Positions 1 to 64,000 of a stretch of DNA of 64,000 nucleotides are shown piece by piece. Source of the stretch: Solirubrobacter phytolaccae (GTDB taxonomy: Bacteria; Actinomycetota; Thermoleophilia; Solirubrobacterales; Solirubrobacteraceae). The DNA lies in contig NZ_JAPDDP010000007.1 of NCBI RefSeq assembly GCF_027587195.1, positions 62,001 through 126,000 on the forward strand, given 5' to 3'. Each line of letters begins with the position of its first letter. Within the stretch, counting starts at the first letter, position 1. Below the pieces are notes generated by a model. That model did not search any database and had not been told where the DNA came from. It worked only from the letters and a program-made list of their open reading frames with translations. The position numbers and the translations under genes were made by a program.

Positions 1-624
1 TACGCCCGTTCGGCGGCGGCGTCGGCCTACTCGATGCTGATGTACGTCGAAAGGAAGGCCGGTGGGGTCGACGCGCTGCGGCGAGCCTTGGCCAGTCCGG
101 AGAGCAACGCGCTCGCTGAATGCGCCGTCCGTCACGCCGGCGTGTTCATGGCGGCCATGCGTCGGGCGGACTACGACGAGCACACCCGCGCGGTGCTCGC
201 CGAGGAGTGCCGGCGGCTGTTTCGCGCGTACGCGTTCGGTGACGCACCGCCCCCGGAGCTGCGTGGGGCAGCGGTGGCGGAGTGGAACGCGGCGACGCGC
301 AAGCCCGGAACCTTTGCGTACCGTCAGCCGGTGCGCTACCCGCGCAGCGACTCGCTCGCCGCACAGGCGTTCTTCATGCTCGCGCAGTCCGGGTGCCGGG
401 ACGAGAACACCGACGCGGCGTACCGGTTGGACTGCGAGACGCGCCCGCGGACGGCGCGCAGCCAAGCGACGATGTCCCTGGTGGAAGGGACGCAGGCGAA
501 CCTTCTCGGCGATGAGGCGACTGCACGACGGCACGACTCGAAGGTCCTGATCGCGCTGCAGTCCTTTCCGCTTCCTCGTCATCTCGCGGTGATCACGGCA
601 CAGGGTTGGGTCAGGGCGGCGTGA
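1..624 (+). CDS. Hypothetical protein, 5' partial
   Basis: The reading frame is open from the first base, so the gene probably starts upstream of the window; the first internal ATG is at 34. The visible part is about 207 residues, rich in Ala and Arg, with predicted helices and no membrane segment or motif I recognise. Three cysteines are spread without a metal-binding spacing. Its stop (622-624) overlaps the ATG of the next gene by one base, so the two are probably translationally coupled. I cannot assign a family. Confidence is in the gene being real, not in a function. Confidence 0.6.
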   Translation, partial: YARSAAASAYSMLMYVERKAGGVDALRRALASPESNALAECAVRHAGVFMAAMRRADYDEHTRAVLAEECRRLFRAYAFGDAPPPELRGAAVAEWNAATRKPGTFAYRQPVRYPRSDSLAAQAFFMLAQSGCRDENTDAAYRLDCETRPRTARSQATMSLVEGTQANLLGDEATARRHDSKVLIALQSFPLPRHLAVITAQGWVRAA

Positions 625-1100
625 TGTTCCATCCGGATCTCGCGGCGGCGGTGCCACCGGAGCGAAGTCGTGACCGTCCGCCGTCTGACATCGAACCGCG
701 CCGCGATCGGAGGCGTGTGCGGTCTTGGTTGCGCCGACCCTCCGTGCGGCTGGTCGTGAGCGCCGTCGCGTTCGCCGGCGTCACGTGGGCGAGTGTGAAA
801 GCGGGTGTCCCGGTGGACAAGGACGGCACCGAGAAGCTCCCGGGTGCCGCGCTCAATTGGGTACCGCTCTTTCACGTCCAGCGCGCAGGTGCGCTCCTAG
901 GCGCCGTCGGGTTGGTCGGCTTTGTGTTCTGGCACACCTCACATGAGCGTCTGCCGCTCAAGGTGGGACCGATCGAGTTCGCCAAAGAGGCCGTGGGTGT
1001 GACCGCGGACGCGATCGAGAAGCTCAATCGGCGGATCGACCAGCTCGAGGAAGCGCTCGGCATCCGGTCACCCAGCGAACGTGGCAACGACGAGTCATAG
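624..1100 (+). CDS. Small membrane protein of unknown function
   Basis: The start is taken as ATG 624, overlapping the previous stop (TGATG); in-frame TTG 606 and GTG 621 are alternatives. The roughly 158-residue product has an Arg-rich N-terminal tail of about 35 residues, a hydrophobic segment around residues 40-60, a second around 85-105 (GALLGAVGLVGFVFW), and a C-terminal amphipathic helix (about 125-150, KLNRRIDQLEEALG) that looks like a short coiled coil. This suggests a two-pass inner-membrane protein with a cytoplasmic coiled-coil tail. It lies in one operon with the genes on either side. No family recognised. Confidence 0.6.
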   Translation: MFHPDLAAAVPPERSRDRPPSDIEPRRDRRRVRSWLRRPSVRLVVSAVAFAGVTWASVKAGVPVDKDGTEKLPGAALNWVPLFHVQRAGALLGAVGLVGFVFWHTSHERLPLKVGPIEFAKEAVGVTADAIEKLNRRIDQLEEALGIRSPSERGNDES

Positions 1101-1111
1101 GTCGGATCGAC

Positions 1112-1468
1112 ATGAACATCGAGACATACGGGAATCAGGTCGTCCTCGAGGTACTCGGCGACAACGAGTTCGAGTCGCCCGGTCGTGGCCGAGTGGTGTC
1201 GACCGGCGACCCGGCCTCGCGACTGCGCGAGGGGGACATCGTCGCATTCCAGCGGCCCGTGATCACCGAGGTCGCGCTCGATCACCGCAGGCTCGTCGTC
1301 CTCGACGAGGCGGACATCTCGTTCGCGCCGGACGCCCGAGGTCCGGAGATGCCAGTGAGCAAGCACATTCGCCAGGGCGAGGATCTCGACAACCTGCGCC
1401 GGCAGGCCGAGGTGCTCCGGGCGGGTGTCGAAGCCGACATAGACAAGTTGCGGCGGCTGGCCGGCTGA
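1112..1468 (+). CDS. GroES-like (Cpn10-fold) small protein with coiled-coil tail
   Basis: This 118-residue protein follows the previous gene by 11 bp. Residues about 8-70 match the pattern of the chaperonin-10 barrel: a Gly-rich GRGRVVSTGD turn, then REGDIVAF, then a TEV segment and LVVLDEADI, in the order and spacing of the GroES beta-strands. The usual mobile loop that binds GroEL is missing or much shortened, and residues about 85-116 form a charged helix not found in GroES. A true co-chaperonin role is therefore doubtful; a borrowed fold in an accessory operon fits better. The family assignment is my reading of the pattern and is unverified. Confidence 0.55.
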   Translation: MNIETYGNQVVLEVLGDNEFESPGRGRVVSTGDPASRLREGDIVAFQRPVITEVALDHRRLVVLDEADISFAPDARGPEMPVSKHIRQGEDLDNLRRQAEVLRAGVEADIDKLRRLAG

Positions 1469-1502
1469 GGCGTCCGCGACGCCTCCTAACGTGCGCGGCG
1501 TG

Positions 1503-2753
1503 ATGCTGTTCGACGACATCGAGCGAGCGGGTCCGTTCGCCCCGCTCGCGGAGCGGATGCGCCCGCGATCCCTCGAGGAGGTCGTCGGGCAGCGCGAGGT
1601 GACCGATCCGCGCGGGACGCTGCGGCGCGCGCTGGCCGACGGCCAACCGCACTCGATGATCCTCTGGGGCCCGCCGGGCTGCGGGAAGACCACGATCGCG
1701 AAGGCGATCGCGAGCGAGAGCTCGGCGGCGTTCGAGTCGCTGAACGCGGTCACGGACGGCATCGGCGAGCTGCGCAAGATCGTCGCCCGCGCGACCGAGC
1801 GGCGTGCGATGGGGCAGCGGACGCTGCTGTTCATCGACGAGATCGCGCGCTGGTCAAAGTCCCAGCAGGACGCGCTGCTCCCGCACGTCGAGGACGGGAC
1901 GATCACGCTGATCGGCGCGACCACGGAGCATCCGGGGCACGAGATCGTGCGCGCGCTGCGGTCGCGGCTGAAGATCTATCCGCTCACGCCGCTGTCGGAC
2001 GAAGACCTGCGCGCGGTGATCACGCGGGCGCTGGCCGACCGTGAGCGCGGGCTGGCCGGCTCGTACACGCTCACCGAGGCGGCGGTCACGCGCCTGCTGC
2101 TGCACGCCGACGGCGACGCCCGCTCCACGCTCAACGCGCTGCAGGACGCCGCGACCACGCTGCCCGACGGTGGCGAGATCGACGAGTCACACCTCCTCGC
2201 GGCGCTGGGCGCGCGGCCCGGCACCTACAGCGCCAAGGACGAGTACTACGCGATCATCAGCGCGCTGATCAAGAGCATCCGCGGGTCGAGCACCGACGCG
2301 TCGCTGTACTGGCTGGCCCGGCTCAAGCACGGCGGGGCCGACCCGAAGGTGGTGGCGCGCCGCTTGATCGTCGCCGCCGGCGAGGAGATCGGCACCGCCG
2401 CGCCCGGCGCGCTCGCGGTGGCGAACTCGGCCTTCGACGCCGTGGAGCGCGTCGGCGCGCCGGAGTGCTGGATCCCGCTCGCCGCGGTCACGAGCTACCT
2501 GGCGCAGTCGCCGAAGAGCTGGGCGGCGTACCACGGGCTCAAGGCCGCCGAGGCGCTGATCGAGGCCTCGCCCGCCTACCCCGTCCCGCCGCACCTGCGC
2601 AACGCGAGCACCTCGGTGGACTCGGAGCTCGGTCACGGCAAGGGCTACGTCCACGCCTCCCAGCCGGGCGGCGAGCAGGTGTCGTTCATGCCCGACGCGC
2701 TACGCGGCACGCGGCTGTACCACCCGTCGGGCACCGGCCGCGACGTCGGCTGA
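1503..2753 (+). CDS. rarA: RarA/MgsA-type replication-associated AAA+ ATPase, divergent
   Basis: RarA-family clamp-loader-like ATPases act at stalled replication forks. The Walker A motif GPPGCGKTT lies near residue 53, and Walker B (LLFIDE) near 105. The C-terminal RarA-specific helical domain is present (GSSTDASLYWLARL, then PVPPHLRNA) and ends with the family's usual FMPDALRG/YHP tail. Length is normal. The box after Walker B, normally DE-HRFNK-QQD, reads DEIARWSKSQQD here, and the sensor-1 region, normally ATTENPSFE, reads ATTEHPGHE. This may be a diverged paralogue. ATG 1503 is chosen over GTG 1491/1500. The gene overlaps the convergent MFS gene by 54 bp. Confidence 0.85.
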   Translation: MLFDDIERAGPFAPLAERMRPRSLEEVVGQREVTDPRGTLRRALADGQPHSMILWGPPGCGKTTIAKAIASESSAAFESLNAVTDGIGELRKIVARATERRAMGQRTLLFIDEIARWSKSQQDALLPHVEDGTITLIGATTEHPGHEIVRALRSRLKIYPLTPLSDEDLRAVITRALADRERGLAGSYTLTEAAVTRLLLHADGDARSTLNALQDAATTLPDGGEIDESHLLAALGARPGTYSAKDEYYAIISALIKSIRGSSTDASLYWLARLKHGGADPKVVARRLIVAAGEEIGTAAPGALAVANSAFDAVERVGAPECWIPLAAVTSYLAQSPKSWAAYHGLKAAEALIEASPAYPVPPHLRNASTSVDSELGHGKGYVHASQPGGEQVSFMPDALRGTRLYHPSGTGRDVG

Positions 2754-3932
2754 GCGCGCGTCGCGCAGGGCGAGCACGCACAGGCTCGTCGTGGCGCCGG
2801 CGATGACGAGCCCGAGCACGATCCAGCCGGTCGCGCCGGCGGCGAGGATGAGCGGCAGCGCGGCCAGCGGGCCGAGCACGCGCGCGACGGACGAGGACAT
2901 GCCGTAGACGGCCTGGTACTGGCCCGGCGCCGTGGTCGGGATGCGGGTGAAGGCGAGGTGCCACATGCCCGCGCCGGCCGTGATCTCCCCCACGGTCAGC
3001 AGCGTGGTGCCGGCGAGCAGCGTGGCGGTGACCGCGCCGGTGGTCAGCGCGGCGGCGCCGATCAGGGCGCAGCCGGCGAGCAGCGTCGTGGCGCCGAGCG
3101 CGAGCGAGCCGGCGGCGCGCGTGTCGGACGAGACGCGCGCGGTCCAGCGCGTCTGGGTGCAGATCACCAGCAGCGCGTTGAGGCCGAGCGTGACCGGCGC
3201 CATCCAGTCGGGCGCGTCGAGGCGGTCCGTGATCCACAGCGGGAGCAGGACGGCGACGATCGGCATCGTCAGCAGCACGATCGAGGCGAGCCCGCAGATG
3301 CCGACGAAGCGGCGGTCGCGCAGCGCGATCAGACCAGGGCGCTGGCGCGGCGCGCCCTTGGTGCGCGCCGCGATCGGCAGGCGGGCGAGGATCGCGGTGC
3401 AGATCAGCGCGAGCCCGGCCGCGAACGCGAACGCGACCACGAACAGCGTGTCGCCGCCCGCGACCGCGGCGATCGTGCCGAGGACCGTTCCGAGGCCCAT
3501 GCCGGCGTTGATCAGCGTCTGCATCACCGCGCGGCCTCGCACGCGCGCGTGCGCGTCCACGTTGTCGGCGACGATCGCCTGGCGGATCGCGCCGAGCCCG
3601 GCCTGGGAGACCATGAACAGGCAGGCGCCGACGGCGTACAGCCACAGCCCGTGGGCGACCGCGTAGGTGGCGAACGCGGCGACCACGAGCGTGCTCAGGG
3701 CGACCGCCGCGACCTTCAGGCCGATCACGTCGGCGAGGATCCCGATCGGCACGACGAGCGCGAGGGCCAGGAGTGTGGCCACGGTCAGCACGACGCCGAT
3801 CGCGGCGGGCGCGAGCCCGACATGCACGCTGAAGTACAGGACCGCGGCCGAGAGCCCGACGCCCTCGATCGTCGAGCCGAGCCCCTGCGCGAAGTACACG
3901 CGCCGCAGGATGGTTCGTTGGTTGCTCTGCAC
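2700..3932 (-). CDS. MFS transporter
   Basis: About 410 residues with roughly 12 hydrophobic segments. It has a major facilitator layout, with a short cytoplasmic loop after TM2 (ADVIGLKV) and a longer central loop near residue 200. The frame runs upstream past 3932, but the divergent LysR gene starts there, so GTG 3932 is preferred. It is preceded on the minus strand by TTGAAC, a 17-bp spacer and a weak CACGAT -10 element, six bases before the start. Drug or metabolite efflux is the usual role of such LysR-linked transporters, but no substrate can be read from the sequence. It overlaps rarA tail to tail. Confidence 0.85.
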   Translation of the reverse strand: MQSNQRTILRRVYFAQGLGSTIEGVGLSAAVLYFSVHVGLAPAAIGVVLTVATLLALALVVPIGILADVIGLKVAAVALSTLVVAAFATYAVAHGLWLYAVGACLFMVSQAGLGAIRQAIVADNVDAHARVRGRAVMQTLINAGMGLGTVLGTIAAVAGGDTLFVVAFAFAAGLALICTAILARLPIAARTKGAPRQRPGLIALRDRRFVGICGLASIVLLTMPIVAVLLPLWITDRLDAPDWMAPVTLGLNALLVICTQTRWTARVSSDTRAAGSLALGATTLLAGCALIGAAALTTGAVTATLLAGTTLLTVGEITAGAGMWHLAFTRIPTTAPGQYQAVYGMSSSVARVLGPLAALPLILAAGATGWIVLGLVIAGATTSLCVLALRDARSADVAAGARRVVQPRAA

Positions 3933-3978
3933 ACCTCCATCGTGGGCGCGGTTAGCGTGAAGTTCAAGCAAAGGTATC

Positions 3979-4007
3979 TGGACGACTCTTAAGCAGGGGC
4001 GTACAGT
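3979..4007 (+). promoter_or_regulatory. Promoter of the LysR gene, leaderless
   Basis: TGGACG (3979-3984) and TACAGT (4002-4007) are separated by 17 bp. The -10 element ends seven bases before GTG 4015, so transcription should begin at the start codon. A TGAAGTTCA dyad at 3958-3966 just upstream is a possible LysR contact site shared with the divergent MFS gene. Confidence 0.5.
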
Positions 4008-4014
4008 GCAAGTC

Positions 4015-4923
4015 GTGCTCGATCCTCGCCGGTTGCAAGCCCTGCACGCGGTCGCCACCACCGGGTCGGTGAAGGAAGCGGCGGCGGCGCTCGGCTATTC
4101 GTCCTCGGCGATCAGCCAGCAGATCTCCGCGCTGGAGCGGGAGACGAGCTCCGTGCTGCTCGAGCCGGCCGGCCGCGGCGTGCGGCCGACGCCCGCCGGC
4201 GAGCTGCTCTCACAGCACGCCGAGCGGATCTTCGAGCAGCTCGCCCAGGCGGAGTCCGAGCTGATCGCGCTCAACGCCGGCCAGCTCGGCAGCCTCCGGC
4301 TGGCCTCCTTCGCGTCCGCGGGCGCGGCGCTCGTCCCGCCCGCGCTGGCGCAGGTGCGCGCCGAGCTGCCCGCGCTGGAGGTCACGCTGCGCAACGCGGA
4401 CCCCGAGGACGCGCTCGCGTTGCTGCGCCGCGGGCTCGTCGACGTCGCGCTGATCGAGCTGCACGGGCCGCCGGACGAGCACGAGGACGGCCTCGCCTAC
4501 CACTTCCTGCTGCCCGACCCATACCGCTTGCTGCTCCCCAAAGGCCATCGGCTCGCCACGCGGGACGTCGTGCGGCTCGCGGACGCGCGCGAGGAGACCT
4601 GGGTCGACCTGCGGCTGCACAAGGGCTGCTGCCGCGTCGAGGCGCACGCGGCGTTCGAGCGGGCCGGGTTCACGCCGCACTGGGTCGCCGAGGCCGACGA
4701 CTACTCACCGGCGCAGGGCTTCGTCGCCGCCGGCCTGGGCCTCGCGCTGCTTCCGTCGCTCGCGCTCGGCGTCCTGCGCGCGGACGTCGTCGTGCGCCCG
4801 CTCACGCCCGACAACGAGCCGCGCCGCGACGTCTACGCCGTCACGCGCTCAGCGCTGACCGGGACCACCGCCGTGCAGTCCATCCTCGCCGCGCTCACGG
4901 CCTCCGCGCAGCGAGTCCACTGA
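4015..4923 (+). CDS. LysR-family transcriptional regulator
   Basis: The N-terminal winged HTH covers about residues 5-60 (GSVKEAAAALGYSSSAISQQ is the recognition helix region) and the substrate-binding domain covers about 85-295. The length of 302 residues is typical. GTG 4015 is preferred over GTG 4006 because the -10 hexamer covers the latter and because the family usually begins two or three residues before the first helix. It is divergent from the MFS gene, the classic arrangement for a LysR regulator controlling its neighbour. The effector is unknown. The 3' end overlaps the convergent TetR gene by 29 bp. Confidence 0.9.
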   Translation: MLDPRRLQALHAVATTGSVKEAAAALGYSSSAISQQISALERETSSVLLEPAGRGVRPTPAGELLSQHAERIFEQLAQAESELIALNAGQLGSLRLASFASAGAALVPPALAQVRAELPALEVTLRNADPEDALALLRRGLVDVALIELHGPPDEHEDGLAYHFLLPDPYRLLLPKGHRLATRDVVRLADAREETWVDLRLHKGCCRVEAHAAFERAGFTPHWVAEADDYSPAQGFVAAGLGLALLPSLALGVLRADVVVRPLTPDNEPRRDVYAVTRSALTGTTAVQSILAALTASAQRVH

Positions 4924-5467
4924 GCAGCAGGTCGATGTGGCGGCCCGCGCGCCGGTCCCAGTCGTCCACGGCGGGGAGCGGGCGTGAGAGCAGCGAGGCG
5001 CTGACGATCAGGTCCTCAGGGGTGAGGTCGGCGCGGAGGTCGCCCGCCGCCTGACCCCGGTCGAGCAGACCCTGGAGGTGGACGCGCACCTCGGCCTGCA
5101 GCGCGCGGATGGCGGGGTCGAACCGCACCGGGCCGCCGTGCAGCGGGAGGACGAAGCGGTCGCGGTCGCGCAGGGTGGCGGCGAGGAACGCGCGGACCCC
5201 GTCGAGCGCCGGGCCGGAGTGGGCGGCGGCCGCACGCGCGTTGGCGAGCGCCAGCTCGAACGACCGGTGCACCAGCGCGTGCAGCAGGTCCTCGCGGGTG
5301 GCGAAGTGCCGGTAGACGGTCCCGATGCCCACGCCGGCGTGGCCGGCGATGTCGGCCATCGGCACCTTCTCGCCCTCGCGCCGGACCAGCTCGGTCGCGG
5401 CGTCGAGCACCCGCTCGCGGTTGGCGGCGGCGTCCTTGCGTGGCTGGCGTGCGGCGCCCGGTGGCAC
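4895..5467 (-). CDS. TetR-family transcriptional regulator
   Basis: Residues about 15-60 form the TetR HTH (RERVLDAATELV, then GVGIGTVYRHFATREDLL), followed by an all-helical ligand domain; total about 190 residues. The frame is open to 5650, but GTG 5467 is the first start compatible with the divergent cupin gene and gives a normal short N-terminus (PPGAARQPRKDAAANRER). A 6-bp-arm dyad at 5505-5525 lies between the two genes. It probably represses the cupin gene and itself. Confidence 0.88.
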   Translation of the reverse strand: MPPGAARQPRKDAAANRERVLDAATELVRREGEKVPMADIAGHAGVGIGTVYRHFATREDLLHALVHRSFELALANARAAAAHSGPALDGVRAFLAATLRDRDRFVLPLHGGPVRFDPAIRALQAEVRVHLQGLLDRGQAAGDLRADLTPEDLIVSASLLSRPLPAVDDWDRRAGRHIDLLLSGLAARRP

Positions 5468-5504
5468 GTCGGCGATTCTCGCAGCGACCCTAAACGGATG
5501 GTAT

Positions 5505-5525
5505 CGTCCGGAACGGAAGCGGACG
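5505..5525. promoter_or_regulatory. Probable TetR operator
   Basis: CGTCCG (5505-5510) and CGGACG (5520-5525) form a perfect inverted repeat with a nine-base spacer. It lies in the divergent region between the TetR gene (start 5467) and the cupin gene (start 5556), where a repressor of both would bind. An overlapping CGGA...TCCG dyad lies just to the left. Confidence 0.5.
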
Positions 5526-5555
5526 AAATCATCCGCAATACGACCGAGGACCTGC

Positions 5556-6074
5556 ATGAGCGCCCTGCCTGACGACGATCCGACGCGCGGCCTGGCGGTC
5601 GCCCGTCCCGACGACCCCGACCTGCTGCACCTTGCCGTGGTCGGCGACACCTACACCGTGCTGTTGAGCGGCGAGCAGACCGCGGGGCGCTTCGCGCTGA
5701 TCGACATGCTGATCCCCGTCGGCGCCGGGCCGCCGCCGCACCGGCACGACTTCGAGGAGTGCTTCCACGTGCTGGAGGGCGCGGTCGAGGTCACGCTCCG
5801 CGACGGCCCGCCGGTGCGCCTCGAGGCCGGCGGGACCGTGAACATCCCGGCCAACGCGCCGCACGCGTTCCGCAACGGCGGCGACGTCCCGGCGCGGATG
5901 CTGTGCACCGCGGTCCCGGCCGGGCTCGAGCGGTTCTTCGCGGAGTTCGGCGATCGCGTGGACTCACGCACGTCACCGGCGCCCGAGCTCACCGACGAGG
6001 AGCGCCAGGCACGGCTGCGGCGCGCGATCGAGCGGGCGCCCGACTACGGCATGGAGCTGTTGCCGCCGTCCTAG
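5556..6074 (+). CDS. Cupin-domain protein
   Basis: The 172-residue product has a single cupin barrel. Motif 1 is PPPHRHDFEECFHVLEG, with the two His and Glu of the metal site, and motif 2 is NIPANAPHAFRN with the third His. A helical C-terminal tail follows (about 130-172). The start ATG 5556 has GAGGA six bases upstream; the longer frame from 5325 is an artefact of the opposite strand. It may be a small dioxygenase or a sugar- or ligand-binding cupin; the substrate cannot be inferred. It is divergent from TetR and overlaps the convergent MarR gene by 4 bp. Confidence 0.88.
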   Translation: MSALPDDDPTRGLAVARPDDPDLLHLAVVGDTYTVLLSGEQTAGRFALIDMLIPVGAGPPPHRHDFEECFHVLEGAVEVTLRDGPPVRLEAGGTVNIPANAPHAFRNGGDVPARMLCTAVPAGLERFFAEFGDRVDSRTSPAPELTDEERQARLRRAIERAPDYGMELLPPS

Positions 6075-6568
6075 GTCCGTTTGCGCCGACGCGGAGCGGC
6101 CGACCGCGGCGGCGTCGCGCGCATGTGGTCGCGCACCGGCGTCAGCAGGCCGGCGAGCGTCTGCACGTCGTCGGCGGAGAGCGGCTCGAACAGCAGGCCC
6201 TTGACGATCTCGATGTGGCCGGGGAACACCTGCGTCAGCCGTTCGCGGCCGGCGTCGGTGATCGTGACCATCGTGCCGCGCTCGTCGTCCGGGTCGGGGG
6301 CGCGCGTGATCAGGCCCGACTTCTCGAGCAGGCCGGCTTGGTAGGTCAGCGCGCTGCGGCTGTAGACGACGCCGTCGGCCAGGTCGGTCATGCGCCGGCT
6401 GCCCGTCGGCGCGTCCCCGAGCGTGGCCAGCAGCTGGAACTGCACGTAGCTGAGGTCGCCCGCTTCGCGCAGCTGCTGCTCGACCGCGTGGCGCAGCAGG
6501 CTCGTCACCTCGATCAGCGCGAAGTAGGCGCCGAGCTGGGCGGGGTCGAGGGACGGCGAGTCGGCCAT
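6071..6568 (-). CDS. MarR-family regulator
   Basis: 165 residues with a MarR winged HTH at about 40-110. It contains the DSR-like wing DDERGTMVTITDAGRERL, which is the family hallmark, and dimerisation helices at both ends. It is divergent from the oxidoreductase gene at 6670, with two near-identical palindromes between them. MarR proteins usually repress adjacent redox or detoxification genes and release DNA on binding a phenolic or oxidised ligand; that role is inferred here from context. The C-terminus ends in a basic tail (RRRKRT). Confidence 0.92.
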   Translation of the reverse strand: MADSPSLDPAQLGAYFALIEVTSLLRHAVEQQLREAGDLSYVQFQLLATLGDAPTGSRRMTDLADGVVYSRSALTYQAGLLEKSGLITRAPDPDDERGTMVTITDAGRERLTQVFPGHIEIVKGLLFEPLSADDVQTLAGLLTPVRDHMRATPPRSAAPRRRKRT

Positions 6569-6584
6569 GACGAGAAGTGTACTT

Positions 6585-6638
6585 GCTTCAAATTTGAAGC
6601 AGTGCTACCTTGACCGAAAGATGCTTCGAATTTGAAGC
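6585..6638. promoter_or_regulatory. Tandem MarR operators
   Basis: GCTTCAAATTTGAAGC (6585-6600) is a perfect 16-bp palindrome. GCTTCGAATTTGAAGC (6623-6638) repeats it with one change. The centres are 38 bp apart, and both lie between the MarR start (6568) and the oxidoreductase start (6670). One site is placed to control each divergent promoter. Their AT-rich cores stand out from the surrounding GC-rich DNA. Confidence 0.8.
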
Positions 6639-6669
6639 ACATCGAAACTCCACCGAAATGAGGCTCCCC

Positions 6670-7611
6670 ATGAAGGCAGTGCGATTCCACGAGTACGGCG
6701 ACGCCGACGTCCTCCGTTACGAGGACGTCGAGACCCTTGTCCCCGGCGCCGGCGAGGTGCTGGTCCGCGTCGCGGCGACGGCGTTCAACCCGGTCGACGC
6801 GAACATCCGCGCCGGCTTCATGCAGGGCCCGATCCCGACGACGCTGCCGCACACGCCGGGCTACGACGTGTCGGGCACGGTCGAGGCGCTGGGTGACGGC
6901 GTCGACGCCGTGGCGGTCGGCGACGCGGTCGTCGGCTTCCTGCCGATGACGGCCGACGGCGCCTCCGCCGAGTACGTCGTCGCTCCCGCCGAGAGCCTGA
7001 CCGCGGCGCCCACGAGCCTGCCGCTGGCCGACGCGGCAGCGCTGCCGTCGGTGGCGCTCACCGCCGACCAGGCGCTGTTCGAGCTCGGCGAGCTGAAGGC
7101 CGGCCAGCGCGTGCTGATCACCGGCGCGGGCGGCGCGGTCGGCAGCTACGCGGTGCAGCTGGCCAAGCAGGCCGGCGTGCACGTGATCGCCACGGCCAGC
7201 CCCCGCAGCGCCGAGCGCGTCAAGGCGGCGGGCGCGGACGAGGTCATCGACCACACCACCAGCGCGCTGACCACGGCCGAGCCGATCGACGTCCTGCTCA
7301 ACCTCGCCCCGCTCGACCCCGAGGCGTTCGCCGCGCTGGTCCCGCTCGTCCGCGACGGCGGCGCCGTGGTCAGCACGACCGCGTGGATGCCGACGCCCGG
7401 CGACGAGTCCCGCGGCGTGCGCGCCTCCACCGTCTTCGTCCGCAGCGACGCCGAGCAGCTCGCGCGCCTGGTGGCGCTGGTCGACGGCGGCGAGCTGCGC
7501 GTCGAGGTCGCCGAGCGCGTGCCGCTGGCCGAGCTGCCGGCGCTCCACGCGCGGGCCGCGGCGGGCGAGCTGCCGGGCGGCAAGGTCATCGTCGTCCCGG
7601 CCGGGGCCTGA
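6670..7611 (+). CDS. NADP-dependent quinone/zinc-type oxidoreductase
   Basis: This 313-residue medium-chain dehydrogenase/reductase has an N-terminal GroES-like domain (about 1-120, with GYDVSGTVEALGDGV) and a Rossmann domain with ITGAGGAVGSYAVQLAK near residue 145. The catalytic and structural zinc cysteines of true alcohol dehydrogenases are absent, so it belongs to the quinone oxidoreductase branch, which reduces enones or quinones. ATG 6670 begins the conserved MKAVRFHEYG start; ATG 6658 is an alternative. It is four bases upstream of the hydrolase gene, so one mRNA is likely, under MarR control. Confidence 0.9.
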   Translation: MKAVRFHEYGDADVLRYEDVETLVPGAGEVLVRVAATAFNPVDANIRAGFMQGPIPTTLPHTPGYDVSGTVEALGDGVDAVAVGDAVVGFLPMTADGASAEYVVAPAESLTAAPTSLPLADAAALPSVALTADQALFELGELKAGQRVLITGAGGAVGSYAVQLAKQAGVHVIATASPRSAERVKAAGADEVIDHTTSALTTAEPIDVLLNLAPLDPEAFAALVPLVRDGGAVVSTTAWMPTPGDESRGVRASTVFVRSDAEQLARLVALVDGGELRVEVAERVPLAELPALHARAAAGELPGGKVIVVPAGA

Positions 7612-7615
7612 CGTC

Positions 7616-8554
7616 ATGGCTTTCACCCTCGATCCCGAAGTCGCCGCGGCCCTGGCCCCGATGGCCGGCTTCACCCCTCCGCCGGTCGGCGACATCGCCG
7701 CCCGCCGGACCGTGTGGGAGCCGATCATCGGCGCCGCCGGCACGGCCCAGCCGATCCCGGCCGACGTGACCACGAGCGAGCACTTCGCCACCGCCGCGGA
7801 CGGCACGCCGATCAAGCTGCGCTGGTACGTCAAGGACGGCGCGACGCCGGGACCGGCCGCGCTGTTCTTCCACGGTGGCGGCTACATCTTCGGGCACATC
7901 GACCTGTTCGACGGTCCCGTGTCCCGGTACGTGTCCGCCAGCGGCGTGCCGATGCTCTCGGTCGAGTACCGCCGCGCGCCCGAGCACCCGTTCCCGACGC
8001 CGCTCGAGGACGCGTACGCGGCGCTCCTGTGGCTGCACGAGCACGCCGCCGAGCTGGGCGTCGATCCCGACCGGATCGGCGTGATGGGCGACAGCGCCGG
8101 CGGCGGCCTGGCGGCGGCGCTGACGATCCTCACGCGCGAGCGCGGCGGCCCGATGCTCGCCCGGCAGCTCCTGCTGATGCCGATGCTCGACGACCGCACG
8201 CGGACCCCCGATCCGCAGATCGCGCCCTACGCGCTGTGGTCCTACGAAGACAGCGCGACCGCGTGGCCGGCCCTGCTCGGCGACGCGGCCGGCGGGCCCG
8301 ACGTCCCGGCCACGGCGGCGCCCGCCCGGCTCGAGGACGCGACCGGCCTGCCACCCGCGTACATCGAGGTCGGCCAGCTCGACGTCTTCCGCGACGAGGA
8401 CCTCGCCTACGCGACCAAGCTCAGCCGTGCCGGCGTGCCGGTCGAGTTCCACCTGCACCCCGGCGTCCCGCACGAGTTCGACTCGATCGCCTTCGACTCC
8501 GACGTCGCCCGGCGCGCGATCGCCGACCGCGTCCGGGTGCTCAAGTCGATCTAG
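7616..8554 (+). CDS. Alpha/beta hydrolase, hormone-sensitive lipase family
   Basis: 312 residues. The oxyanion-hole motif HGGG is at 86-89, the nucleophile elbow GDSAGG has Ser160, and the likely acid and base are Asp256 (GQLDVFRDE) and His286 (GVPHEF). These are the complete hallmarks of HSL-type (family IV) esterases, which cut short-chain esters. It follows the oxidoreductase by 4 bp, so the pair could act in sequence on one compound or be induced together by it. No signal peptide, so cytoplasmic. Confidence 0.92.
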   Translation: MAFTLDPEVAAALAPMAGFTPPPVGDIAARRTVWEPIIGAAGTAQPIPADVTTSEHFATAADGTPIKLRWYVKDGATPGPAALFFHGGGYIFGHIDLFDGPVSRYVSASGVPMLSVEYRRAPEHPFPTPLEDAYAALLWLHEHAAELGVDPDRIGVMGDSAGGGLAAALTILTRERGGPMLARQLLLMPMLDDRTRTPDPQIAPYALWSYEDSATAWPALLGDAAGGPDVPATAAPARLEDATGLPPAYIEVGQLDVFRDEDLAYATKLSRAGVPVEFHLHPGVPHEFDSIAFDSDVARRAIADRVRVLKSI

Positions 8555-8593
8555 AGTCGTGAACTTCTGAATCGCGACACTAGAGTCGGCGGG

Positions 8594-9679
8594 GTGCGGG
8601 ACGTGCTGGAAGGCCTCGTCGCGGACGGCTCGCTCCCGGGCGCGGCCGTCGCCGTCATCCGCGGCGGCGACCGCGAGGTCGTCACGGTCGGGTTCGCCGA
8701 TCTGGCACGCAGTGTGCCGCTGGGACCCGACACCCGGTTCCGGCTCGCGTCGCTCAGCAAGCCGATCGTCAGCGCGCTGGCGCTCGGGCTGATCGAGGAT
8801 GGGGGCCTCGGGCTCGAGGACCCGATCGGGCGGTGGCTGCCGGAGCTCGCGGCGCCGACCGTGCTGCGTGGGGACGCCGTCGTGCCGGCGGCCGGGCCCG
8901 TGCGGGTCCGGCACCTGCTCGACGCAACCTGCGGCTGGGGCTTCCCGGGCGAGCTGACGGCGGGCTTCGAGCGGATGCTCGCCGCGGTCGGCGACGGGCG
9001 GCACCGCCACCGGATGCCCGTCCCGGACGTGTGGGTGGCGGCGCTCGCGAGAACGCCGCTGCTGTTCGAGCCAGGTGAGCAGTGGCTCTACGACACGTCG
9101 TACGACCTGCTCGGCGTGGTGCTCGCGCGCGCGGCCGGTCAGCCGCTCCCGGAGGCGTTGCACGCCCGCCTGCTCGAGCCGCTGGGGATGCGCGGCACCG
9201 GCTTCGCGGCGAGCGGGGCGCTGGTGGAGGAGGTCCGCGCGCAGGGCGGCGAGCTCGTCCCGGCGGGATACGACGAGGACGTGCGCCGGCTGCCGCGGTT
9301 CCCGTCCGGCGCCGGCGGGCTCTTCGGCACGGTCGAGGACCTCTCGCGCTTCGCGCACATGCTCGTCAATGGCGGCGACGGAGTGCTGGCCGCCGCTTCG
9401 GTCGAGGCGATGACCTCGGACCAGCTCGCGCCCGCGCAGCGCCGCGCGGGTGGCGCCTACCTCGCCGGGCAGAGCTGGGGCTACGGCGGTTCGGTCGACG
9501 TCGAGCCGACCGAGCCCTGGCACGCGCCGGGCCGCTACGGCTGGATCGGCGTGACCGGCACCTCGCTGCACGTCCGGCGCGAGGAGGGCACGGCGATCGT
9601 GGTCCTGACGGCGCGAGAGCTGCACGACGCCGCGGACATGGCGCTCATGGGAACGCTCTGGACCGCCGCTATAAGGTGA
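8594..9679 (+). CDS. Beta-lactamase-fold serine hydrolase
   Basis: 361 residues of the class C beta-lactamase/esterase family. The SxxK nucleophile box is S53-L-S-K56, and the second box is Y166-D-T in place of the usual Y-x-N. There is no signal peptide, unlike periplasmic beta-lactamases, so an intracellular esterase or peptidase is likelier than antibiotic resistance. GTG 8594 is preceded by TAGAGT (8581-8586) seven bases upstream, predicting a leaderless transcript. CTAGAGTCG occurs twice here (8551-8559, 8580-8588). Ten bases separate it from the lipoprotein gene. Confidence 0.88.
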   Translation: MRDVLEGLVADGSLPGAAVAVIRGGDREVVTVGFADLARSVPLGPDTRFRLASLSKPIVSALALGLIEDGGLGLEDPIGRWLPELAAPTVLRGDAVVPAAGPVRVRHLLDATCGWGFPGELTAGFERMLAAVGDGRHRHRMPVPDVWVAALARTPLLFEPGEQWLYDTSYDLLGVVLARAAGQPLPEALHARLLEPLGMRGTGFAASGALVEEVRAQGGELVPAGYDEDVRRLPRFPSGAGGLFGTVEDLSRFAHMLVNGGDGVLAAASVEAMTSDQLAPAQRRAGGAYLAGQSWGYGGSVDVEPTEPWHAPGRYGWIGVTGTSLHVRREEGTAIVVLTARELHDAADMALMGTLWTAAIR

Positions 9680-9688
9680 CCCTAACTC

Positions 9689-10726
9689 GTGCCCTCATCC
9701 GTCGCCCGCCTGGCCGTCGCCGCGTTGTCGCTCGCGGCCCTCATCACCTTCAGCGCCTGCGGCTCGGACGCTGAGCGCCCGACCGCGAGCGCCGCCACGG
9801 CCACGCCGTCCGGCACGTTCCCGGCCACCGTCGAGCACAAGTACGGCACGACCACGGTCAAGCAGGCGCCCCAACGCGTCGTGGTCGTCGGCATCCGTGA
9901 GCAGGACGCGCTGCTCGCGCTCGGCACCGCCCCGGTGGCCACGACCGAGTGGTACGGCGAGGACCCCGGCGCGCTCGAGTCGTGGGCGAAGGCCAAGCTC
10001 GGCTCCGCGCCGCTGCCGACCGTCCTGCCCAGCTCGGACGGCATCGAGATCGAGCGCGTCGCCGCGCAGCGCCCCGACCTGATCGTCGGCATCGACACGG
10101 CGATGACCGACAAGGAGTACGCGCAGCTCTCGCGCCTCGCGCCGACGATCGCGCCGCCCGCCGGCACCGTGGACTACGGCGCCTCGTGGCAGCAGGACCT
10201 GCAGCTGGTCGGCGACGCGCTCGGCAAGCGCGCGGAGGCCGACAAGCTCCAGGCGCAGGTCGAGGACCAGATCGAGCAGACCGCCGCCGAGCATCCCCAG
10301 TGGAAGGGCAAGACGGCGATCAACGCGACGCTCAGCGACGGGTCCTTCTACGTCTATGGCCCCAAGACGGCCAACACGCAGCTCTTCGCGCAGCTCGGCT
10401 TCGCGTTCCCGCCCGCGCTGCGCGACGTGGGCGGCGGCGACGACTTCGGCGGCACCGTCTCCAACGAGCGCGCCGACCTCCTCGACGTCGACCTGATCCT
10501 CTGGGACCACCACGACGCCAAGGACCGCGCCGCGATCGGCAAGACGCCCGTCTATGCCGACCTGGCCGTGCACGAGCAGGGCCGCGAGGTGTTCGAGCAG
10601 GAGAGCTCCCCGCTCTACGACGCGCTGTCGAAGACGTCCGTGCTCAGCGTCCCCGTGGCGCTGAAGCTGCTCACCCCGCGCTTCGACGCGGCGCTCGACG
10701 GCGACCCGTCGACCAGCTCGGACTGA
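9689..10726 (+). CDS. Siderophore/iron ABC transporter substrate-binding lipoprotein
   Basis: 345 residues. A signal peptide ends in a lipobox (ITFSAC, Cys24). The mature part matches FepB/FecB-type binding proteins: PQRVVVVGIREQDALLALG at the first domain, a long bridging helix, and an AQRPDLIVG segment. No permease or ATPase gene is adjacent, so it is an orphan binding component that would need a transporter elsewhere. Start GTG 9689. TATAAG (9670-9675) inside the previous stop region could be a -10 element. The following AGGTGACCCTAA shows only weak resemblance to an iron-regulator box. Confidence 0.88.
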   Translation: MPSSVARLAVAALSLAALITFSACGSDAERPTASAATATPSGTFPATVEHKYGTTTVKQAPQRVVVVGIREQDALLALGTAPVATTEWYGEDPGALESWAKAKLGSAPLPTVLPSSDGIEIERVAAQRPDLIVGIDTAMTDKEYAQLSRLAPTIAPPAGTVDYGASWQQDLQLVGDALGKRAEADKLQAQVEDQIEQTAAEHPQWKGKTAINATLSDGSFYVYGPKTANTQLFAQLGFAFPPALRDVGGGDDFGGTVSNERADLLDVDLILWDHHDAKDRAAIGKTPVYADLAVHEQGREVFEQESSPLYDALSKTSVLSVPVALKLLTPRFDAALDGDPSTSSD

Positions 10727-10729
10727 CGC

Positions 10730-11896
10730 TCAGCGGGGCGGCGGCAGCTCGAGCTCGTCGATCGCGGGCGTGGGACTGCCGATCAGGCGCTGCGCGAGGT
10801 GCGCGAGCTTCTCGCCGGCGCGCAGCAACCGGACGCCGAGCCGGCTCTCCGGGAACGCGACGCGCGGCACGCCGGGCGGGAGCTGCTGCGCCGCCTCGAC
10901 CGCCGGGCGCATGAACGCCTCGTAGGCCGCGAACGCGCGAGCGGGCTCGGCGTGCTCGGACAGCTCCCGCGCGAGCACGTACGCGTCGATCAGCGCCAGG
11001 CTCGTGCCACCGCCGCCCAGCGGCGTGACGCAGTGCGCCGCGTCGCCGAGCAGGACGACGCGCCCCTGGCTCCAGGACGGCGCGTGCACCATCGCGAGGT
11101 CCTCGAAGTAGAAGTCCGCGCCCTCGAGCGCGGCGAGGATCCGCGGGGTCTCCCAGCCGGCGTCGCCGAAGACGTCGCGCAGCAGCGCGATCTGCTCCTC
11201 GCGCGACCGCTCGTCGTGGCCGCGCTCGTCGGACAGGAACCCGAGCATCGCGCGGGTGGTGCCGAGGTTGTCCGGCCGCAGCGAGACCTGGCGGCCGCCG
11301 GGGGCGTGGTACCAGCGCCACGTCCTGCGGTCGTGCTCGGCGCGAGGGATCGTGGCGTAGGCGATGTACACGCCGAGCGGCTCGAGCGTGACGTCGCTGA
11401 ACACGAGGTCACGGGTCGCGGAGCGCTGGCCCTCGGCGATGGCGACGACGTCGAACGTCCGCTCGTCCCCACCCGCGAAGCGCACGTCGACGCCGTCCGG
11501 CCGGCGCTTGAGCGCCTCGATGGTGTCGCCGAACCGCCACTCGACGATGTCCGGCGTGAGCTCGTAGAGCACGCGCGCGAGCTCGCCGCGCAGGACCTCG
11601 AGCTCGGCGGTCGGCCCGTCCTGCTCGCCGTCCTGGACGCCGAGCGCGGCCACGACCTCGCCGCCCGAGTCGACGAACTCGGTGCCCCGCTCGCCGGTGT
11701 TCGCCGCGCGGACCTCGTCCTCCAGGCCCATCCAGCGCAGGACGTCACGGCCGGCGCCGCGGACGTCGATGTTCTGGCCCTCCTCGCGCAGGGCGTCGGC
11801 GCGCTCGACGACCGTGACGTCCCAGCCGGAGGTGGCCATCCAGTACGCAAGGGCGGGGCCGGCGACGCTCGCGCCGGAGATGAGGATGCTGGGCAT
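10730..11896 (-). CDS. FAD-dependent monooxygenase (TetX-like)
   Basis: About 388 residues. The N-terminal dinucleotide-binding motif is ISGASVAGPALAYWMATSGW followed by an acidic strand end. The second FAD motif is GRVVLLGDAAHCVTPLGG near residue 280. These define class A flavin monooxygenases, which hydroxylate aromatic compounds and in the TetX branch inactivate tetracyclines. It lies 6 bp downstream of a 14-TM exporter on the same strand, so modification and export of the same toxic compound is a natural reading. GTG 11899 directly precedes the chosen ATG. Confidence 0.88.
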   Translation of the reverse strand: MPSILISGASVAGPALAYWMATSGWDVTVVERADALREEGQNIDVRGAGRDVLRWMGLEDEVRAANTGERGTEFVDSGGEVVAALGVQDGEQDGPTAELEVLRGELARVLYELTPDIVEWRFGDTIEALKRRPDGVDVRFAGGDERTFDVVAIAEGQRSATRDLVFSDVTLEPLGVYIAYATIPRAEHDRRTWRWYHAPGGRQVSLRPDNLGTTRAMLGFLSDERGHDERSREEQIALLRDVFGDAGWETPRILAALEGADFYFEDLAMVHAPSWSQGRVVLLGDAAHCVTPLGGGGTSLALIDAYVLARELSEHAEPARAFAAYEAFMRPAVEAAQQLPPGVPRVAFPESRLGVRLLRAGEKLAHLAQRLIGSPTPAIDELELPPPR

Positions 11897-11902
11897 CACT
11901 GA

Positions 11903-13444
11903 TCAGGTAGCCGGAACGGCGTCGGCGTAGACGGTGTCGGTGATCTCGGTCGCGCCCGATGGGGCAAGCAGCGCGCACGCCACGGCGCCGAGCAGGCCGG
12001 CGACGGCGCCGACCAGCAGCGCGACGTGGAAGCCGCCGATGTAGGCGTCGCGAGCGGCGGCAAGCAGGTCCGGGCCGGCCGGCCCGAGCTGACCGGCCGC
12101 GCTGCCGGCGCCGGCGATCCCGGCGGACGCCTGGTCGGCGACGCGCGCGGGGAGGCCCCGGAGCGCGCCGGCCAGGTCGGACTGGTAGGCGGCGATCAGG
12201 ACCGCGCCGAGCACGGCGCCGCCGAGCGCGCCGCCGACTTCGCGCGTGAGGTCGTTGACGGCCGAGGAGACCGTGCGGCGGTCCGCGGGCAGGCCGCTGA
12301 CGACGAGCGTGGTGCCGGGCGTCAGCGCCAGCCCGGACCCGGCGCCGAGCAGGACCAGGCCGACGGCGAAGCCCCAGAACCCGGCGTCGGGGGTGACCAG
12401 GACGAACACGACGAAGGCGGCGGCGAACACCGCCATGCCGATCGCGCCGACCCAGCGGGCGCCGAACGCGCTCATCAGCCGCGGGACGAACGGCGTGACG
12501 AAGGCGACCCCGATCGGCAGCGGCAGGAAGCACAGCGCGGTCTCGATCGCCGAGTAGCCCTGCACGACCTGCAGGTACTGCGGCGTGAGCAGGAAGAAGC
12601 CGAAGGCCGCGAAGAACTGGAGCGTGAGCAGCAGGCTCCCGGCCGCCAGCCCGCCGTTGCGGAACAGGCGCACGTCGAGCATCGGCTCGTCCGCGGCGAG
12701 CTCCCACGCCAGGAAGCCGCCGAGCGCGACCAGCCCGACCACGATCCCGGCGAGGGCCTGGGCGTCGCTGAGCGAAGCGTCGCCGGCGCGGATGACGCCG
12801 AACACGAGCGCGCCGAGCCCCACGACCGCCAGCGCGCCGCCGACGGGGTCGATCCGGATGGTGCGGTCGCCGCTGGGCCCGACGAAGCGCAGGACGCCCG
12901 GCACCAGCGCCAGCGCGAGCACGCCGAACACGACCTGGATGCCGGCCCAGCCCGAGATCTCCAGCATGCCTCCGCCGATGAACGTCCCCAGCGTCGCCGC
13001 CGCGCCGGTGACGCCCGCCCACACCGACACGGCCCGGGCGCGTCGCTCGGGCGGGAACGCGTCGATGAGCACGGACAGCGTGGCGGGGAACACGCCCGCG
13101 GCCCCGAGTCCGGCGACCGCGCGCAGGACGGCGACGAGCGTGGCGTCGTCGGCGAGCGCGGAAGCCAGTGAAGCGCCGCCGAAGACGGTGAGCCCGATGA
13201 CGAGCGCCGGCCGGCGGCCGTACCGGTCCGCGGCCAGCCCCACGGGCAGCAGGACGGCGGCGAAGACGATCGAGTACGCGTTGAGGATCCACGTCAGCTG
13301 GGTTTGCGTCGCGCCGAGGTCCGCGGCCAGGTCGGGGAGCGCGATGGCGAGGGACGAGGTCGCGCCGACCACGAGGGCGAGCGCCAGGCACATGACCACC
13401 AACAGGGCGGTGAGGTGCTCGCCGCCGCGATCCTTAGTTTGCAT
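11903..13444 (-). CDS. MFS multidrug exporter, DHA2 (14-TM) family
   Basis: 513 residues with about 14 hydrophobic segments. It has the motif-A loop ADRYGRRPAL after TM2, motif C-like glycine and proline spacing in TM5, and a closing hydrophilic tail. This is the EmrB/QacA layout of proton-driven drug exporters. It is the first gene of a two-gene unit with the FAD monooxygenase, divergent from a MarR regulator 58 bp away. ATG 13444. The substrate is unknown; control by MarR is inferred from position. Confidence 0.9.
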   Translation of the reverse strand: MQTKDRGGEHLTALLVVMCLALALVVGATSSLAIALPDLAADLGATQTQLTWILNAYSIVFAAVLLPVGLAADRYGRRPALVIGLTVFGGASLASALADDATLVAVLRAVAGLGAAGVFPATLSVLIDAFPPERRARAVSVWAGVTGAAATLGTFIGGGMLEISGWAGIQVVFGVLALALVPGVLRFVGPSGDRTIRIDPVGGALAVVGLGALVFGVIRAGDASLSDAQALAGIVVGLVALGGFLAWELAADEPMLDVRLFRNGGLAAGSLLLTLQFFAAFGFFLLTPQYLQVVQGYSAIETALCFLPLPIGVAFVTPFVPRLMSAFGARWVGAIGMAVFAAAFVVFVLVTPDAGFWGFAVGLVLLGAGSGLALTPGTTLVVSGLPADRRTVSSAVNDLTREVGGALGGAVLGAVLIAAYQSDLAGALRGLPARVADQASAGIAGAGSAAGQLGPAGPDLLAAARDAYIGGFHVALLVGAVAGLLGAVACALLAPSGATEITDTVYADAVPAT

Positions 13445-13454
13445 TGTGATCAGG

Positions 13455-13496
13455 CTATCAAGTAGTTAGATAGTCTAAATATCAGCCAGATAGACT
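13455..13496. promoter_or_regulatory. MarR operator region with divergent promoter elements
   Basis: CTATC (13455-13459) and GATAG (13469-13473) form an inverted repeat. AGATAGTCT (13468-13476) is repeated directly as AGATAGACT (13488-13496), 20 bp on, two helical turns. TAGACT (13491-13496) is a -10 candidate ending six bases before the MarR start GTG 13503. The AT-rich tract is unlike its surroundings. Confidence 0.55.
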
Positions 13497-13502
13497 TGGC
13501 GC

Positions 13503-13943
13503 GTGCCCGACCCCTCGCTCGATCTCTCCGCCGTCACCCAGACGCTGCGGGAGCTCGTGGCAGCGTCCAACGAGTCGGCCTACCGGCTGGCGCGGGAGCG
13601 GAACTTCAACCTCACGGACTCGATGGCGCTCGAGGTCCTCGACCGGCGCGGCCCGCTCGGCGCGGCCGAGCTGGCGCGCAGCATCGGCATCCGCGCCGCG
13701 TCGGCGACGATCCTCATCGACCGCCTCGAGCGCGCGGGCCTGGTCGAGCGGCGGCGCGACCCCGGCGACCGGCGCCGGGTGACCGTCGTCGCGGTGCCGG
13801 AGGCGCTGGCCGAGAACCTCGCCCTGTGGGCGCCGGCGATCGCGGCCATCGACGAGGTCTCCCGCTCGCTCGACGCGGATCAGCAGCAGGTCGTGCAGGG
13901 CTACCTCGAGGCGGTCATCGCGGCGCTCGCGCCTGAGGGGTAG
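13503..13943 (+). CDS. MarR-family regulator
   Basis: 146 residues with a winged HTH at about 35-100 (AAELARSIGIRAASATILIDRLERAG) and the wing RRRDPGDRRRVTVVAVPEA. It is divergent from the exporter-monooxygenase operon and is its likely repressor. The start GTG 13503 lies six bases after a TAGACT -10 element, so translation is probably leaderless. Ligand unknown. Confidence 0.9.
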   Translation: MPDPSLDLSAVTQTLRELVAASNESAYRLARERNFNLTDSMALEVLDRRGPLGAAELARSIGIRAASATILIDRLERAGLVERRRDPGDRRRVTVVAVPEALAENLALWAPAIAAIDEVSRSLDADQQQVVQGYLEAVIAALAPEG

Positions 13944-13981
13944 TCGCTCTAGACCTCCCGGCGGCTGCCGATAAGCAGACC

Positions 13982-14473
13982 ATGCGGTGGATCGCCGTCC
14001 TCATCGCCTCAGGGCTGCTCGCCGGGTGCGGCGAGACCGTGGCCGAACCGAAGCCGCAGACCACCAGCTGGCGCATCGAGACGGTCGGCGACGCCGGCCC
14101 GCAGCGGAGCGTGGAGATCAAGCGCGTGGTCCGGGCGTTCGACCGCCACTGGCGGCGTGGCGACTACGAGCGCGTCTGCGCGCTGATGACGCCGGAGACC
14201 CAGGCGAACCTGGCGGCGTTGCTGAAGGCGCCGTCCTGCCTGCAAGCGTTCGGGAGTGAGCTGTACGCCGGTTCGGAGCCGCCCGCGGTCCGCCATGCCG
14301 CGGCGCGCGAGTACCGGAGCGTCCGCGTCGACGAGACCGGCACCAGCGCGACGATCACGTTCCCGGATTGCCGCACCTGGCGGCTCGTCCGGCGTGACGG
14401 CACGTGGCTGATCAACGACTTCCCGATCGTCCCGTCCGCGGTCCGCGTGACCGCGCCGCGCTGCGAAGCCTGA
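13982..14473 (+). CDS. Small secreted lipoprotein, unknown function
   Basis: 163 residues with a signal sequence and lipobox (LLAGC, Cys16). The mature domain begins with a helix (VVRAFDRHWRRGDYERVCALM) followed by strands and ends with the SATITF...WLINDF pattern. This resembles the NTF2-like/SnoaL-type fold common in actinobacterial lipoproteins; that assignment is from pattern only. Four mature cysteines could form disulfides. GATAAG (13970-13975) six bases before ATG may be its -10 element. It stands alone between MarR and the SEDS-like gene. Confidence 0.75.
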   Translation: MRWIAVLIASGLLAGCGETVAEPKPQTTSWRIETVGDAGPQRSVEIKRVVRAFDRHWRRGDYERVCALMTPETQANLAALLKAPSCLQAFGSELYAGSEPPAVRHAAAREYRSVRVDETGTSATITFPDCRTWRLVRRDGTWLINDFPIVPSAVRVTAPRCEA

Positions 14474-14527
14474 TAGATCCGCTGCAGGCGTTGTCGCGCT
14501 CGCCTGGAGCGCCTAGGTTCTCGCGCC

Positions 14528-15430
14528 GTGCCGGGGATTCGTGAGTATTGGTGGGGCCTGCCCGCGCTGCTGGTCGGCGTGGTGGCGATGATCCAGGGAG
14601 ACGTCGCGAGCTCCCGCCCGGCGGCGAACGTCGCGTTCTTCCTGCTCGGGTTCGGCGCCGTGCTGTTGATGCGTCGCGCGACGGTCAAGCCGGGAGCGTT
14701 CACCGGCGGCGTGCTGTGCCTCGTCCTGCTCGCGACCTTCCTGGGCGGTGGCAACGACGGCGTGCACCGCTGGATCGACGCCGGCCCGCTCTCGCTCGAC
14801 GTCTCGATGCTCGTCGCGCCGTGGGTGCTGGCGGTGATGGCGCACCTGCTCGCGCGCGGGCGCGTGGCCGGGGCGGTCGCCCTCGCCGTGCTCGTGCAGC
14901 TCGCGCTCCTGCTGCAGCCCGACGCCGCGCAGGGGTCCGCGTTCGCGGCGGGCGCGGTGGTGCTGTTGCTGATGAGCGCGGAGCGGTCTGGCGTCGTCCT
15001 CACCGGCGTCGCCGCCGTGGTGGCGATGGCGCTCGGCACGTTCTCGCGCCGCGACCCACTGGCGCCCGTGCCGGAGGTCGAGGGGATCGTCGGGCTCGCG
15101 CGGGATGCCGCGCCGTGGCTGGGGGTGGCCGCCGTCGTCGCCTGCGCGCTGCTCGCCGTGCCGTTCGTGCGCGCGGCGCTGCACGGCCGCAGCGCGCGTG
15201 AGCCGGTGGTCGGCGCGGCGCAGGCGGCGCTGTGCGCGTACGTCGTCGTGCAGCTGCTCGCGCCACTCGGGCTGGACGTCCCGGTGCCGGTGATGGGCTA
15301 CGGCGCGGCGACGGTGCTCGCCTACGCCGCGGCGTTCACGGCGAGCCTGGCGATGCCGCGGGACCGCGCGTTCAGCGGCCGGTCACGTGACCGGGCGGCT
15401 GTCCGGTCACGCGCCGGAACGCGGATGTGA
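14528..15430 (+). CDS. Short SEDS-like (FtsW/RodA-type) membrane protein
   Basis: About 300 residues with some 8-9 hydrophobic segments. Three stretches recall SEDS glycosyltransferases in order: HRWIDAGPLSLD (compare the family's RRWI-G-QPSE loop), LLLQPDAAQGSAF (compare LQPD-GTA), and PVPVMGYGAATVLA near the C-terminus (compare PF-SYGGSS). The catalytic Asp region is not clearly conserved and the protein is shorter than FtsW/RodA (about 370-400). It may be a degenerate or specialised paralogue. GTG 14528 follows a TAGGTT -10 by eight bases. The last 20 residues run over an AraC remnant on the other strand. Confidence 0.6.
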   Translation: MPGIREYWWGLPALLVGVVAMIQGDVASSRPAANVAFFLLGFGAVLLMRRATVKPGAFTGGVLCLVLLATFLGGGNDGVHRWIDAGPLSLDVSMLVAPWVLAVMAHLLARGRVAGAVALAVLVQLALLLQPDAAQGSAFAAGAVVLLLMSAERSGVVLTGVAAVVAMALGTFSRRDPLAPVPEVEGIVGLARDAAPWLGVAAVVACALLAVPFVRAALHGRSAREPVVGAAQAALCAYVVVQLLAPLGLDVPVPVMGYGAATVLAYAAAFTASLAMPRDRAFSGRSRDRAAVRSRAGTRM

Positions 15431-15560
15431 ACGCGCTCGGGTTGCGGTAGCCGACACGGCGCGCGACGGTCTCGACCGGCAGGCCGTCCGCGAGCATGCC
15501 GAGCGCGGCCGTCGAACAGCACCGCTTCGGCGCGGCGGCGCCGGGCCGGGAGCCACACTC
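15372..15560 (-). pseudogene. AraC-family regulator, C-terminal remnant
   Basis: On the minus strand the last 46 codons before the stop at 15372-15374 read as the second half of an AraC/XylS DNA-binding domain: LADGLPVETVARRVGYRNPS, then AFTSAFRRVTGQPPG. This is the signature helix-turn-helix with its conserved GY, PSAF and FRR-TG residues. Upstream in this frame the similarity stops abruptly. The adjoining sequence in another frame (RAEAVLFDGRARHARG) looks like its continuation, implying a frameshift and loss of the rest. No N-terminal domain remains between here and rpiA. Confidence 0.65.
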
Positions 15561-15677
15561 GGCCACGAGGCCACCGAGCCGCTGGACGCCCGCACCGTCC
15601 CGTCCGCGGCAGGACGACGCGCGCGCGGCCGCGTTGCGAGGCGGTCGCCCAGCCCTGAGGCGTGCGACATTGTGGGG

Positions 15678-16334
15678 GTGAGCGTGACGACCAGCGAGGC
15701 GGAGAAGCACGCAGCCGCGACGTACGCCGCCGGCCTGGTGGAGGACGGGATGCGCGTCGGGCTCGGGACGGGCTCGACGGTCGCGCCGTTGATCCCGGTG
15801 CTCGCGGCGCGCGGGCTCAACCTGCGGTGCGTCGCGACGTCGGTGGCGACGGCGGAAGCCGCAGTCGCCGCCGGGCTGGTCGTCGAGTCGTTCGACGCGC
15901 TTCCCGAGCTCGACATCGCGATCGACGGGGCGGACCAGATCGCGCCGGGACCGTGGCTGATCAAGGGCGGCGGGCGCGCGCATACGCGGGAGAAGCTCGT
16001 GGCCGTGGCGGCCGCGCGGTTCGTGGTCATCGCCTCGCACGAGAAGCCGGTGCCGCGGCTCACGCCGCCCGTGCCGCTCGAGCTGCTCGCATTCGGGCTC
16101 GAGTCGACGCTGATGCGCCTCGGGCAGGCGACGGTCCGCGGTGGCGTGCTGAGCCCCGACGGCGGCATCATCGCGGACTGGACGGGCGCGTTCGACGATC
16201 CCGCGGAGCTCGCGCGCCGGCTGGACGCGGACCCGGGTGTGGTCGGCCATGGCCTGTTCGAGCCGGGCCTGGTCAGCGACGTCGTGGTCGCCACGGGCGC
16301 CGACGTCGAGCACACGCGGTTCGCTCGTCCGTAA
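15678..16334 (+). CDS. rpiA: Ribose-5-phosphate isomerase A
   Basis: About 218 residues, normal for RpiA. The phosphate-binding loop VGLGTGST is near residue 25, the acidic DGADQI motif near 80, and the KGGGRAHTREK motif carrying the catalytic region near 95, all in family order. It interconverts ribose-5-phosphate and ribulose-5-phosphate in the pentose phosphate pathway, in the cytoplasm. GTG 15678 is preferred because the upstream frame (from 15387) runs through the AraC remnant. Single gene; the next gene starts 26 bp downstream behind its own operator. Confidence 0.93.
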   Translation: MSVTTSEAEKHAAATYAAGLVEDGMRVGLGTGSTVAPLIPVLAARGLNLRCVATSVATAEAAVAAGLVVESFDALPELDIAIDGADQIAPGPWLIKGGGRAHTREKLVAVAAARFVVIASHEKPVPRLTPPVPLELLAFGLESTLMRLGQATVRGGVLSPDGGIIADWTGAFDDPAELARRLDADPGVVGHGLFEPGLVSDVVVATGADVEHTRFARP

Positions 16335-16357
16335 CCGGTATCAGCGCCTATGCTGGT
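16334..16357 (+). promoter_or_regulatory. CGNR operator/promoter, copy 1
   Basis: ACCGGTA (16334-16340), eight bases, then TATGCTGGT (16349-16357). The ends form an imperfect dyad (ACCgGtA/TgCtGGT), and TATGCT is placed as a -10 element six bases before GTG 16361. The same 24-bp architecture recurs at 16869-16892 before the next gene. Confidence 0.65.
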
Positions 16358-16360
16358 GAG

Positions 16361-16876
16361 GTGACGCTCGAAGATCCTCGCCCGCTACTCGGCGAGCCGC
16401 TGCCGCTGGACCTGCTGAACACTACGTGGATGACCGAAGCCGGGCTGCGGGACCTGCTCGCCGACGCGGCCGGCACGCGCCGGTGGCTCGACCACCACGG
16501 CCTGCGGGACGCGCCTGCCGAGGCCGGCCCGCTGCGGGAGACGCGGGAGGCGTTGCGCTCGCTCCTGCTGGACCGCGACGCGGTCGCGGGCGTCAACGCG
16601 GTGCTCGCGCGGGGTGGCCAGCGGCCGGTGCTCCGCGCGGGTCACGTCGAGACGGAGGTGGACGCGGAGCCGCAGTGGCGGGTGCCGTGGACGTGCGCCG
16701 CGCAGCTCGTCGCGCTGCTCGAGGCCCACGGCGAGCGGGTGCGGCCGTGCGCGAACCCGGACTGCGTCCTCTGGTTCCTCGACACGTCACGGCCGGGAAC
16801 ACGCCGCTGGTGCTCGATGGCGGCGTGCGGCAATCGCGACAAGGCAGTTCGTCACGGCCGCGTGCGTCACCGGTAA
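16361..16876 (+). CDS. CGNR zinc-finger protein (ABATE domain), probable regulator
   Basis: About 171 residues. The N-terminal part (PLPLDLLNTTW near residues 13-23, GLRDLL) is the ABATE domain seen in putative stress-induced regulators. The C-terminal 45 residues hold the CGNR finger: RPCANPDCVLWFLDTSR, then RRWCSMAACGNRDKA, with four cysteines for one zinc. CGNR proteins are thought to bind DNA. The duplicated dyads before this gene and before the next support autoregulation and control of the neighbour; that is inference. GTG start, predicted leaderless. Confidence 0.88.
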   Translation: MTLEDPRPLLGEPLPLDLLNTTWMTEAGLRDLLADAAGTRRWLDHHGLRDAPAEAGPLRETREALRSLLLDRDAVAGVNAVLARGGQRPVLRAGHVETEVDAEPQWRVPWTCAAQLVALLEAHGERVRPCANPDCVLWFLDTSRPGTRRWCSMAACGNRDKAVRHGRVRHR

Positions 16877-16892
16877 ATTCACTTATACTGGT
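16869..16892 (+). promoter_or_regulatory. CGNR operator/promoter, copy 2
   Basis: ACCGGTA (16869-16875), eight bases, then TATACTGGT (16884-16892), matching copy 1 in both half-sites and spacing but with an unrelated spacer. It overlaps the stop codon of the CGNR gene. TATACT is a good -10 hexamer for the gene starting at 16915. Confidence 0.7.
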
Positions 16893-16914
16893 GACCACGT
16901 GTAAGCTGGAAGGC

Positions 16915-17775
16915 ATGGGCTATCACGCGGGAGAACTTGCCGTGCAGCGGCGGGCGGGCGTCACGGGCGTCCCCTTCGGTGCGGAGACCGAGCTGCCGGA
17001 GGTCGCGCGCGACTTCCTCGAGGAGCAGCTGTGGCTCGTGCTCGGCGCCGAGGACGCCGAGGGTCGTGTGTGGGCGAGCGTGCTCTACGGCTGGCCCGGC
17101 TTCATCTCTAGCCCGGAGCCGCACAGCCTCGTCATCGCCTCCGAGCCGCTGCCGGGCGATCCGCTCACCGGAGCGCTCGACGGTCCCGTGGGCGGGCTCG
17201 CGATCGAGCCGAGCACGCGCCGCCGCCTCCGGCTCAACGGGCGCGCCACGAGCGCGGACGGCGAGGTCACGATCGCGCTCGAGCAGGTCTACGGGAACTG
17301 TCCGAAGTACATCACCGCGCGCGACGTCGAAGCCGTCGTCGAGGCCACGCCCGCGCCACCCGCGGCGAGCGGCGCGATCGACGCACGCGCGCGGCAGCTC
17401 CTCGCGGCCGCGGACACCGCGTTCGTCGCCACGCGCGGCCCCGACGGCCTCGACGTCTCCCACCGCGGCGGGCGTCCCGGCTTCCTCCAGGTCCGCGACG
17501 AGCGCACGATCGTCTGGCCCGACTATCCCGGCAACCGCATGTTCAACACGCTCGGCAACCTCGCGGCCGACGGTCGGTTGGGGCTCACGGTCGTCGACCC
17601 CGAGGACGGCACGACGCTCTACGTGACCGGCCGGGCGTCGATCCTCTGGGACGAGGCGCGCGCGGTCGAGCTGCGCGTCGACGCGGTCGTGCGACTCGAC
17701 CGGGCGGCGCCGCTCCGGTGGCGCTTCGAGCGCGCCGCGCGCAACCCGCCGCTCGAGACTGGTCAAGCGGCGTAG
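16915..17775 (+). CDS. Pyridoxamine 5'-phosphate oxidase-family flavoprotein
   Basis: About 286 residues. The central GNCPKYI motif (about residue 125) and a second split-barrel half (ADTAFVATRGPDGLDVSHRG, then VWPDYPGNRMFNTLGNL) are typical of the FMN-binding PNPOx-like group. These are often found beside redox-stress regulators. ATG 16915 has GGAAGG directly upstream. It is immediately downstream of the CGNR gene behind a copy of the same operator, so the pair is likely co-regulated. The reaction is unknown; members reduce or bind flavins, haem or F420. The 3' end overlaps the SLC13 gene by 13 bp. Confidence 0.85.
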   Translation: MGYHAGELAVQRRAGVTGVPFGAETELPEVARDFLEEQLWLVLGAEDAEGRVWASVLYGWPGFISSPEPHSLVIASEPLPGDPLTGALDGPVGGLAIEPSTRRRLRLNGRATSADGEVTIALEQVYGNCPKYITARDVEAVVEATPAPPAASGAIDARARQLLAAADTAFVATRGPDGLDVSHRGGRPGFLQVRDERTIVWPDYPGNRMFNTLGNLAADGRLGLTVVDPEDGTTLYVTGRASILWDEARAVELRVDAVVRLDRAAPLRWRFERAARNPPLETGQAA

Positions 17776-19421
17776 GCGACGGCGCAGCCCGTGATCAGGC
17801 AGCCGACCAGGATCGGCGCGCCGAACCGGGCGAACACCGCGCCCGTGTAGTTCCCCGGCCGCATCACCATCACGTTGGACTGGTGGCTGAGCGGGTTCAG
17901 CAGCGTCAGCGAGACGCACGTGCCGACGAGGGCGAGCACGGTCACCGGGTCCACGCCCAGGTCGGCGGCGACGGTGATCGCGACCGGCGTGAGGATCGAG
18001 GCCGTGGCGGCGTTCGTGACGAGGTTGGTCATCACCGTCGTGGTCACGGCGAGCACGATCAGCGTCGTGAGGCGGCCGCCTCCGGCGTCGGAGATCGCGT
18101 CGGCGATGGTGTCGGCGAGCCCGCTCCCGACCACGATCGCGCCGAGGCCGATCGACCCGGCGAGCAGCGCCAGGACCTTCGGCTGCAGCGCGTGCGCCGC
18201 CGTCCGCGGGCTCAGCACGCCGGTCAGGACCATCAGGATCGCGCCGCCGGACGCGGCCAGCTCCGCCGGGGTCAGCCCGAACGACGCGGCGACGATGACG
18301 CCCGCCAGGATCGCGAGCGCGACGCCGGTCTTGCCGGGCTGCGGGGCGCGGTTGGCGGCGTCCTGCCACAGCGCGACGACCGGGTTGCGGGTGATCGCGC
18401 CGGGATCGTCGGCCGCGACGAAGCACGTCTCGCCCGCGCTGAGGTGGGTCTCGTGGAGCGGGTCCTCGGTGCGGGCGGCGATGATCCGCACTGCCCCGTC
18501 GCGCTCGAAGTCGTGGAGCGTCGCCCCCTCACCCGCGCTGACGCTGGCCGCGTACAGCCGGTGCGACGAGAGGCCGAACAGCGGCACCTGCCAGAGCGCG
18601 GAGACGCCGGTCTCGGTCGCGGCGAACACGAGCACGTCGTCGGGCTCGATCGGCGTGTCCGGAGCGACGGTCGTGCCCCAGCGCTGGATCGCGGTTAGCT
18701 CGTAGTCACGGGTGTGCGTGAGGCCGAGGTCGGACGCCCGGCGCTCGACGGCCAGCGCGGACGCGCTGATCGGGATCTCCACCCGCCAGTGCTTGGCCTC
18801 GACGGCGTCGACCGACGCGCCGCGCAGCGCGCGCCCGGCCGTGAGGAAGATGATCACGGCGCCCACGAGCGCCACGGGCAACGCGACCACCGCGAACGAG
18901 AACATGCTCACGTCGACGCCGCGCTCGCCGGCGAGGCCCGCGATGACGAGGTTCGAGCTCGTGCCGATCAGCGTCACCGACCCGGCCAGGGTGGTGATGT
19001 GCGCGATCGGCAGCAGCACCTCGCGCGCCGGGATTCGCCGCGTCTGCTCGAGCTGCCGCGCCGCCGGGATCAGCATCGCCACCAGCGGCGTCGTGTTCAT
19101 CAACGCGGAGGCGACGCCGATCGGCAGGGACAGCCGGCCGAGAGCGCCGCGCGCGCTGTGCGTCGAGGACAGCAGCGCCCACGTCACGCGCGCCACGACC
19201 CCCGTCTGGACGATCCCGCGCGCGATCACGAGCATCGCCGCCACGGTGATCACGCCCGCGTTGCTCAGCCCGGCGGCCAGCGCCTCCGGGGACGCGAGGT
19301 CGAGCACCCCCGCGAGCACCAACGCCGCGACCAGCGCCACGAGCGGATCGACCCGGCCCGAGGCCATCGCGACGAGCGTCACGACGACCAGCACCGCGGC
19401 CACGTAGATCATCGCCCGCAC
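17763..19421 (-). CDS. SLC13/DASS-family permease with TrkA-C-like domains
   Basis: 552 residues. There is a block of hydrophobic helices at each end (about 1-205 and 365-550), each with the family's Asn/Thr-rich loop (TSSNLVIAG; NPLSHQSNVMV). Between them, about 215-345, lie two soluble TrkA-C/RCK-C-like domains that bind regulatory ligands. Such proteins carry dicarboxylates, sulfate or other anions with sodium. GTG 19421 has GAGGAG just upstream; ATG 19412 is the alternative. It is convergent with the PNPOx gene. The substrate cannot be inferred. Confidence 0.88.
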   Translation of the reverse strand: MRAMIYVAAVLVVVTLVAMASGRVDPLVALVAALVLAGVLDLASPEALAAGLSNAGVITVAAMLVIARGIVQTGVVARVTWALLSSTHSARGALGRLSLPIGVASALMNTTPLVAMLIPAARQLEQTRRIPAREVLLPIAHITTLAGSVTLIGTSSNLVIAGLAGERGVDVSMFSFAVVALPVALVGAVIIFLTAGRALRGASVDAVEAKHWRVEIPISASALAVERRASDLGLTHTRDYELTAIQRWGTTVAPDTPIEPDDVLVFAATETGVSALWQVPLFGLSSHRLYAASVSAGEGATLHDFERDGAVRIIAARTEDPLHETHLSAGETCFVAADDPGAITRNPVVALWQDAANRAPQPGKTGVALAILAGVIVAASFGLTPAELAASGGAILMVLTGVLSPRTAAHALQPKVLALLAGSIGLGAIVVGSGLADTIADAISDAGGGRLTTLIVLAVTTTVMTNLVTNAATASILTPVAITVAADLGVDPVTVLALVGTCVSLTLLNPLSHQSNVMVMRPGNYTGAVFARFGAPILVGCLITGCAVAYAA

Positions 19422-19449
19422 CGTACTCCTCGGTGCGGGCGAGGGAGCG

Positions 19450-19629
19450 CTACGACCCGTGGTTCGTGCCGATCGGTGGCGTGAACGGCTGCGCGTGGAC
19501 CTGCCCGATCAGGATGGCGATGATCGCCGTGTCCGAGCCGGTGGCGGGCGGGCGTTCAGCGGCCGCGGCGGCGGCGGGAACGGCGGCCGCGGCGATCACG
19601 GCCAGCGTGCTGATGCGGATGAAGCGCAT
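19450..19629 (-). CDS. 59-residue secreted peptide
   Basis: A 59-codon frame with ATG at 19629, a strong GAGGAGG Shine-Dalgarno five bases upstream and a TAG stop at 19450-19452. The N-terminus MRFIRISTLAV begins a classical signal peptide: a basic start, a hydrophobic Ala-rich core to about residue 23, and a likely cleavage near AAA-AE. The predicted mature peptide of about 35 residues is hydrophobic in its middle (TAIIAILIGQV) and has no cysteine. It lies 60 bp downstream of the MOSC-reductase gene on the same strand and may share its transcript. I do not recognise a family. Confidence 0.65.
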   Translation of the reverse strand: MRFIRISTLAVIAAAAVPAAAAAAERPPATGSDTAIIAILIGQVHAQPFTPPIGTNHGS

Positions 19630-19689
19630 GGTTCCTCCTCGGTGGCGTCGCCAGCGAAGACGCTTCTCGCGGCGGGCTATTCCGTTCGC

Positions 19690-21402
19690 TCAGAGGTCGA
19701 GCACGACGCCGTCCCGCGGACGGGCGCAGCAGATGAGCGCGCGGCCGTCGCCCGGCGGCTCGACCGGAACCGGGTCGTAGTCGACGGCGCCGGCGATCAC
19801 CGCCGTCTCGCAGCTGTGGCAGACGCCGGTGCGGCAGGACCAGCGGACGGGCACGTCGCACGCCTCGGCGAGCTCGAGCAGGCTCGCGTAGTCGTCGCTC
19901 CACGGGACGGACAGGTTGCTGCGCGCGAACTCGATCGTCGGGCCGGTACCGGGCTCGCCCGACGGGACGTGGGGCGCGCGGGTGGGCGTTGCCACGATGC
20001 CGGGCGTGAACCCGGCGGCCGGCCCGAACGGCTCGGTGTGGATGTGGGCGGCGGCGAACCCCAGCGCGGCCAGCCCGGCGCTCAGCTCGTCCATGAACGG
20101 GCCCGGGCCACACAGGTAGGCCTGGGCGTCGCGCGGCGGGTCGAGCGCGGCGAGCGCGGCGGCGGTGAGCCGGCCGCCGTGGTCGGGACGGCTGCGGAAC
20201 ACGTGCGCGTGCGCGTGAGGAAGGGCCGCGAGCAGCTCGCGCGCCTCGGCGGCGAAGGCGTCGTCGCGCGCGCCGTGGAGCCACCAGACCTCGCGCTCGG
20301 AGTGCTCGGCCGCGAGCGCGTGCAGCATCGCGAGGACCGGGGTGGCGCCGATGCCGGCGCTGATCAGCAGCACCGGCGCTTCGGTCTCGTCGAGGATGAA
20401 CGTGCCGCGCGGCGCGGCGACCTCCACCGCGTCGCCGACCGCGAGCCGCGTGTGCAGGTACCCGCTGCCGACACCCTGCGGCTCGCGCTTGACGGTGATC
20501 CGGTACTCGGCCGCGCCCGGCGCGCTGGAGAGCGAGTAGTTGCGCAGCGCCGACGGCAGCCGCAGCGTCAGGTACTGGCCGGGCCGCGCGGGCGGCAAGG
20601 CCGCGCCGTCGGGGTCCGCGAACCGGATCGAGACCACGGAGTCGCTCTCGGGCTCGATCGCGGTGACCGTCAGCGGACGGAACCCGGGCCACGCGGGCGG
20701 CGGGCTCACCTCGACGAGACCGGCATTGCCGCCGCCCGCCTCGCCCTCGAGCATCGCCTTGAACGAACCCTGCCAGCCGGGGCTGAGCGCCGGGATGCGC
20801 AGGGCGCGGAGCAGCTGCTGGCGCGGGTGGCCGGGCAGGTAGAGGAGCGCGTCGACCTCGGCGACCGTCATCTGCTCCGGACCCGACGCGAGCTTGACGA
20901 TCGCGTCCCCGGCCTCGACCTCGCCCTCCTCCAGCACGCGGAAGTAGAACCCGGGCCGGTGATGGGAGACCAGCAGCGCCGGCACGCGCGGGTCGTTCAT
21001 CCGGAGGCCGACGCGGTAACACGTGACGCGCGGCTGCGTGACCTCGAAGACGGCGGTGCCGATCCGGTACCGGTCGCCGATGCAGACCTCCGCGTCGGCG
21101 AGCCCGTCGACCGTGAAGTTCTCGCCGAACTGCCCGTGGGAGAAGTCGTCGCGGCCGAGCTCGTGCTCCCAGTAGCGGTAGGACTCGGCCTGGTAGACGA
21201 ACACGGCCCGCATCTCGCCGCCGTGGCCGCCGAGGTCGCCCTGGCCGTCGCCGTCGATGTTCAGCCGCCGCACGCGCCGCGGCCCGCTCACCGGCTCCTT
21301 GAAGACGCCGGTGAACACCGTCTTGCCCTGCCAGGCGACGTCCTTCGGCAGGCCGACGTTGACGGACAGGAGCGTCGCGGTGCTCTGGGGATGGTCGCGC
21401 AT
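19690..21402 (-). CDS. MOSC domain-ferredoxin reductase-2Fe-2S ferredoxin fusion
   Basis: 570 residues in three modules. An N-terminal MOSC domain of YiiM type (about 1-215) has the likely molybdenum-cofactor/sulfur-carrying Cys128 in VTCYRVG. A ferredoxin-NADP reductase module has its FAD site near RNYSLSS and its NAD site near ISAGIGATPVLAML. A plant-type ferredoxin domain at the C-terminus has the ligands C-RTGV-C-HS-C plus a fourth Cys in LICCARP. All key residues are present. This suggests an NAD(P)H-driven, self-contained reductase feeding a molybdenum-cofactor or sulfur-transfer centre. Divergent from the peptide-binding protein gene 36 bp away. Confidence 0.92.
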   Translation of the reverse strand: MRDHPQSTATLLSVNVGLPKDVAWQGKTVFTGVFKEPVSGPRRVRRLNIDGDGQGDLGGHGGEMRAVFVYQAESYRYWEHELGRDDFSHGQFGENFTVDGLADAEVCIGDRYRIGTAVFEVTQPRVTCYRVGLRMNDPRVPALLVSHHRPGFYFRVLEEGEVEAGDAIVKLASGPEQMTVAEVDALLYLPGHPRQQLLRALRIPALSPGWQGSFKAMLEGEAGGGNAGLVEVSPPPAWPGFRPLTVTAIEPESDSVVSIRFADPDGAALPPARPGQYLTLRLPSALRNYSLSSAPGAAEYRITVKREPQGVGSGYLHTRLAVGDAVEVAAPRGTFILDETEAPVLLISAGIGATPVLAMLHALAAEHSEREVWWLHGARDDAFAAEARELLAALPHAHAHVFRSRPDHGGRLTAAALAALDPPRDAQAYLCGPGPFMDELSAGLAALGFAAAHIHTEPFGPAAGFTPGIVATPTRAPHVPSGEPGTGPTIEFARSNLSVPWSDDYASLLELAEACDVPVRWSCRTGVCHSCETAVIAGAVDYDPVPVEPPGDGRALICCARPRDGVVLDL

Positions 21403-21438
21403 GGAGGTTCCCGCTCAGTCGTAGACTCGCGGGCACTG

Positions 21439-22977
21439 ATGAGGAACGTCAAAGTGCTCGCGGGGCTCGTGCTCGCCACATTGTCCATCACGCCCGGCGT
21501 GGCGCACGCCGCGGCGGGCTCAATCACCGTCGGCACGACCGATCAGGTGGTGTCACTCGATCCCGCGGGGGTGTACGACCTCGGCTCGCAGCAGCTGATC
21601 GGCAACCTCTTCCAGAACCTCCTGAAGATCCCGGCGGGTGGCAACCAGCCCCGGCCGGACGCCGCCGAGCGCTGCGCGTTCAAGACCGCGAAGACGTACG
21701 TGTGCACGCTGCGCAGCGGGCTGAAGTTCTCCAACGGCGACCCGCTGACCGCGGCCGACGTGAAGTTCTCGCTCGACCGCGTGCGGAGGATCGCCGACTC
21801 CATGGGGCCGTACACGCTGCTGCGCAACCTCGACCGCGTCGAGGTGACCGGCACGAGGACGGTGACGATGCACTTGAAGAGCGCGGACGGCACGTGGCCG
21901 GCGGTGCTCACCCACACGGTCGGCGCGATCGTTCCGAGGCGGGTCTTCCCGGCCAAGCGCCTGCTGGCCGACCGCAAGGTGATCGGCTCCGGGGCCTACA
22001 AGCTCGACCGGTACGTCGCGCACCAACAGGCCGTGCTCTCGCGCAACGCGCGGTACTCGGGGACGAAGGCGAAGACCAAGCGGGTCGACGTGCAGTACTT
22101 CGAGCAGAGCACGTCGTTGAAGATCGCCATCGAGCAGGGCGACGTCGACGTCGCCTTCCGCGGCTTCTCCGCGGCCGAGATCGCCCAGCTGCGCACGCAG
22201 ACGGCGGCGGGTGTGCGGGTGCTCGAAGGGCCGGGCTCTGAGATCCACTACCTCGTGTTCCAGACGGACAAGGCTCCGACGAACACCCTCGCCGTGCGCC
22301 AGGCGATCGCGCAGGTCGTCGATCGCGCCGCGCTCGCGAGCACGGTCTACGCCGACACGGTGACGCCGCTGTACTCGCTGCTGCCGGCGGCGCTCCACGG
22401 AGCCAAGCCGGTGTTCCAGACGGCGTACGGGGCGCCGGACGTCGCGAAGGCGCAGGCGATCCTCGCGGCCGCCGGAGTCACGACCCCGGTGGCGCTCGAC
22501 GCCTGGTACACGCCGGCGCAGTACGGCCCTGAGGAAGCGGCCGCGTTCGAGGAGCTCCGCCGCCAGCTCGAGGCGAGCGGGCTGTTCACGGTCAAGGTGG
22601 GCGCAGAGGCGTGGGAGCCCTACAAGGAGTCGGCGTTCTCCGCGCACCAGTTCCCGCTCTACGGTCTCGGCTGGTTCGGCGACTATGTCGACGGCGACAA
22701 CTACCTCTCGCCGTTCCTGCGCGACGGCGGGTTCATGGTCAACGGCTACGCGAACGCCGCCGTCAACGGGCTGCTCGACCGGCAGCTCGCGTCGCGCACG
22801 TCGAGCGAGCGGGCCGCGCTCTTCGGCCAGCTCCAGGACATCCTCGCCCGCGACGTGCCGGTGCTCCCGCTCTGGGAGCGCAAGCAGGTCGTCGTCGTCC
22901 GGGCCGGGGTGGAGGGCGCCGAGAAGACGTTCGACCCGGCGCTCCAGCTGCGGTTCGGGCTCCTGACGAAACGCTAG
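21439..22977 (+). CDS. Peptide/nickel-type ABC transporter substrate-binding protein (family 5)
   Basis: About 512 residues with a cleavable signal peptide ending near VAHAAAG; there is no lipobox. The mature part follows the SBP family 5 pattern: a TDQVVSLDPAGVYD opening, then LKFSNGDPLTAADVKFSLDR, the family signature, and VIGSGAYKLDRY. It binds oligopeptides or similar solutes outside the cell. No cognate permease genes are adjacent, so it is another orphan binding protein. ATG 21439 is the first sensible start; the very long upstream frame is antisense to the MOSC gene. It overlaps terC by 4 bp. Confidence 0.9.
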   Translation: MRNVKVLAGLVLATLSITPGVAHAAAGSITVGTTDQVVSLDPAGVYDLGSQQLIGNLFQNLLKIPAGGNQPRPDAAERCAFKTAKTYVCTLRSGLKFSNGDPLTAADVKFSLDRVRRIADSMGPYTLLRNLDRVEVTGTRTVTMHLKSADGTWPAVLTHTVGAIVPRRVFPAKRLLADRKVIGSGAYKLDRYVAHQQAVLSRNARYSGTKAKTKRVDVQYFEQSTSLKIAIEQGDVDVAFRGFSAAEIAQLRTQTAAGVRVLEGPGSEIHYLVFQTDKAPTNTLAVRQAIAQVVDRAALASTVYADTVTPLYSLLPAALHGAKPVFQTAYGAPDVAKAQAILAAAGVTTPVALDAWYTPAQYGPEEAAAFEELRRQLEASGLFTVKVGAEAWEPYKESAFSAHQFPLYGLGWFGDYVDGDNYLSPFLRDGGFMVNGYANAAVNGLLDRQLASRTSSERAALFGQLQDILARDVPVLPLWERKQVVVVRAGVEGAEKTFDPALQLRFGLLTKR

Positions 22978-24161
22978 GCGGCGGCGTGCTGCTCGGCGTG
23001 CACCGCGTGCGCCTGACGCAGCAGGTCCATGAGCTGCTCCTCCTCGCGGATGCGCTTGCGGTACTTCTCGGGCAGCGTCTTGAGCTCGTTCTCCTCGGCG
23101 CACAGCGCGGCGAAGATCTTCTCGCGGTGCGGCAGGTCGTTCTCGACGACCTCCAGGTACTCCTTGGCGTGGCGGCGGGCGGCCGCGATCGTGTTCTGCG
23201 CGCGGCCCCAGCGACTCAGCAGCGAAGCCACGACGGTGATGATCAGCACGCCGAGGATCACGCTGAGCGAGAGGCCGGTGCTGATCTCGGTGACGTCGAC
23301 GTGCTCGCCGTCGTTGATGAACGGCACGTTGTTCTCGTGCAGGGCGTGCAGGACGAGCTTGACGCCGATGAAGCCGAGGATCGCGGCGAGCCCGTAGCCG
23401 AGGTACACGAGGCGGTCGAGCAGGCCGTCGATGAGGAAGTACAGCTGGCGCAGGCCGAGCAGCGAGAAGGCCGTGGCCGTGAAGACGATGAACGTGTTCT
23501 GCGTGAGCCCGAAGATCGCGGGGATCGAGTCCAGCGCGAACAGGATGTCGGTGCCGCCGATCGCGACCATCACGAGCAGCATCGGCGTCAGGACGCGCTT
23601 GCCGTTCTCGATCGTGAACAGCTTGTCGCCGTCGTAGTGGTTGGTGGTGGGGAAGAGCCGGCGCGCGATCCGCACGACGATGTTGTCGCCCGACTGGCTG
23701 TCCGAGCCGTGCGGGCGCAGCATGTTGCCGGCGGTGATCAGCAGGATCAGCCCGAACAGGTAGAAGACCCACGCGAACGTGTTCAGCAGCGCCGCGCCGA
23801 GGAAGATGAACCCGGTCCGGGCGATCAGCGAGAACACGATCCCGAACAGCAGGACCTTCTGCTGGTCCGCCCGCGGCACGGCGAAGCTGGTCATGATGAT
23901 CAGGAAGACGAACAGGTTGTCGACCGACAGCGCCTTCTCGGTCACGTAGCCCGCGAAGTACTCCGTGCCCATCGTCGTGCCGCCGAGGACCATGACGCCG
24001 ACGCCGAACGCGATCGCGATCCCGATGTAGAGCGCCGACCACGTCGCGGCCTCCCGCAGCGTCGGCACGTGCGCTTTTCGCACGTGGAAGATGAAGTCGA
24101 ACGCCAGCAGGCCGGCGATGCCGACGACGGTGAGGGCCCACGCGAGAAAGGAGACGTCCAC
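22974..24161 (-). CDS. TerC-family integral membrane protein
   Basis: 395 residues with about 9 hydrophobic segments and both TerC hallmarks: EKALSVDNLFVFLIIM (about residues 75-90) and GGTDILFALDSIPAIFGL (about 203-220), with the membrane Asp residues thought to bind metal. TerC proteins export manganese or supply metal to secreted enzymes, and are linked to tellurite resistance in some species. The C-terminal 80 residues are a charged helical extension. GTG 24161. I looked for a manganese riboswitch in the 128 bp upstream and saw none. Confidence 0.93.
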   Translation of the reverse strand: MDVSFLAWALTVVGIAGLLAFDFIFHVRKAHVPTLREAATWSALYIGIAIAFGVGVMVLGGTTMGTEYFAGYVTEKALSVDNLFVFLIIMTSFAVPRADQQKVLLFGIVFSLIARTGFIFLGAALLNTFAWVFYLFGLILLITAGNMLRPHGSDSQSGDNIVVRIARRLFPTTNHYDGDKLFTIENGKRVLTPMLLVMVAIGGTDILFALDSIPAIFGLTQNTFIVFTATAFSLLGLRQLYFLIDGLLDRLVYLGYGLAAILGFIGVKLVLHALHENNVPFINDGEHVDVTEISTGLSLSVILGVLIITVVASLLSRWGRAQNTIAAARRHAKEYLEVVENDLPHREKIFAALCAEENELKTLPEKYRKRIREEEQLMDLLRQAHAVHAEQHAAA

Positions 24162-24289
24162 ACGCGCATGCTGTCAGTCCTCACGATCGGAGGGGGTCGA
24201 GGCGGTACGCTGCAAAGGGCACAAGCGCTCGGGCTCACCTCTTCTTCCTCGGCGTCTTCCTCTTCGAAGGGGTATGGAAGCGAGGCACC

Positions 24290-24715
24290 ATGAAGTCCCC
24301 ACGGAAGATGCTGCGAGACCTGGGCGGCGGTCGACCCGAGGCCCCCACGCGCGAGCAGGTGGTCTCGCGCGAGCAGGACGTCTCGCCGGTCACGCTCCCG
24401 CTCCCCCGCTACGACAAGCTGAGCGCCGACGAGGTGCTCGCGGCGCTGAGCGACCTCAAGCCGAACGACCTCGCCAAGCTCGGCCACCACGAGCGCACGC
24501 ACCAGAACCGGACCAAGGTGCTCGCCGGGATCGACGCGTGGCTGGGCCACGAGCCGTGGCCGGGCTACGACGCGCTGGACGTGGACGGCGTGCGGTTCGG
24601 CCTCGACGGCGCGGCCCGCGAGCGGTTCGTCGTGGTGCTCGCGTACGAGCGGGCCCACAAGAACCGCGCCGGCGTGGTGCTCGCCGCCCAGCAGAAGTCC
24701 GGGCGCGACGCCTAG
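24290..24715 (+). CDS. Small soluble protein with two tandem helical repeats
   Basis: 141 residues. After a basic N-terminus, two related units follow: YDKLSADEVLAALSDL to about residue 84, and YDALDVDGVRFGLDG to the end. Each closes with a similar helix (HHERTHQNRTKVLAGI; AYERAHKNRAGVVLAA). The repeated pattern YD-L--DEV...ER-H-NR--VL is seen in many uncharacterised actinobacterial proteins, sometimes called helical SAP-like domains. Function unknown. It is divergent from terC, and an unusual pyrimidine-rich stretch (24239-24268) lies between them. It overlaps the convergent permease gene by 4 bp. Confidence 0.75.
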   Translation: MKSPRKMLRDLGGGRPEAPTREQVVSREQDVSPVTLPLPRYDKLSADEVLAALSDLKPNDLAKLGHHERTHQNRTKVLAGIDAWLGHEPWPGYDALDVDGVRFGLDGAARERFVVVLAYERAHKNRAGVVLAAQQKSGRDA

Positions 24716-25494
24716 CGCACGGTCTTGCGCTCGTAGAGGAAGCGCGCCCAGAGCCAGCCGATCAGGCCGAGCACGAGGATCCAGACCAGGCTGAGCCACC
24801 CGTTCGAGCCGAGCTCGGTGTCGAACAGCAGCGCGCGGAGCGTCTCGATGAACGGCGTGAACGGCTGGTGCTCCGCGAACCACTGCAGCCAGCCGGGCAT
24901 CGACTCGGTCGGCACGAAGCCGCTGCCCAGGAACGGCAGGATCATCAGCGGCATCGGCAGGTTGCTCGCGCTCTCGACGCCCTTCGCGAACACGCCGAAC
25001 GCCGCGCCCAGCCAGCACAGCACGAAGCCGATCGCCGCGAGCAGGGCCGCGGCGGCCAGCACGTCCAGCACGGACGCGGGCGCGCGGAAGCCCATCAGCA
25101 GCGCGACGGCGGTGACGATCGCCGTGGCGAGCAGCACCTGCACGAGGTTGCCGAGGACGTGGCCCGTGAGCACGGCCGAGCGGGAGATGTCCATCGTGCG
25201 GAAGCGGGCGATGATGCCCTCCGTCAGGTCCTTGGAGACCGACAACGCGGGGCCGGTGACGCCGCCGGCGATGGTGAGCAGCAGGACGCCCGGCACGACG
25301 TACTGCAGGTACGCGTCCGTGCCCTCGCCGCCGATGCCCGCGCCGAGCGTGTCGCCGAAGACGTAGACGAACAGCAGCAGGAAGATCAGCGGCGTCAGGA
25401 CCAGGTAGGTGATGACGGGGTAGCGGACCGCGTGCAGGAGGCTGCGGCGCAGCATCGTCCTGGAGTCCGCGACGGTGTGGGCGAGGGTGCTCAT
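24712..25494 (-). CDS. ABC-2 type transporter permease (DrrB-like)
   Basis: About 260 residues with six hydrophobic segments and the ABC-2 signature region near GVTGPALSVSKDLTEGIIARF. ATG 25494 overlaps the ATPase stop (ATGA), indicating translational coupling. Together with the ATPase it forms a two-gene exporter of the daunorubicin-resistance type, moving drugs, lipids or polysaccharide parts outward. It is the last gene of the four-gene operon running from 27780 to 24712. Confidence 0.92.
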   Translation of the reverse strand: MSTLAHTVADSRTMLRRSLLHAVRYPVITYLVLTPLIFLLLFVYVFGDTLGAGIGGEGTDAYLQYVVPGVLLLTIAGGVTGPALSVSKDLTEGIIARFRTMDISRSAVLTGHVLGNLVQVLLATAIVTAVALLMGFRAPASVLDVLAAAALLAAIGFVLCWLGAAFGVFAKGVESASNLPMPLMILPFLGSGFVPTESMPGWLQWFAEHQPFTPFIETLRALLFDTELGSNGWLSLVWILVLGLIGWLWARFLYERKTVR

Positions 25495-26432
25495 TGAGCG
25501 ACCTCCTTCGGGGCGTCGTGACCGGTCAGCGCGAGGAACACGTCGTCCAGGTCGGGAGTGTGGATGGTCAGGGCGCGCGCTTCCACGCGGCCGGCTTCCA
25601 GGCGGTCCATCACGGTGCGGATGGAGGCGAAGCTGCCGTCGCTGGGGACGTCGAGCGCCAGCGCGGCGTCGTCGCGGGTGGCGTCCTCGAGCACGGCGAG
25701 GGCACCGTCGAACGCCGGCTGGTCCTCGAACTCGAGGTGGATCCGCCCGCCCGGCACGAGCCGCTTGAGCTCGGAGGGCGTGCCGTCGGCGACGATGACG
25801 CCGTGGTCGAGCACGGCCACGCGGTGCGCGAGCTGGTCGGCCTCCTCCAGGTACTGGGTGGTGAGGAAGATGGTGGTGCCGGCCGCGACGAGCTCGCGCA
25901 CGATGTCCCACATCTCCGCGCGGCTGCGCGGGTCCAGGCCCGTGGTCGGCTCGTCGAGGAACACGATCTGCGGGCGCGAGACGAGCGTCATCGCGAGGTC
26001 CAGCCGGCGGCGCATGCCGCCCGAGTAGGTGGACAGCGGCTTGCGCGCCGCCTCCGCCAGGTCGAACCGCTCGAGCAGCTCCGCCGTGCGGCGGGCACCC
26101 TCCTTGCGGCCGAGGTGGCGCAGGTCGGCCATGAGCCGGAGGTTCTCCTCGCCCGTGAGCAGGTTGTCGACGGCCGAGAACTGGCCGGTGACGCCGATCA
26201 GGGCGCGGACCGCCTCCGGCGAGGCGACGACGTCGTGGCCGCCGACGCGGGCGACGCCGGCGTCCGGGCGCATGAGCGTGGAGAGGATGTGGACGGTCGT
26301 CGTCTTGCCCGCGCCGTTCGGCCCGAGCAGGGCGAACACGCGGCCGGCGGCGACGTCGAGGTCGAGCTGGTCGAGCACGACCTTCTCGCCGAAGGACTTG
26401 GTCAGTCCTTCGAGCTGGATGGCGGAAGTCAT
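25491..26432 (-). CDS. ABC transporter ATP-binding protein (DrrA-like)
   Basis: 313 residues with Walker A GPNGAGKTTT near residue 37, the signature LSTYSGGMRRRL near 137, Walker B IVFLDEPTTGLD near 160, and a C-terminal DrrA-type regulatory extension (LTIHTPDLDDVFLALTG). Cytoplasmic motor of the adjacent permease. Its start overlaps the preceding stop by one base and its stop overlaps the permease start by four, so the whole set is translated together. Confidence 0.95.
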   Translation of the reverse strand: MTSAIQLEGLTKSFGEKVVLDQLDLDVAAGRVFALLGPNGAGKTTTVHILSTLMRPDAGVARVGGHDVVASPEAVRALIGVTGQFSAVDNLLTGEENLRLMADLRHLGRKEGARRTAELLERFDLAEAARKPLSTYSGGMRRRLDLAMTLVSRPQIVFLDEPTTGLDPRSRAEMWDIVRELVAAGTTIFLTTQYLEEADQLAHRVAVLDHGVIVADGTPSELKRLVPGGRIHLEFEDQPAFDGALAVLEDATRDDAALALDVPSDGSFASIRTVMDRLEAGRVEARALTIHTPDLDDVFLALTGHDAPKEVAQ

Positions 26433-27283
26433 CAGGACCCTTCGGAGCGGTGGACGTCGATCGAGCCGTAGCCCGTGCGGATGTGGAGCTCGAGCGTGTC
26501 TTCGCCCGAGCCGGGACCGGAGTCGGCGGCGAGGTCGGTGCGCACGACGCCGTGCTGGGAGGTGGCGTCGAGCCAGACCGCGGTGCCGGAGCGCACACCG
26601 ACGTCGACGCTGCCGTAGGAGCCGTCGATGCGGACGACGCCGCGGATCGCCTCGCGGACGTGGATGCCGCCGTACGCGGCGCGGATGGTGGCGTTGGCGG
26701 CGGTGGTGCCGATCTCCAACGAGCCGCTGGAGGTCTTGACCTCGGCCGGCCCGTCGACGCGGTCGACCGTGATCGGCCCGTCGGCGCCCGTCAGCTGCAG
26801 CCGGCCGCCGACGTGGCCGACGCGCATCATGCCGGACTTGAAGCGGAGGTCGGCGTCGCCGGCGACGTGGGTGACGCGGTAGTCGCCGTGCCCGCCCTTG
26901 AGCTCCAGCCGTTCGGCCGAGTCGACGGAGAGCTCGCCGAACGGCACCTCGGCGCGGACGGCGCCGAAGCGCCCCGCGAGCCGGGCGGAGCCGAACTTGA
27001 CGACCGCCGCGACGTCGGACGCCTCGGGCACCTCGACGACCAACTCGACGGAGTCCTTGCCGGCGCCGAAGATCCTGGGCTTGTGCGGCCCGCGGACGAC
27101 GATCTCCCCGCCCGTCTGGTCGACGCGGACCGCCTCGGCGGCCGCGCGGTCGCCGCCGCGGTTGGGGTTGCTGGGCGAGACGTCGACGGCCACGTCCTCG
27201 CGTGCACGCGCGATGACCCGGACGCTGCCGACCTCGATCTCGACCCGGACCGAAGCCGTGCCGTCGACGGAGTACGCGCTCAT
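26432..27283 (-). CDS. DUF4097-family beta-helix protein
   Basis: About 283 residues made of repeated short strands (EVKTSSGSLEIGTT, then IRAAYGGIHVREA, then VRIDGSYGSVDVGV), the pattern of DUF4097/DUF4098 adhesin-like beta-helices. No signal peptide or membrane anchor, so cytoplasmic here. ATG 27283 (MSAYSVDG) overlaps the RHH gene by 4 bp. Proteins of this kind often accompany transporter operons with a small regulator in actinobacteria; their role is unknown. Confidence 0.85.
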   Translation of the reverse strand: MSAYSVDGTASVRVEIEVGSVRVIARAREDVAVDVSPSNPNRGGDRAAAEAVRVDQTGGEIVVRGPHKPRIFGAGKDSVELVVEVPEASDVAAVVKFGSARLAGRFGAVRAEVPFGELSVDSAERLELKGGHGDYRVTHVAGDADLRFKSGMMRVGHVGGRLQLTGADGPITVDRVDGPAEVKTSSGSLEIGTTAANATIRAAYGGIHVREAIRGVVRIDGSYGSVDVGVRSGTAVWLDATSQHGVVRTDLAADSGPGSGEDTLELHIRTGYGSIDVHRSEGS

Positions 27284-27780
27284 CGCACCCACCCCGTGAA
27301 CGAGCTGCCGTGCGTCTGCGGGGTGCTGCGACGCGGCTCCAGCGCCGCGCCGACCGCGCGGACGAACCACGCGTTGAGCGAGATGCCGTCCGCGTTCGCC
27401 GCGGCCTCGGCGCGGGCCTTGAGCGAATCCGGCAGCCGGAGCGTGGTGCGGCTGGTCGATTCGTCGTCGGTGTCCTCAGGCGCGGGCGCGGGTGGGTCGC
27501 TCGCAGGTGACGTCACGGATGACACCACCGGTTCGCCGGTGGGCTTGGCGACGACGAACTCGACGTCGCGGCCACGGAGGCGCAGGTCCACGGACCCGGG
27601 AGCGAGTTCCCGCGTGATCTCGCCCGCCGCATCCGACAGCGCTTCCATGATCGCCAGGCGGGCGGCCGCGTCCAGCGCGACGGCCAGCCGGTCGGCGGTG
27701 GCCTGGGTCTCGGGATCTCCCGCCGCGGCGGCGGAGAGGAGCTGGCGCTGGAGCTCCTCGACGTACTGGCCGATCTGCAT
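27280..27780 (-). CDS. Ribbon-helix-helix regulator, first gene of the DrrAB operon
   Basis: 166 residues. The C-terminal segment STSRTTLRLPDSLKARAEAA then GISLNAWFVRAV is an Arc/MetJ-type RHH motif: a strand for DNA contact followed by two helices. The N-terminal half is helical, with a central strand-rich stretch and a Pro-rich linker (SDPPAPAPED). It is probably the autorepressor of the RHH-DUF4097-DrrA-DrrB operon, since two matching operators lie just upstream. ATG 27780 is seven bases after a CATACT -10, so leaderless. Confidence 0.85.
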   Translation of the reverse strand: MQIGQYVEELQRQLLSAAAAGDPETQATADRLAVALDAAARLAIMEALSDAAGEITRELAPGSVDLRLRGRDVEFVVAKPTGEPVVSSVTSPASDPPAPAPEDTDDESTSRTTLRLPDSLKARAEAAANADGISLNAWFVRAVGAALEPRRSTPQTHGSSFTGWVR

Positions 27781-27787
27781 GGGCGTC

Positions 27788-27832
27788 AGTATGACACCAC
27801 TCTGGTGTCATTGCAACACCACGGTGATGTCA
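27788..27832 (-). promoter_or_regulatory. Promoter with two RHH operators
   Basis: On the minus strand TTGCAA (27816-27811) and CATACT (27793-27788) are 17 bp apart. The spacer is filled by the palindrome TGACACCACTCTGGTGTCA (27792-27810). A second, imperfect copy (14 of 19 matching) is at 27814-27832. The centres are 22 bp apart, about two helical turns, as expected for cooperative RHH binding. Confidence 0.75.
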
Positions 27833-28011
27833 ATAGTTGACGCGTTCGCGTTCTGTCAGCCCGCGTACACCTGTAACGAATCCGGTATGACCCGCAGATC
27901 CTTCGCGAGTCGCCCATCGACTACGCCGCGCTGTTCTCGGCGGGGCCGACGCCGTGCCTGGTCCTCGACGCGGACTTCTGCATCTGCGAGGTCAACGACA
28001 CGTACCTCGCG

Positions 28012-30003
28012 ATGACCCGCCGCCGGCGCGAGGATCTGCTCGGGATCAACCTCTTCGACGCGTTCCCCGGCAACCCGGACGATCCGGAGGCCAAGGGGCA
28101 GCGCGACCTGCGCGCGTCGCTGCAGCGCGTGTTGCGGACCGGGCGCGCGGACACCATGCCGACCCTGCGTTACGACCTCGCGCAGCCGACGGCCGACGGC
28201 ATGGTGTTCGAGGAGCGCTGGTGGCGCCCGAACAACACGCCGGTGCTCGGCGCCGACGGGCGGGTCGTCCTGATCAAGAACTGCGTGGAGGACGTCACCG
28301 CCACGCAGCGCGCGCGGCGTGAGCGCGAACGCAGCGAGCGCCGGCTGCGGTCGCTCGTCGAGCACGCCATGGACGCGATCCTGGTGATCGGCCTCGAGCG
28401 CGAGGTGACCTACGCCAGCCCCGCGACGAGCCGGTTCATCGGCCGGCGGATCGCCGAGCTCGACGACTTCCGCTGGGACACGTTCATCCATCCCGAGGAC
28501 CTGCCGGCGGCGCTCGAGCTGCTCGACGCCGTGGAGGCGGTGGCGCGCGGGGAGACGGTCTCGGGCCAGCTCCGGGTCGTCCGGGCCGACGGCTCGGTGC
28601 GCTTCACCGAGGTGCGCGCCACCAACCATCGCGCGGACGAGGCGATCAACGGGGTCGTCCTCAACGTGCGCGACGTGACCGAGCAGCGCCAGGTCGAGCG
28701 CCTGCTCCAGCAGCAGGCGCTGGAGGACGTGCTGACCGCGACCCCGAACCGGCGCTGGTTCGTCGAGGCCGCCAAGAGCGCGACCGCGCGGTCGGCGCGG
28801 ACGGGGCACCCGGTCGGCGTCGTGCTCGTCGACGTCGACCACTTCAAGCAGATCAACGACACGATGGGCCACCCCGCGGGGGACCGGCTGCTGATCGAGC
28901 TCGTCCGGCGGATGGCGAGCGCCCTGCGGCCTTCGGACACCGTCGCGCGGCTCGGCGGCGACGAGTTCGCGATCCTCAGCGAGGACCTGCGCTCCGAGCA
29001 GGACGCCTGGCAGATCGCGCACCGCATCGCCGCGGCCGCGACGGGCAGCTACGAGCTCGGGCCGGGGCTCGAGGCGCGCGTCACGCTGTCGATCGGCGTC
29101 TCCACCGACGAGGGCGGCGCGGACGCGGACACGCTGATCGCGCACGCCGACGCCGCCCTGTACAAGGCCAAGCGCGCGGGACGCAACCGCATCGAGGTGT
29201 TCGACCCCGAGCTGCGGCGCGCGCTGGTCGACCGGACGCGGACCGAGCAGGAGCTGCGCCGGGCGCTGGACGGGGACGAGCTCGTCCTGCACTGGCAGCC
29301 GATCGTCCGCACGAGCGATGGGGTCTTCGCCGGCGCGGAGGCCCTGCTGCGCTGGCAGCACCCCGACCGGGGCCTGCTCGTGCCGGCCGCGTTCCTGCCG
29401 GTCGCCGAGGAGGCCGGGCTGATGCACCGCGTCGGCGCGTGGGCGATCGAGCGGGCGCTGGAGCAGGCCGTCGCCTGGCAGCGCCTGGAGCACCCGCCGC
29501 GGGTGTTCGTCAACCTCGCCGCCGAGCAGCTGCGCGACCCGCTGCTCCCGGACGCGGTGAGCCGGCTCGCGGGCGTGCATGGCGTGCGGCCCGACGGCGT
29601 CTGCTTCGAGGTCAGCGAGCGCGTCCTCGCGGTCGACGTGGCCGCGATCCGCGCGCAGCTGCTCGTGTTGCGCGACCGCGGCTTCGGCCTCGCCCTCGAC
29701 GACTTCGGGGCCGGCAACACCGCGCTCACGTGGCTCCAGCAGCTCCCGCTGGACGTGCTCAAGCTCGACCGGAGCTTCGCCGCGACCGCCACCGATCCGA
29801 CCGCCCACGCGATCATCAGCGCGGTCGTCCAGCTGGCCCCGACGCTGGGCATGACCAGCATCGCCGAGGGGGTCGAGACGGCCGAGCAGCTCGCGACGCT
29901 CCGCGGCCTCGGCTGCGACTTCGCGCAGGGCTACACGATCGCCGAGCCGCAGGCGGAGCCCGCGGTGACGCCGCGGTTCCAGCGGCCGCTGTCGGCGCTC
30001 TGA
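28012..30003 (+). CDS. PAS-PAS-GGDEF-EAL cyclic-di-GMP protein, start uncertain
   Basis: From ATG 28012 the product is 663 residues. It contains the end of one PAS domain, a second PAS (about 112-225), an intact GGDEF at 315-319 with an inhibitory RxxD (R306, D309), and an EAL domain with EAL at 443-445, DDFGAGNTALTW and AEGVET. Both active sites look complete, so it may make and break c-di-GMP. The first PAS clearly begins upstream: the same frame reads ALFSAGPTPCLVLDADFCI from about 27928, open back to 27877, but with no ATG, GTG or TTG. An ATG at 27887 is in another frame. A one-base indel or unusual start is likely. Confidence 0.9.
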   Translation: MTRRRREDLLGINLFDAFPGNPDDPEAKGQRDLRASLQRVLRTGRADTMPTLRYDLAQPTADGMVFEERWWRPNNTPVLGADGRVVLIKNCVEDVTATQRARRERERSERRLRSLVEHAMDAILVIGLEREVTYASPATSRFIGRRIAELDDFRWDTFIHPEDLPAALELLDAVEAVARGETVSGQLRVVRADGSVRFTEVRATNHRADEAINGVVLNVRDVTEQRQVERLLQQQALEDVLTATPNRRWFVEAAKSATARSARTGHPVGVVLVDVDHFKQINDTMGHPAGDRLLIELVRRMASALRPSDTVARLGGDEFAILSEDLRSEQDAWQIAHRIAAAATGSYELGPGLEARVTLSIGVSTDEGGADADTLIAHADAALYKAKRAGRNRIEVFDPELRRALVDRTRTEQELRRALDGDELVLHWQPIVRTSDGVFAGAEALLRWQHPDRGLLVPAAFLPVAEEAGLMHRVGAWAIERALEQAVAWQRLEHPPRVFVNLAAEQLRDPLLPDAVSRLAGVHGVRPDGVCFEVSERVLAVDVAAIRAQLLVLRDRGFGLALDDFGAGNTALTWLQQLPLDVLKLDRSFAATATDPTAHAIISAVVQLAPTLGMTSIAEGVETAEQLATLRGLGCDFAQGYTIAEPQAEPAVTPRFQRPLSAL

Positions 30004-30036
30004 CCATCCCGTCCGCGCCGCCCGCCGCGCGGTGAT

Positions 30037-30056
30037 CGACTGCCCGCGAGCAGTCG
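30037..30056 (+). terminator. Hairpin after the GGDEF-EAL gene
   Basis: CGACTGC (30037-30043) pairs perfectly with GCAGTCG (30050-30056) around a six-base loop, 34 bp past the stop. There is no T-tract, so it may only assist termination. Confidence 0.4.
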
Positions 30057-30120
30057 CCGCGATTGTGATGTTCGCGGTCAGGGACCAGCCCAGGGGAGGG
30101 CGTCCAGAAGGGCGGTAGGA

Positions 30121-33100
30121 ATGCGGGGCAAGCTGGTGTGTGGCGCTCTGATCGGAGCGTTGGTGCTTCCGGCTGCGGCAACTGCGCAGCAGCCATGGGA
30201 CGATCCGGCGCTCGGCCCGGACCGAAGGGCGGATCTGGTGATCGCCGCCATGACCCTGGAGGAGAAGGCCGAGCTGATGTCCACCAACACGGGCACGAGC
30301 TGGGCGTACTTCAACGCGGGCATCGAGCGGCTGGGGGTACCGTCGCTGCGCATGCTGGACGCGGGCGCGGGCCTGCGGCTGGGCGGGGTCACGCTGCCGG
30401 AGACCGAGAACCGGGCGACCGCGATGCCGTCGCCGCTGCTGCTCGGGGCGACGTTCGACCCGGGGCTGGCCGCCCGCTACGGGCGCACGGTGGCCGAGGA
30501 GGTCCGGCAGGTCGGCGGCAACGTCCTGCTCGGCCCGAACGGCGACATGATCCGGACCCCCTGGTGGGGGCGCGCGAACGAGACCGAGGGCGAGGACCCG
30601 TTCCTCACCGCGAGCCTCGTCGGCCCGTACGTGCGCGCGGTCAAGGACCTCGGCGTGATCGCGGACCTCAAGCACTACAACGTCTACACGCAGGAGATCA
30701 ACCGCGGCGCGCCCTATGACGCCGTCGCGGACGAGCGCACGGTCCAGGAGATCTACACGCCGCCGTGGGAGGCGGCCGTGGACAACGGCCTGGGCTCGAC
30801 GATGTGCTCGTTCAACCAGCTCAACGGCGAGTACGCGTGCCAGAACCGGCTGCTGCTGGTGGACATCCTCAAGCGCCAGCTGGGCTTCGACGGCTTCGTG
30901 ATCACGGACTTCGGCGCCGCGCACTCGACCGTGCAGTCGCTCAACAACGGCCTCGACATGGAGACCGGCAACCGGCAGTTCTACACGCCCGAGACGATCA
31001 TCGCCGCGGTCCAGTCCGGCCAGGTGACCGTCGCCACGGTCGACGAGCACGTGCACCGGATCCTGCGCACCATGTTCGAGCACGGCCTGTTCGAGGACGA
31101 CCCGGAGCCGTCGGCGCTCTCGGTGGAGGAGCACGGCGCGGCGACGCGCGAGATCGCCGAGGCGGGCATCACGCTGCTCAAGAACAGCGACGCGGTGCTG
31201 CCGCTCAACGGCCGGCGACTGGGCTCGGTCGCCGTCATCGGCGGCGACGCCAACCGCGCTCGCGCCCAGGGCGGCGCGTCGCACGTCACGCCGACCTACG
31301 AGGTGTCGCTGCTGCAGGGCATCCAGGACCGCGCGCCGGGTGGCGTGGACGTCCGGTACGCCCCGGGCTCGGATCCCGTCGGCCCGACGTCGATGCTCGG
31401 CGGCCCGGCCGCCGCGCCGTCGTCGGTCTTCACGACGCCGACCGGCGCCGTGGGCCTGCAGGCCACGTACTTCACCTCCACGGACCTGACCGGCGCGCCG
31501 CTCGTCACGCGCACCGATCCGGGCGTGCGCTGGGACCAGGGCTTCATCGGCGGCGGGTCCGCCTTCGCGAGCCTCTACGGCTCGCAGCTCACACCGACCC
31601 CGGATACCGCCGGCTCGGGGCGCTTCACCGGCACGTTCACGGTGCCCACGACCGGCGCGTACACGTTCGCGCTCACGGGCTGGGGCGAGGCGCGGATGTT
31701 CTTCGACGGCGCGCCCGTCATCGACCTCGCGACCGAGGCGGGCGAGTGGGCGACGGAGAGCACCGCGACGCTGAACCTGCAGGCCGGCGAGGAGCACGAG
31801 GTCGTGGTCGAGTACCGCGCCACGCGGCCGTTCGTCGGGCTGGAGCCGGCGTCGCTGCAGCTCGGTTGGACGCATCCCGCCAACGCGTACGCGCCCGACG
31901 TCCGCGACGCCGTGGAAGCGGCGCGCGAGGCGGACGTCGCGGTGGTGTTCGCGGCGACGTTCGAGAGCGAGCAGCGCGACCGCTACTCGATGACATTGCC
32001 CAACGACCAGGACCAGCTGATCCGCGCCGTGTCCGGGGTCAACCCCAACACGGTGGTCGTGCTCGGCGCCGCCGGGCCGGTGCTGATGCCGTGGCTGTCG
32101 CGGGTCGACGGCGTCGTGGACTCCTACTTCGGCGGGCAGGAGCAGGGCAACGCGATCGCGAGCGTGCTGTTCGGCGACGTGAACCCGTCGGGCCGGCTGC
32201 CGATCACGTTCCCGCGCAGCGAGAACCAGCCCAAGCAGCTGGGGATCCGCAACCCGTGGGACACGCTCGACGACCTCACCGTGGAGCACGACGAGGGGAT
32301 CTTCGTCGGCTATCGCGGCTATGACCGTGCCGGCCTGGACCCGCTGTTCCCGTTCGGGCACGGGCTCTCGTACACGAGCTTCACCTACCGCAACCTCGCG
32401 GTGACCCGCCAGGGCGCGAACGTGCAGGTGCAGTTCACGCTGCGCAACACGGGCGCGCGGACGGGCGCCGAGACCGCGCAGGTCTACGTCGGCCAGCTGC
32501 CGACGACGGTGCCGACGCCGCCGAAGCAGCTCGCCGGCTACGCGAAGGTGACGCTCGATCCCGACGGCCGCGAGCGCGTGACGGTGACGCTCGAGCGTCG
32601 GGCCTTCTCGTACTTCGACGAGGCCACCGGCGCGTGGGTCACCCCGGGCGGGCGCGTCCCGATCTATGTCGGGCGCTCCTCGCGTGACGTCCAGCTCACG
32701 GGCACGGTCACCGTGCCGGCCGCGCGCGAGGTCGTGTCGCCGCGCGGGCCGATCGTGGGGGTCGGCGGCAAGTGCGTCGACATCGCGGGCGCGAGCAGCG
32801 TCAACGGGGCGGCGGTCCAGCTCTTCGACTGCAACGGCACCGCCGCGCAACGCTGGAGCGTGACCGAGGACGGGACCGTCGAGGCGCTGGGCAAGTGCCT
32901 GGACGTCGCCGGCGGCGGCACGGCCAACGGGACCGTGGCGCAGCTCTTCGAGTGCAACGGGTCCGGCGCGCAGCAGTGGGTCGCGCAGGCGAACGGGACA
33001 CTGCGCAACCCGCAGTCCGGGCGCTGCCTGGACGCCGCGGGCGGCGGCTCCGCCAACGGCACGCGGCTGATCATCTACGACTGCCACGGGGGCGCCAACC

Positions 33101-33123
33101 AGCGCTGGCAGTTGCCGTCGTAG
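30121..33123 (+). CDS. Secreted GH3 beta-glucosidase with PA14 and ricin-type lectin domains
   Basis: 1000 residues with a signal peptide (MRGKLVCGALIGALVLPAAA, cleavage near TAQ). The GH3 N-domain covers about 30-325, with the probable nucleophile Asp263 in VITDFGA. The GH3 C-domain is interrupted by a PA14 domain (about 440-585). The likely acid/base is in the FESEQRDR stretch (Glu615 or Glu617). A fibronectin-III-like domain (about 755-865) follows. The last 125 residues are a ricin B beta-trefoil with three Q-x-W repeats for sugar binding. It probably hydrolyses plant or microbial beta-glucosides outside the cell. It stands alone, with hairpins on both sides. ATG follows GGGCGGTAGGA. Confidence 0.93.
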   Translation: MRGKLVCGALIGALVLPAAATAQQPWDDPALGPDRRADLVIAAMTLEEKAELMSTNTGTSWAYFNAGIERLGVPSLRMLDAGAGLRLGGVTLPETENRATAMPSPLLLGATFDPGLAARYGRTVAEEVRQVGGNVLLGPNGDMIRTPWWGRANETEGEDPFLTASLVGPYVRAVKDLGVIADLKHYNVYTQEINRGAPYDAVADERTVQEIYTPPWEAAVDNGLGSTMCSFNQLNGEYACQNRLLLVDILKRQLGFDGFVITDFGAAHSTVQSLNNGLDMETGNRQFYTPETIIAAVQSGQVTVATVDEHVHRILRTMFEHGLFEDDPEPSALSVEEHGAATREIAEAGITLLKNSDAVLPLNGRRLGSVAVIGGDANRARAQGGASHVTPTYEVSLLQGIQDRAPGGVDVRYAPGSDPVGPTSMLGGPAAAPSSVFTTPTGAVGLQATYFTSTDLTGAPLVTRTDPGVRWDQGFIGGGSAFASLYGSQLTPTPDTAGSGRFTGTFTVPTTGAYTFALTGWGEARMFFDGAPVIDLATEAGEWATESTATLNLQAGEEHEVVVEYRATRPFVGLEPASLQLGWTHPANAYAPDVRDAVEAAREADVAVVFAATFESEQRDRYSMTLPNDQDQLIRAVSGVNPNTVVVLGAAGPVLMPWLSRVDGVVDSYFGGQEQGNAIASVLFGDVNPSGRLPITFPRSENQPKQLGIRNPWDTLDDLTVEHDEGIFVGYRGYDRAGLDPLFPFGHGLSYTSFTYRNLAVTRQGANVQVQFTLRNTGARTGAETAQVYVGQLPTTVPTPPKQLAGYAKVTLDPDGRERVTVTLERRAFSYFDEATGAWVTPGGRVPIYVGRSSRDVQLTGTVTVPAAREVVSPRGPIVGVGGKCVDIAGASSVNGAAVQLFDCNGTAAQRWSVTEDGTVEALGKCLDVAGGGTANGTVAQLFECNGSGAQQWVAQANGTLRNPQSGRCLDAAGGGSANGTRLIIYDCHGGANQRWQLPS

Positions 33124-33140
33124 GCCCGAAGCTCACGGGC

Positions 33141-33177
33141 GGCGCGCCGAAGCTCACGCGGACAGCGTCGGCGCGCC
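33141..33177. terminator. Hairpin between the GH3 and Ig-like genes
   Basis: GGCGCGCCGA (33141-33150) pairs perfectly with TCGGCGCGCC (33168-33177) around a 17-base loop, 17 bp after the GH3 stop. CGAAGCTCACG occurs twice here. No T-run follows, so factor-assisted termination is more likely than intrinsic. Confidence 0.5.
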
Positions 33178-33243
33178 ACGACCCCCCAGTTGGGTGAGGC
33201 AACGATCCCTAAACGGACGCGGCGGTCGAGTACGGGGGGACCT

Positions 33244-35916
33244 ATGAACCGACGTCTCCGCCTTCCCGGGGTGCTCGTCGCGCTTGCCGCGGCCTGCCTT
33301 TTCGCCCCCTCCGCCGCAAGCGCTTCGCACATCCAGGGCGGTTCGATCAACTCCGAGATCACCGCAAACGGTCATCTCAAGGGCTTGGTCACGTTCCTCA
33401 CGAGTGCCTACGGCTCGGCCTGCATCCCCGGTGAGCCCGCGGACGAGATGCCGAACATCCAGATCACCAACCCGAGCGGGCAGACCGCCGACATCTATCC
33501 CGACGGCGCGCTCACGCGCTGCCTGCCCAGCGTCTCGACGGCGACCGGCACGATCGACGTCGACCTCGTGGCCGAGTTCGGCTCCGCGGCGAACGGCGTC
33601 TACACCCTCAAGGGCACCGCGAGCGCGCGCGTGAACGGGATCATCAACGCGTGGGACCCGATGAACGGCGGCGAGGCGATCTTCAGCAGCCGCGTCACGA
33701 AGACAGGCACCACGCCCTCCTCCGCTCCGCGCATCAACTCCGCGGTGGCGAACGCCGTGGCCAAGAACTACGCCTTCAAGCAGAACCTCAACGGCGTCGA
33801 CCCCGACGGCAGCGCCGTGACCTACTCGTCGCGCGCGACCGACCCGACCGGCCCGAAGTACGACGTGGTCACGATCGGCGCCAACGGCGTCGTGTCGATG
33901 ACCGCGCCGCAGACGAACGCGTTCAACGACGGTGACTTCTTCTCCTACACCGCGCGCGTCACCGACGCCGCGGGTGACTACTCCGAGCGCGACGTGCTGC
34001 TCACCGTGACCGGCAACAACGCGCCGCCGTCGATCCAGGGCCTCCCGGGCTCCGCGATCGCCGCGACCGCCGGCGCGGGCGCGCAGAACACGAACTTCAC
34101 CGCCACCGACCCGAACGTCGGCCAGACGGTCAGCCTCGCGGTCGCCGCCGGCGCCCCCGCCTGGGTCTCGCTCACCGCGCCCGCCGGCAACCCGGCGAAC
34201 GCGACGCTGACGGTCAACCCGCCGGGCAACGTCCCGGCCGGGACCTACGCGTTCAACATCGACGGCGTCGACTCGCACCCGTCGGTCACGCTGTTCGCGT
34301 CCGAGCCGGTCGCGGTCACCGTGACCAACGCGGTCCCGAACACGACGGTCGGCACCAAGCCGAGCGCGGTCACGAGCGCGAACGCCGCGAACTTCACGTT
34401 CTCCTCCGACGAGGGCGGCGTCACCTACGAGTGCAAGCTCGACGCCGGCGCCTGGGCGAGCTGCGTCTCGCCGAAGGCGTACACCAACCTCGCCGAAGGC
34501 GCGCACACCTTCCAGGTGCGCGCGACCGACGCCGCCAACCAGACCGACGCCTCCCCGGACAGCTACACGTGGACGGTCGACACGACCGCTCCCGCCACCC
34601 CGGTGATCGCCTCCGCCCCGAGCGCGCTGGCGCAGAGCTCCACGTTCACGTTCACCACGCCCGGCGGCGAGACCGCCGAGTGCCAGGTTGACGGCGGCGC
34701 CTGGACCGCGTGCGCCTCGCCGTTCGTGCCCGCCGGGCTCGCCGACGGCCCGCACGCGTTCAAGCTGCGCATGGTCGACGGTGCCGGCAACCACTCGCAG
34801 CCCGCCGAGGCGAGCTGGACGCTCGACACCGCCGCTCCGGCCCCGCCGGCGCTGATCGGCGCGCCCGAGGGCACGATCACCGCCAAGACCGCCCAGTTCA
34901 CCTGGACGGGCGAGAACGGCGGCTCGTTCGAGTGCTCGCTCGACGGCGCCGCCTTCACGTCGTGCGCTTCGCCGCTCGCGCTGACCAGCGTCGCCAATGG
35001 CAAGCACACGTTCCTCGTGCGCCAGATCGACGCCGCCGGCAACGTCGGCGCCAACCGCTCGATCGAGTGGACCGTCAAGGACGCGACCAAGCCGACCGAC
35101 GACAAGCCGAAGGCCGAGGACCCCAAGACCGACGCGCCCAAGACCCCGACCACGCCGACGACGCCCGCGCCCGCGCCGGCCAAGGTCGAGGCCATCACCG
35201 GCACGAGCGCCTCGGTCGCCGTCCAGGGCGACACCGCCTCCGTCGGCTGCCGCGTCAGCGGCGGCACGCTGTCCTCCTGCTACGTCGACGTGTACGCGTA
35301 CGACAAGGCGGACGAGGCCGGCGTGAGCGTCTCCGACAAGGCCAAGGCGAGCGCCGCCGCGGCCAAGAAGGCCAAGCTCGTCCTGATCGGCCGTGGCCAC
35401 GTGAAGGCCGACGCCGGCGACAGCGCCAAGCGCCTCGCCGTCGACATCGAGCTCAACGCGGTCGGCCGCCGGCTGGTCGCCGAGCAGATCACCGGCATCA
35501 ACGTGGTGCTGAAGATCGAGGCCCGCACGATCGAGGGTCCCAAGCTCAACACCCGCACGACCGCCAAGCTCGTCCCGCAGACGCAGCTGATCGTTCCCGA
35601 GAGCGGCCTGTTCGCCTCGGGCAGCGCCAAGATCGCCAAGTCCGGCACCAAGCTCGTCAAGTCGCTCGGTGACCGCCTCGGCAAGGTCAAGACCGTCACG
35701 TGCGTCGGGCACACCGACTCGGTCGGCTCCGACGCTGCCAACCAGCAGCTCGGCGTCGCCCGCGCGAAGGCCGTCTGCGCCGCGCTCAAGCAGCACGGCG
35801 CCCGCGGCAAGCTCGTGGTCGAGTCGGCGGGCGAGAGCCGCCCGCGCGCGACCAACGCGACGGACAAGGGCCGCGCCCTGAACCGGCGCGTCGAGATCAG
35901 CGTCCGCTACCGCTAG
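33244..35916 (+). CDS. Secreted Ig-like repeat protein with C-terminal OmpA domain
   Basis: 890 residues from ATG 33244, which follows a strong GGGGGGA ribosome site. The signal peptide ends near SAASASH. Cadherin/Ig-like regions follow. Then come three related units at about 380-450, 460-532 and 545-613, each with a conserved pair of cysteines (YECKLDAGAWASC; AECQVDGGAWTAC; FECSLDGAAFTSC). A Lys/Pro/Thr-rich linker (about 615-645) leads to a strand-rich domain and an OmpA-type peptidoglycan-binding domain (about 785-890, GHTDSVGSD and GRALNRRVEI). It is likely anchored to cell-wall peptidoglycan with the Ig array outside. No sortase motif. Confidence 0.9.
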   Translation: MNRRLRLPGVLVALAAACLFAPSAASASHIQGGSINSEITANGHLKGLVTFLTSAYGSACIPGEPADEMPNIQITNPSGQTADIYPDGALTRCLPSVSTATGTIDVDLVAEFGSAANGVYTLKGTASARVNGIINAWDPMNGGEAIFSSRVTKTGTTPSSAPRINSAVANAVAKNYAFKQNLNGVDPDGSAVTYSSRATDPTGPKYDVVTIGANGVVSMTAPQTNAFNDGDFFSYTARVTDAAGDYSERDVLLTVTGNNAPPSIQGLPGSAIAATAGAGAQNTNFTATDPNVGQTVSLAVAAGAPAWVSLTAPAGNPANATLTVNPPGNVPAGTYAFNIDGVDSHPSVTLFASEPVAVTVTNAVPNTTVGTKPSAVTSANAANFTFSSDEGGVTYECKLDAGAWASCVSPKAYTNLAEGAHTFQVRATDAANQTDASPDSYTWTVDTTAPATPVIASAPSALAQSSTFTFTTPGGETAECQVDGGAWTACASPFVPAGLADGPHAFKLRMVDGAGNHSQPAEASWTLDTAAPAPPALIGAPEGTITAKTAQFTWTGENGGSFECSLDGAAFTSCASPLALTSVANGKHTFLVRQIDAAGNVGANRSIEWTVKDATKPTDDKPKAEDPKTDAPKTPTTPTTPAPAPAKVEAITGTSASVAVQGDTASVGCRVSGGTLSSCYVDVYAYDKADEAGVSVSDKAKASAAAAKKAKLVLIGRGHVKADAGDSAKRLAVDIELNAVGRRLVAEQITGINVVLKIEARTIEGPKLNTRTTAKLVPQTQLIVPESGLFASGSAKIAKSGTKLVKSLGDRLGKVKTVTCVGHTDSVGSDAANQQLGVARAKAVCAALKQHGARGKLVVESAGESRPRATNATDKGRALNRRVEISVRYR

Positions 35917-35922
35917 TGCGAG

Positions 35923-35951
35923 GGCGCGACCGGGTGACCGGTCGCGCCTTC
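35923..35951 (+). terminator. Intrinsic terminator of the Ig-like/OmpA gene
   Basis: GGCGCGACCGG (35923-35933) and CCGGTCGCGCC (35938-35948) form a perfect 11-bp stem with a GTGA loop, seven bases after the stop codon, followed by a short TTC. Confidence 0.85.
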
Positions 35952-36003
35952 AATCATCCGTTTGGGCGATGGCACGGGTCCTGATGCTTCATACGGTCCG
36001 GCG

Positions 36004-36372
36004 GTGCTCGCAGCACGCATCGACATCGTCTTCGCGGCCGCCTTCGCGGCCTGCGCCGATCACGAGGCCGCGGCCGAGGCCACCCGCAGGGTGCTCGTCG
36101 CGGACCCGGACGGCGCCCCCGACTCCTTAGCCGCCCGCGCCGCGCTGCTCGCCGCAGCGCGCGTCGCGGTCTACCGCCCGATGGATGCCGACGCGCGTGA
36201 CGCGATCGTGCTCGCACGGGCGCTGGGCTGGACGACCGACCGGATCGCCGGCCAGCTCAACACCACCCAGGCGGACGTCAGGTCCCGAGTCGCGCGCGGG
36301 CTGCGAACGCTGCTGCCTCGGCCCGATTACGCAAGCGCAGCTTCTCCAGCACGTGCCGCACATGGGTCTTGA
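36004..36372 (+). CDS. Small sigma-70 region 4-like HTH protein
   Basis: About 122 residues. The C-terminal half (ARDAIVLARALGWTTDRIAG, then QLNTTQADVRSRVARGLRTL) follows the region-4 helix-turn-helix of ECF sigma factors. The N-terminal half is a short helical domain too small for a full region 2. It may be a degenerate sigma factor or a small DNA-binding protein. GTG 36004 is preceded by TACGGT (35992-35997) six bases away; TTG 35962 is an alternative. The last 95 bp overlap the convergent response regulator, so the true end matters less than the HTH. Confidence 0.6.
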   Translation: MLAARIDIVFAAAFAACADHEAAAEATRRVLVADPDGAPDSLAARAALLAAARVAVYRPMDADARDAIVLARALGWTTDRIAGQLNTTQADVRSRVARGLRTLLPRPDYASAASPARAAHGS

Positions 36373-36859
36373 CGGTCGCCTCGCTCACGACGAGCCGCTC
36401 CGCGATCTCCCGGTTGCGCAGGCCCTGGCCGAGCAGCTCGAGCACTTCGCGCTCGCGCACGCTCAGCGCGTCCGGCGGGACCTCGGCCGACGCCATCACC
36501 ACGGGGGCGTCCGACAGCACCGCGGCGACGAGCGCGCGCGGCGGCATGTCCTTGAGCAGGTAGCCGCTCGCCCCGACCTTGAGCGCCGCGCGGACGTCGA
36601 GCGCGTCCTCGGACACGGTCAGCATGAGGACCCGCACGTCGGGGGTGCGGGCGCGGATCGCCGCGCACGCCTCGACGCCGCCGATGTCCGGCATCTCGAC
36701 ATCGAGCAGCGCCACGTCCGGGCGCACGCGCGCGGCCAGCTCGACCGCTTCCCGCCCGCCCGCGGCCAGGCCCACGACTTCGATCCGGGGCTCGGCGGCG
36801 AGCAGCGCCGCGGTCCCTTCGCGCATGAGCCGATGGTCGTCGGCGATGATGACGCGCAC
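36278..36859 (-). CDS. NarL/FixJ-type response regulator
   Basis: 193 residues. A receiver domain has the phospho-acceptor Asp53 (LLDVEMPDI), the acidic pair in IIADDH, and the conserved Lys in LLKD. It is joined to a LuxR HTH (LSVREREVLELLGQGLRNRE, then VSEATVKTHVRHVLEKL). It is divergent from a kinase gene 17 bp away and is its natural partner. GTG 36859 lies six bases after a GATACT -10 on the minus strand. Confidence 0.93.
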   Translation of the reverse strand: MRVIIADDHRLMREGTAALLAAEPRIEVVGLAAGGREAVELAARVRPDVALLDVEMPDIGGVEACAAIRARTPDVRVLMLTVSEDALDVRAALKVGASGYLLKDMPPRALVAAVLSDAPVVMASAEVPPDALSVREREVLELLGQGLRNREIAERLVVSEATVKTHVRHVLEKLRLRNRAEAAAFAARARLGT

Positions 36860-36864
36860 CGCTT

Positions 36865-36871
36865 TAGTATC
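36865..36871. promoter_or_regulatory. Face-to-face overlapping -10 elements
   Basis: TAGTAT (36865-36870, plus) and GATACT (36871-36866, minus) share five base pairs. Each ends exactly six bases from its gene's GTG (36877 and 36859). Polymerase could serve only one direction at a time. Confidence 0.55.
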
Positions 36872-36876
36872 GCGCT

Positions 36877-37905
36877 GTGATCGAGCCGGCGGTCCTCTCC
36901 GGCCTCGCGGCCGTCTCGCGCGTGTCGCGCGCGCTCGTCGCCCCGAGCGAGTTGCCGGTGCTCGCCGCGGCCGCGTTGCGGGAGATGCGTGAGGCGCTCG
37001 CGCTCGACCGCGCCGTCCTCTACTTACCCGACGCCGACGGCCTGCCCGTGCTCCGGCGCCTGGTCGGTGACGAGGCCGCGCCGGAGCTGAGCTTCGACGA
37101 CGAGGCCTGGCGGCTCGCCACGGGCGCGCCGATCGTGCTTCGCGAGCCCGCCGGGTGGCTCGTCGCGAACCCGTTCGACCCGCCCGCGACCGACTGGGTG
37201 ATCCTCCCGCTCGTCGAAGGCGTCGTGATCGCCTCCTCGCCCGCGCCGATCGCGCTCGACCCGCTCTCCAGCACCGTTCTCAGCCTGCTGTGCTCGCAGC
37301 TCAGCGCCGGCATCACCACCGCGCGCCTGCGGCGGGAGCTGCAGGCCGCGGCGATCGAACGCGAGCGGCGGACGCTCGCGGCCGAGGTCCACGACGGGCT
37401 CGCGCAGTACCTCGCGGTCGCGCAGCGGGAGCTCGCGCTGCCCGAGCCCGACCGCGCACGGCTGACCGAGGCCGTCGCGTCCGCGCACCGGCTGGTGCGC
37501 GAGCGGCTGCGCACCCTCGCCGACGACACGCCGACGAGCCTGCGGGCCGCCTTGGAGTCCGCCGCGCGGCGCGCGCGCACGCCCGTGCACCTGTCCGGCA
37601 CCGGCGACGCCGGCGCCGAAGCCATCACGCTCGCCGCGCGCGTCGTCAGCGAGGCCCTGGCCAACGCCGACGCACACGCACGGGCGCAACGCGCCGAGAT
37701 CGTCTACACCGCCGACGACGACGCGCTCGAGCTGACCGTCCGCGACGACGGCTGCGGCTTCGACCCCGCGCACGTGCTCGGCGTCGGCGACGGCCACCTC
37801 GGCCTCACCGTGATGCGCGAGCGCGCCCGCGGCTACGGTGGCGAGTGCACCGTGACCTCGACCCCCGGAACCGGCACGGAGGTGCAGTTGTGGCTTCCGC
37901 TCTAG
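36877..37905 (+). CDS. GAF-containing histidine kinase (NarL-partner type)
   Basis: 342 residues. A GAF-like sensor covers about 20-155. A HisKA_3 dimerisation domain has phospho-acceptor His172 (AAEVHDGLAQYL), and an HATPase domain has ALANADAHARA, DDGCGFDP and the Gly-rich GDGHLGLTVMRERA. No transmembrane segment, so a cytoplasmic sensor. GTG 36877, leaderless. It overlaps the MEDS gene by 16 bp, so the two are one transcription unit, divergent from the response regulator. Confidence 0.92.
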   Translation: MIEPAVLSGLAAVSRVSRALVAPSELPVLAAAALREMREALALDRAVLYLPDADGLPVLRRLVGDEAAPELSFDDEAWRLATGAPIVLREPAGWLVANPFDPPATDWVILPLVEGVVIASSPAPIALDPLSSTVLSLLCSQLSAGITTARLRRELQAAAIERERRTLAAEVHDGLAQYLAVAQRELALPEPDRARLTEAVASAHRLVRERLRTLADDTPTSLRAALESAARRARTPVHLSGTGDAGAEAITLAARVVSEALANADAHARAQRAEIVYTADDDALELTVRDDGCGFDPAHVLGVGDGHLGLTVMRERARGYGGECTVTSTPGTGTEVQLWLPL

Positions 37906-38408
37906 AGGGCGCGATCGAACCGGGCGCCTGTCCCCACGTCGCGATGTTGCTCGCCTCGCCACAGGAGGTCGCACCCACCCTCGCCTCCTTCTACGCCCTC
38001 GGCGCCAAGCGCAACGGCTGGCTGTTCCACCGGTCTCTCGAAGGTGAGGCGGACGCCGACCGCACCGCGCTGAGCGCGGCCGGTCTGGACGTCGCCGGGT
38101 TGGAAGCCGCGGGCCGCATGGTCTTCAGCGAGATCTCGATCGGCATCACCGTCGAGGACTACGTCCACGCGTGGGAGCCCGAGTTCGAGGGTGCGCTCGC
38201 GCGAGGCTTCGACGCCGTCTGGTGGGCGCGGTTCCCGATCGGTCCGGACGCGGAGATCATCGACCGGTCCGTCGAGTACGACGCGGCGTGGGACGCGCAC
38301 TTCCACGGGCGGCCGTGCGTGTCTTTGTGTCTCTTCATCGTGCGCGATGTGGAACGGGGCGCGCGGCGGGATCAGGTCGCGGTGAACCACGACGCGGTGG
38401 TGGGGTAA
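37890..38408 (+). CDS. MEDS-domain sensory protein
   Basis: About 172 residues matching the MEDS (DcmR-type sensory) domain. It opens with PHVAMLLASPQEV, continues with FYALGAKRNGWLFHRSL, and ends with SLCLFIVRD. In other bacteria MEDS domains are fused to kinases or anti-sigma-like modules; here it is a separate cytoplasmic protein coupled to a kinase gene. GTG 37890 has GGAGG seven bases upstream, inside the kinase coding region. It may supply the sensing function for the kinase. Confidence 0.75.
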   Translation: MASALEGAIEPGACPHVAMLLASPQEVAPTLASFYALGAKRNGWLFHRSLEGEADADRTALSAAGLDVAGLEAAGRMVFSEISIGITVEDYVHAWEPEFEGALARGFDAVWWARFPIGPDAEIIDRSVEYDAAWDAHFHGRPCVSLCLFIVRDVERGARRDQVAVNHDAVVG

Positions 38409-38428
38409 CCGGTCTTCCGTCTTTGTGG

Positions 38429-38499
38429 GCCCGGGTGCGCGGCGGGTACTGCGGCCACCGAGGGGGAAGGGAGCTCTGGTGCCACCCGCGCGCCCGGGC
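38429..38499 (+). other. Structured intergenic sequence
   Basis: The 323 bp between the MEDS gene and the MFS gene holds no credible ORF. An outer stem pairs 38429-38447 (GCCCGGGTGCGCGGCGGGT) with 38484-38499 (ACCCGCGCGCCCGGGC), and an inner GGC-ACC/GGTGCC pairing closes a purine-rich loop (GAGGGGGAAGGGAG). ACCGT/ACGGT (38550-38565) is a further small dyad. The set could be a leader or small RNA; I recognise no known class. Confidence 0.4.
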
Positions 38500-38640
38500 T
38501 CAGCGCCTCCCGGGCTCCGCGCGGCGGTGAAGCGGCGCCGTGCAGGCCTACCGTCAAGTTACGGTCATCGAAGATCGTCCCTCGGCCGTCCCGCTTGGGC
38601 TCGTTGTGATCGATTTCCGGTCGACGAACGGGCGCGGAGA

Positions 38641-38697
38641 GGGGGTGCCGTCGGAACCTTTCGCATAGCGATAGTTAGCGACGGCACCCCCCTTTGT
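38641..38697 (+). terminator. Long branched hairpin, terminator-like
   Basis: GGGGGTGCCGTCG (38641-38653) pairs perfectly with CGACGGCACCCCC (38679-38691) over 13 bp. The 25-base loop carries its own TCGC-ATA-GCGA hairpin (38661-38671). CTTTGTT follows on the plus strand only, so it points rightward and would end a plus-strand transcript from the structured region. Confidence 0.65.
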
Positions 38698-38731
38698 TCA
38701 GAGCGCGGTCGTGCGCGACCGTGGTTGAGAT

Positions 38732-40180
38732 CTACGCCGCGCTTGCTTCAGCGACCATCGCCGCGTCCGGACGGATGCGCGGCGCGCGCACCGCCCCGAT
38801 GACCAGGTTCGCCACCGCCAGCCCCGCGGCGATCAGCATCCCCCGCTCGAAGCCCCCGGCCAAGGCGTCCGTCTGAACCGCGCCGGCGGCCAAGAGATCC
38901 CCCGTCCGCGTCGTCGCCGTCGTCGAGATCAACGCGAGTCCCAACGCGCCGCCGACCTGGAAGGCGGTCGTGATCACACCCGAGGCCGCGCCCGCGTCCT
39001 CGTGCGGGACCTCCGCGACCGCGGCGATCTGGTTCGCGACGCCCACCAAAGGCAGCCCGAGGCCGAAGACGATCAGGCCCGGCAGTAGGCCGCCGGCGAA
39101 CGTGGCGTCCGCGCCCGCCTGGCTCAGCAGCAACAGGCCGACGGCCCCGACCGCGCTGCCACCCAGGTACGCGGCACGCGTCCCGAAGCGCGTCACGAGC
39201 TGCGCGCCGATGACCGCCGACAGGATCGCCGCACCGCCCATCGGCAGGAAGTGCGTGCCGGCCTCCAGCGCGCTGTCGCCGTGCACCTGCTGCAGGTAGA
39301 GGGCGGTGAGGAAGAACATGCCCAGGAACGCGCCGCCGTTGAGGGCGAGGGCGATCGCGGAGACGCTCAGGCCGCGCACGCGGAACAGGCGGAGCGGGAC
39401 GAGCGGGTCCTTGGCGCGGGCCTCGACGAAGAGGAACGCGCCGATCAACACGACGGCGGAGCCGAAGAGCGCGAGCACCTGGGTCGAGCCCCAGCCCGCC
39501 GCTTCGGTGCGGATCACGGCGCCGACGAGGGCGAACAAGCCGGCGGTGCCGAGGATGGCGCCCGCCACGTCGAAGTTGGAGTGCTCCCCCTGGACGCGGC
39601 GGCTCTCGGTGATGAACGCGGGCGCGGCGAGGATCGCGACCACGGCGAAGGGCACGTTGACGAAGAAGATCCACTCCCAGCCGAGGCCGTCGACGAGCAC
39701 GCCGCCGGCGACGACGCCGAGCGTGCCGCCGATGCCGGCGAGCGCGCCCCAGACGCCGAGCGCGATGTTGCGGTCACGCCCGGCGGGGAAGATGACGGTC
39801 AGCAGCGCGAGCGCGGCGGGGGAGAGCAGGGCGCCGCCGATGCCCTGGATCGCGCGGATCGCGATCAGCGAGCCCTCGGACGTGGCGAACCCGCCGGCGA
39901 GTGAAGCGGCGGCGAACAGCCCGAGGCCGATCAGGAACAGGCGCCGGCGGCCGAGGATGTCGCTCATCCGGCCGCCCAGCAGCAACAGGCCGCCGAACGT
40001 GAGCGTGTAGCTGTTGACCACCCACTGCAGGCCCTCGGCGCTGAAGCCGAGGTCGGTCTGGATGGCCGGGAGCGCGACGTTCACGATCGTGACGTCGAGG
40101 ACGACCATGAACTGGGCCAGCGCGAGCACCGCCAGCGCCAGCCATCTCGATCGTGAATCATTCATGCGGTGAACGGTCAT
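38732..40180 (-). CDS. MFS multidrug exporter, DHA2 family
   Basis: About 482 residues with some 14 hydrophobic segments, motif A (GRMSDILGRRRLF) after TM2 and a TM1 with FMVVLDVTIVNVALP, the hallmark Asp of EmrB/QacA exporters. The frame begins at TTG 40216, but ATG 40180 is chosen because TTGAAT, 17 bp, TACAGT (40188-40193) ends seven bases before it, giving a leaderless mRNA; ATG 40165 is also possible. It is divergent from a MarR gene whose operators cover this promoter. Confidence 0.92.
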   Translation of the reverse strand: MTVHRMNDSRSRWLALAVLALAQFMVVLDVTIVNVALPAIQTDLGFSAEGLQWVVNSYTLTFGGLLLLGGRMSDILGRRRLFLIGLGLFAAASLAGGFATSEGSLIAIRAIQGIGGALLSPAALALLTVIFPAGRDRNIALGVWGALAGIGGTLGVVAGGVLVDGLGWEWIFFVNVPFAVVAILAAPAFITESRRVQGEHSNFDVAGAILGTAGLFALVGAVIRTEAAGWGSTQVLALFGSAVVLIGAFLFVEARAKDPLVPLRLFRVRGLSVSAIALALNGGAFLGMFFLTALYLQQVHGDSALEAGTHFLPMGGAAILSAVIGAQLVTRFGTRAAYLGGSAVGAVGLLLLSQAGADATFAGGLLPGLIVFGLGLPLVGVANQIAAVAEVPHEDAGAASGVITTAFQVGGALGLALISTTATTRTGDLLAAGAVQTDALAGGFERGMLIAAGLAVANLVIGAVRAPRIRPDAAMVAEASAA

Positions 40181-40231
40181 GTCGGGCACTGTAGGTGTAT
40201 CCTGTGAATCATTCAAGTCATGAATAATTCT
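40154..40231. promoter_or_regulatory. Three TGAATNATTCA operators between MFS and MarR
   Basis: TGAATCATTCA, a perfect 11-bp dyad, occurs at 40154-40164 and 40205-40215, each within a longer shared GTGAATCATTCA. A near copy TGAATAATTCT is at 40221-40231. The middle copy covers the -35 element of the exporter promoter and the third covers the MarR start codon. Confidence 0.75.
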
Positions 40232-40657
40232 TGTGAAGCACTACCCTCCGCTCCGGTGCTGCCCCGCGGAACGCTCGATCGCCCTGCCCTGCTGCTGGTC
40301 AAGATCGGCCACGACGTCGCGGCGCGTGGCGAGGACGCGCTCGCCGAGCTGGGCCTGAGCGGTCGCCAGTACATGGTCCTCGGGGTGCTGAGCGCGGACA
40401 CGCCGCCGTCGCAGCAGGAGCTCGCGGGCCTCTGTGGGCTGCTGCCCGCGCAGGTCGTGATCGTCGTCGACGAGCTCGAGCGGCGCGGCCTCGCTGAGCG
40501 CCAGCGCTCCGAGACGGATCGCCGGCGCTCCGTGGTCTCGCTCACCGAAGCGGGTGCGACGGCGCTCGCGCGGGCGGACGAGCTGGGCAAGCGGCTCGTC
40601 GCCGAGCTCGACCCGCAGGCGCGGCAAGCCGCCATCGACGCCCTGTCGCGTCCGTAG
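40220..40657 (+). CDS. MarR-family regulator
   Basis: 145 residues with a winged HTH (SQQELAGLCGLLPAQVVIVV, then DELERRGLAERQRSETDRRR) and the MarR wing. It is divergent from the DHA2 exporter and is its probable repressor through the TGAATNATTCA sites. ATG 40220 lies inside the third site. TATCCT (40198-40203) is a possible -10 element. Confidence 0.92.
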   Translation: MNNSCEALPSAPVLPRGTLDRPALLLVKIGHDVAARGEDALAELGLSGRQYMVLGVLSADTPPSQQELAGLCGLLPAQVVIVVDELERRGLAERQRSETDRRRSVVSLTEAGATALARADELGKRLVAELDPQARQAAIDALSRP

Positions 40658-40784
40658 TACGCTGCGCAGGCGGGCTCGCGTCGACTCCAGCGGGAGAGGC
40701 GGGCAAGCACGACAGAGGCGGCACGTGGTGCCTTCCCAACAGGGCTATCACCGGTCGCCGGTTCAGTTCGGCTGGGCGGACTCG

Positions 40785-41735
40785 ATGTCGTTGATGTGCT
40801 TGTTGGACCTTGACCAGGATTTGGGTCGACTGCTCGATCGGGAGCGCTGGGAGCTCGCGCGGCACGCGATCCGCGTGCGCGTGGCGGCGCTGCCCCTCGG
40901 CGCGTGGGACATCCGCGCGCTCGACGAGGTGAGCCCGGCCAACGTCGGGCTGCTGGTCATCGACGGGGTGATCGCGCGCGAGCTCACGTTCGAGGGCGTC
41001 GTCAGCACCGAGCTGTTCGGTCCGGGTGATCTGGTGCGTCCGTGGGCGCTCGACGACTCCACCCGGCTGCTGGAGTCGGCGACGTGCTGGAACACGCTGG
41101 CGTCGCTGCGGGTGGCGGTCATCGACCAGGCGGTCGCGGCGCGGCTGAGCTCGTTCCCGGAGCTCAACGCCGTGCTCGTCGATCGCCTGAACGAGCGGGC
41201 GCGGCGGCTCGCGATGATGCAGGCGATCGCGCACCTGAACCGCGTGGACGCGCGCGTCGAGGCGGTGTTGTGGCTGCTCGCCGAGCGCTGGGGCCGCGTG
41301 ACGTCCGCGGGCATCGTGGTCGACCTCACGCTCTCGCACCGGGCGCTGGGCCAGCTCATCGGCGCTCGCCGACCGACCGTCTCGACGGCGCTCGCGAGCC
41401 TGGCCCGGACCGGCCGCGTCTCCCGCCGGCCCGACGGGGCGTGGCTGCTCGATCCGGGGTCGCGCCCGACCGCCGGCCTCGCGACCGACGGAGCGATCCG
41501 CCAGCGGCGCCGCCTGTTCCCGGCCCCCGAGCCGGAGCTGGCGTTCGCGGACGAGCCGCCGGTGCCGATGGACGACGTCTGGTCGGCGATCGAGGCGCTC
41601 TACGAGAAGTCCCGCGTCCAGGGTGAGGACGTCGAGGCGCTCCGGGGAGAGATCGCGGCGCTCCGCCAGCGCGCCCGCCTCGCCGCGTCGCACGAGACCC
41701 GGCGCCGGGGCGCCGGATCTCGCGTGGCGCACTAG
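40785..41735 (+). CDS. Crp/Fnr-family regulator
   Basis: About 316 residues. A cyclic-nucleotide-binding-like barrel (about 20-135) is followed by a long dimerisation helix and a Crp-type HTH (LSHRALGQLIGARRPTVSTA, about 200-225). A C-terminal extension of about 75 residues with a predicted coiled coil (VEALRGEIAALRQRARLA) is not part of the classical family. The barrel lacks an obvious cAMP phosphate-binding RxS motif, so the ligand, if any, differs. ATG 40785 is the conservative start; GTG 40725/40728, with GAGG upstream, would add about 20 residues. Confidence 0.85.
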   Translation: MSLMCLLDLDQDLGRLLDRERWELARHAIRVRVAALPLGAWDIRALDEVSPANVGLLVIDGVIARELTFEGVVSTELFGPGDLVRPWALDDSTRLLESATCWNTLASLRVAVIDQAVAARLSSFPELNAVLVDRLNERARRLAMMQAIAHLNRVDARVEAVLWLLAERWGRVTSAGIVVDLTLSHRALGQLIGARRPTVSTALASLARTGRVSRRPDGAWLLDPGSRPTAGLATDGAIRQRRRLFPAPEPELAFADEPPVPMDDVWSAIEALYEKSRVQGEDVEALRGEIAALRQRARLAASHETRRRGAGSRVAH

Positions 41736-43825
41736 GCCGGCTGTGCGACGGGCCGCAGTGACGAGCCTTCGATGTCGACGTCGGGCAGTAGCCGGTCCAG
41801 CCAGCCCGGCAGCCACCACGCGCGCTCGCCGAGCAGCGCCATCACCGCGGGGATCAACGTCATCCGGACCAGGAACGCGTCGACGAGGATCCCGAACGCG
41901 AGCGCGAACCCGACCGACTTGATGATCGCGTCCTGCTCGAGGATGAAGCCGGAGAACACGGCGCCCATGATCAGCGCCGCCGCGGTGACGACGCGCGCGC
42001 CGTGGCGGAAGCCCTCGGTCACGGCGCGCGTCGGGGCGGCGCCGTGGACGTGCTCCTCGCGCATCCGTGAGACCAGGAACACCTGGTAGTCCATCGCGAG
42101 CCCGAAGAGGATGCCGATGACGAGGATCGGCAACATCGAGATGATCGGCGCGGCCTGCGCGACGCCGAGCAGGTCCGCGCCGAAGCCCTCCTGGAAGACC
42201 GCGACCAGCGCGCCGAACGTCGCGCCGATCGTCAGCAGGAACCCGGCGATCGCGGTGAGCGGGACGAGCACGGAGCGGAAGGCGACGGCCAGCAGCACGA
42301 ACGCGATCCCGACGATCACGGCGAGGAACGGGATCAGCGCGGCGCCGAGCCGGTCGGCGACGTCGATGTTGACCGCGGTCTGCCCGGTCACGAGCACGTC
42401 GTCGCGCACGCGGATGCGCTCCACGAGGTCCTTCGTCTCCTGGGTCGAGGGCCCGCTGCGGGCGATCAGCGAGAGGATCGCGGTGTCGCCGGCGGGGTTG
42501 AGCGTGGGCTCGCCGACGCTGGCGACGTCCCGGTCGGCGCGCAGCTCACGCGCCACCGTCGTGGCGTCCGCGGGGTCGTCGACGACGATCATCAGCGGCC
42601 CGTTGAAGCCCGGCCCGAACCCGTCGCTCAGCAGCTCGTAGGCCTGGCGGTTGGTGGCGTCCGGCGCCGCGGTCGAGTCGTCGGGCATGCCGAGGCGCAT
42701 GTCGAGCATCGGCAGCGCGCAGGCGCCGAGCGCGACGACGGTCAGCGCCACGGCGGGGATGCGGTGCCGGAGCACGGTGCTCACCCAGCGCGAGCCGACC
42801 GTCGGTCGCGCCGCCCGTGGACCCGTCTCGAAGTTCTTGCCCTTCGCCAGCCGCGTCCCCGCGAACCCGAACAGCGCCGGGACGAGCGTCAGCGCGACGA
42901 GCACCGCGACCGCGACCGTCGCGGCGGCGGCGACGCCCATCGCGGTCAGGAACGGAATGCCGACGACCGACAGCGCGGCCAGCGCGATCACGACGGTCGC
43001 GCCCGCGAACACGACCGCGCTGCCCGCCGTCCCGACCGCGCGGCCGGCGGACTCCTCCGGGTCCATCCCTTCGAACAGCTGCGTGCGGTGGCGGGAGAGG
43101 ATGAACAGCGCGTAGTCGATGCCGACGGCGAGGCCGAGCATCAGCGCGAGGGTCGGGACCGCGTCGCTGAGGTCGACGAAGCCCGTCGCGGCGGTGATGC
43201 CGGCGAGGCCGATCCCGACGCCGAGGGCCGCGGTCAGCAAGGGCAGGCCCGCGGCGAGCAGGGTGCCGAACGTGAACGCGAGCACGAGCGCGGCGACGCC
43301 GAACCCGAGGAACTCGCCGATCCCGGACCCGCTCGCCTCGATCACGGCGTCGCCGCCGAACTCGACCTGCACGCCGGCCCGCTCGGCCTGCTGCGCGGCG
43401 CGCTGCACGGCTTCGAGCGAGCCGACCTCCAGGTCGTCGGCGGGCCGGTCGAAGCTCACCTGCGCGAGCCCGATCCGGCGGTCCTCGGAGAGCTGGGGAG
43501 CGCTCGCGTCGGCGACGTCGGGCGCCTTGGCGACCTGCGCGAGCGCCGCGTCGACGGCCGCCTTGCGCTCGCCGGTGAGCGCTTCCCCCTCAGGCGCGGC
43601 GAAGACGATCCGGCCCGAGCCGCCGTTCGCCTCCGGGAACCGCTGCGCGAGCCGGTCGATCGCCTCCTGAGACTCGGTGCCGGGGATCGTGAAGGAACCT
43701 TCGGTCGGGCCGCTGAGCGTCGCCGCCCCGAGGAAGATCGCGCCGAAGAGGGCGAGCCAGACGGCGAGGACGAGTCGACGGCGGCGGTATGCGGTGCGGC
43801 CGAGTCTGTAGAGCGCTGAAGCCAT
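41732..43825 (-). CDS. MMPL/RND-family transporter
   Basis: 697 residues in two similar halves. Each has one TM helix, a soluble loop domain (about 35-180 and 385-510) and a block of five or six TM helices. Conserved charged residues lie inside the membrane (GLAVGIDYALFILSRHR and GLAMDYQVFLVSRMREEH). This is the MmpL layout of actinobacterial exporters of lipids or drugs. ATG 43825. The 1097-residue longer frame runs antisense through the kinase gene and is rejected. It overlaps the Crp gene by 4 bp. Confidence 0.93.
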   Translation of the reverse strand: MASALYRLGRTAYRRRRLVLAVWLALFGAIFLGAATLSGPTEGSFTIPGTESQEAIDRLAQRFPEANGGSGRIVFAAPEGEALTGERKAAVDAALAQVAKAPDVADASAPQLSEDRRIGLAQVSFDRPADDLEVGSLEAVQRAAQQAERAGVQVEFGGDAVIEASGSGIGEFLGFGVAALVLAFTFGTLLAAGLPLLTAALGVGIGLAGITAATGFVDLSDAVPTLALMLGLAVGIDYALFILSRHRTQLFEGMDPEESAGRAVGTAGSAVVFAGATVVIALAALSVVGIPFLTAMGVAAAATVAVAVLVALTLVPALFGFAGTRLAKGKNFETGPRAARPTVGSRWVSTVLRHRIPAVALTVVALGACALPMLDMRLGMPDDSTAAPDATNRQAYELLSDGFGPGFNGPLMIVVDDPADATTVARELRADRDVASVGEPTLNPAGDTAILSLIARSGPSTQETKDLVERIRVRDDVLVTGQTAVNIDVADRLGAALIPFLAVIVGIAFVLLAVAFRSVLVPLTAIAGFLLTIGATFGALVAVFQEGFGADLLGVAQAAPIISMLPILVIGILFGLAMDYQVFLVSRMREEHVHGAAPTRAVTEGFRHGARVVTAAALIMGAVFSGFILEQDAIIKSVGFALAFGILVDAFLVRMTLIPAVMALLGERAWWLPGWLDRLLPDVDIEGSSLRPVAQPA

Positions 43826-43933
43826 ACCCAGAGCGTCGGGCGTGAGCGCCGCGTTGCCGAGCACCCCAGGACGCGATCGATCTGCGCCTTTAGGAGCAGG
43901 TGGCCGCGCGCACGGCTTCCTAACCTCTGCCAC

Positions 43934-45070
43934 ATGACCCGGGAGCGGCCGACCGCCGGCGACGTCATCACGACCGTCCTCGCCACGGCCGCCTGCATCG
44001 TCGTCACGCTGCTCGTGCGCGGGGACGTGGACGACACGCGGCGCGACGTCGACGCGCTCGCGGTCGCGCTCATCGTCGTCGGCTTCGCCCCGACCGTGCT
44101 CTGGCGGACCCGACCGATGGTCCCGGCGATCGCCGCGCTCGTCCTGCTGCTCGTGGGCACCGCGATCGGCTACATGTTCGTCGGCCCGATCGTCCTTGCC
44201 ATCGCGTTGGTCGGGTGGGCGGCATGCCGCGCCGAGTCGTCGACGACGTGGTCGCTCGGCCTGTTCGCCGGCGTCACGTTCGCGGTGGTGATGTTCGTCA
44301 AGTCCGACCTGGAGTCGGTGCTCGCGGCCATCGGCGGGTTCGCCATCGGGATGGTGCCTGCCCTGGTCGGTGAGCAACTGCGCGCGGAGCGGCTCCGCGC
44401 GCGCACCGCGCAGGAGCTCGCGCGGCGGGTCGAGGAGCTGCGCGACGGAGACGTGCAGCGGGCCGTGGCCGAGGAGCGGTTGCGGATCGCGCGCGACGTG
44501 CACGACATCACCGGCCATCACTTGAGCGCGATCGCCCTGCAGTCGGCGGGCGCGGGGCGGATGACCAAGGACCCCGGCGCGCGGGAGGCGTTCGAGCGCA
44601 TCCACGGTCTGACGGTCGAGGCGCTGGGGCAGACGCGGCGCTCGCTCGGCGTACTGCGCGCGTCCGAGCCCGCGGAGCTCGCGCCGCCGCCGCGCCTCGA
44701 GCACCTCGAGCAGCTCCTCGCACCCGTGCGGGCCGCGGGGCTGGACGTCCAGCTCGCGATCGAGGGCGACGTGCGCGCGTTGTCGGAGACCGCGGAGATG
44801 TCCGCGTACCGCGTCGTCCAGGAGTCGGTCACCAACGTCATCCGCCACGCCGGCGCCGACGCGGTGCGGATCGCGGTCGTCTACGGCTCGGCCGTGGTGA
44901 CGATCACGGTCGCCGACGACGGCCGCGGTGGTCCGTCGGCGCGGACCGGCAGTGGCATCGAAGGGATGCGCGAGCGGGTCGCGCTGGTCGGCGGCTCGCT
45001 CACAGCGGGCACGACGAACGGCCACGGGTGGACGGTCCGGGCGACGCTGCCGCTCAAGGACTCCGCGTGA
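43934..45070 (+). CDS. Membrane histidine kinase (DesK/NarX-type)
   Basis: 378 residues with four or five TM helices at about 10-145, a short coiled coil, a HisKA_3 domain with His190 (RDVHDITGHHL) and an HATPase domain (VVQESVTNVIRHAGA, VADDGRGG, GSGIEGMRER). It overlaps the next gene by 4 bp, so the sensor and regulator are coupled. ATG 43934 follows TAACCT by seven bases, predicting a leaderless transcript. TTAGGA/TCCTAA arms (43890-43923) around this promoter may be the regulator's site. Divergent from the MMPL transporter, which it may control. Confidence 0.94.
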   Translation: MTRERPTAGDVITTVLATAACIVVTLLVRGDVDDTRRDVDALAVALIVVGFAPTVLWRTRPMVPAIAALVLLLVGTAIGYMFVGPIVLAIALVGWAACRAESSTTWSLGLFAGVTFAVVMFVKSDLESVLAAIGGFAIGMVPALVGEQLRAERLRARTAQELARRVEELRDGDVQRAVAEERLRIARDVHDITGHHLSAIALQSAGAGRMTKDPGAREAFERIHGLTVEALGQTRRSLGVLRASEPAELAPPPRLEHLEQLLAPVRAAGLDVQLAIEGDVRALSETAEMSAYRVVQESVTNVIRHAGADAVRIAVVYGSAVVTITVADDGRGGPSARTGSGIEGMRERVALVGGSLTAGTTNGHGWTVRATLPLKDSA

Positions 45071-45744
45071 GCATCCGCGTCGTCATCGCCGACGATCAGG
45101 CGATCTCCCGCCAGGGCATGCGGATGATCCTCGAGAGCGCCGGCGACATCGAGGTGGTCGGCGAGGCGATCGACGGCCTGGACGCGGTCGGCCAGGCGGA
45201 GCGGCGCAGTCCCGACGTCGTGCTGATGGACATCCGGATGCCGCGGATGGACGGCATCGAGGCCACCCGCCGGCTGCGCGAGTCGCCGGTCGAGGTGATC
45301 ATCATCACGACCTTCGACCTCGACGAGTACGTGATCGAGGCGCTGCGCGCCGGTGCCGTCGGCTTCCTCGTCAAGGACTCGCCGCCCGAGCGGATCATCG
45401 ACGCGGTCCGCGCCGTCGCGCGTGGCGACGCGCTGATCGCGCCGGAGGTCACCCGCCGCCTGCTCGGCCGCTTCGTCTCCACGATGCCCGCGCGCGCCGG
45501 GGACCCGCGCCTCGCCCAGCTCACCCCGCGCGAGCACGACGTGCTGCTCGAGATCGCCGCCGGGCGCAGCAACGCGGACATCGCCGCGCGACTGCACCTC
45601 GAGGAGAGCACGGTCAAGGGCCACGTGCGGCGGATGCTGGCCAAGCTCGACCTCGCCAGCCGCGTCCAGGCCGTGATCTTCGCCTACGAGACCGGGCTCG
45701 TCGCGCCCGGCTCAGTGCAGCGGGCAGATGAGCTGCGGGACTGA
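45067..45744 (+). CDS. NarL-type response regulator
   Basis: About 225 residues. Receiver domain with Asp55 (VVLMDIRMP) and conserved VIADDQ, TF and LVKDSP; LuxR HTH (LTPREHDVLLEIAAGRSNAD, then LEESTVKGHVRRMLAKL). GTG 45067 overlaps the kinase stop. Partner of the upstream kinase; the pair is of the type that responds to envelope or lipid changes. The 3' end overlaps the small membrane-protein gene by 33 bp. Confidence 0.94.
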   Translation: MSIRVVIADDQAISRQGMRMILESAGDIEVVGEAIDGLDAVGQAERRSPDVVLMDIRMPRMDGIEATRRLRESPVEVIIITTFDLDEYVIEALRAGAVGFLVKDSPPERIIDAVRAVARGDALIAPEVTRRLLGRFVSTMPARAGDPRLAQLTPREHDVLLEIAAGRSNADIAARLHLEESTVKGHVRRMLAKLDLASRVQAVIFAYETGLVAPGSVQRADELRD

Positions 45745-45855
45745 GCCATCGGCGTCCTCGGCCATCGCCTCGTTCACCTGGTAGAGCACGCCGAGGAAGC
45801 TCACGCCCGTGATCAGCAGCCCGACGAGCAGGTAGATCACGCCCTGGCGGGTCAT
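45712..45855 (-). CDS. 47-residue single-span membrane protein coupled to the MFS gene
   Basis: ATG at 45855 overlaps the MFS stop (ATGA), and the frame ends at 45712. The product has one strongly hydrophobic helix (VIYLLVGLLITGVSFLGVLY) after a short basic start, then an acidic C-terminal tail with one Cys (PQLICPLH). The four-base overlap and clear membrane signal argue for a real gene. It may be a small subunit or stabiliser of the MFS protein. I do not know its family. Confidence 0.65.
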   Translation of the reverse strand: MTRQGVIYLLVGLLITGVSFLGVLYQVNEAMAEDADGSVPQLICPLH

Positions 45856-47072
45856 GCCGTGCTCGGCGCGACGCTGCCCGCGGCGCGCTCGCGGATCGGG
45901 AGGTGCACGAGCGCCGCGGCGACGCTCAGGACGATGCAGAGGATCCACATCAGGTCGTAGCTCCCGGTTGCCTCGTAGACCGTCCCGCCGAGCAGGGCGC
46001 CGACGAACGCGCCGACCTGATGCGAGAGGAAGACCACGCCGAACAGCATGCCCACGTGGCGCGTCCCGAACATCAAGGCGACGAGCCCGGAGGTGAGGGG
46101 CACGGTCGAGAGCCACAGCAGGCCGATCAGCGCGGAGAACACGAGCACGCTGCCGACGGTCACCGGCAGCAGCAGGAAGATCGCGAAGGCGACGGCGCGG
46201 CCCGCGTAGATCCCGCTCAGCAGCAGCCGGCGCGGATGGCGCCCGCCGAGGATGCCCGACGCGTACGCGCCGATCACGTTGAAGAGGCCGATCAGCGACA
46301 GCGACCACGCGGCCAGGCCCTTGCTCAGGCCCTGGTCGGTGAGGTACGGCGGCAGGTGCGTGGTGATGAACGCGATGTGGAAGCCGCAGACGAAGAACCC
46401 GCTCGTCAGCAGCAGGTAGCTCGGGTGGTGGACCGCGGCGCGCAGCGCCTCGCGGGCGGACACGGGCTCGACGTCGGGGTCGTCGACGTCGTCGCCCTTG
46501 CCGGACAGCGAGCGCGCCAGGATCGGGACCAACAGCAGCACGGTCGCGAGCAGGAAGAGCGCGGTCTCCGCGCCGTACTGGTCGATGAAGCCCTGGCCGA
46601 GCGGCGCGAACAGGAACTGGCCCATCGAGCCCGCGGCGGTCGCGAGGCCCATCGCCCACGAGCGCTTGGCCGGCTCGACGAGCCGCGCGAAGGCCGCGAT
46701 CACGATCGTGAACGAGCCGCCCGCGACGCCGAGCCCGACGATCACGCCGCCGGTCAGCGTCAGCGCCGCCGTAGAGGTGCTCACCGACATCAGCGCGACG
46801 CCCGCCGCGTAGACGAGCCCGCCGAGCGCGAGCACCCGGCCCGCGCCGAAGCGATCGGCGACCGCGCCCGCGAACGGCTGCCCGAGGCCCCACAGCAGGT
46901 TCTGGACGGCGATCGCGAGCGCGAACGCCTCACGGTCCCAACCGCGCAGGTCCGTCAGCGGCGCCGTGAACAGGCCGAACGTCGTCCGGACGCCGAACGT
47001 GAGGATCGCGATCAGGCAGCCCGCGACGACGATGACCGTCGGGCTGCGCCACCAAGGACGGCGCGCAGACAT
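45852..47072 (-). CDS. MFS transporter
   Basis: About 406 residues with 12 hydrophobic segments, an N-terminal GVRTTFGLFTAPLTDL helix and motif A-like ADRFGAGRVL. This resembles the monocarboxylate/oxalate-formate branch of the major facilitator family. The central loop carries an acidic stretch (GDDVDDPDVEPV). ATG 47072 is eight bases from a TACCGT -10 within the dyad shared with the divergent HxlR gene. It is followed by the coupled 47-residue membrane protein. Confidence 0.9.
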   Translation of the reverse strand: MSARRPWWRSPTVIVVAGCLIAILTFGVRTTFGLFTAPLTDLRGWDREAFALAIAVQNLLWGLGQPFAGAVADRFGAGRVLALGGLVYAAGVALMSVSTSTAALTLTGGVIVGLGVAGGSFTIVIAAFARLVEPAKRSWAMGLATAAGSMGQFLFAPLGQGFIDQYGAETALFLLATVLLLVPILARSLSGKGDDVDDPDVEPVSAREALRAAVHHPSYLLLTSGFFVCGFHIAFITTHLPPYLTDQGLSKGLAAWSLSLIGLFNVIGAYASGILGGRHPRRLLLSGIYAGRAVAFAIFLLLPVTVGSVLVFSALIGLLWLSTVPLTSGLVALMFGTRHVGMLFGVVFLSHQVGAFVGALLGGTVYEATGSYDLMWILCIVLSVAAALVHLPIRERAAGSVAPSTA

Positions 47073-47080
47073 GGGCGACG

Positions 47081-47125
47081 ACGGTACCAGACTTGGTTCA
47101 TTCAGTGAACTGACTCTGGTACCGT
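47081..47125. promoter_or_regulatory. 45-bp symmetric operator with twin promoters
   Basis: ACGGTACCAGA (47081-47091) and TCTGGTACCGT (47115-47125) are perfect 11-bp inverted arms. Inside, GTTCA (47096-47100) and TGAAC (47106-47110) form a second dyad on the same centre, 47103. Each outer arm contains a TACCGT -10, eight bases before ATG 47134 on one side and ATG 47072 on the other. Confidence 0.8.
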
Positions 47126-47133
47126 TGGCCTCG

Positions 47134-47646
47134 ATGGCGCTGCCCCGCGAGTACGAGACCCAGGCCTGCGCGCTGGCCCGCGCCCTGGAGGTGGTCGGCG
47201 AGCGCTGGACGCTGCTGATCGTGCGCGACCTGTTCTTCGGCGTGACCCGCTTCACGGACATCCAGGCGCACCTCGACGTCCCGCGCGCGGTGCTGACCGC
47301 GCGCCTCGCGCTGCTCGTGGACGCGGGCATCGTCGAGCGCCGCCCCTACGCGCCGGGCCGCTTCGAGCACGTCCTCACCGACGCGGGCCTCGAGCTGTGG
47401 CCGATCGTGCACCAGCTGATGGGCTGGGGCGAACGCCACCTCGTCGACTCCGGCCCGGTGCGCCTCTTCGCGCACGCGAGCTGCGGCACCGACCTCGCGC
47501 TCGACGGCGGCTGCCCGACGTGCGCCATCGTCCCGCTCCCCGCGGACGTCGAGACGCGCCCCGGCCCGGGCACGCCGAGCGTGCGCCGCACGGACCCGAT
47601 CAGCGTCGCTTTGCGCGAGCCGCACCGGCTGCTGCAGCCGGTCTAG
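47134..47646 (+). CDS. HxlR-family regulator
   Basis: About 170 residues. The HxlR winged HTH spans about 10-95 (CALARALEVVGERWTLLIVR, then RAVLTARLALLVDAGIVERR). The C-terminus has three cysteines in a zinc-ribbon-like order (SCGTDLALDGGCPTC). HxlR proteins often sense electrophiles, aldehydes or redox state. It is divergent from the MFS gene with a shared symmetric operator, so it should regulate both. ATG 47134 is the conserved start; the longer frame is artefactual. Confidence 0.92.
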   Translation: MALPREYETQACALARALEVVGERWTLLIVRDLFFGVTRFTDIQAHLDVPRAVLTARLALLVDAGIVERRPYAPGRFEHVLTDAGLELWPIVHQLMGWGERHLVDSGPVRLFAHASCGTDLALDGGCPTCAIVPLPADVETRPGPGTPSVRRTDPISVALREPHRLLQPV

Positions 47647-47947
47647 CGCTCCGGGCGAGCGCGCTCGGCGTGCGCGGCGGCCTTGGCTGGCTCGGGCGTC
47701 GTCGCGCGTCGCGCCCAGCCCGGCGAAGTTCGACAGCCGTCTACAAGAGCGCTTATCCACGGAAACGCTCCTTCGATCGGAGTCGGAGTCGCGCTCTTCC
47801 GCGACGCGCCAGTCCGCTTCGTCGAACGCCGCGATCGCACGCCCGAACGTCCTCAGCCGTGGTCCCGCCGAGAGTGTTCCTCTTCGACGATGCGCCACGT
47901 CAGTCGGCTGCCGACTCGACGCTCGCCTTGCTGCAGAACAGTCGTGA

Positions 47948-48142
47948 CCAGTCGCGGCGACTCCGACGGCTGGGAAGGTCGATGAGTACGCCGACGGGCG
48001 GTTGCACTTCGCTGACGACGTTCTCGAGGTAGGCAGCACGTGGCTGGCTGACCAGCCGGCCGATCTCAGCGTGGACGAGATCAATGCCCTGCCCGAGTTC
48101 GCCGCGAGATGGATCTCAATCGAAGAGCCGGTCGTCGAGTAG
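47948..48142 (+). pseudogene. 3' fragment of a decayed gene
   Basis: The 520 bp after the HxlR gene contain no intact gene. One plus-strand frame from 47948 to TAG 48140-48142 reads as plausible protein (YADGRLHFADDVLEVG, then STWLADQPADLSVDEINALP) but has no start codon except one internal TTG. It is blocked upstream by TGA at 47945. A related stretch in another frame (FLFDDAPRQSAADSTL) lies just before. This looks like the C-terminal remains of a frameshifted gene; the family is not recognisable. Confidence 0.4.
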
Positions 48143-48169
48143 TCGCGAGAGGAGCTCAGGAAAGGTTCC

Positions 48170-48892
48170 TTGAGGTACCGCGTCCGTGAGGTCTCCGATC
48201 CACGGCACGAGGACAACGTGGCCTGTGACGTCAAAGGCGAGGTTCACGCTACGCGATCCGGGACGCGACCCGCTGTGGTCCTGTTCGACGCTCTCGCTCG
48301 TTCGACGGGCGGCCGATGGACTGAGTGCTCGCCGCTCCGTTCAGGCGAGTGCGGCAGTGTGCGAGAGCGTCGCTCTCACGGTGTGGGAAGATCAGTTCGC
48401 TTGTCTTCAGATGCGCAGAAGGAGTGGGAAGCCCTTTGGAACGTCGAGGGCCTGAGGACTGCACGCGAGGCGGCATATAGGGGCGCGCTCGCGCGGGTTC
48501 GGAGTCGAGGCGAAGCGGGCGAGGTCGGTCGCCGTCGGCCCGAGAACGAGGTTGTCACGCCAGAGCTTGCGCAGGCCGAGGTGATCTTCCTGCGCCAGGC
48601 GATCGGGTGCATCTGGGGTGGTCCGGCGAAGATGACCGACGAAGTCGCCGCGCTGCTGGGTTACGAGGACAAGGCGGCCTTCAATCAGGACCAGGAACGA
48701 CTTGAGCACTGCGTAGCCGGCGCACTCCCCGCCAGCCGCGGAGATTGGCGCCGAGTTCTCCTGGCCGCCGAACTGGCCTTCGCCAGCTACGAGTTGGGCG
48801 GTGCGTGGGACTGGGAGACCGTGACCGGCATCAACGAGGAGGCCGCCATCCTCGTCCTGCGAGCCGTGCAGTCCAAGCTCTGGCTCCTCTAG
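48170..48892 (+). CDS. Hypothetical protein in the decayed tract
   Basis: 240 codons from TTG 48170, which has AGGAAAGG close upstream; GTG 48383 would give a shorter form of about 170 residues. Only the part after about residue 78 looks protein-like: helical, with Trp, acidic and hydrophobic residues (DAQKEWEALWNVEGLRTARE, then ELAQAEVIFLRQAIGCIWGG). The first 75 residues look like decayed or non-coding sequence. Base composition is less GC-rich than its neighbours, hinting at transfer. No family recognised. Confidence 0.5.
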   Translation: MRYRVREVSDPRHEDNVACDVKGEVHATRSGTRPAVVLFDALARSTGGRWTECSPLRSGECGSVRERRSHGVGRSVRLSSDAQKEWEALWNVEGLRTAREAAYRGALARVRSRGEAGEVGRRRPENEVVTPELAQAEVIFLRQAIGCIWGGPAKMTDEVAALLGYEDKAAFNQDQERLEHCVAGALPASRGDWRRVLLAAELAFASYELGGAWDWETVTGINEEAAILVLRAVQSKLWLL

Positions 48893-48919
48893 CTCCACTT
48901 CCGATTTGGAGCTCGAACG

Positions 48920-49155
48920 ATGCAGCGCGACTGGGGCTTGTTCGCCATTGGGCTTGGAATCGTCGTGCTGAGCGTGTCGGTCGCCGTGCCGGCGCTGCTC
49001 GTGTACGTCTCGTTCGCACTGTTGCTCGTCGCGCTCCTGGTAGTGCACCGCGGGCTCACGCGTCCCCGTCAGCGCTCAGAGCACCCGTGGGCTGACGCCG
49101 GAGAAATCCGTTCAAAGAGACCAAAGGACTGTCAACACCCCGCTGTGCCACCGCG
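48920..49155 (+). pseudogene. Small two-helix membrane protein lacking its own stop
   Basis: ATG 48920 opens a frame whose first 45 residues are strongly hydrophobic (LFAIGLGIVVLSVSVAVPAL, then YVSFALLLVALLVVHRG), as in a small two-helix membrane protein. After about residue 50 the sequence turns basic and unstructured, and the frame runs on to 50050 antisense to the next gene, which cannot be its true end. Its original C-terminus was probably lost or frameshifted. It lies 27 bp after the hypothetical gene, on the same strand. Confidence 0.4.
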
Positions 49156-50301
49156 TCAGCGCGCGACCTTCAGGATCGAGCGGACGGTCCGCGCCCCCTG
49201 CTCGCCGCGCTCGCGGATGCGCACGGTCGCAGTGCCCGGGCGCGCTGCGAGGCGGACGGTCGCCGTGCGCCTGGCCTTGATCGAGAACGTCTTCGAGCGA
49301 GGACGGCCCTTCACGGTCAGCGAGACCGTCCCGGCGCAGCGCGTCCGCGTCGTGCAGCGCACCTTCACGCCGGTCGTGCCTCGTCGTAGCAGCAGTGACC
49401 GGCTGACGAGGCGCGCGGCGGTCCGCTCGCCCTTGGGTGCACGGTCGACGGTCTGGCAGCCCTGGGCGATCAGCGTGGCGTCGTCGGGTGTGTCGAGCAG
49501 GTCGACGATTGCGGTGCTCCCGCGCCGGCTGGTGCCGTCGCCGCAGCTCACCTGCTCGCCGATGCCGTCGCGTGCGTCGATCAGGACCCGCGCACCGTTG
49601 GCGGCGAAGGAGTCCGTGCCGTCGCCGCCCGTCATCGTGGTGGAGGCATCGGGGTCGGCGGTCAGTGTGTCGTTGCCCGGGCCTCCGACCAGCGGGCCGG
49701 TGGTGCCGCCTAAGGCATGCAGCCGGTCGTTCCCCGTTCCGCCATCGATCCGTCCGCCGGTGCTCGAGAGGTCATCGTCACCGGACTGGCCGAGCACGGT
49801 GTCGAGCCGGTCCGCGCGCGCGACGTCCGCGCCCGCGCCGAGCGTGAAGACGTCGGGACCGATGCCGCCGTCCTGGACGTGGATCGGGTCCGGGAAATTC
49901 GGGTCGGTCACGAGCGTGTCGCGCATCGGGCCGAAGCTCACGTGGCTGACCACGGGGTTGATCCGGTCGCACAGGGCGACGTCGACGCCCTGCAGCGTGG
50001 AGAGCTGGGTGCAGCCGGGCCCGAAGCCGATCCCTCGGCCGCCGAACTGAGCCATCTCGACGCGGTACTTCAGTCCGCCGGAGTCGACGAGGGAGAGCTT
50101 TACGCGGTTGAGGATGTTGTCGGGCTCGCGCATCTGCAGGCCGTTCGCATCCGAGGAGACGACGAGCGCGCGGGCTTCCTGCGCGCCGGTCAGGCACGCG
50201 ATCGCTGCCACGCCGGCCGCAAGGCCGAGCAGGCGGCGCTGACCCGTCCGGTCGAGGCCGCGAGCGGCTCGTGTCTCATGCGCTGAAGAACAAGGTTCCA
50301 T
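49156..50301 (-). CDS. Secreted RTX-like calcium-binding repeat protein
   Basis: About 381 residues from ATG 50301. A signal peptide (RRLLGLAAGVAAIACL, cleavage near AQEARA) is followed by a domain (about 45-150) and then RTX-like nonapeptide units (GGTGNDRLHALG, GGPGNDTLTAD, GGDGTDSF) that bind calcium. The C-terminal 100 residues are a basic beta-sandwich-like region with one Cys pair (RCTTRTRCAG), common in Thermoleophilia surface proteins. Probably secreted and folded by external calcium. It is alone; the 250 bp upstream hold only a hairpin. Confidence 0.85.
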   Translation of the reverse strand: MEPCSSAHETRAARGLDRTGQRRLLGLAAGVAAIACLTGAQEARALVVSSDANGLQMREPDNILNRVKLSLVDSGGLKYRVEMAQFGGRGIGFGPGCTQLSTLQGVDVALCDRINPVVSHVSFGPMRDTLVTDPNFPDPIHVQDGGIGPDVFTLGAGADVARADRLDTVLGQSGDDDLSSTGGRIDGGTGNDRLHALGGTTGPLVGGPGNDTLTADPDASTTMTGGDGTDSFAANGARVLIDARDGIGEQVSCGDGTSRRGSTAIVDLLDTPDDATLIAQGCQTVDRAPKGERTAARLVSRSLLLRRGTTGVKVRCTTRTRCAGTVSLTVKGRPRSKTFSIKARRTATVRLAARPGTATVRIRERGEQGARTVRSILKVAR

Positions 50302-50333
50302 GTGACGGCGCCGATCTCTGTCGTAACGGGGAT

Positions 50334-50350
50334 GGGCTGCGGCGCAGCCC
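50334..50350. other. Perfect hairpin upstream of the RTX-like gene
   Basis: GGGCTGC (50334-50340) and GCAGCCC (50344-50350) flank a GGC loop. It lies 33 bp before the RTX-like ATG (minus strand), in the 250-bp gap 50302-50551 that otherwise shows no gene. It could be a 5' UTR stem. Confidence 0.35.
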
Positions 50351-50551
50351 CGGTCCATTCCAAGACGCGGCGACGCGGGCGCGGCTTACGCTCCTTCGCG
50401 CAGTCCGTCGTCCGGCCGCGCCATCGCGCAGCGCACAACGGATCCGAGCCACCCCCGATCTCGGTGTTGGACATCGACTCAAGATCAACGAACCGGGTCA
50501 ACCACCGACCAGCGGTACCTGCCGCTCGGCCTCCAAGGCGTGCCGGCCCGT

Positions 50552-51133
50552 CTAAGTCGACTGGAAGGCTTGGATCGCGAGCGTCGCGAAGCGCCGTGAG
50601 GCGGCGAGGCGGGCGTCCGTCGTGCCGGCGCGCAGGCCGCGGTGGGCGACCATCACCAGGACGAGGTCGTTCAGGGTGAAGTCGGACCGCAGCTCGCCGG
50701 TCGCCTGCGCGCGGCGCGCGAGCTCGGCGACGGCCTCCAGCGACGCGCGGCGGTCGGCGGCGAAGTCCATCGCGTCCGGGAAGGCGGACATGAACGCCGC
50801 CGGGAAGCCGCGGTCGCGGGCGTGCAGGTCGAACACCTTCTCGATCACGAGGCGGAAGCCGGCCCACGGGTCGGGGTCGGCGAGGCCTTCGTGGACGATC
50901 GCCTGGCAGGTGCGCGACTGGTCGAGGTAGACCGCGTGGGCGAGGTCCGTCTTGGTCGGGAAGCGGCGGTAGACGGTGGCGGGGCTGACGCCGGCCCGGC
51001 GCGCGATCTCGCGTATCGGCGCGTTGAGGCCGTCGGCGGCGAAGGCGGCGCGGGCCGCGTCGAGGATGCGCTCGCGGTTGTCCTGCGCGTCGGCGCGCAG
51101 GGTGTGAGGCAATTGCCCGGCCACGGCTCTCAC
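50552..51133 (-). CDS. TetR-family regulator
   Basis: About 193 residues. HTH at about 20-65 (NRERILDAARAAFAADGLN, then AGVSPATVYRRFPTKTDLA), followed by a helical ligand domain. GTG 51133 or 51124 are the first starts compatible with the divergent oxidoreductase gene at 51174; the upstream extension to 51310 is antisense to it. A 40-bp divergent region separates them, so control of the oxidoreductase is likely. Confidence 0.9.
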   Translation of the reverse strand: MRAVAGQLPHTLRADAQDNRERILDAARAAFAADGLNAPIREIARRAGVSPATVYRRFPTKTDLAHAVYLDQSRTCQAIVHEGLADPDPWAGFRLVIEKVFDLHARDRGFPAAFMSAFPDAMDFAADRRASLEAVAELARRAQATGELRSDFTLNDLVLVMVAHRGLRAGTTDARLAASRRFATLAIQAFQST

Positions 51134-51173
51134 TTTAGTTGCACGGGCGACGATCTGGGTCACCGTCGTCGGC

Positions 51174-52139
51174 ATGAAGGCGATTGCGATCCAGGCGTTC
51201 GGAGGCCCCGAGGGCCTCGCGGTCATCGAGGTGCCGGACCCGGTGCCGGGCGACGGGCAGGTGCTGATCGAGACCGAGGCGAGCGGCGTCGGCGGGGTCG
51301 ACCAGCTCATCCGCAGCGGTGTGCTCGGCGCCTACGGGTTCAAGCCCGGACACATCCTCGGGAGTGAGGTCGCGGGCACGGTGTCCGCCGTCGGCGACGG
51401 CGTGGATCCGGGCTGGTTCGGGCGGCGCGTGTGGGCGTTCGTCGGCCTGCAGGGCGGCTACGCGGAACGCGCGGTCGCGCCGGTGACCGCGACCGTGCCG
51501 CTCCCCGACGGCCGCTCGGCGGTCGACGCGGTGACGCTCGGCAGCTCCGGCGCGGTCGCGCACTTCGCGCTCCGCCACGCGCACTTCGCACCCGGCGAGT
51601 CGGTGCTCGTGCGTGGCGCGGCCGGGGGCCTCGGGACAATGGCGGTCCAGCTCGCGGCGCGCGGCGGTGCGAGCGCGATCGCGGTGACCACGTCGTTGGC
51701 CGAGCGCGGCGAGCGGTTGCGGGCACTGGGCGCGACCCACGTGCTGGACCGCGCCGGCGAGGCCGAGGACGCGCCAGAAGGCTTCGACGTGATCATCGAC
51801 ATCGTCGCCGGCCCGGACCTGCCGGCGTTCCTGGACAAGCTCAACCCGAACGGCCGGCTCGTGGCCATCGGCCTGATGGGCGGACCGCCGCCCGCCGACT
51901 TCGGCCTGCGCCTGTTCGCCGCCTTCCAGCAGTCGCGCTCGTTCGCGACCTTCAGCCTCGACACGGTCCCCGACGCCGACCGGTTCGCCGCCACCGCCGA
52001 CGTGCTCGCCGGCGACCTGGAGGCGGTCGTCCACGCGGTACTGCCGCTCGACCACGCCGTGCGGGCGCACGCGCTCCTGGACGCCGGCGGCGTGTTCGGA
52101 CGGCTCGCGCTGACGCCGCCGGGGCGCGATGGCGCTTAG
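51174..52139 (+). CDS. Quinone oxidoreductase-like MDR enzyme
   Basis: 321 residues with a GroES-like N-domain (GSEVAGTVSAVGDGV) and a Rossmann domain (VRGAAGGLGTMAVQLAARGG near residue 145). It lacks the zinc ligands of alcohol dehydrogenases, so it belongs to the NADPH quinone/enone reductase group. ATG 51174. Divergent from TetR; 9 bp before the DUF1810 gene on the same strand. Confidence 0.9.
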   Translation: MKAIAIQAFGGPEGLAVIEVPDPVPGDGQVLIETEASGVGGVDQLIRSGVLGAYGFKPGHILGSEVAGTVSAVGDGVDPGWFGRRVWAFVGLQGGYAERAVAPVTATVPLPDGRSAVDAVTLGSSGAVAHFALRHAHFAPGESVLVRGAAGGLGTMAVQLAARGGASAIAVTTSLAERGERLRALGATHVLDRAGEAEDAPEGFDVIIDIVAGPDLPAFLDKLNPNGRLVAIGLMGGPPPADFGLRLFAAFQQSRSFATFSLDTVPDADRFAATADVLAGDLEAVVHAVLPLDHAVRAHALLDAGGVFGRLALTPPGRDGA

Positions 52140-52148
52140 GATCAGCGG

Positions 52149-52574
52149 ATGGCCGACGCCGCTTCCCTCAGCCGGTTCGTCGACGCGCAGCGCGGCGTCT
52201 ACGACTCAGCGCTCGCTGAGCTGCGCGCCGGCCGCAAGACGTCGCACTGGATGTGGTTCGTGTTCCCGCAGATCGCCGGGCTCGGCCGCAGCGCGATGGC
52301 GCAGACGTACGCGATCGAGTCGCTGGACGAGGCGCGCGCGTACCTCGCGCACCCGGTGCTGGGTCCACGCCTCGTGGAATGCGCGACCGTCCTGCTCGGC
52401 CTCGATGGCGGTGACGCTGAAGCCGTCTTCGGCGGCATCGACGCCATCAAGCTCCGCTCCTCGATGACCTTGTTCGCGCATGCGGCACCGGACGAGCCGG
52501 TCTTCCGCGCTGTGCTGGACCAGTACTTCGCCGGTGCCGAGGACCCCGCGACGCTCGAGCGCCTGGAGCGATGA
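52149..52574 (+). CDS. DUF1810-family protein
   Basis: 141 residues that match DUF1810 throughout: a start of LSRFVDAQRGVYDSALAEL, the core HWMWFVFPQIAGLGRS, the YAIESLDEARAYLAHP segment and the C-terminal DAIKLRSSMTLFA. It is a small cytoplasmic helical protein widespread in bacteria, with no established reaction. Its stop overlaps the FAD dehydrogenase start by 4 bp, so the two are coupled. Confidence 0.93.
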   Translation: MADAASLSRFVDAQRGVYDSALAELRAGRKTSHWMWFVFPQIAGLGRSAMAQTYAIESLDEARAYLAHPVLGPRLVECATVLLGLDGGDAEAVFGGIDAIKLRSSMTLFAHAAPDEPVFRAVLDQYFAGAEDPATLERLER

Positions 52575-54232
52575 GCGACGCGGACGTCATCGTCGTCGGC
52601 GGCGGGCTCGCTGGGCTCGTCGCCACCGCCGAGCTGGCCGACGCGGGCCGGCGTGTGCTCCTGCTCGATCAGGAGCCCGAGGCGTCGCTGGGCGGGCAGG
52701 CGTTCTGGTCGTTCGGCGGCCTGTTCCTGGTCAACAGCCCGGAGCAGCGGCGGGTGCGGATCAAGGACTCGCACGAGCTCGCGTGGCAGGACTGGCTCGG
52801 CACGGCCGGGTTCGATCGCGACGAGGACCTCTGGCCGCGCCGCTGGGCCGAGGCCTACGTCGCGTTCGCGGCGGGCGAGAAGCGCGCGTGGCTCGCGCAG
52901 CAGGGCATCAAGCTGATCCCGAACGTCGGCTGGGCCGAGCGCGGCGGGTACGGGGCGATCGGGCACGGGAACTCCGTGCCGCGCTTCCACGTCACGTGGG
53001 GCACCGGGCCGGGCGTGGTCGAGCCGTTCATCCGGCGCGTGCGGGCCGCGGCGGCCACCGGCCGGGTGCAGCTGCGGTTCCGGCACCGCGTCGACGGGCT
53101 CACGCTCACCGACGGCGCCGTCGACGGCGTGCGCGGCGCCGTGCTCGCGCCGGACCCCTGCGCGCGCGGCGTGTCGTCCAACCGCGAAGTGACTACAGAG
53201 TTCGAGCTGCGCGCGTCCGCGGTCGTGATCGCGAGCGGCGGCATCGGCGGCAACCATGAGCTCGTGCGCCGCAACTGGCCCACGCGGCTCGGCACCCCGC
53301 CCAAGCACATGGTCAGCGGCGTGCCCGAGCACGTCGACGGCCGCGGCATCGAGCTCGCGCAGGCCGCCGGCGGCGAGGTGATCAACCCGGACCGCATGTG
53401 GCACTACACGGAGGGCATCCAGAACTGGGCGCCGATCTGGCCGATGCACGGCATCCGGATCCTGCCCGGCCCTTCCTCACTGTGGCTCGACGCGACCGGC
53501 CAGCGCCTGCCCGTCCCACTGTTCCCGGGCTTCGACACGCTCGGGACGCTCGCGCACATCATGGGCACCGGCCACGACCACACGTGGTTCGTGCTCACGC
53601 AGAAGATCATCGAGAAGGAGTTCGCGCTCTCGGGCTCCGAGCAGAACCCCGACATCACCGGCAAGTCGATCCGCGAGCTGCTCAAGACGCGCGTCGCGTC
53701 GGGCGCGCCCGGGCCGGTGGAAGCCTTCAAACAACACGGCGCGGACTTCGTGGTGGAGACGGACCTGCGCCGCCTCGTCGAGGGCATGAACCGGCTCACG
53801 GACACGCCGCACCTGGACTTCGAGCAGGTCGAGCGCGAGGTCGTCGCGCGCGATCGCGAGATGGACAACCCGTTCACCAAGGACCTGCAGGTCACCGCCA
53901 TCCACGGCGCGCGCCGCTACCTCTCCGACCGCATCACGCGGGTCGCCGCGCCGCACAAGCTGCTGGACCCGGCGGCGGGCCCGCTGATCGCCGTCAAGCT
54001 GCACATCCTCACCCGCAAGTCGCTCGGCGGGCTGCACACCGACCTCGAGGCGCGCGTGCTGCGCGCGGACGGCGAGCCGCTGCCCGGCCTGTACGCCGTC
54101 GGCGAGGCGGCCGGCTTCGGTGGCGGTGGGATGCACGGCTACCGCTCGCTCGAGGGGACGTTCCTCGGCGGCTGCCTGTTCAGCGGGCGCACGGCCGGGC
54201 GCGCGCTCGCGGCTACGTTGCGCGGCGCTTGA
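52571..54232 (+). CDS. FAD-binding dehydrogenase (fumarate reductase/KSTD-like)
   Basis: 553 residues. The FAD motif VVGGGLAGLVATAELADAG opens the protein, followed by SFGGLFLVNSPEQ and, near the C-terminus, GLYAVGEAAGFGGGGMHG then RSLEGTFLGGCLFSGRTAGR. This is the architecture of flavoprotein dehydrogenases related to 3-ketosteroid dehydrogenase and fumarate reductase. The substrate is unknown. ATG overlaps the DUF1810 stop; the 3' end overlaps the convergent acyl-CoA dehydrogenase gene by 20 bp. Confidence 0.93.
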   Translation: MSDADVIVVGGGLAGLVATAELADAGRRVLLLDQEPEASLGGQAFWSFGGLFLVNSPEQRRVRIKDSHELAWQDWLGTAGFDRDEDLWPRRWAEAYVAFAAGEKRAWLAQQGIKLIPNVGWAERGGYGAIGHGNSVPRFHVTWGTGPGVVEPFIRRVRAAAATGRVQLRFRHRVDGLTLTDGAVDGVRGAVLAPDPCARGVSSNREVTTEFELRASAVVIASGGIGGNHELVRRNWPTRLGTPPKHMVSGVPEHVDGRGIELAQAAGGEVINPDRMWHYTEGIQNWAPIWPMHGIRILPGPSSLWLDATGQRLPVPLFPGFDTLGTLAHIMGTGHDHTWFVLTQKIIEKEFALSGSEQNPDITGKSIRELLKTRVASGAPGPVEAFKQHGADFVVETDLRRLVEGMNRLTDTPHLDFEQVEREVVARDREMDNPFTKDLQVTAIHGARRYLSDRITRVAAPHKLLDPAAGPLIAVKLHILTRKSLGGLHTDLEARVLRADGEPLPGLYAVGEAAGFGGGGMHGYRSLEGTFLGGCLFSGRTAGRALAATLRGA

Positions 54233-55364
54233 TCACGGTCTTGCCGACGGCGATCAGCAGCGCGTCGTTGGCGCCCTCGCCGATCTGCGTCTGCGGCGCG
54301 TCGCGGCGCAGGCGCGTGAGCTCCTTGTCGCCCGTGTAGGAGCGGCTGGCGGCGAGCCGGGAGGCCTGCTCGACCGCCCACACCGCGCTCTCGGACGCCA
54401 TCGTCTTCGCGGCCGTCGCGCGTTCGGCCGCATCACTGGCGCCCGCGTCGACCGCCTCCGCCGCCGCGCGGATCGTCGCCTCGATCACCAGCTGGCGACT
54501 GCGCAGCTCGCCGATCCGCAGCTGCGTGTGGCTGTGGTCGCCGAGCATCCCGGGCCCGATCGGCCGCTCGGTCGCCTCGTCGAGCGCGCACTCCAGCGCG
54601 CGGTCGATGATCCCCAGCCCGCGGCACGCGACGTTCACCCGTCCGACCGCGAGCACGTCGACCATCTGCCGCGCGCCCTGCCCCACGCCGGCCTTGCCGC
54701 CGAGGATCTCCGCGCCGGGCGCGTGGTGGCCGTCGAACGTCCACGTGGCCGACTCCACCCCGCGGTAGCCGAGCTTGTCCAGCGGCCCGGTCGTCCACGT
54801 CGCGCTGCCACGGCCCTCGGCGGGCAGCAGGAGGCACGACGGCCGCGACTGGCCCTTGACCGTGGCGAGGACGGCCGCGAGCGGGAACGAGAACCCGCCG
54901 GCGATCCAGCGCTTGCGGCCCGTGATCACGAAACCCGCGTCCACCGGCTCGACCACGGTCTCCAACCGCCGCAGGTCGCTGCCCGCACCCGGCTCGGTGA
55001 TCGAGAACGAGGACCAGATCGCGCCCGTCGCGATCCCCGGCAGCCAGCGCTCCTTCTGCGCGTCGGTGCCGTAGCGGACGAGCAGCTGGGTGGCGAGCGC
55101 CGTGGTGTTGACGGCGCCGGTGATCGAGATCCAGCCCTGGGCGAGCGTGCGCCAGACGTCGACCATCGCGCTCACGGGCAGCTCACGCCCGCCGTAGGCC
55201 GCCGGGACGAGCGCGCCGGGCACGCCGAGCCGGCCCAGCTCGTCAAGGACGCCCTGCGGCAGCACGTCGTCCCGATCCCACTGCTCGACGTTCGGCAGGA
55301 CGGTGTCGTCCACGAGCCGCCGCACCGCGTCGGCCATGGCCTGGTTCTCGAACATCTCAGGCAT
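54213..55364 (-). CDS. Acyl-CoA dehydrogenase
   Basis: 383 residues with the helical N-domain, the FAD/substrate motif (SSFSITEPGAGSDLRRLET), the second signature region (RRDAPQTQIGEGANDALLI) and its catalytic-region Glu. These enzymes oxidise the alpha-beta bond of acyl-CoAs in fatty-acid or amino-acid breakdown. ATG 55364 (MPEMFENQAM) is divergent from an aldehyde dehydrogenase 42 bp away; together they suggest a catabolic module. The upstream extension of the frame is antisense. Confidence 0.92.
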   Translation of the reverse strand: MPEMFENQAMADAVRRLVDDTVLPNVEQWDRDDVLPQGVLDELGRLGVPGALVPAAYGGRELPVSAMVDVWRTLAQGWISITGAVNTTALATQLLVRYGTDAQKERWLPGIATGAIWSSFSITEPGAGSDLRRLETVVEPVDAGFVITGRKRWIAGGFSFPLAAVLATVKGQSRPSCLLLPAEGRGSATWTTGPLDKLGYRGVESATWTFDGHHAPGAEILGGKAGVGQGARQMVDVLAVGRVNVACRGLGIIDRALECALDEATERPIGPGMLGDHSHTQLRIGELRSRQLVIEATIRAAAEAVDAGASDAAERATAAKTMASESAVWAVEQASRLAASRSYTGDKELTRLRRDAPQTQIGEGANDALLIAVGKTVIKRRAT

Positions 55365-55406
55365 GATGGGTAGAGAGGATCGCTGAAAGCACAACCCGAG
55401 GAGACC

Positions 55407-56780
55407 ATGAGCGCCACTACCTACGCGGTCGTCAACCCCGCCACGGGCGAGACGGTCAAGACCTACGAGACGATCAGCGACGACGCCCTGAAGGACGCGA
55501 TCGGGCGCGCGCACGACGCGCACGAGGGTTGGGGCCGCGGGACGAGCGTCGAGGAGCGCGCGAAGATCATCGCCCGCGTCGCCGAGCTGCACAACGAGCG
55601 CCAGGACGAGCTCGCCGAGATCATCGTCCGTGAGATGGGCAAGCCGATCGAGCAGGCGCGCGGCGAGGTCGAGTTCAGCGCCGCGATCTACCAGTACTAC
55701 GCCGACAACGGGCCCAAGCTGCTCGCCGACGAGCCGATCGAGCTGCTCGAGGGCGACGGCTCGGCGTTCATCCGCCGCTCGTCCGTCGGCCTGCTGCTCG
55801 GGATCATGCCATGGAATTACCCCTACTACCAGGTGGCCCGCTTCGCCGGCCCGAACCTGGTGACCGGCAACACGATCCTGCTCAAGCACGCGCCGCAGTG
55901 CCCCGAGTCGGCCGCCGTGATGGAGGAGATCTTCCACGCCGCGGGCGTGCCCAAGGACGCCTACATCAACGTCTACGCGACCAACGAGCAGATCGAGTGG
56001 GTGATCGGCGATCGGCGCGTGCAGGGCGTCTCGCTCACCGGCTCCGGTCGCGCGGGCGCCGCGGTGGCGGAGATCGCCGGCCGCAACCTGAAGAAGGTCG
56101 TGCTAGAGCTCGGCGGCTCCGACCCGTTCATCGTGCTCAAGGCCGACGACCTCGACGCGGTCGTCGAGCAGGCGGTCGGCGGGCGGCTGGAGAACAGCGG
56201 CCAGGCCTGCAACGCCGCCAAGCGCTTCATCGTGCTCGAGGACCTCTACGACGGGTTCGTCGAGAAGTTCACGGCCGCGCTGACGGGCGTTCAGCCCGGC
56301 GACCCGACCTCGAAGGACACCACGGTCGGCCCGCTGTCCTCGACGGCCGCCGCGGACCGGCTGGAGTCGCAGGTCAAGGAGGCGCTCGACAACGGCGCCG
56401 AGCTGGCCGCGGGCGGCGGTCGCGACGGCAACTTCTTCAAGACCGCCGTGCTGACCGGCATCACCAAGGACAACCCGGCCTACACCGAGGAGTTCTTCGG
56501 GCCGGTCGCGCAGGTCTACAAGGTCGGCTCGGAGGCCGAGGCGATCGCCCTGGCCAACGACACGCCGTACGGCCTCGGCTCGTACGTGTTCACCACCGAC
56601 GACGAGCAGGCGCTGCGCGTCGCCGACCAGATCGAGGCCGGCATGGTCTTCATCAACGCGGTCGGCGCCGAGGGCGTCGAGCTGCCGTTCGGTGGCGTGA
56701 AGGCGTCCGGCTTCGGTCGTGAGCTCGGTCGCTTCGGCGCGGACGAGTTCGTCAACAAGAAGATGATCCGCGTCGGCTAG
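55407..56780 (+). CDS. Aldehyde dehydrogenase (succinate-semialdehyde type) 1
   Basis: 457 residues of the ALDH superfamily: the cofactor loop GIMPWNYPYYQVARF, catalytic Glu234 (LELGGSDPF) and Cys268 (NSGQACNAAKRF), and the closing motif ELPFGGVKASGFGREL. The sequence resembles SSADH/GabD enzymes, which oxidise succinic semialdehyde; related aldehydes are possible. A GAGGAG site precedes ATG. It is followed 60 bp later by a second, related ALDH, a tandem pair. Confidence 0.93.
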   Translation: MSATTYAVVNPATGETVKTYETISDDALKDAIGRAHDAHEGWGRGTSVEERAKIIARVAELHNERQDELAEIIVREMGKPIEQARGEVEFSAAIYQYYADNGPKLLADEPIELLEGDGSAFIRRSSVGLLLGIMPWNYPYYQVARFAGPNLVTGNTILLKHAPQCPESAAVMEEIFHAAGVPKDAYINVYATNEQIEWVIGDRRVQGVSLTGSGRAGAAVAEIAGRNLKKVVLELGGSDPFIVLKADDLDAVVEQAVGGRLENSGQACNAAKRFIVLEDLYDGFVEKFTAALTGVQPGDPTSKDTTVGPLSSTAAADRLESQVKEALDNGAELAAGGGRDGNFFKTAVLTGITKDNPAYTEEFFGPVAQVYKVGSEAEAIALANDTPYGLGSYVFTTDDEQALRVADQIEAGMVFINAVGAEGVELPFGGVKASGFGRELGRFGADEFVNKKMIRVG

Positions 56781-56800
56781 ATCCGGACCGTCGCGTTCTA

Positions 56801-56841
56801 TAGGCTCCTTCGGCAAACGTTTGCCGCGCTGGAGGAGCCTA
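56801..56841 (+). promoter_or_regulatory. Nested palindrome and SD-covering hairpin before ALDH 2
   Basis: TAGGCTCCT (56801-56809) is the perfect complement of AGGAGCCTA (56833-56841), which contains the GGAGGAG ribosome site and touches the ATG at 56841. Between them lies CGGCAAACGTTTGCCG (56811-56826), a perfect 16-bp palindrome with an AACGTT core typical of LacI-family operators. The RNA could fold to hide the ribosome site. Confidence 0.7.
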
Positions 56842-58235
56842 TGAGCGTCGAGTGGTCCACCGTCACCGTCGTCGATCCCGCGACCGGGGAGGAGCTGGCC
56901 GCCTACCCCGAGCACGGGCCGGCGGAGATCGAGGCCGCGCTGGCCGCTGCCGACGCGGCGTTCCGCGCGTGGCGGTCACGGCCCGTGGCCGAGCGCGCGC
57001 AGCTGCTCGACGCGGTCGCGCGCGTGCTGCGCGAGCGCGCCGACAACCTCGCGCGGCGGATCACGGCGGAGATGGGCAAGCCGCTGGCGGAGGCGCGGTT
57101 CGAGGTGGAGAAGTGCGCGTCGGCGTGCGCGTACTTCGCGGAGGCCGGCCCGGCCGCCCTCGCCGACGAGACGATCGACGCCGGCCCGGGCCGCTCGATC
57201 GTCACCTACGAGCCGCTCGGCGTGATCTTCGCCGTGATGCCCTGGAACTTCCCGCTCTGGCAGGTCATCCGCTTCGCCGGCCCGGCGATCCTCGCGGGCA
57301 ACACGGCGCTGCTCAAGCACGCGCCCAACGTGTCCGGCACGGCGCTCGCGCTCGAGGACGTGTTCCGTGCTGCCGGTGCGCCCGCGGGCGTGCTCACGAG
57401 CCTGATCGTCGCGCCGCCCAACGTGCCGCGGGTGTCCGCGGACCTGATCGCCGACCCGCGCGTGGCGGCCGTGACGCTGACCGGCTCCGACCGCGCGGGC
57501 GCCTTCGTCGCGGCCGAGGCCGGTCGCGCGCTCAAGAAGAGCGTGCTCGAGCTCGGCGGCTCGGACCCGTTCGTCGTGCTCGCCGACGCCGACCTCGACG
57601 TCGCGGTCCACAACGCCGTCAAGGGCCGGCTGATGTGCGCGGGCCAGACCTGCATCGCGCCCAAGCGCTTCCTGGTCGACGCGACGATCGTCCGCGAGTT
57701 CGAGTGCCGGATGGTCGACGCGCTCGAGATGGTGCGCGTCGGCGACCCGCGCGAGGAGGGGACGCAGCTCGGCCCGCTCGCGCGCCTGGACATCCTCGAG
57801 ACGCTCGAGCGCCAGGTCGCCGAGACCGTCGAGCAGGGCGCCGTGCTCAGGACCGGCGGCCGCCGGCTGGATCGGCCCGGCTACTACTTCCCGCCGACCG
57901 TCCTCACCGGCGTCCGGCCCGGGATGACCGCGTTCACGGACGAGACCTTCGGCCCGGTCGTGGCGATCACCCCGTTCGCGGACGAGGACGAGGCGGTCGC
58001 GCTCGCCAACGACACCCGCTACGGCCTCGGCGCGACCGTGTGGAGCACGGACACCGAGCGTGCGCACGCGGTCGCGCGCCGGATCGAGTCCGGCGCGGTC
58101 TCCGTCAACACGCTGGTCGCGTCCGACCCGCGGCTCCCGTTCGGCGGCATCAAGCGCTCGGGCTACGGCCGCGAGCTCGCCGCGGTCGGCGCGCGCGAGT
58201 TCACGAACATCCGCACCTACAAGCTCGCGGACTAG
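56841..58235 (+). CDS. Aldehyde dehydrogenase (succinate-semialdehyde type) 2
   Basis: 464 residues with a complete ALDH active site: FAVMPWNFPLWQVIRF, Glu237 (LELGGSDPF), Cys271 (MCAGQTCIAPKRF) and LPFGGIKRSGYGREL. It is related to but clearly distinct from the upstream copy, so it arose by an older duplication or separate acquisition. It starts at ATG 56841, with its ribosome site inside a hairpin, and has a LacI-type operator candidate of its own. The 3' end overlaps the TetR gene by 4 bp. Confidence 0.93.
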   Translation: MSVEWSTVTVVDPATGEELAAYPEHGPAEIEAALAAADAAFRAWRSRPVAERAQLLDAVARVLRERADNLARRITAEMGKPLAEARFEVEKCASACAYFAEAGPAALADETIDAGPGRSIVTYEPLGVIFAVMPWNFPLWQVIRFAGPAILAGNTALLKHAPNVSGTALALEDVFRAAGAPAGVLTSLIVAPPNVPRVSADLIADPRVAAVTLTGSDRAGAFVAAEAGRALKKSVLELGGSDPFVVLADADLDVAVHNAVKGRLMCAGQTCIAPKRFLVDATIVREFECRMVDALEMVRVGDPREEGTQLGPLARLDILETLERQVAETVEQGAVLRTGGRRLDRPGYYFPPTVLTGVRPGMTAFTDETFGPVVAITPFADEDEAVALANDTRYGLGATVWSTDTERAHAVARRIESGAVSVNTLVASDPRLPFGGIKRSGYGRELAAVGAREFTNIRTYKLAD

Positions 58236-58804
58236 CTGGGGCTCAGTCCCGCCACGGTCAGCCGGAAGAGCCGGTCCGCCTCGCGGGCCGGATCGGCGTG
58301 CTGCTCCGTGGCGAGGACGATGCCGACCAGCAGCGTCACGAGGTCGGCGAACGTGACGTCGCCCGCAACCGCGCCGTCCTCGATGGCGCGGCGCAGCAGC
58401 GGGGTGCCCGCGGTCTCCAGCGCCGTCGCGCACGAGTCCGAGTTCTCGTACAGGTCGTCCGGCGGCGCGCCCTCGTAGGCCAGCGCCGCCGCCAGCCCGC
58501 GGGAGCGTGCGGAGGAGGCGATGACCTCGCCGAGCCAGTCCAGCAGCGCGGCGCGGCTGGACTCGGCCTCGCCGGCCAGCACCTCGGCGCGGGCGCACAG
58601 CACCTCGATCCGCTCCTTGGCGACCGCGTCGAGGAGCGCGCGGCGCGTCGGGAAGTGGCGGCGCACGGTGGCCGACCCGACCCCGGCGACGCGGGCGATC
58701 TGCTCGAGCGAGGCGCCGGCGCCGTGCACGGCGACCTCCTCCTCGGCGACGGTGAGGATGCGGGCGTAGTTCCGCCGGGCGTCGGCGCGTTGCGGTGCGG
58801 TCAT
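58232..58804 (-). CDS. TetR-family regulator
   Basis: 190 residues with an N-terminal HTH (RILTVAEEEVAVHGAGASLE, then VGSATVRRHFPTRRALLDAV) and a helical ligand domain. ATG 58804 is divergent from the NmrA-type gene, with two GGCGGRCCCCGCC operators between. It probably represses itself and that gene. Confidence 0.92.
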   Translation of the reverse strand: MTAPQRADARRNYARILTVAEEEVAVHGAGASLEQIARVAGVGSATVRRHFPTRRALLDAVAKERIEVLCARAEVLAGEAESSRAALLDWLGEVIASSARSRGLAAALAYEGAPPDDLYENSDSCATALETAGTPLLRRAIEDGAVAGDVTFADLVTLLVGIVLATEQHADPAREADRLFRLTVAGLSPS

Positions 58805-58811
58805 GGCTAAG

Positions 58812-58863
58812 TGGCGGACCCCGCCATATAGTACCGTCGAGAAAACGGCGGGCCCCGCCGTTT
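58812..58863. promoter_or_regulatory. Twin TetR operators with overlapping promoters
   Basis: TGGCGGACCCCGCCA (58812-58826) and an extended copy at 58843-58863 with core GGCGGGCCCCGCC share 12 of 13 core bases. Their centres are 34 bp apart. Between them TATAGT (58827-58832, plus) and TACTAT (58833-58828, minus) are overlapping -10 elements for the two divergent genes. Confidence 0.75.
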
Positions 58864-58892
58864 ATCTCCGACTCGACGCTCAAGGAGCTCCA

Positions 58893-59801
58893 ATGTCCAC
58901 GTCATCCGCACCCGTGCTGGTCACCGGCGCCACCGGCCGGCAGGGCGGCGCCACCGCCCGCGCGCTGCTCGCCGCGGGCGTTCCGGTTCGCGCCCTGGTC
59001 CGGGACCCCGACCGCGCCCGCGCCGTCGAGGCGCTCGGCGCCGAGCTGGTGGTCGGCGACTTCGACGACCGCGACTCGCTCACCCGCGCCGCGACCGGAA
59101 CTCGTGCCGTCTTCTCGGTGCAGATGCCACGGTTCACCGGCGACGGATTCGACTACGACGGCGAGGTCCGGCAGGCCGTCAACCTGATGGAGACCGCCGA
59201 GGCGGCCGGCGTGCCGCAGTTCGTGCAGACTTCGGCGTCGGGCGTCGGCCGGCAGACCGAGCATCCCGACTGGCAGGACGGTCGCTGGCCGCTGATCGAG
59301 GCGTCGCTGGGCGCCAAGCAGGCGATCGAAGAGCGGCTGCGCGCGACCGGCTTCCGGCACTGGACGCTGCTCAAGCCGAGCTTCTTCATGGAGAACCTCG
59401 ATCCGGGGATGGCGTTCCTGTTCCCGCGTGGCGTCGAGGGCGGGCTGGTCAGCCTGCTCAAGCCGGCGACGATGATGTCGCTGGTCGCCGCGCACGACGT
59501 CGGCGTCGCGGCCGCGGCGGCGATCGCGGAGCCGGAGCGCTTCGACCGGCTCGAGCTCGAGCTCGCGAGCGACTACCGGTCGATGACCGAGATCGCCGCG
59601 GTGCTCTCCGAGGTGCTGGAGGCGCCGCTCTCCGCGCCGGACATGAGCACCGAGGAGGCGCTCGCGGCCGGGATGCCGCTGATGGGCACCGGCCACGACT
59701 TCCTCAACGCCGGCCAGCCCGCCCGGCCGGAGTTCGCTCGCGAGCTGGGGATTCCGCTGACGCGCCTGGAGGACTGGGCGCGGGAGCACCTTCGGCCATA
59801 G
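58893..59801 (+). CDS. NmrA-family NAD(P)-binding protein
   Basis: About 302 residues with the Rossmann motif VTGATGRQGGATARALLAAG, then ALVRDPDRARA, typical of NmrA/isoflavone-reductase-like atypical short-chain dehydrogenases. These act as redox-sensing regulators or reductases. ATG 58893 has AAGGAG seven bases upstream. Divergent from TetR with shared twin operators. Confidence 0.92.
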   Translation: MSTSSAPVLVTGATGRQGGATARALLAAGVPVRALVRDPDRARAVEALGAELVVGDFDDRDSLTRAATGTRAVFSVQMPRFTGDGFDYDGEVRQAVNLMETAEAAGVPQFVQTSASGVGRQTEHPDWQDGRWPLIEASLGAKQAIEERLRATGFRHWTLLKPSFFMENLDPGMAFLFPRGVEGGLVSLLKPATMMSLVAAHDVGVAAAAAIAEPERFDRLELELASDYRSMTEIAAVLSEVLEAPLSAPDMSTEEALAAGMPLMGTGHDFLNAGQPARPEFARELGIPLTRLEDWAREHLRP

Positions 59802-59841
59802 ACCGACTACACGCGTCGTAGATCGACTAGGCTGCGCGCCG

Positions 59842-61230
59842 ATGTCGCCCCTGCGTCTGCTCAGGCCCGCGCTGGTCGCGGGCCTCGTCACCGCGCTGGC
59901 GGTCCCGGCGGTCGCGGAGGCGCACGGGCTCGTCCAGCGCCAGCAGCTGCCGATCCCGCAGTGGCTGTTCGCATGGTCGGCGGCGGCCGTGCTGGTGATC
60001 TCGTTCTTCGCGCTCGCGGTGCTGTGGCCGCAGCCGCGGCTTGAGCACACGGGCTGGCGGCCGCTGCCGGGTGGGCGCGTGCTTGCGGGTCGCGCGGTGC
60101 AGGTCGTGTGCGGCGCGGTCGGCGTGGCGCTGCTGCTCGTGACCATCGTCGCCGGCTACGCGGGCAGCGAGTCGGCGCTGGACAACTTCGCGCCGACGTT
60201 CGTGATGATCATCTTCTGGGTCGGGCTGGTGTTCGCCTCGATCCTGCTCGGCGACCTCTTCCGCGCGTTCAGCCCGTGGCGGGCGCTTGGCCGCGTGCTG
60301 CCGTCGCTGGACCGTCCCTACCCGGCGCGGCTCGGGCGCTGGCCGGCCGCGGTCGGGCTGTTCGCGTTCGTGTGGATCGAGCTGGTGTCGGGTTGGAGCG
60401 AGGACCCGCCGATGCTGGCGACCGCGATCATCGGCTACACGGTCGTCACGCTCGCGGCCCAGGTCGTCTACGGCGTCGAGACGTGGACGACCCGCGGGGA
60501 GGCGTTCGCCGTCTACTTCGGCCTGTTCGCGCGGCTGTCGATCTTCGAGACGCGCGACGGCGTGCTCGGCGTCCGCCGCCCGCTGACCGGGCTCACCACG
60601 CTCGACCGCGCGCCCGGGACGGTGGCGCTGCTGGCCGTGATGATCGGCACGGTCAGCTTCGACGGGCTGAGTCAGGGGCCGCTGTGGCGGGACGTGTCGA
60701 CGAGCATCGTCGACGCGCTGGACTTCCTCGGCACGCTGACGGCGGCGAAGGTCGCGGGCACGCTCGGGCTGGCGCTCGGCGTGCTGCTGATCGCCGGCTT
60801 CTACCGGCTCGGGATCGAGGGTGCGCGCTCGGTCGGCGGGGGCTTCTCGGTCGACCGCCTCGCGAACGCCTTCGTGCACTCGCTGGTGCCGATCGCGGCG
60901 GTCTACGTCGCCGCGCACTACCTCACGTTCCTGCTCTTCGAAGGCCAGTCGGTGACGTACCTGGCGTCGGACCCGTTCGGGCGCGGCTGGGACCTGTTCG
61001 GCACCGTCGACGGCGGCATCGACTACACGATCTTCCCGCAGGAGGACACCTGGTACGTGCAGGTCGCGGTCGTCGTGCTCGGCCACGTGGCCGGCCTCGT
61101 GCTCGCGCACGACCGGGCGCTCACGCTCTACAAGGACCGCACGCTCGCGGCCCGCTCGCAGTACTGGATGCTCGGCGTGATGGTCGGGTTCACCTCGCTC
61201 GCCCTCTGGCTGCTGGCGCAAGCGGCCTGA
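59842..61230 (+). CDS. Multi-span membrane protein annotated in relatives as fenitrothion hydrolase
   Basis: 462 residues with a signal-anchor-like N-terminus (VAEAHGLVQRQQLPIPQWL) and about 11 hydrophobic segments. I recall similar proteins in actinobacteria carrying the name fenitrothion hydrolase; I cannot verify it here and see no hydrolase motif. It may be a transporter or heme/copper-related membrane protein. ATG follows TAGGCT (59828-59833) by eight bases. TAGACCGACTA and TAGATCGACTA (59799-59809, 59819-59829) are direct repeats 20 bp apart over this promoter. Confidence 0.75.
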   Translation: MSPLRLLRPALVAGLVTALAVPAVAEAHGLVQRQQLPIPQWLFAWSAAAVLVISFFALAVLWPQPRLEHTGWRPLPGGRVLAGRAVQVVCGAVGVALLLVTIVAGYAGSESALDNFAPTFVMIIFWVGLVFASILLGDLFRAFSPWRALGRVLPSLDRPYPARLGRWPAAVGLFAFVWIELVSGWSEDPPMLATAIIGYTVVTLAAQVVYGVETWTTRGEAFAVYFGLFARLSIFETRDGVLGVRRPLTGLTTLDRAPGTVALLAVMIGTVSFDGLSQGPLWRDVSTSIVDALDFLGTLTAAKVAGTLGLALGVLLIAGFYRLGIEGARSVGGGFSVDRLANAFVHSLVPIAAVYVAAHYLTFLLFEGQSVTYLASDPFGRGWDLFGTVDGGIDYTIFPQEDTWYVQVAVVVLGHVAGLVLAHDRALTLYKDRTLAARSQYWMLGVMVGFTSLALWLLAQAA

Positions 61231-61263
61231 TCGCGCTGTGGCTGCTCTCCGAGCGGCTGAGGG

Positions 61264-62118
61264 TTAACCCTCGCGCAGGCGCCGCTCGGCCGCGCGCCCG
61301 AGCAGGCCCGCCGGGACGCACGCCGCGGCGAGGACGAGCAGCGCGAGCGGCGCGCCGAGCGCCGTCGACAGCGGCAGGCACAGCTCCGTCGGCACGGGGC
61401 GCAGCAGGTAGACGGTCGCACCCGCGAGCGCGAGCAGGATCGCGCCGGTGACGAGCAGCGACAGCGCGTGCGCCGGCCGCTCGATCTCGCCGAGCAGGAA
61501 GCGGACGCGCTCGGTGCTCGCTCCCGCGCCCGCGGTGCCGTGCGCCTCGAACGCCAGCAGCGCGGAGGCCAACGGCTGCGCGCCCGTGCGGCGCATGGCG
61601 AACGCGTCGGCGGCGAGCTCGGAGACGGTCGCGTGTGTGCGCGCGGTCTTGCGCAGCGCGGGGATGAACCACAGGCCGTCGGCGATCGCCTGCACGAGCG
61701 CGCGGCGGAGCGGGTCGCGCCGGCGCGCGTGGTGGCGCTCGTGGGCGAGGACGCACTCGAGCTCGGGCTCGCTGAGGAGCTCGAGCAGGCCCTCGCTGAC
61801 GAAGATCCGCGGGCGCAGGAAGCCGAGCGTGAACGCGTGCGCGCGGCGGCTCGCGATGACCCGCACGTCCGTGCCGAGCAGCGTCCGCGGCGTGCTCGGC
61901 AGCCGCGCCGCGAACGCGCGCCGGCGCAGCACCTGGCGCGCGAGCGAGCCCGCCATCGCCGCGAGCACGAGCGCCTCGACCGCCAGCACGGTGGCCGCAA
62001 GGCCCGAGCCGTGGAACCGGAGCGCGTCGACGCCGATCAGCACCATCGCGGCGAGCACGGTCGCGCCCAGGGCGCAGACCGCGAGCTCGAGGCCGAGCAG
62101 GTGCCGGCGCGCGGTCAC
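61264..62118 (-). CDS. M56 (BlaR1/MecR1-like) membrane metalloprotease
   Basis: 284 residues with four or five TM helices and the zinc motif HERHH at 126-130 plus the downstream Glu region (SELAADAFAMR). It lacks the penicillin-binding sensor of BlaR1. It overlaps the BlaI gene by 4 bp (ATGA). It probably cleaves or releases its paired repressor in response to an envelope signal. GAGGGTTAACCCTC, a perfect 14-bp palindrome (61259-61272), overlaps its stop. Confidence 0.92.
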   Translation of the reverse strand: MTARRHLLGLELAVCALGATVLAAMVLIGVDALRFHGSGLAATVLAVEALVLAAMAGSLARQVLRRRAFAARLPSTPRTLLGTDVRVIASRRAHAFTLGFLRPRIFVSEGLLELLSEPELECVLAHERHHARRRDPLRRALVQAIADGLWFIPALRKTARTHATVSELAADAFAMRRTGAQPLASALLAFEAHGTAGAGASTERVRFLLGEIERPAHALSLLVTGAILLALAGATVYLLRPVPTELCLPLSTALGAPLALLVLAAACVPAGLLGRAAERRLREG

Positions 62119-62489
62119 CGGCGCGCGCGGCGCTGGAGCGCTCGCCGGTGCGCCGGGTCGAGCTGCGAGAAGCGGCGCGCGAACTCAGTCAGCGCCAGGT
62201 CGCCGTAGGCGTCGACCAGCGCGTCCACCTCGGCCTCCGAACGCGCCTGCATGTACTCCTCGCGCGGGACCGCCGCGACGTAGATGTCCTTCTTGCCCTC
62301 GCGCCGGCGGCTGACGAAGCCCTTGCGGTCCAGCCGCTGCAGGACCGTGAGGATCGTCGTGTACGAGCGCGGCGGGTCGGCGTCGTCGGCGAGCGCGTCG
62401 GTGACCGAGCGGACCGTCGCCTCGCCCTGCGCCCAGACCTCGCCCATGATCTTCGTCTCGAGCTCGTGCAGCGCGGGGTGCGTCGGCAT
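62115..62489 (-). CDS. BlaI/MecI-family repressor
   Basis: About 124 residues with the BlaI winged HTH (LHELETKIMGEVWAQGEATV, then SYTTILTVLQRLDRKGFVSR) and the C-terminal dimer and cleavage region. ATG 62489 starts the conserved sequence. It is coupled to the M56 protease gene. No beta-lactamase gene is adjacent, so this is the orphan BlaI-M56 type common in actinobacteria, with an unknown regulon. Confidence 0.93.
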   Translation of the reverse strand: MPTHPALHELETKIMGEVWAQGEATVRSVTDALADDADPPRSYTTILTVLQRLDRKGFVSRRREGKKDIYVAAVPREEYMQARSEAEVDALVDAYGDLALTEFARRFSQLDPAHRRALQRRARR

Positions 62490-62511
62490 CCAGCGCCAGC
62501 GTACCCGCCCG

Positions 62512-62895
62512 TCAGTCGTCGCTGCCGCGCCCGCGGCCACGGCCGCCGTGGTCGTCGCCGCTGTCGTCGTCGGAGCCGCCGCCGTGGCTGCCGCCGCCGC
62601 CCGAGCGCTCGACCTCGACCGCGACCCAGCGGCCGCTGGAGCGGCGCACGATCGTCTCGACGTTGCTCAGCCCGGCGCGCAGGCCGGCGAACCCGTCGAT
62701 GCGCTCGAAGCGCGTGCGGCTGGTGACGCGGACGCGGATCGTGCCGCGCTCGGAGTCGTTGATGCGGAACGTGCGGGCGTCGCGGTCGACGGACACGATC
62801 GTCCCCTCGTACTCGCGGGTCTGGGCGGACGCGGCCGGCGCGGCGATCCCGGACGCGGCCGTGGCGATGAGCGCGATGCGCAGCAGCTTCTTCAT
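62512..62895 (-). CDS. Secreted small protein, DUF5666-like, with Gly/Asp/His tail
   Basis: About 127 residues. A signal peptide (MKKLLRIALIATAASGIAA) is followed by a small OB-like barrel (EGTIVSVDRDARTFRI, then RVRVTSRTRFERIDGF) like DUF5666. A low-complexity Gly/Ser/Asp/His/Arg tail makes up the last 30 residues and may bind metal. ATG 62895 is preferred over GTG 62904. Function unknown. Confidence 0.75.
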   Translation of the reverse strand: MKKLLRIALIATAASGIAAPAASAQTREYEGTIVSVDRDARTFRINDSERGTIRVRVTSRTRFERIDGFAGLRAGLSNVETIVRRSSGRWVAVEVERSGGGGSHGGGSDDDSGDDHGGRGRGRGSDD

Positions 62896-62955
62896 GCCCG
62901 TCACTGTGCGCGCACCCGGGTCCGGACTTCCATGGGACCTTCGTCGCCCCGCGGC

Positions 62956-63792
62956 TCAGACGTCGCGCAGGTACGCCTCGAGCGAGACCGGGTCGCGGCC
63001 CGTCAGGCGGCGCACGCCGTCGCTGACGCGCTCCAGGCTGCCGTCGCGGATCGCCCAGTACGAGCTCACCCAGCCGAGCACCTCGAAGTCGGGCGCGCCG
63101 TAGCTCGCGCGCGAGGCGAACGCCTCCTCGTCGGTCTCGTCGTGGAAGCGGACAGGCCTGCCGTCATGGGACATGAGCGCCGCGGCTTCCGCGAGCGTGA
63201 ACGCCGACGGTCCCGTGAGGTCGTAGCTCTGGCCGTCGTGGCCGTCGCTCATCAACACCGCGGCGGACGCGGCGGCGACGTCGTCGCGCAGGATCGCCGC
63301 GAAGCGCCCGTCTCCCGCCGGACCGCGGATCACACCGTCGGCGCCGACCATGCTCGGCACGAAGTCCATGTACAGGTTCATCCGCAGGAACGTCCACGGC
63401 ACGCCCGTGGCCAGGATCGCCTGCTCGGTGTGCCAGTGGTCGCGCGCGAGCGTGAACGTCGTGTCCGGGGACGCGCCGAAGAACGAGAGGTAGACGATCC
63501 GCCGCACACCGGCCGCGACCGCCGCGTCCACCGCGGTGAGGTGCTGCTCGACGCGGTCGGGCGTCTCGGACGCCGGCAGCAGGAACAGCACGTCGGTGCC
63601 CTCCAGCGCCGCGCGCATCTCCTCGCCGGCGCCGTAGCCGGACGCCTGGCGGACCTCTGCGCCGGCGAGCTCCGGTGCGCGCGCCGGGTCGCGGACGACC
63701 AGCCGCAGCTGCGCCCCGGCCGCGTCCAGCCGCGCCGTGAGGCGGGTGCCGACCGCGCCGGTGGCGCCGGTGACCGCGATCAGGGGATCCAT
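62956..63792 (-). CDS. NmrA-family NAD(P)-binding oxidoreductase
   Basis: 278 residues with the Rossmann motif VTGATGAVGTRLTARLDAAG, then LVVRDPARAPEL, and the YLSFFGAS and RMNLYMDF segments typical of NmrA-like/azoreductase-like proteins. ATG 63792. Single gene; the operon relation with the secreted protein downstream is unclear (51-bp gap). Confidence 0.92.
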   Translation of the reverse strand: MDPLIAVTGATGAVGTRLTARLDAAGAQLRLVVRDPARAPELAGAEVRQASGYGAGEEMRAALEGTDVLFLLPASETPDRVEQHLTAVDAAVAAGVRRIVYLSFFGASPDTTFTLARDHWHTEQAILATGVPWTFLRMNLYMDFVPSMVGADGVIRGPAGDGRFAAILRDDVAAASAAVLMSDGHDGQSYDLTGPSAFTLAEAAALMSHDGRPVRFHDETDEEAFASRASYGAPDFEVLGWVSSYWAIRDGSLERVSDGVRRLTGRDPVSLEAYLRDV

Positions 63793-63807
63793 GAGGTGCG
63801 AACGAGA

Positions 63808-64000
63808 CTAGACGGGCGAGCCGACGCGGAGCGCGTGCGCGAGCCGGCCGGGCAGCGAGTCGCTCGGGCCCGGCCGGGCGAGCCCGTAGCCCTGCGCGGC
63901 GTGGCAGCCGGCGTCGCGGACCGCCGCGAGCTGGGCGGGCGTCTCGATCCCCTCGGCGACGACGCGGATGTCGAACGCGTGGGCGAGCCCGACGACCGCC
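63808..64000 (-). CDS. EAL-domain phosphodiesterase, C-terminal part
   Basis: The minus-strand frame ending at the stop 63808-63810 is open to the window edge and reads as the end of an EAL domain: VVAEGIETPAQLAAVRDAG, then HAAQGYGLARP. The catalytic EGIE motif is present. The rest of the gene lies to the right of the window. It probably hydrolyses cyclic-di-GMP, as in the protein at 28012-30003. Confidence 0.9.
   Translation of the reverse strand, partial: AVVGLAHAFDIRVVAEGIETPAQLAAVRDAGCHAAQGYGLARPGPSDSLPGRLAHALRVGSPV

What the first reader, a model, noticed from the sequence alone, without database searches (positions are those of the whole stretch)
16334..16892. Duplicated 24-bp operator controlling a CGNR regulator and its flavoprotein neighbour
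ACCGGTA-N8-TATRCTGGT occurs with identical half-sites and spacing but different spacers before both genes, with the -10 hexamer built into the right half. Two such copies 535 bp apart mark a binding site. DNA targets of CGNR/ABATE proteins are little known, so this offers a concrete candidate.
Basis: partly seen in the sequence, partly recalled or inferred. Interest (0 to 1): 0.75.

Follow-up and report, generated by a model that had tools for sequence, protein, structure and literature searches.

The report
DNA target site of CGNR regulators
Two matching DNA sites next to an uncharacterised regulator gene in a soil bacterium are examples of a mirror-image DNA pattern that recurs beside many genes of the same regulator family in several bacterial phyla, giving a family whose DNA target appears unreported a concrete and testable one.

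Summary
In detail: both 24-bp sites are at the stated coordinates and are the only matches (up to 2 mismatches) in the 7.7-Mb Solirubrobacter genome. Each is a dyad, ACC-N18-GGT. In five Solirubrobacter relatives (four distinct sequences; CGNR 64-85% identical) the dyad recurs at the CGNR promoter although the upstream neighbours inspected differ. A second site of three half-sites, 18 bp apart, follows the CGNR stop and precedes a VOC gene that the window's strain has lost. Across 142 non-redundant CGNR/ABATE genes, AACC-N18-GGTT occurs upstream of 25 (0.5 in shuffles). Spacers of 17, 19 and 9 are also enriched. Held-out sets reproduce this. Base changes just outside ACC are mirrored in the opposite arm, and spacing follows protein clades. 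In 17 genomes, 10 of 15 exact TAACC-N18-GGTTA sites lie upstream of CGNR genes. Best explanation: the CGNR dimer binds this dyad and, probably as a repressor, controls itself and a neighbouring enzyme gene. Binding by the CGNR protein is inferred, and the sign of regulation is less certain.

The parts
16334..16357 (.). Operator O1, dyad ACCGGTA-N10-TGCTGGT (core ACC-N18-GGT), covering about -27 to -4 of the CGNR promoter; its first base is the last base of the rpiA stop codon
   Evidence: same dyad in L004/L005, L006, L007, L008 although the upstream neighbours inspected differ
16349..16354 (+). -10 element TATGCT of the CGNR promoter, 6 nt before the GTG start (leaderless spacing TANNNT-N6-GTG), inside the right arm of O1
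   Evidence: Sequence; TAWGCT-N6/7-GTG in the orthologues
16361..16876 (+). CGNR/ABATE regulator gene, 171 aa, GTG start
   Evidence: Pfam zf-CGNR 6.7e-18 and ABATE 1.4e-12; only PDB relative is 3h0n
16869..16892 (.). Operator O2a, dyad ACCGGTA-N10-TACTGGT, overlapping the TAA stop of the CGNR gene
   Evidence: corresponds to the upstream member of two overlapping dyads in the orthologues
16887..16910 (.). O2b, degenerate second overlapping dyad ACTGGT-N12-GCTGGA; intact (ACC-N18-GGT) in the relatives
   Evidence: Alignment with L004, L006, L007, L008
16902..16907 (+). Probable -10 (TAAGCT) of the flavoprotein promoter, 7 nt before ATG; homologous to TATGGT/TAAGGT-N7-ATG of the VOC gene in relatives
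16915..17775 (+). PPOX-type (pyridoxamine-phosphate-oxidase fold) flavoprotein gene, 286 aa, MSMEG_1061-like, predicted target gene
   Evidence: Pfam PNPOx_N 1.7e-14, best NCBIfam TIGR04025 but below its cut-off; linked to CGNR genes in Actinomycetota and Bacillota loci

Best explanation
The sites are operators of the adjacent CGNR/ABATE protein. A CGNR dimer binds a dyad whose outer arms are (N)ACC and GGT(N'). In this clade they are 18 bp apart, so the arm centres are 21 bp, two helical turns, apart on one face. In the window, O1 covers -27 to -4 of the gene's own leaderless promoter. O2 lies over and just upstream of the -10 of the next gene, a VOC-PPOX operon in relatives and PPOX directly here. 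The most likely action is local repression of itself and the downstream enzyme gene, relieved when the ABATE domain binds an unknown ligand. Shown here: the dyad, its conservation, its link to CGNR genes, mirrored base changes and clade-dependent spacing. Inferred: that CGNR is the protein that binds, that it binds as a dimer, repression, and ligand release.
For: Only two sites in 7.7 Mb. In the Solirubrobacter orthologues every promoter region has ACC-N18-GGT: one at CGNR, two overlapping at VOC, in four distinct sequences, with differing upstream neighbours. AACC-N18-GGTT upstream of 25 of 142 non-redundant CGNR genes against 0.5 in shuffles and 0 in coding controls; ACC-N17-GGT 37 against 11.8; AACC-N19-GGTT 7 against 0.5; AACC-N9-GGTT 6 against 0.5; other spacings near background. 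Held-out sets: 11 of 75, 6 of 21 and 4 of 13 against 0.54, 0.28 and 0.17. No N17-19 excess near 29 MarR genes (AACC/GGTT 0) or 498 other reading frames. Mirrored variation at the base outside ACC: N17 26 of 46 against 11.4 permuted, N18 41 of 58 against 31.4. Spacing follows CGNR phylogeny: 15 changes against 25.5 shuffled, 0 of 500 as low. 10 of 15 exact TAACC-N18-GGTTA sites in 17 genomes lie upstream of CGNR genes (compared with the gene positions). Partner genes differ (VOC, PPOX, alpha/beta hydrolase, amidase, transporters), so the shared element is CGNR. Jann_2411 is a dimer with a treble-clef finger predicted to bind DNA (PMC2954205).
Against: No binding or expression data. More than half of the CGNR genes show no perfect dyad under these rules, some probably because half-sites differ (for example TAACG-N18-CGTTA in rhizobial loci). 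Spacing and phylogeny could correlate through inheritance of the whole locus. Twelve of 52 dyads contain TTGACA in an arm pointing away from CGNR, which places the dyad over and upstream of a -35, a position that an activator could also use.
Confidence: 0.85

Rival explanations
1. Same operator, but CGNR is an activator: the dyad recruits RNA polymerase to promoters that have no good -35 element.
For: The Solirubrobacter promoters show no obvious -35, and in other loci the dyad overlaps and extends upstream of TTGACA, as class II activator sites do.
Against: O1 spans about -27 to -4 and includes the -10, a position typical of repressors. In loci with a consensus TTGACA an activator is less needed.
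Confidence: 0.2
2. The dyad is bound by another regulator (a TetR- or MarR-type protein, or a global factor), and CGNR genes are merely among its targets.
For: Binding by CGNR is not demonstrated; similar dyads are bound by many HTH families (general knowledge).
Against: Strict genomic sites concentrate at CGNR genes. Half-site bases and spacing change with CGNR clade. Partner genes differ between loci. In the window's genome two paralogues carry their own variants: TTACC-N18-GGTAA (L212) and TAACC-N19-GGTTA (L226).
Confidence: 0.07
3. The repeat is a promoter architecture (extended -10 leaderless promoter) or a local duplication without a specific regulator.
For: TATRCT lies in the right arm; the sites border stop codons.
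Against: In loci outside Solirubrobacter the dyad sits away from the -10. Left arms far from the -10 are equally conserved. Covariation and the phase-specific spacing N17-19 are not promoter properties. Spacer sequences differ, so it is not a recent duplication.
Confidence: 0.04

Closest known systems
ABATE / CGNR zinc-finger family (Pfam PF07336 / PF11706), Jann_2411, PDB 3h0n (PMC2954205)
   Same: Same two domains with the CGNR signature and four zinc cysteines; predicted dimeric, ligand-responsive transcription regulator
   Different: The structure paper names no DNA target. Here a target dyad is proposed with conserved geometry, clade-dependent spacing and partner genes
Local autoregulated one-component repressors of detoxification genes (TetR and MarR families; general knowledge)
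   Same: Regulator beside or divergent from its target enzyme or exporter, dyad operators over both promoters, ligand-sensing domain fused to the DNA-binding domain
   Different: DNA-binding domain is a treble-clef zinc finger, not a helix-turn-helix. The conserved arm core is a short (N)ACC separated by 17-19 bp, with a 9-bp-spacer variant

Membership tests
CGNR/ABATE regulators (PF11706 + PF07336) | C-terminal treble-clef zinc finger with CGNR motif and four Cys | tested here: met
   zf-CGNR 6.7e-18 over residues 126-165; sequence C130..C135..C151..C156-GNR
CGNR/ABATE regulators (PF11706 + PF07336) | N-terminal ABATE domain | tested here: met
   PF07336 1.4e-12, residues 13-121; PDB relative 3h0n
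CGNR/ABATE regulators (PF11706 + PF07336) | Dimer that binds DNA | not testable with these tools
   Dimer reported for Jann_2411; dyad symmetry of the sites is consistent with it
Autoregulated local one-component repressor | Dyad operator overlapping its own promoter and that of an adjacent gene | tested here: met
   (promoters assigned from sequence only)
Autoregulated local one-component repressor | Regulator lowers transcription; ligand relieves it | not testable with these tools
   Only operator position supports it
Autoregulated local one-component repressor | Operator co-varies with the regulator across the family | tested here: met
   Spacing and flanking base follow CGNR clade

The most novel reading that the evidence does not exclude
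CGNR/ABATE proteins are a large zinc-finger family of one-component regulators that read a common dyad, (N)ACC-N(17-19)-GGT(N'), with one clade using a 9-bp spacer. Clade-specific changes in one flanking base and in spacing insulate paralogues from one another within one genome.
Probability: 0.7. Interest if true: 0.75.

Novelty: new variant of a known kind. Interest (0 to 1): 0.62.

Why it matters
CGNR/ABATE proteins were predicted to bind DNA in 2009, but the papers held here report no target site. A recurrent dyad with a spacing and base code lets regulons be predicted from sequence for a family with up to 12 copies per genome in the set searched here. It makes the question of what these zinc fingers recognise directly testable by gel shift. 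The partner genes (VOC, PPOX, alpha/beta hydrolase, amidase, exporters) suggest that the family controls local detoxification or metabolite-handling enzymes.

Tried and rejected
Searching for close copies of the 24-mer in distant loci found little; the general signal is the ACC-N18-GGT geometry. A motif-agnostic inverted-repeat scan with 6-bp arms gave only a broad excess at N16-N21 and high counts in coding controls, so it was not used as evidence. Literature searches for a CGNR or DUF1470 DNA target found only the Jann_2411 structure and papers that mention the family in passing; the library lacks most subscription journals. In the tree labels, L117 (N9) and L012 (N17) carry chance or secondary dyads, and their better sites are N18.

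Full report
Observation. Both sites are present exactly as described. In the host genome (7.74 Mb, genus Solirubrobacter by its relatives) they are the only matches at up to two mismatches. Read as a dyad, each is ACCGGTA-N10-TRCTGGT, with the core ACC-N18-GGT and 21 bp, two helical turns, between arm centres.

Genes. 16361-16876 encodes a 171-aa protein with ABATE and zf-CGNR domains, whose only PDB relative is Jann_2411, 3h0n. 16915-17775 encodes a PPOX-type flavoprotein. Upstream is rpiA, whose stop codon abuts the first site.

Orthologues. CGNR genes 64-85% identical in five Solirubrobacter relatives (L004 to L008; L004 and L005 have the same CGNR promoter) carry the dyad at the same place before the start codon: ACCGGTGTCAGTGCCTAAGCTGGT, ACCGCTGTAGCGCCCTATGCTGGT, ACCGGTGTTCGAGGCTAAGCTGGT and ACCTGAAAAGATGCCTATGCTGGT. 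The gene upstream is rpiA in the window, but by inspection of the flanks it resembles an aldo/keto reductase in L004 and differs again in L007 and L008, so the site is not explained by conserved neighbouring sequence. After the CGNR stop, the four relatives compared have two overlapping ACC-N18-GGT dyads sharing one ACCGGT, followed by TATGGT or TAAGGT, 7 nt and the ATG of a VOC gene, then PPOX. The VOC gene is absent from the window's genome and from G003, and present in the other five genomes of the genus. In the window the second dyad is decayed (16887-16910) and aligns without gaps, which puts the -10 of the flavoprotein gene at TAAGCT 16902-16907, 7 nt before ATG. Both genes have the TANNNT-N6/7-start spacing of leaderless transcripts (inference from sequence).

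Family. Upstream regions of more distant CGNR genes showed the same geometry with other half-sites, often TAACC-N18-GGTTA and often two copies. I then collected 178 CGNR genes (142 below 70% identity) from Actinomycetota and, through other loci, from Bacillota, Pseudomonadota and Acidobacteriota. AACC-N18-GGTT lies upstream of 25 (shuffle mean 0.5, coding control 0), TAACC-N18-GGTTA of 16 (0.0), ACC-N18-GGT of 43 (12.8), ACC-N17-GGT of 37 (11.8). AACC-N19-GGTT is in 7 (0.5) and AACC-N9-GGTT in 6 (0.5); nearly all other spacings are at background. Sets fetched after the idea was formed, or for another reason, reproduce it. MarR genes and 498 other reading frames show no such excess.

Symmetry and co-evolution. 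Among ACC-N17-GGT sites the base just outside ACC is mirrored in 26 of 46 (11.4 when permuted), and among N18 sites in 41 of 58 (31.4): TAACC/GGTTA, TGACC/GGTCA, TCACC/GGTGA and TTACC/GGTAA all occur. This mirrored variation is what a symmetric dimer would impose. Spacing classes follow the CGNR protein tree (15 changes against 25.5 shuffled, none of 500 as low); N17 is mostly one clade and N9 mostly another. Descent of whole loci contributes to this, but the proteins are highly diverged. The tree was built in the quick mode and many inner branches are weakly supported.

Specificity. In 17 CGNR-bearing genomes the exact TAACC-N18-GGTTA occurs 15 times. Ten are upstream of CGNR genes (G476, G702, G703, three in G706, four in G704) and one is about 600 bp downstream of another (compared with positions). 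CGNR upstream regions are well under 0.1% of those genomes (my estimate from 81 genes).

Targets and mechanism. Genes starting beside the dyads include VOC, PPOX, alpha/beta hydrolases, amidases and transporters (identified by inspection of their sequences, VOC and PPOX by tblastn). CGNR is the only shared gene. O1 covers about -27 to -4 including the -10, which favours repression and autoregulation. In other loci a TTGACA lies inside a dyad arm (12 of 52), compatible with repression or with class II activation. I put repression at about 0.7 to 0.75 given that CGNR binds. The ligand of the ABATE domain is unknown.

Literature. The structure paper reports a dimer, a finger predicted to bind DNA, and a proposed stress-related role, but no target sequence (PMC2954205). 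No other paper in the held library gives one. Novelty is therefore judged against that library and my own knowledge only.

Noticed in passing
window 16877-16914; VOC genes in L290-L294: The VOC (glyoxalase-fold) gene that lies between CGNR and PPOX in five Solirubrobacter relatives has been lost from this genome; PPOX now directly follows the operator.
   Followed up: yes
window 15372-15480, minus strand: A reading frame ends in an AraC-like helix-turn-helix tail (VETVARRVGYRNPSAFTSAFRRVTGQPPGHVTGR) in the region before rpiA; it looks like a fragment of a regulator gene.
   Followed up: no
G429:C1:6698161-6698188 and G703:C661:1187-1214: Near-perfect palindrome TAACCCTGCAAA-N4-TTTGCAGGGTTA in two actinobacterial genomes, not at a listed CGNR gene; probably the site of a different regulator.
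   Followed up: no
L130, L212, L226, L228, L230, L232: The window's genome has seven CGNR genes; at least three of the others carry their own dyad variants (N9 TAACC/GGTTA, N18 TTACC/GGTAA, N19 TAACC/GGTTA).
   Followed up: partly
L178, L181, L182; L166: CGNR genes from proteobacterial (mostly rhizobial) genomes have dyads with a changed core, TAACG-N18-CGTTA or TAACT-N18-AGTTA, not counted in the statistics.
   Followed up: partly
L153, L136, L249/L254/L257 and L252/L256/L258/L259: Some CGNR loci have three or four dyads in a row, most of them a few tens of bases apart, suggesting cooperative arrays.
   Followed up: no
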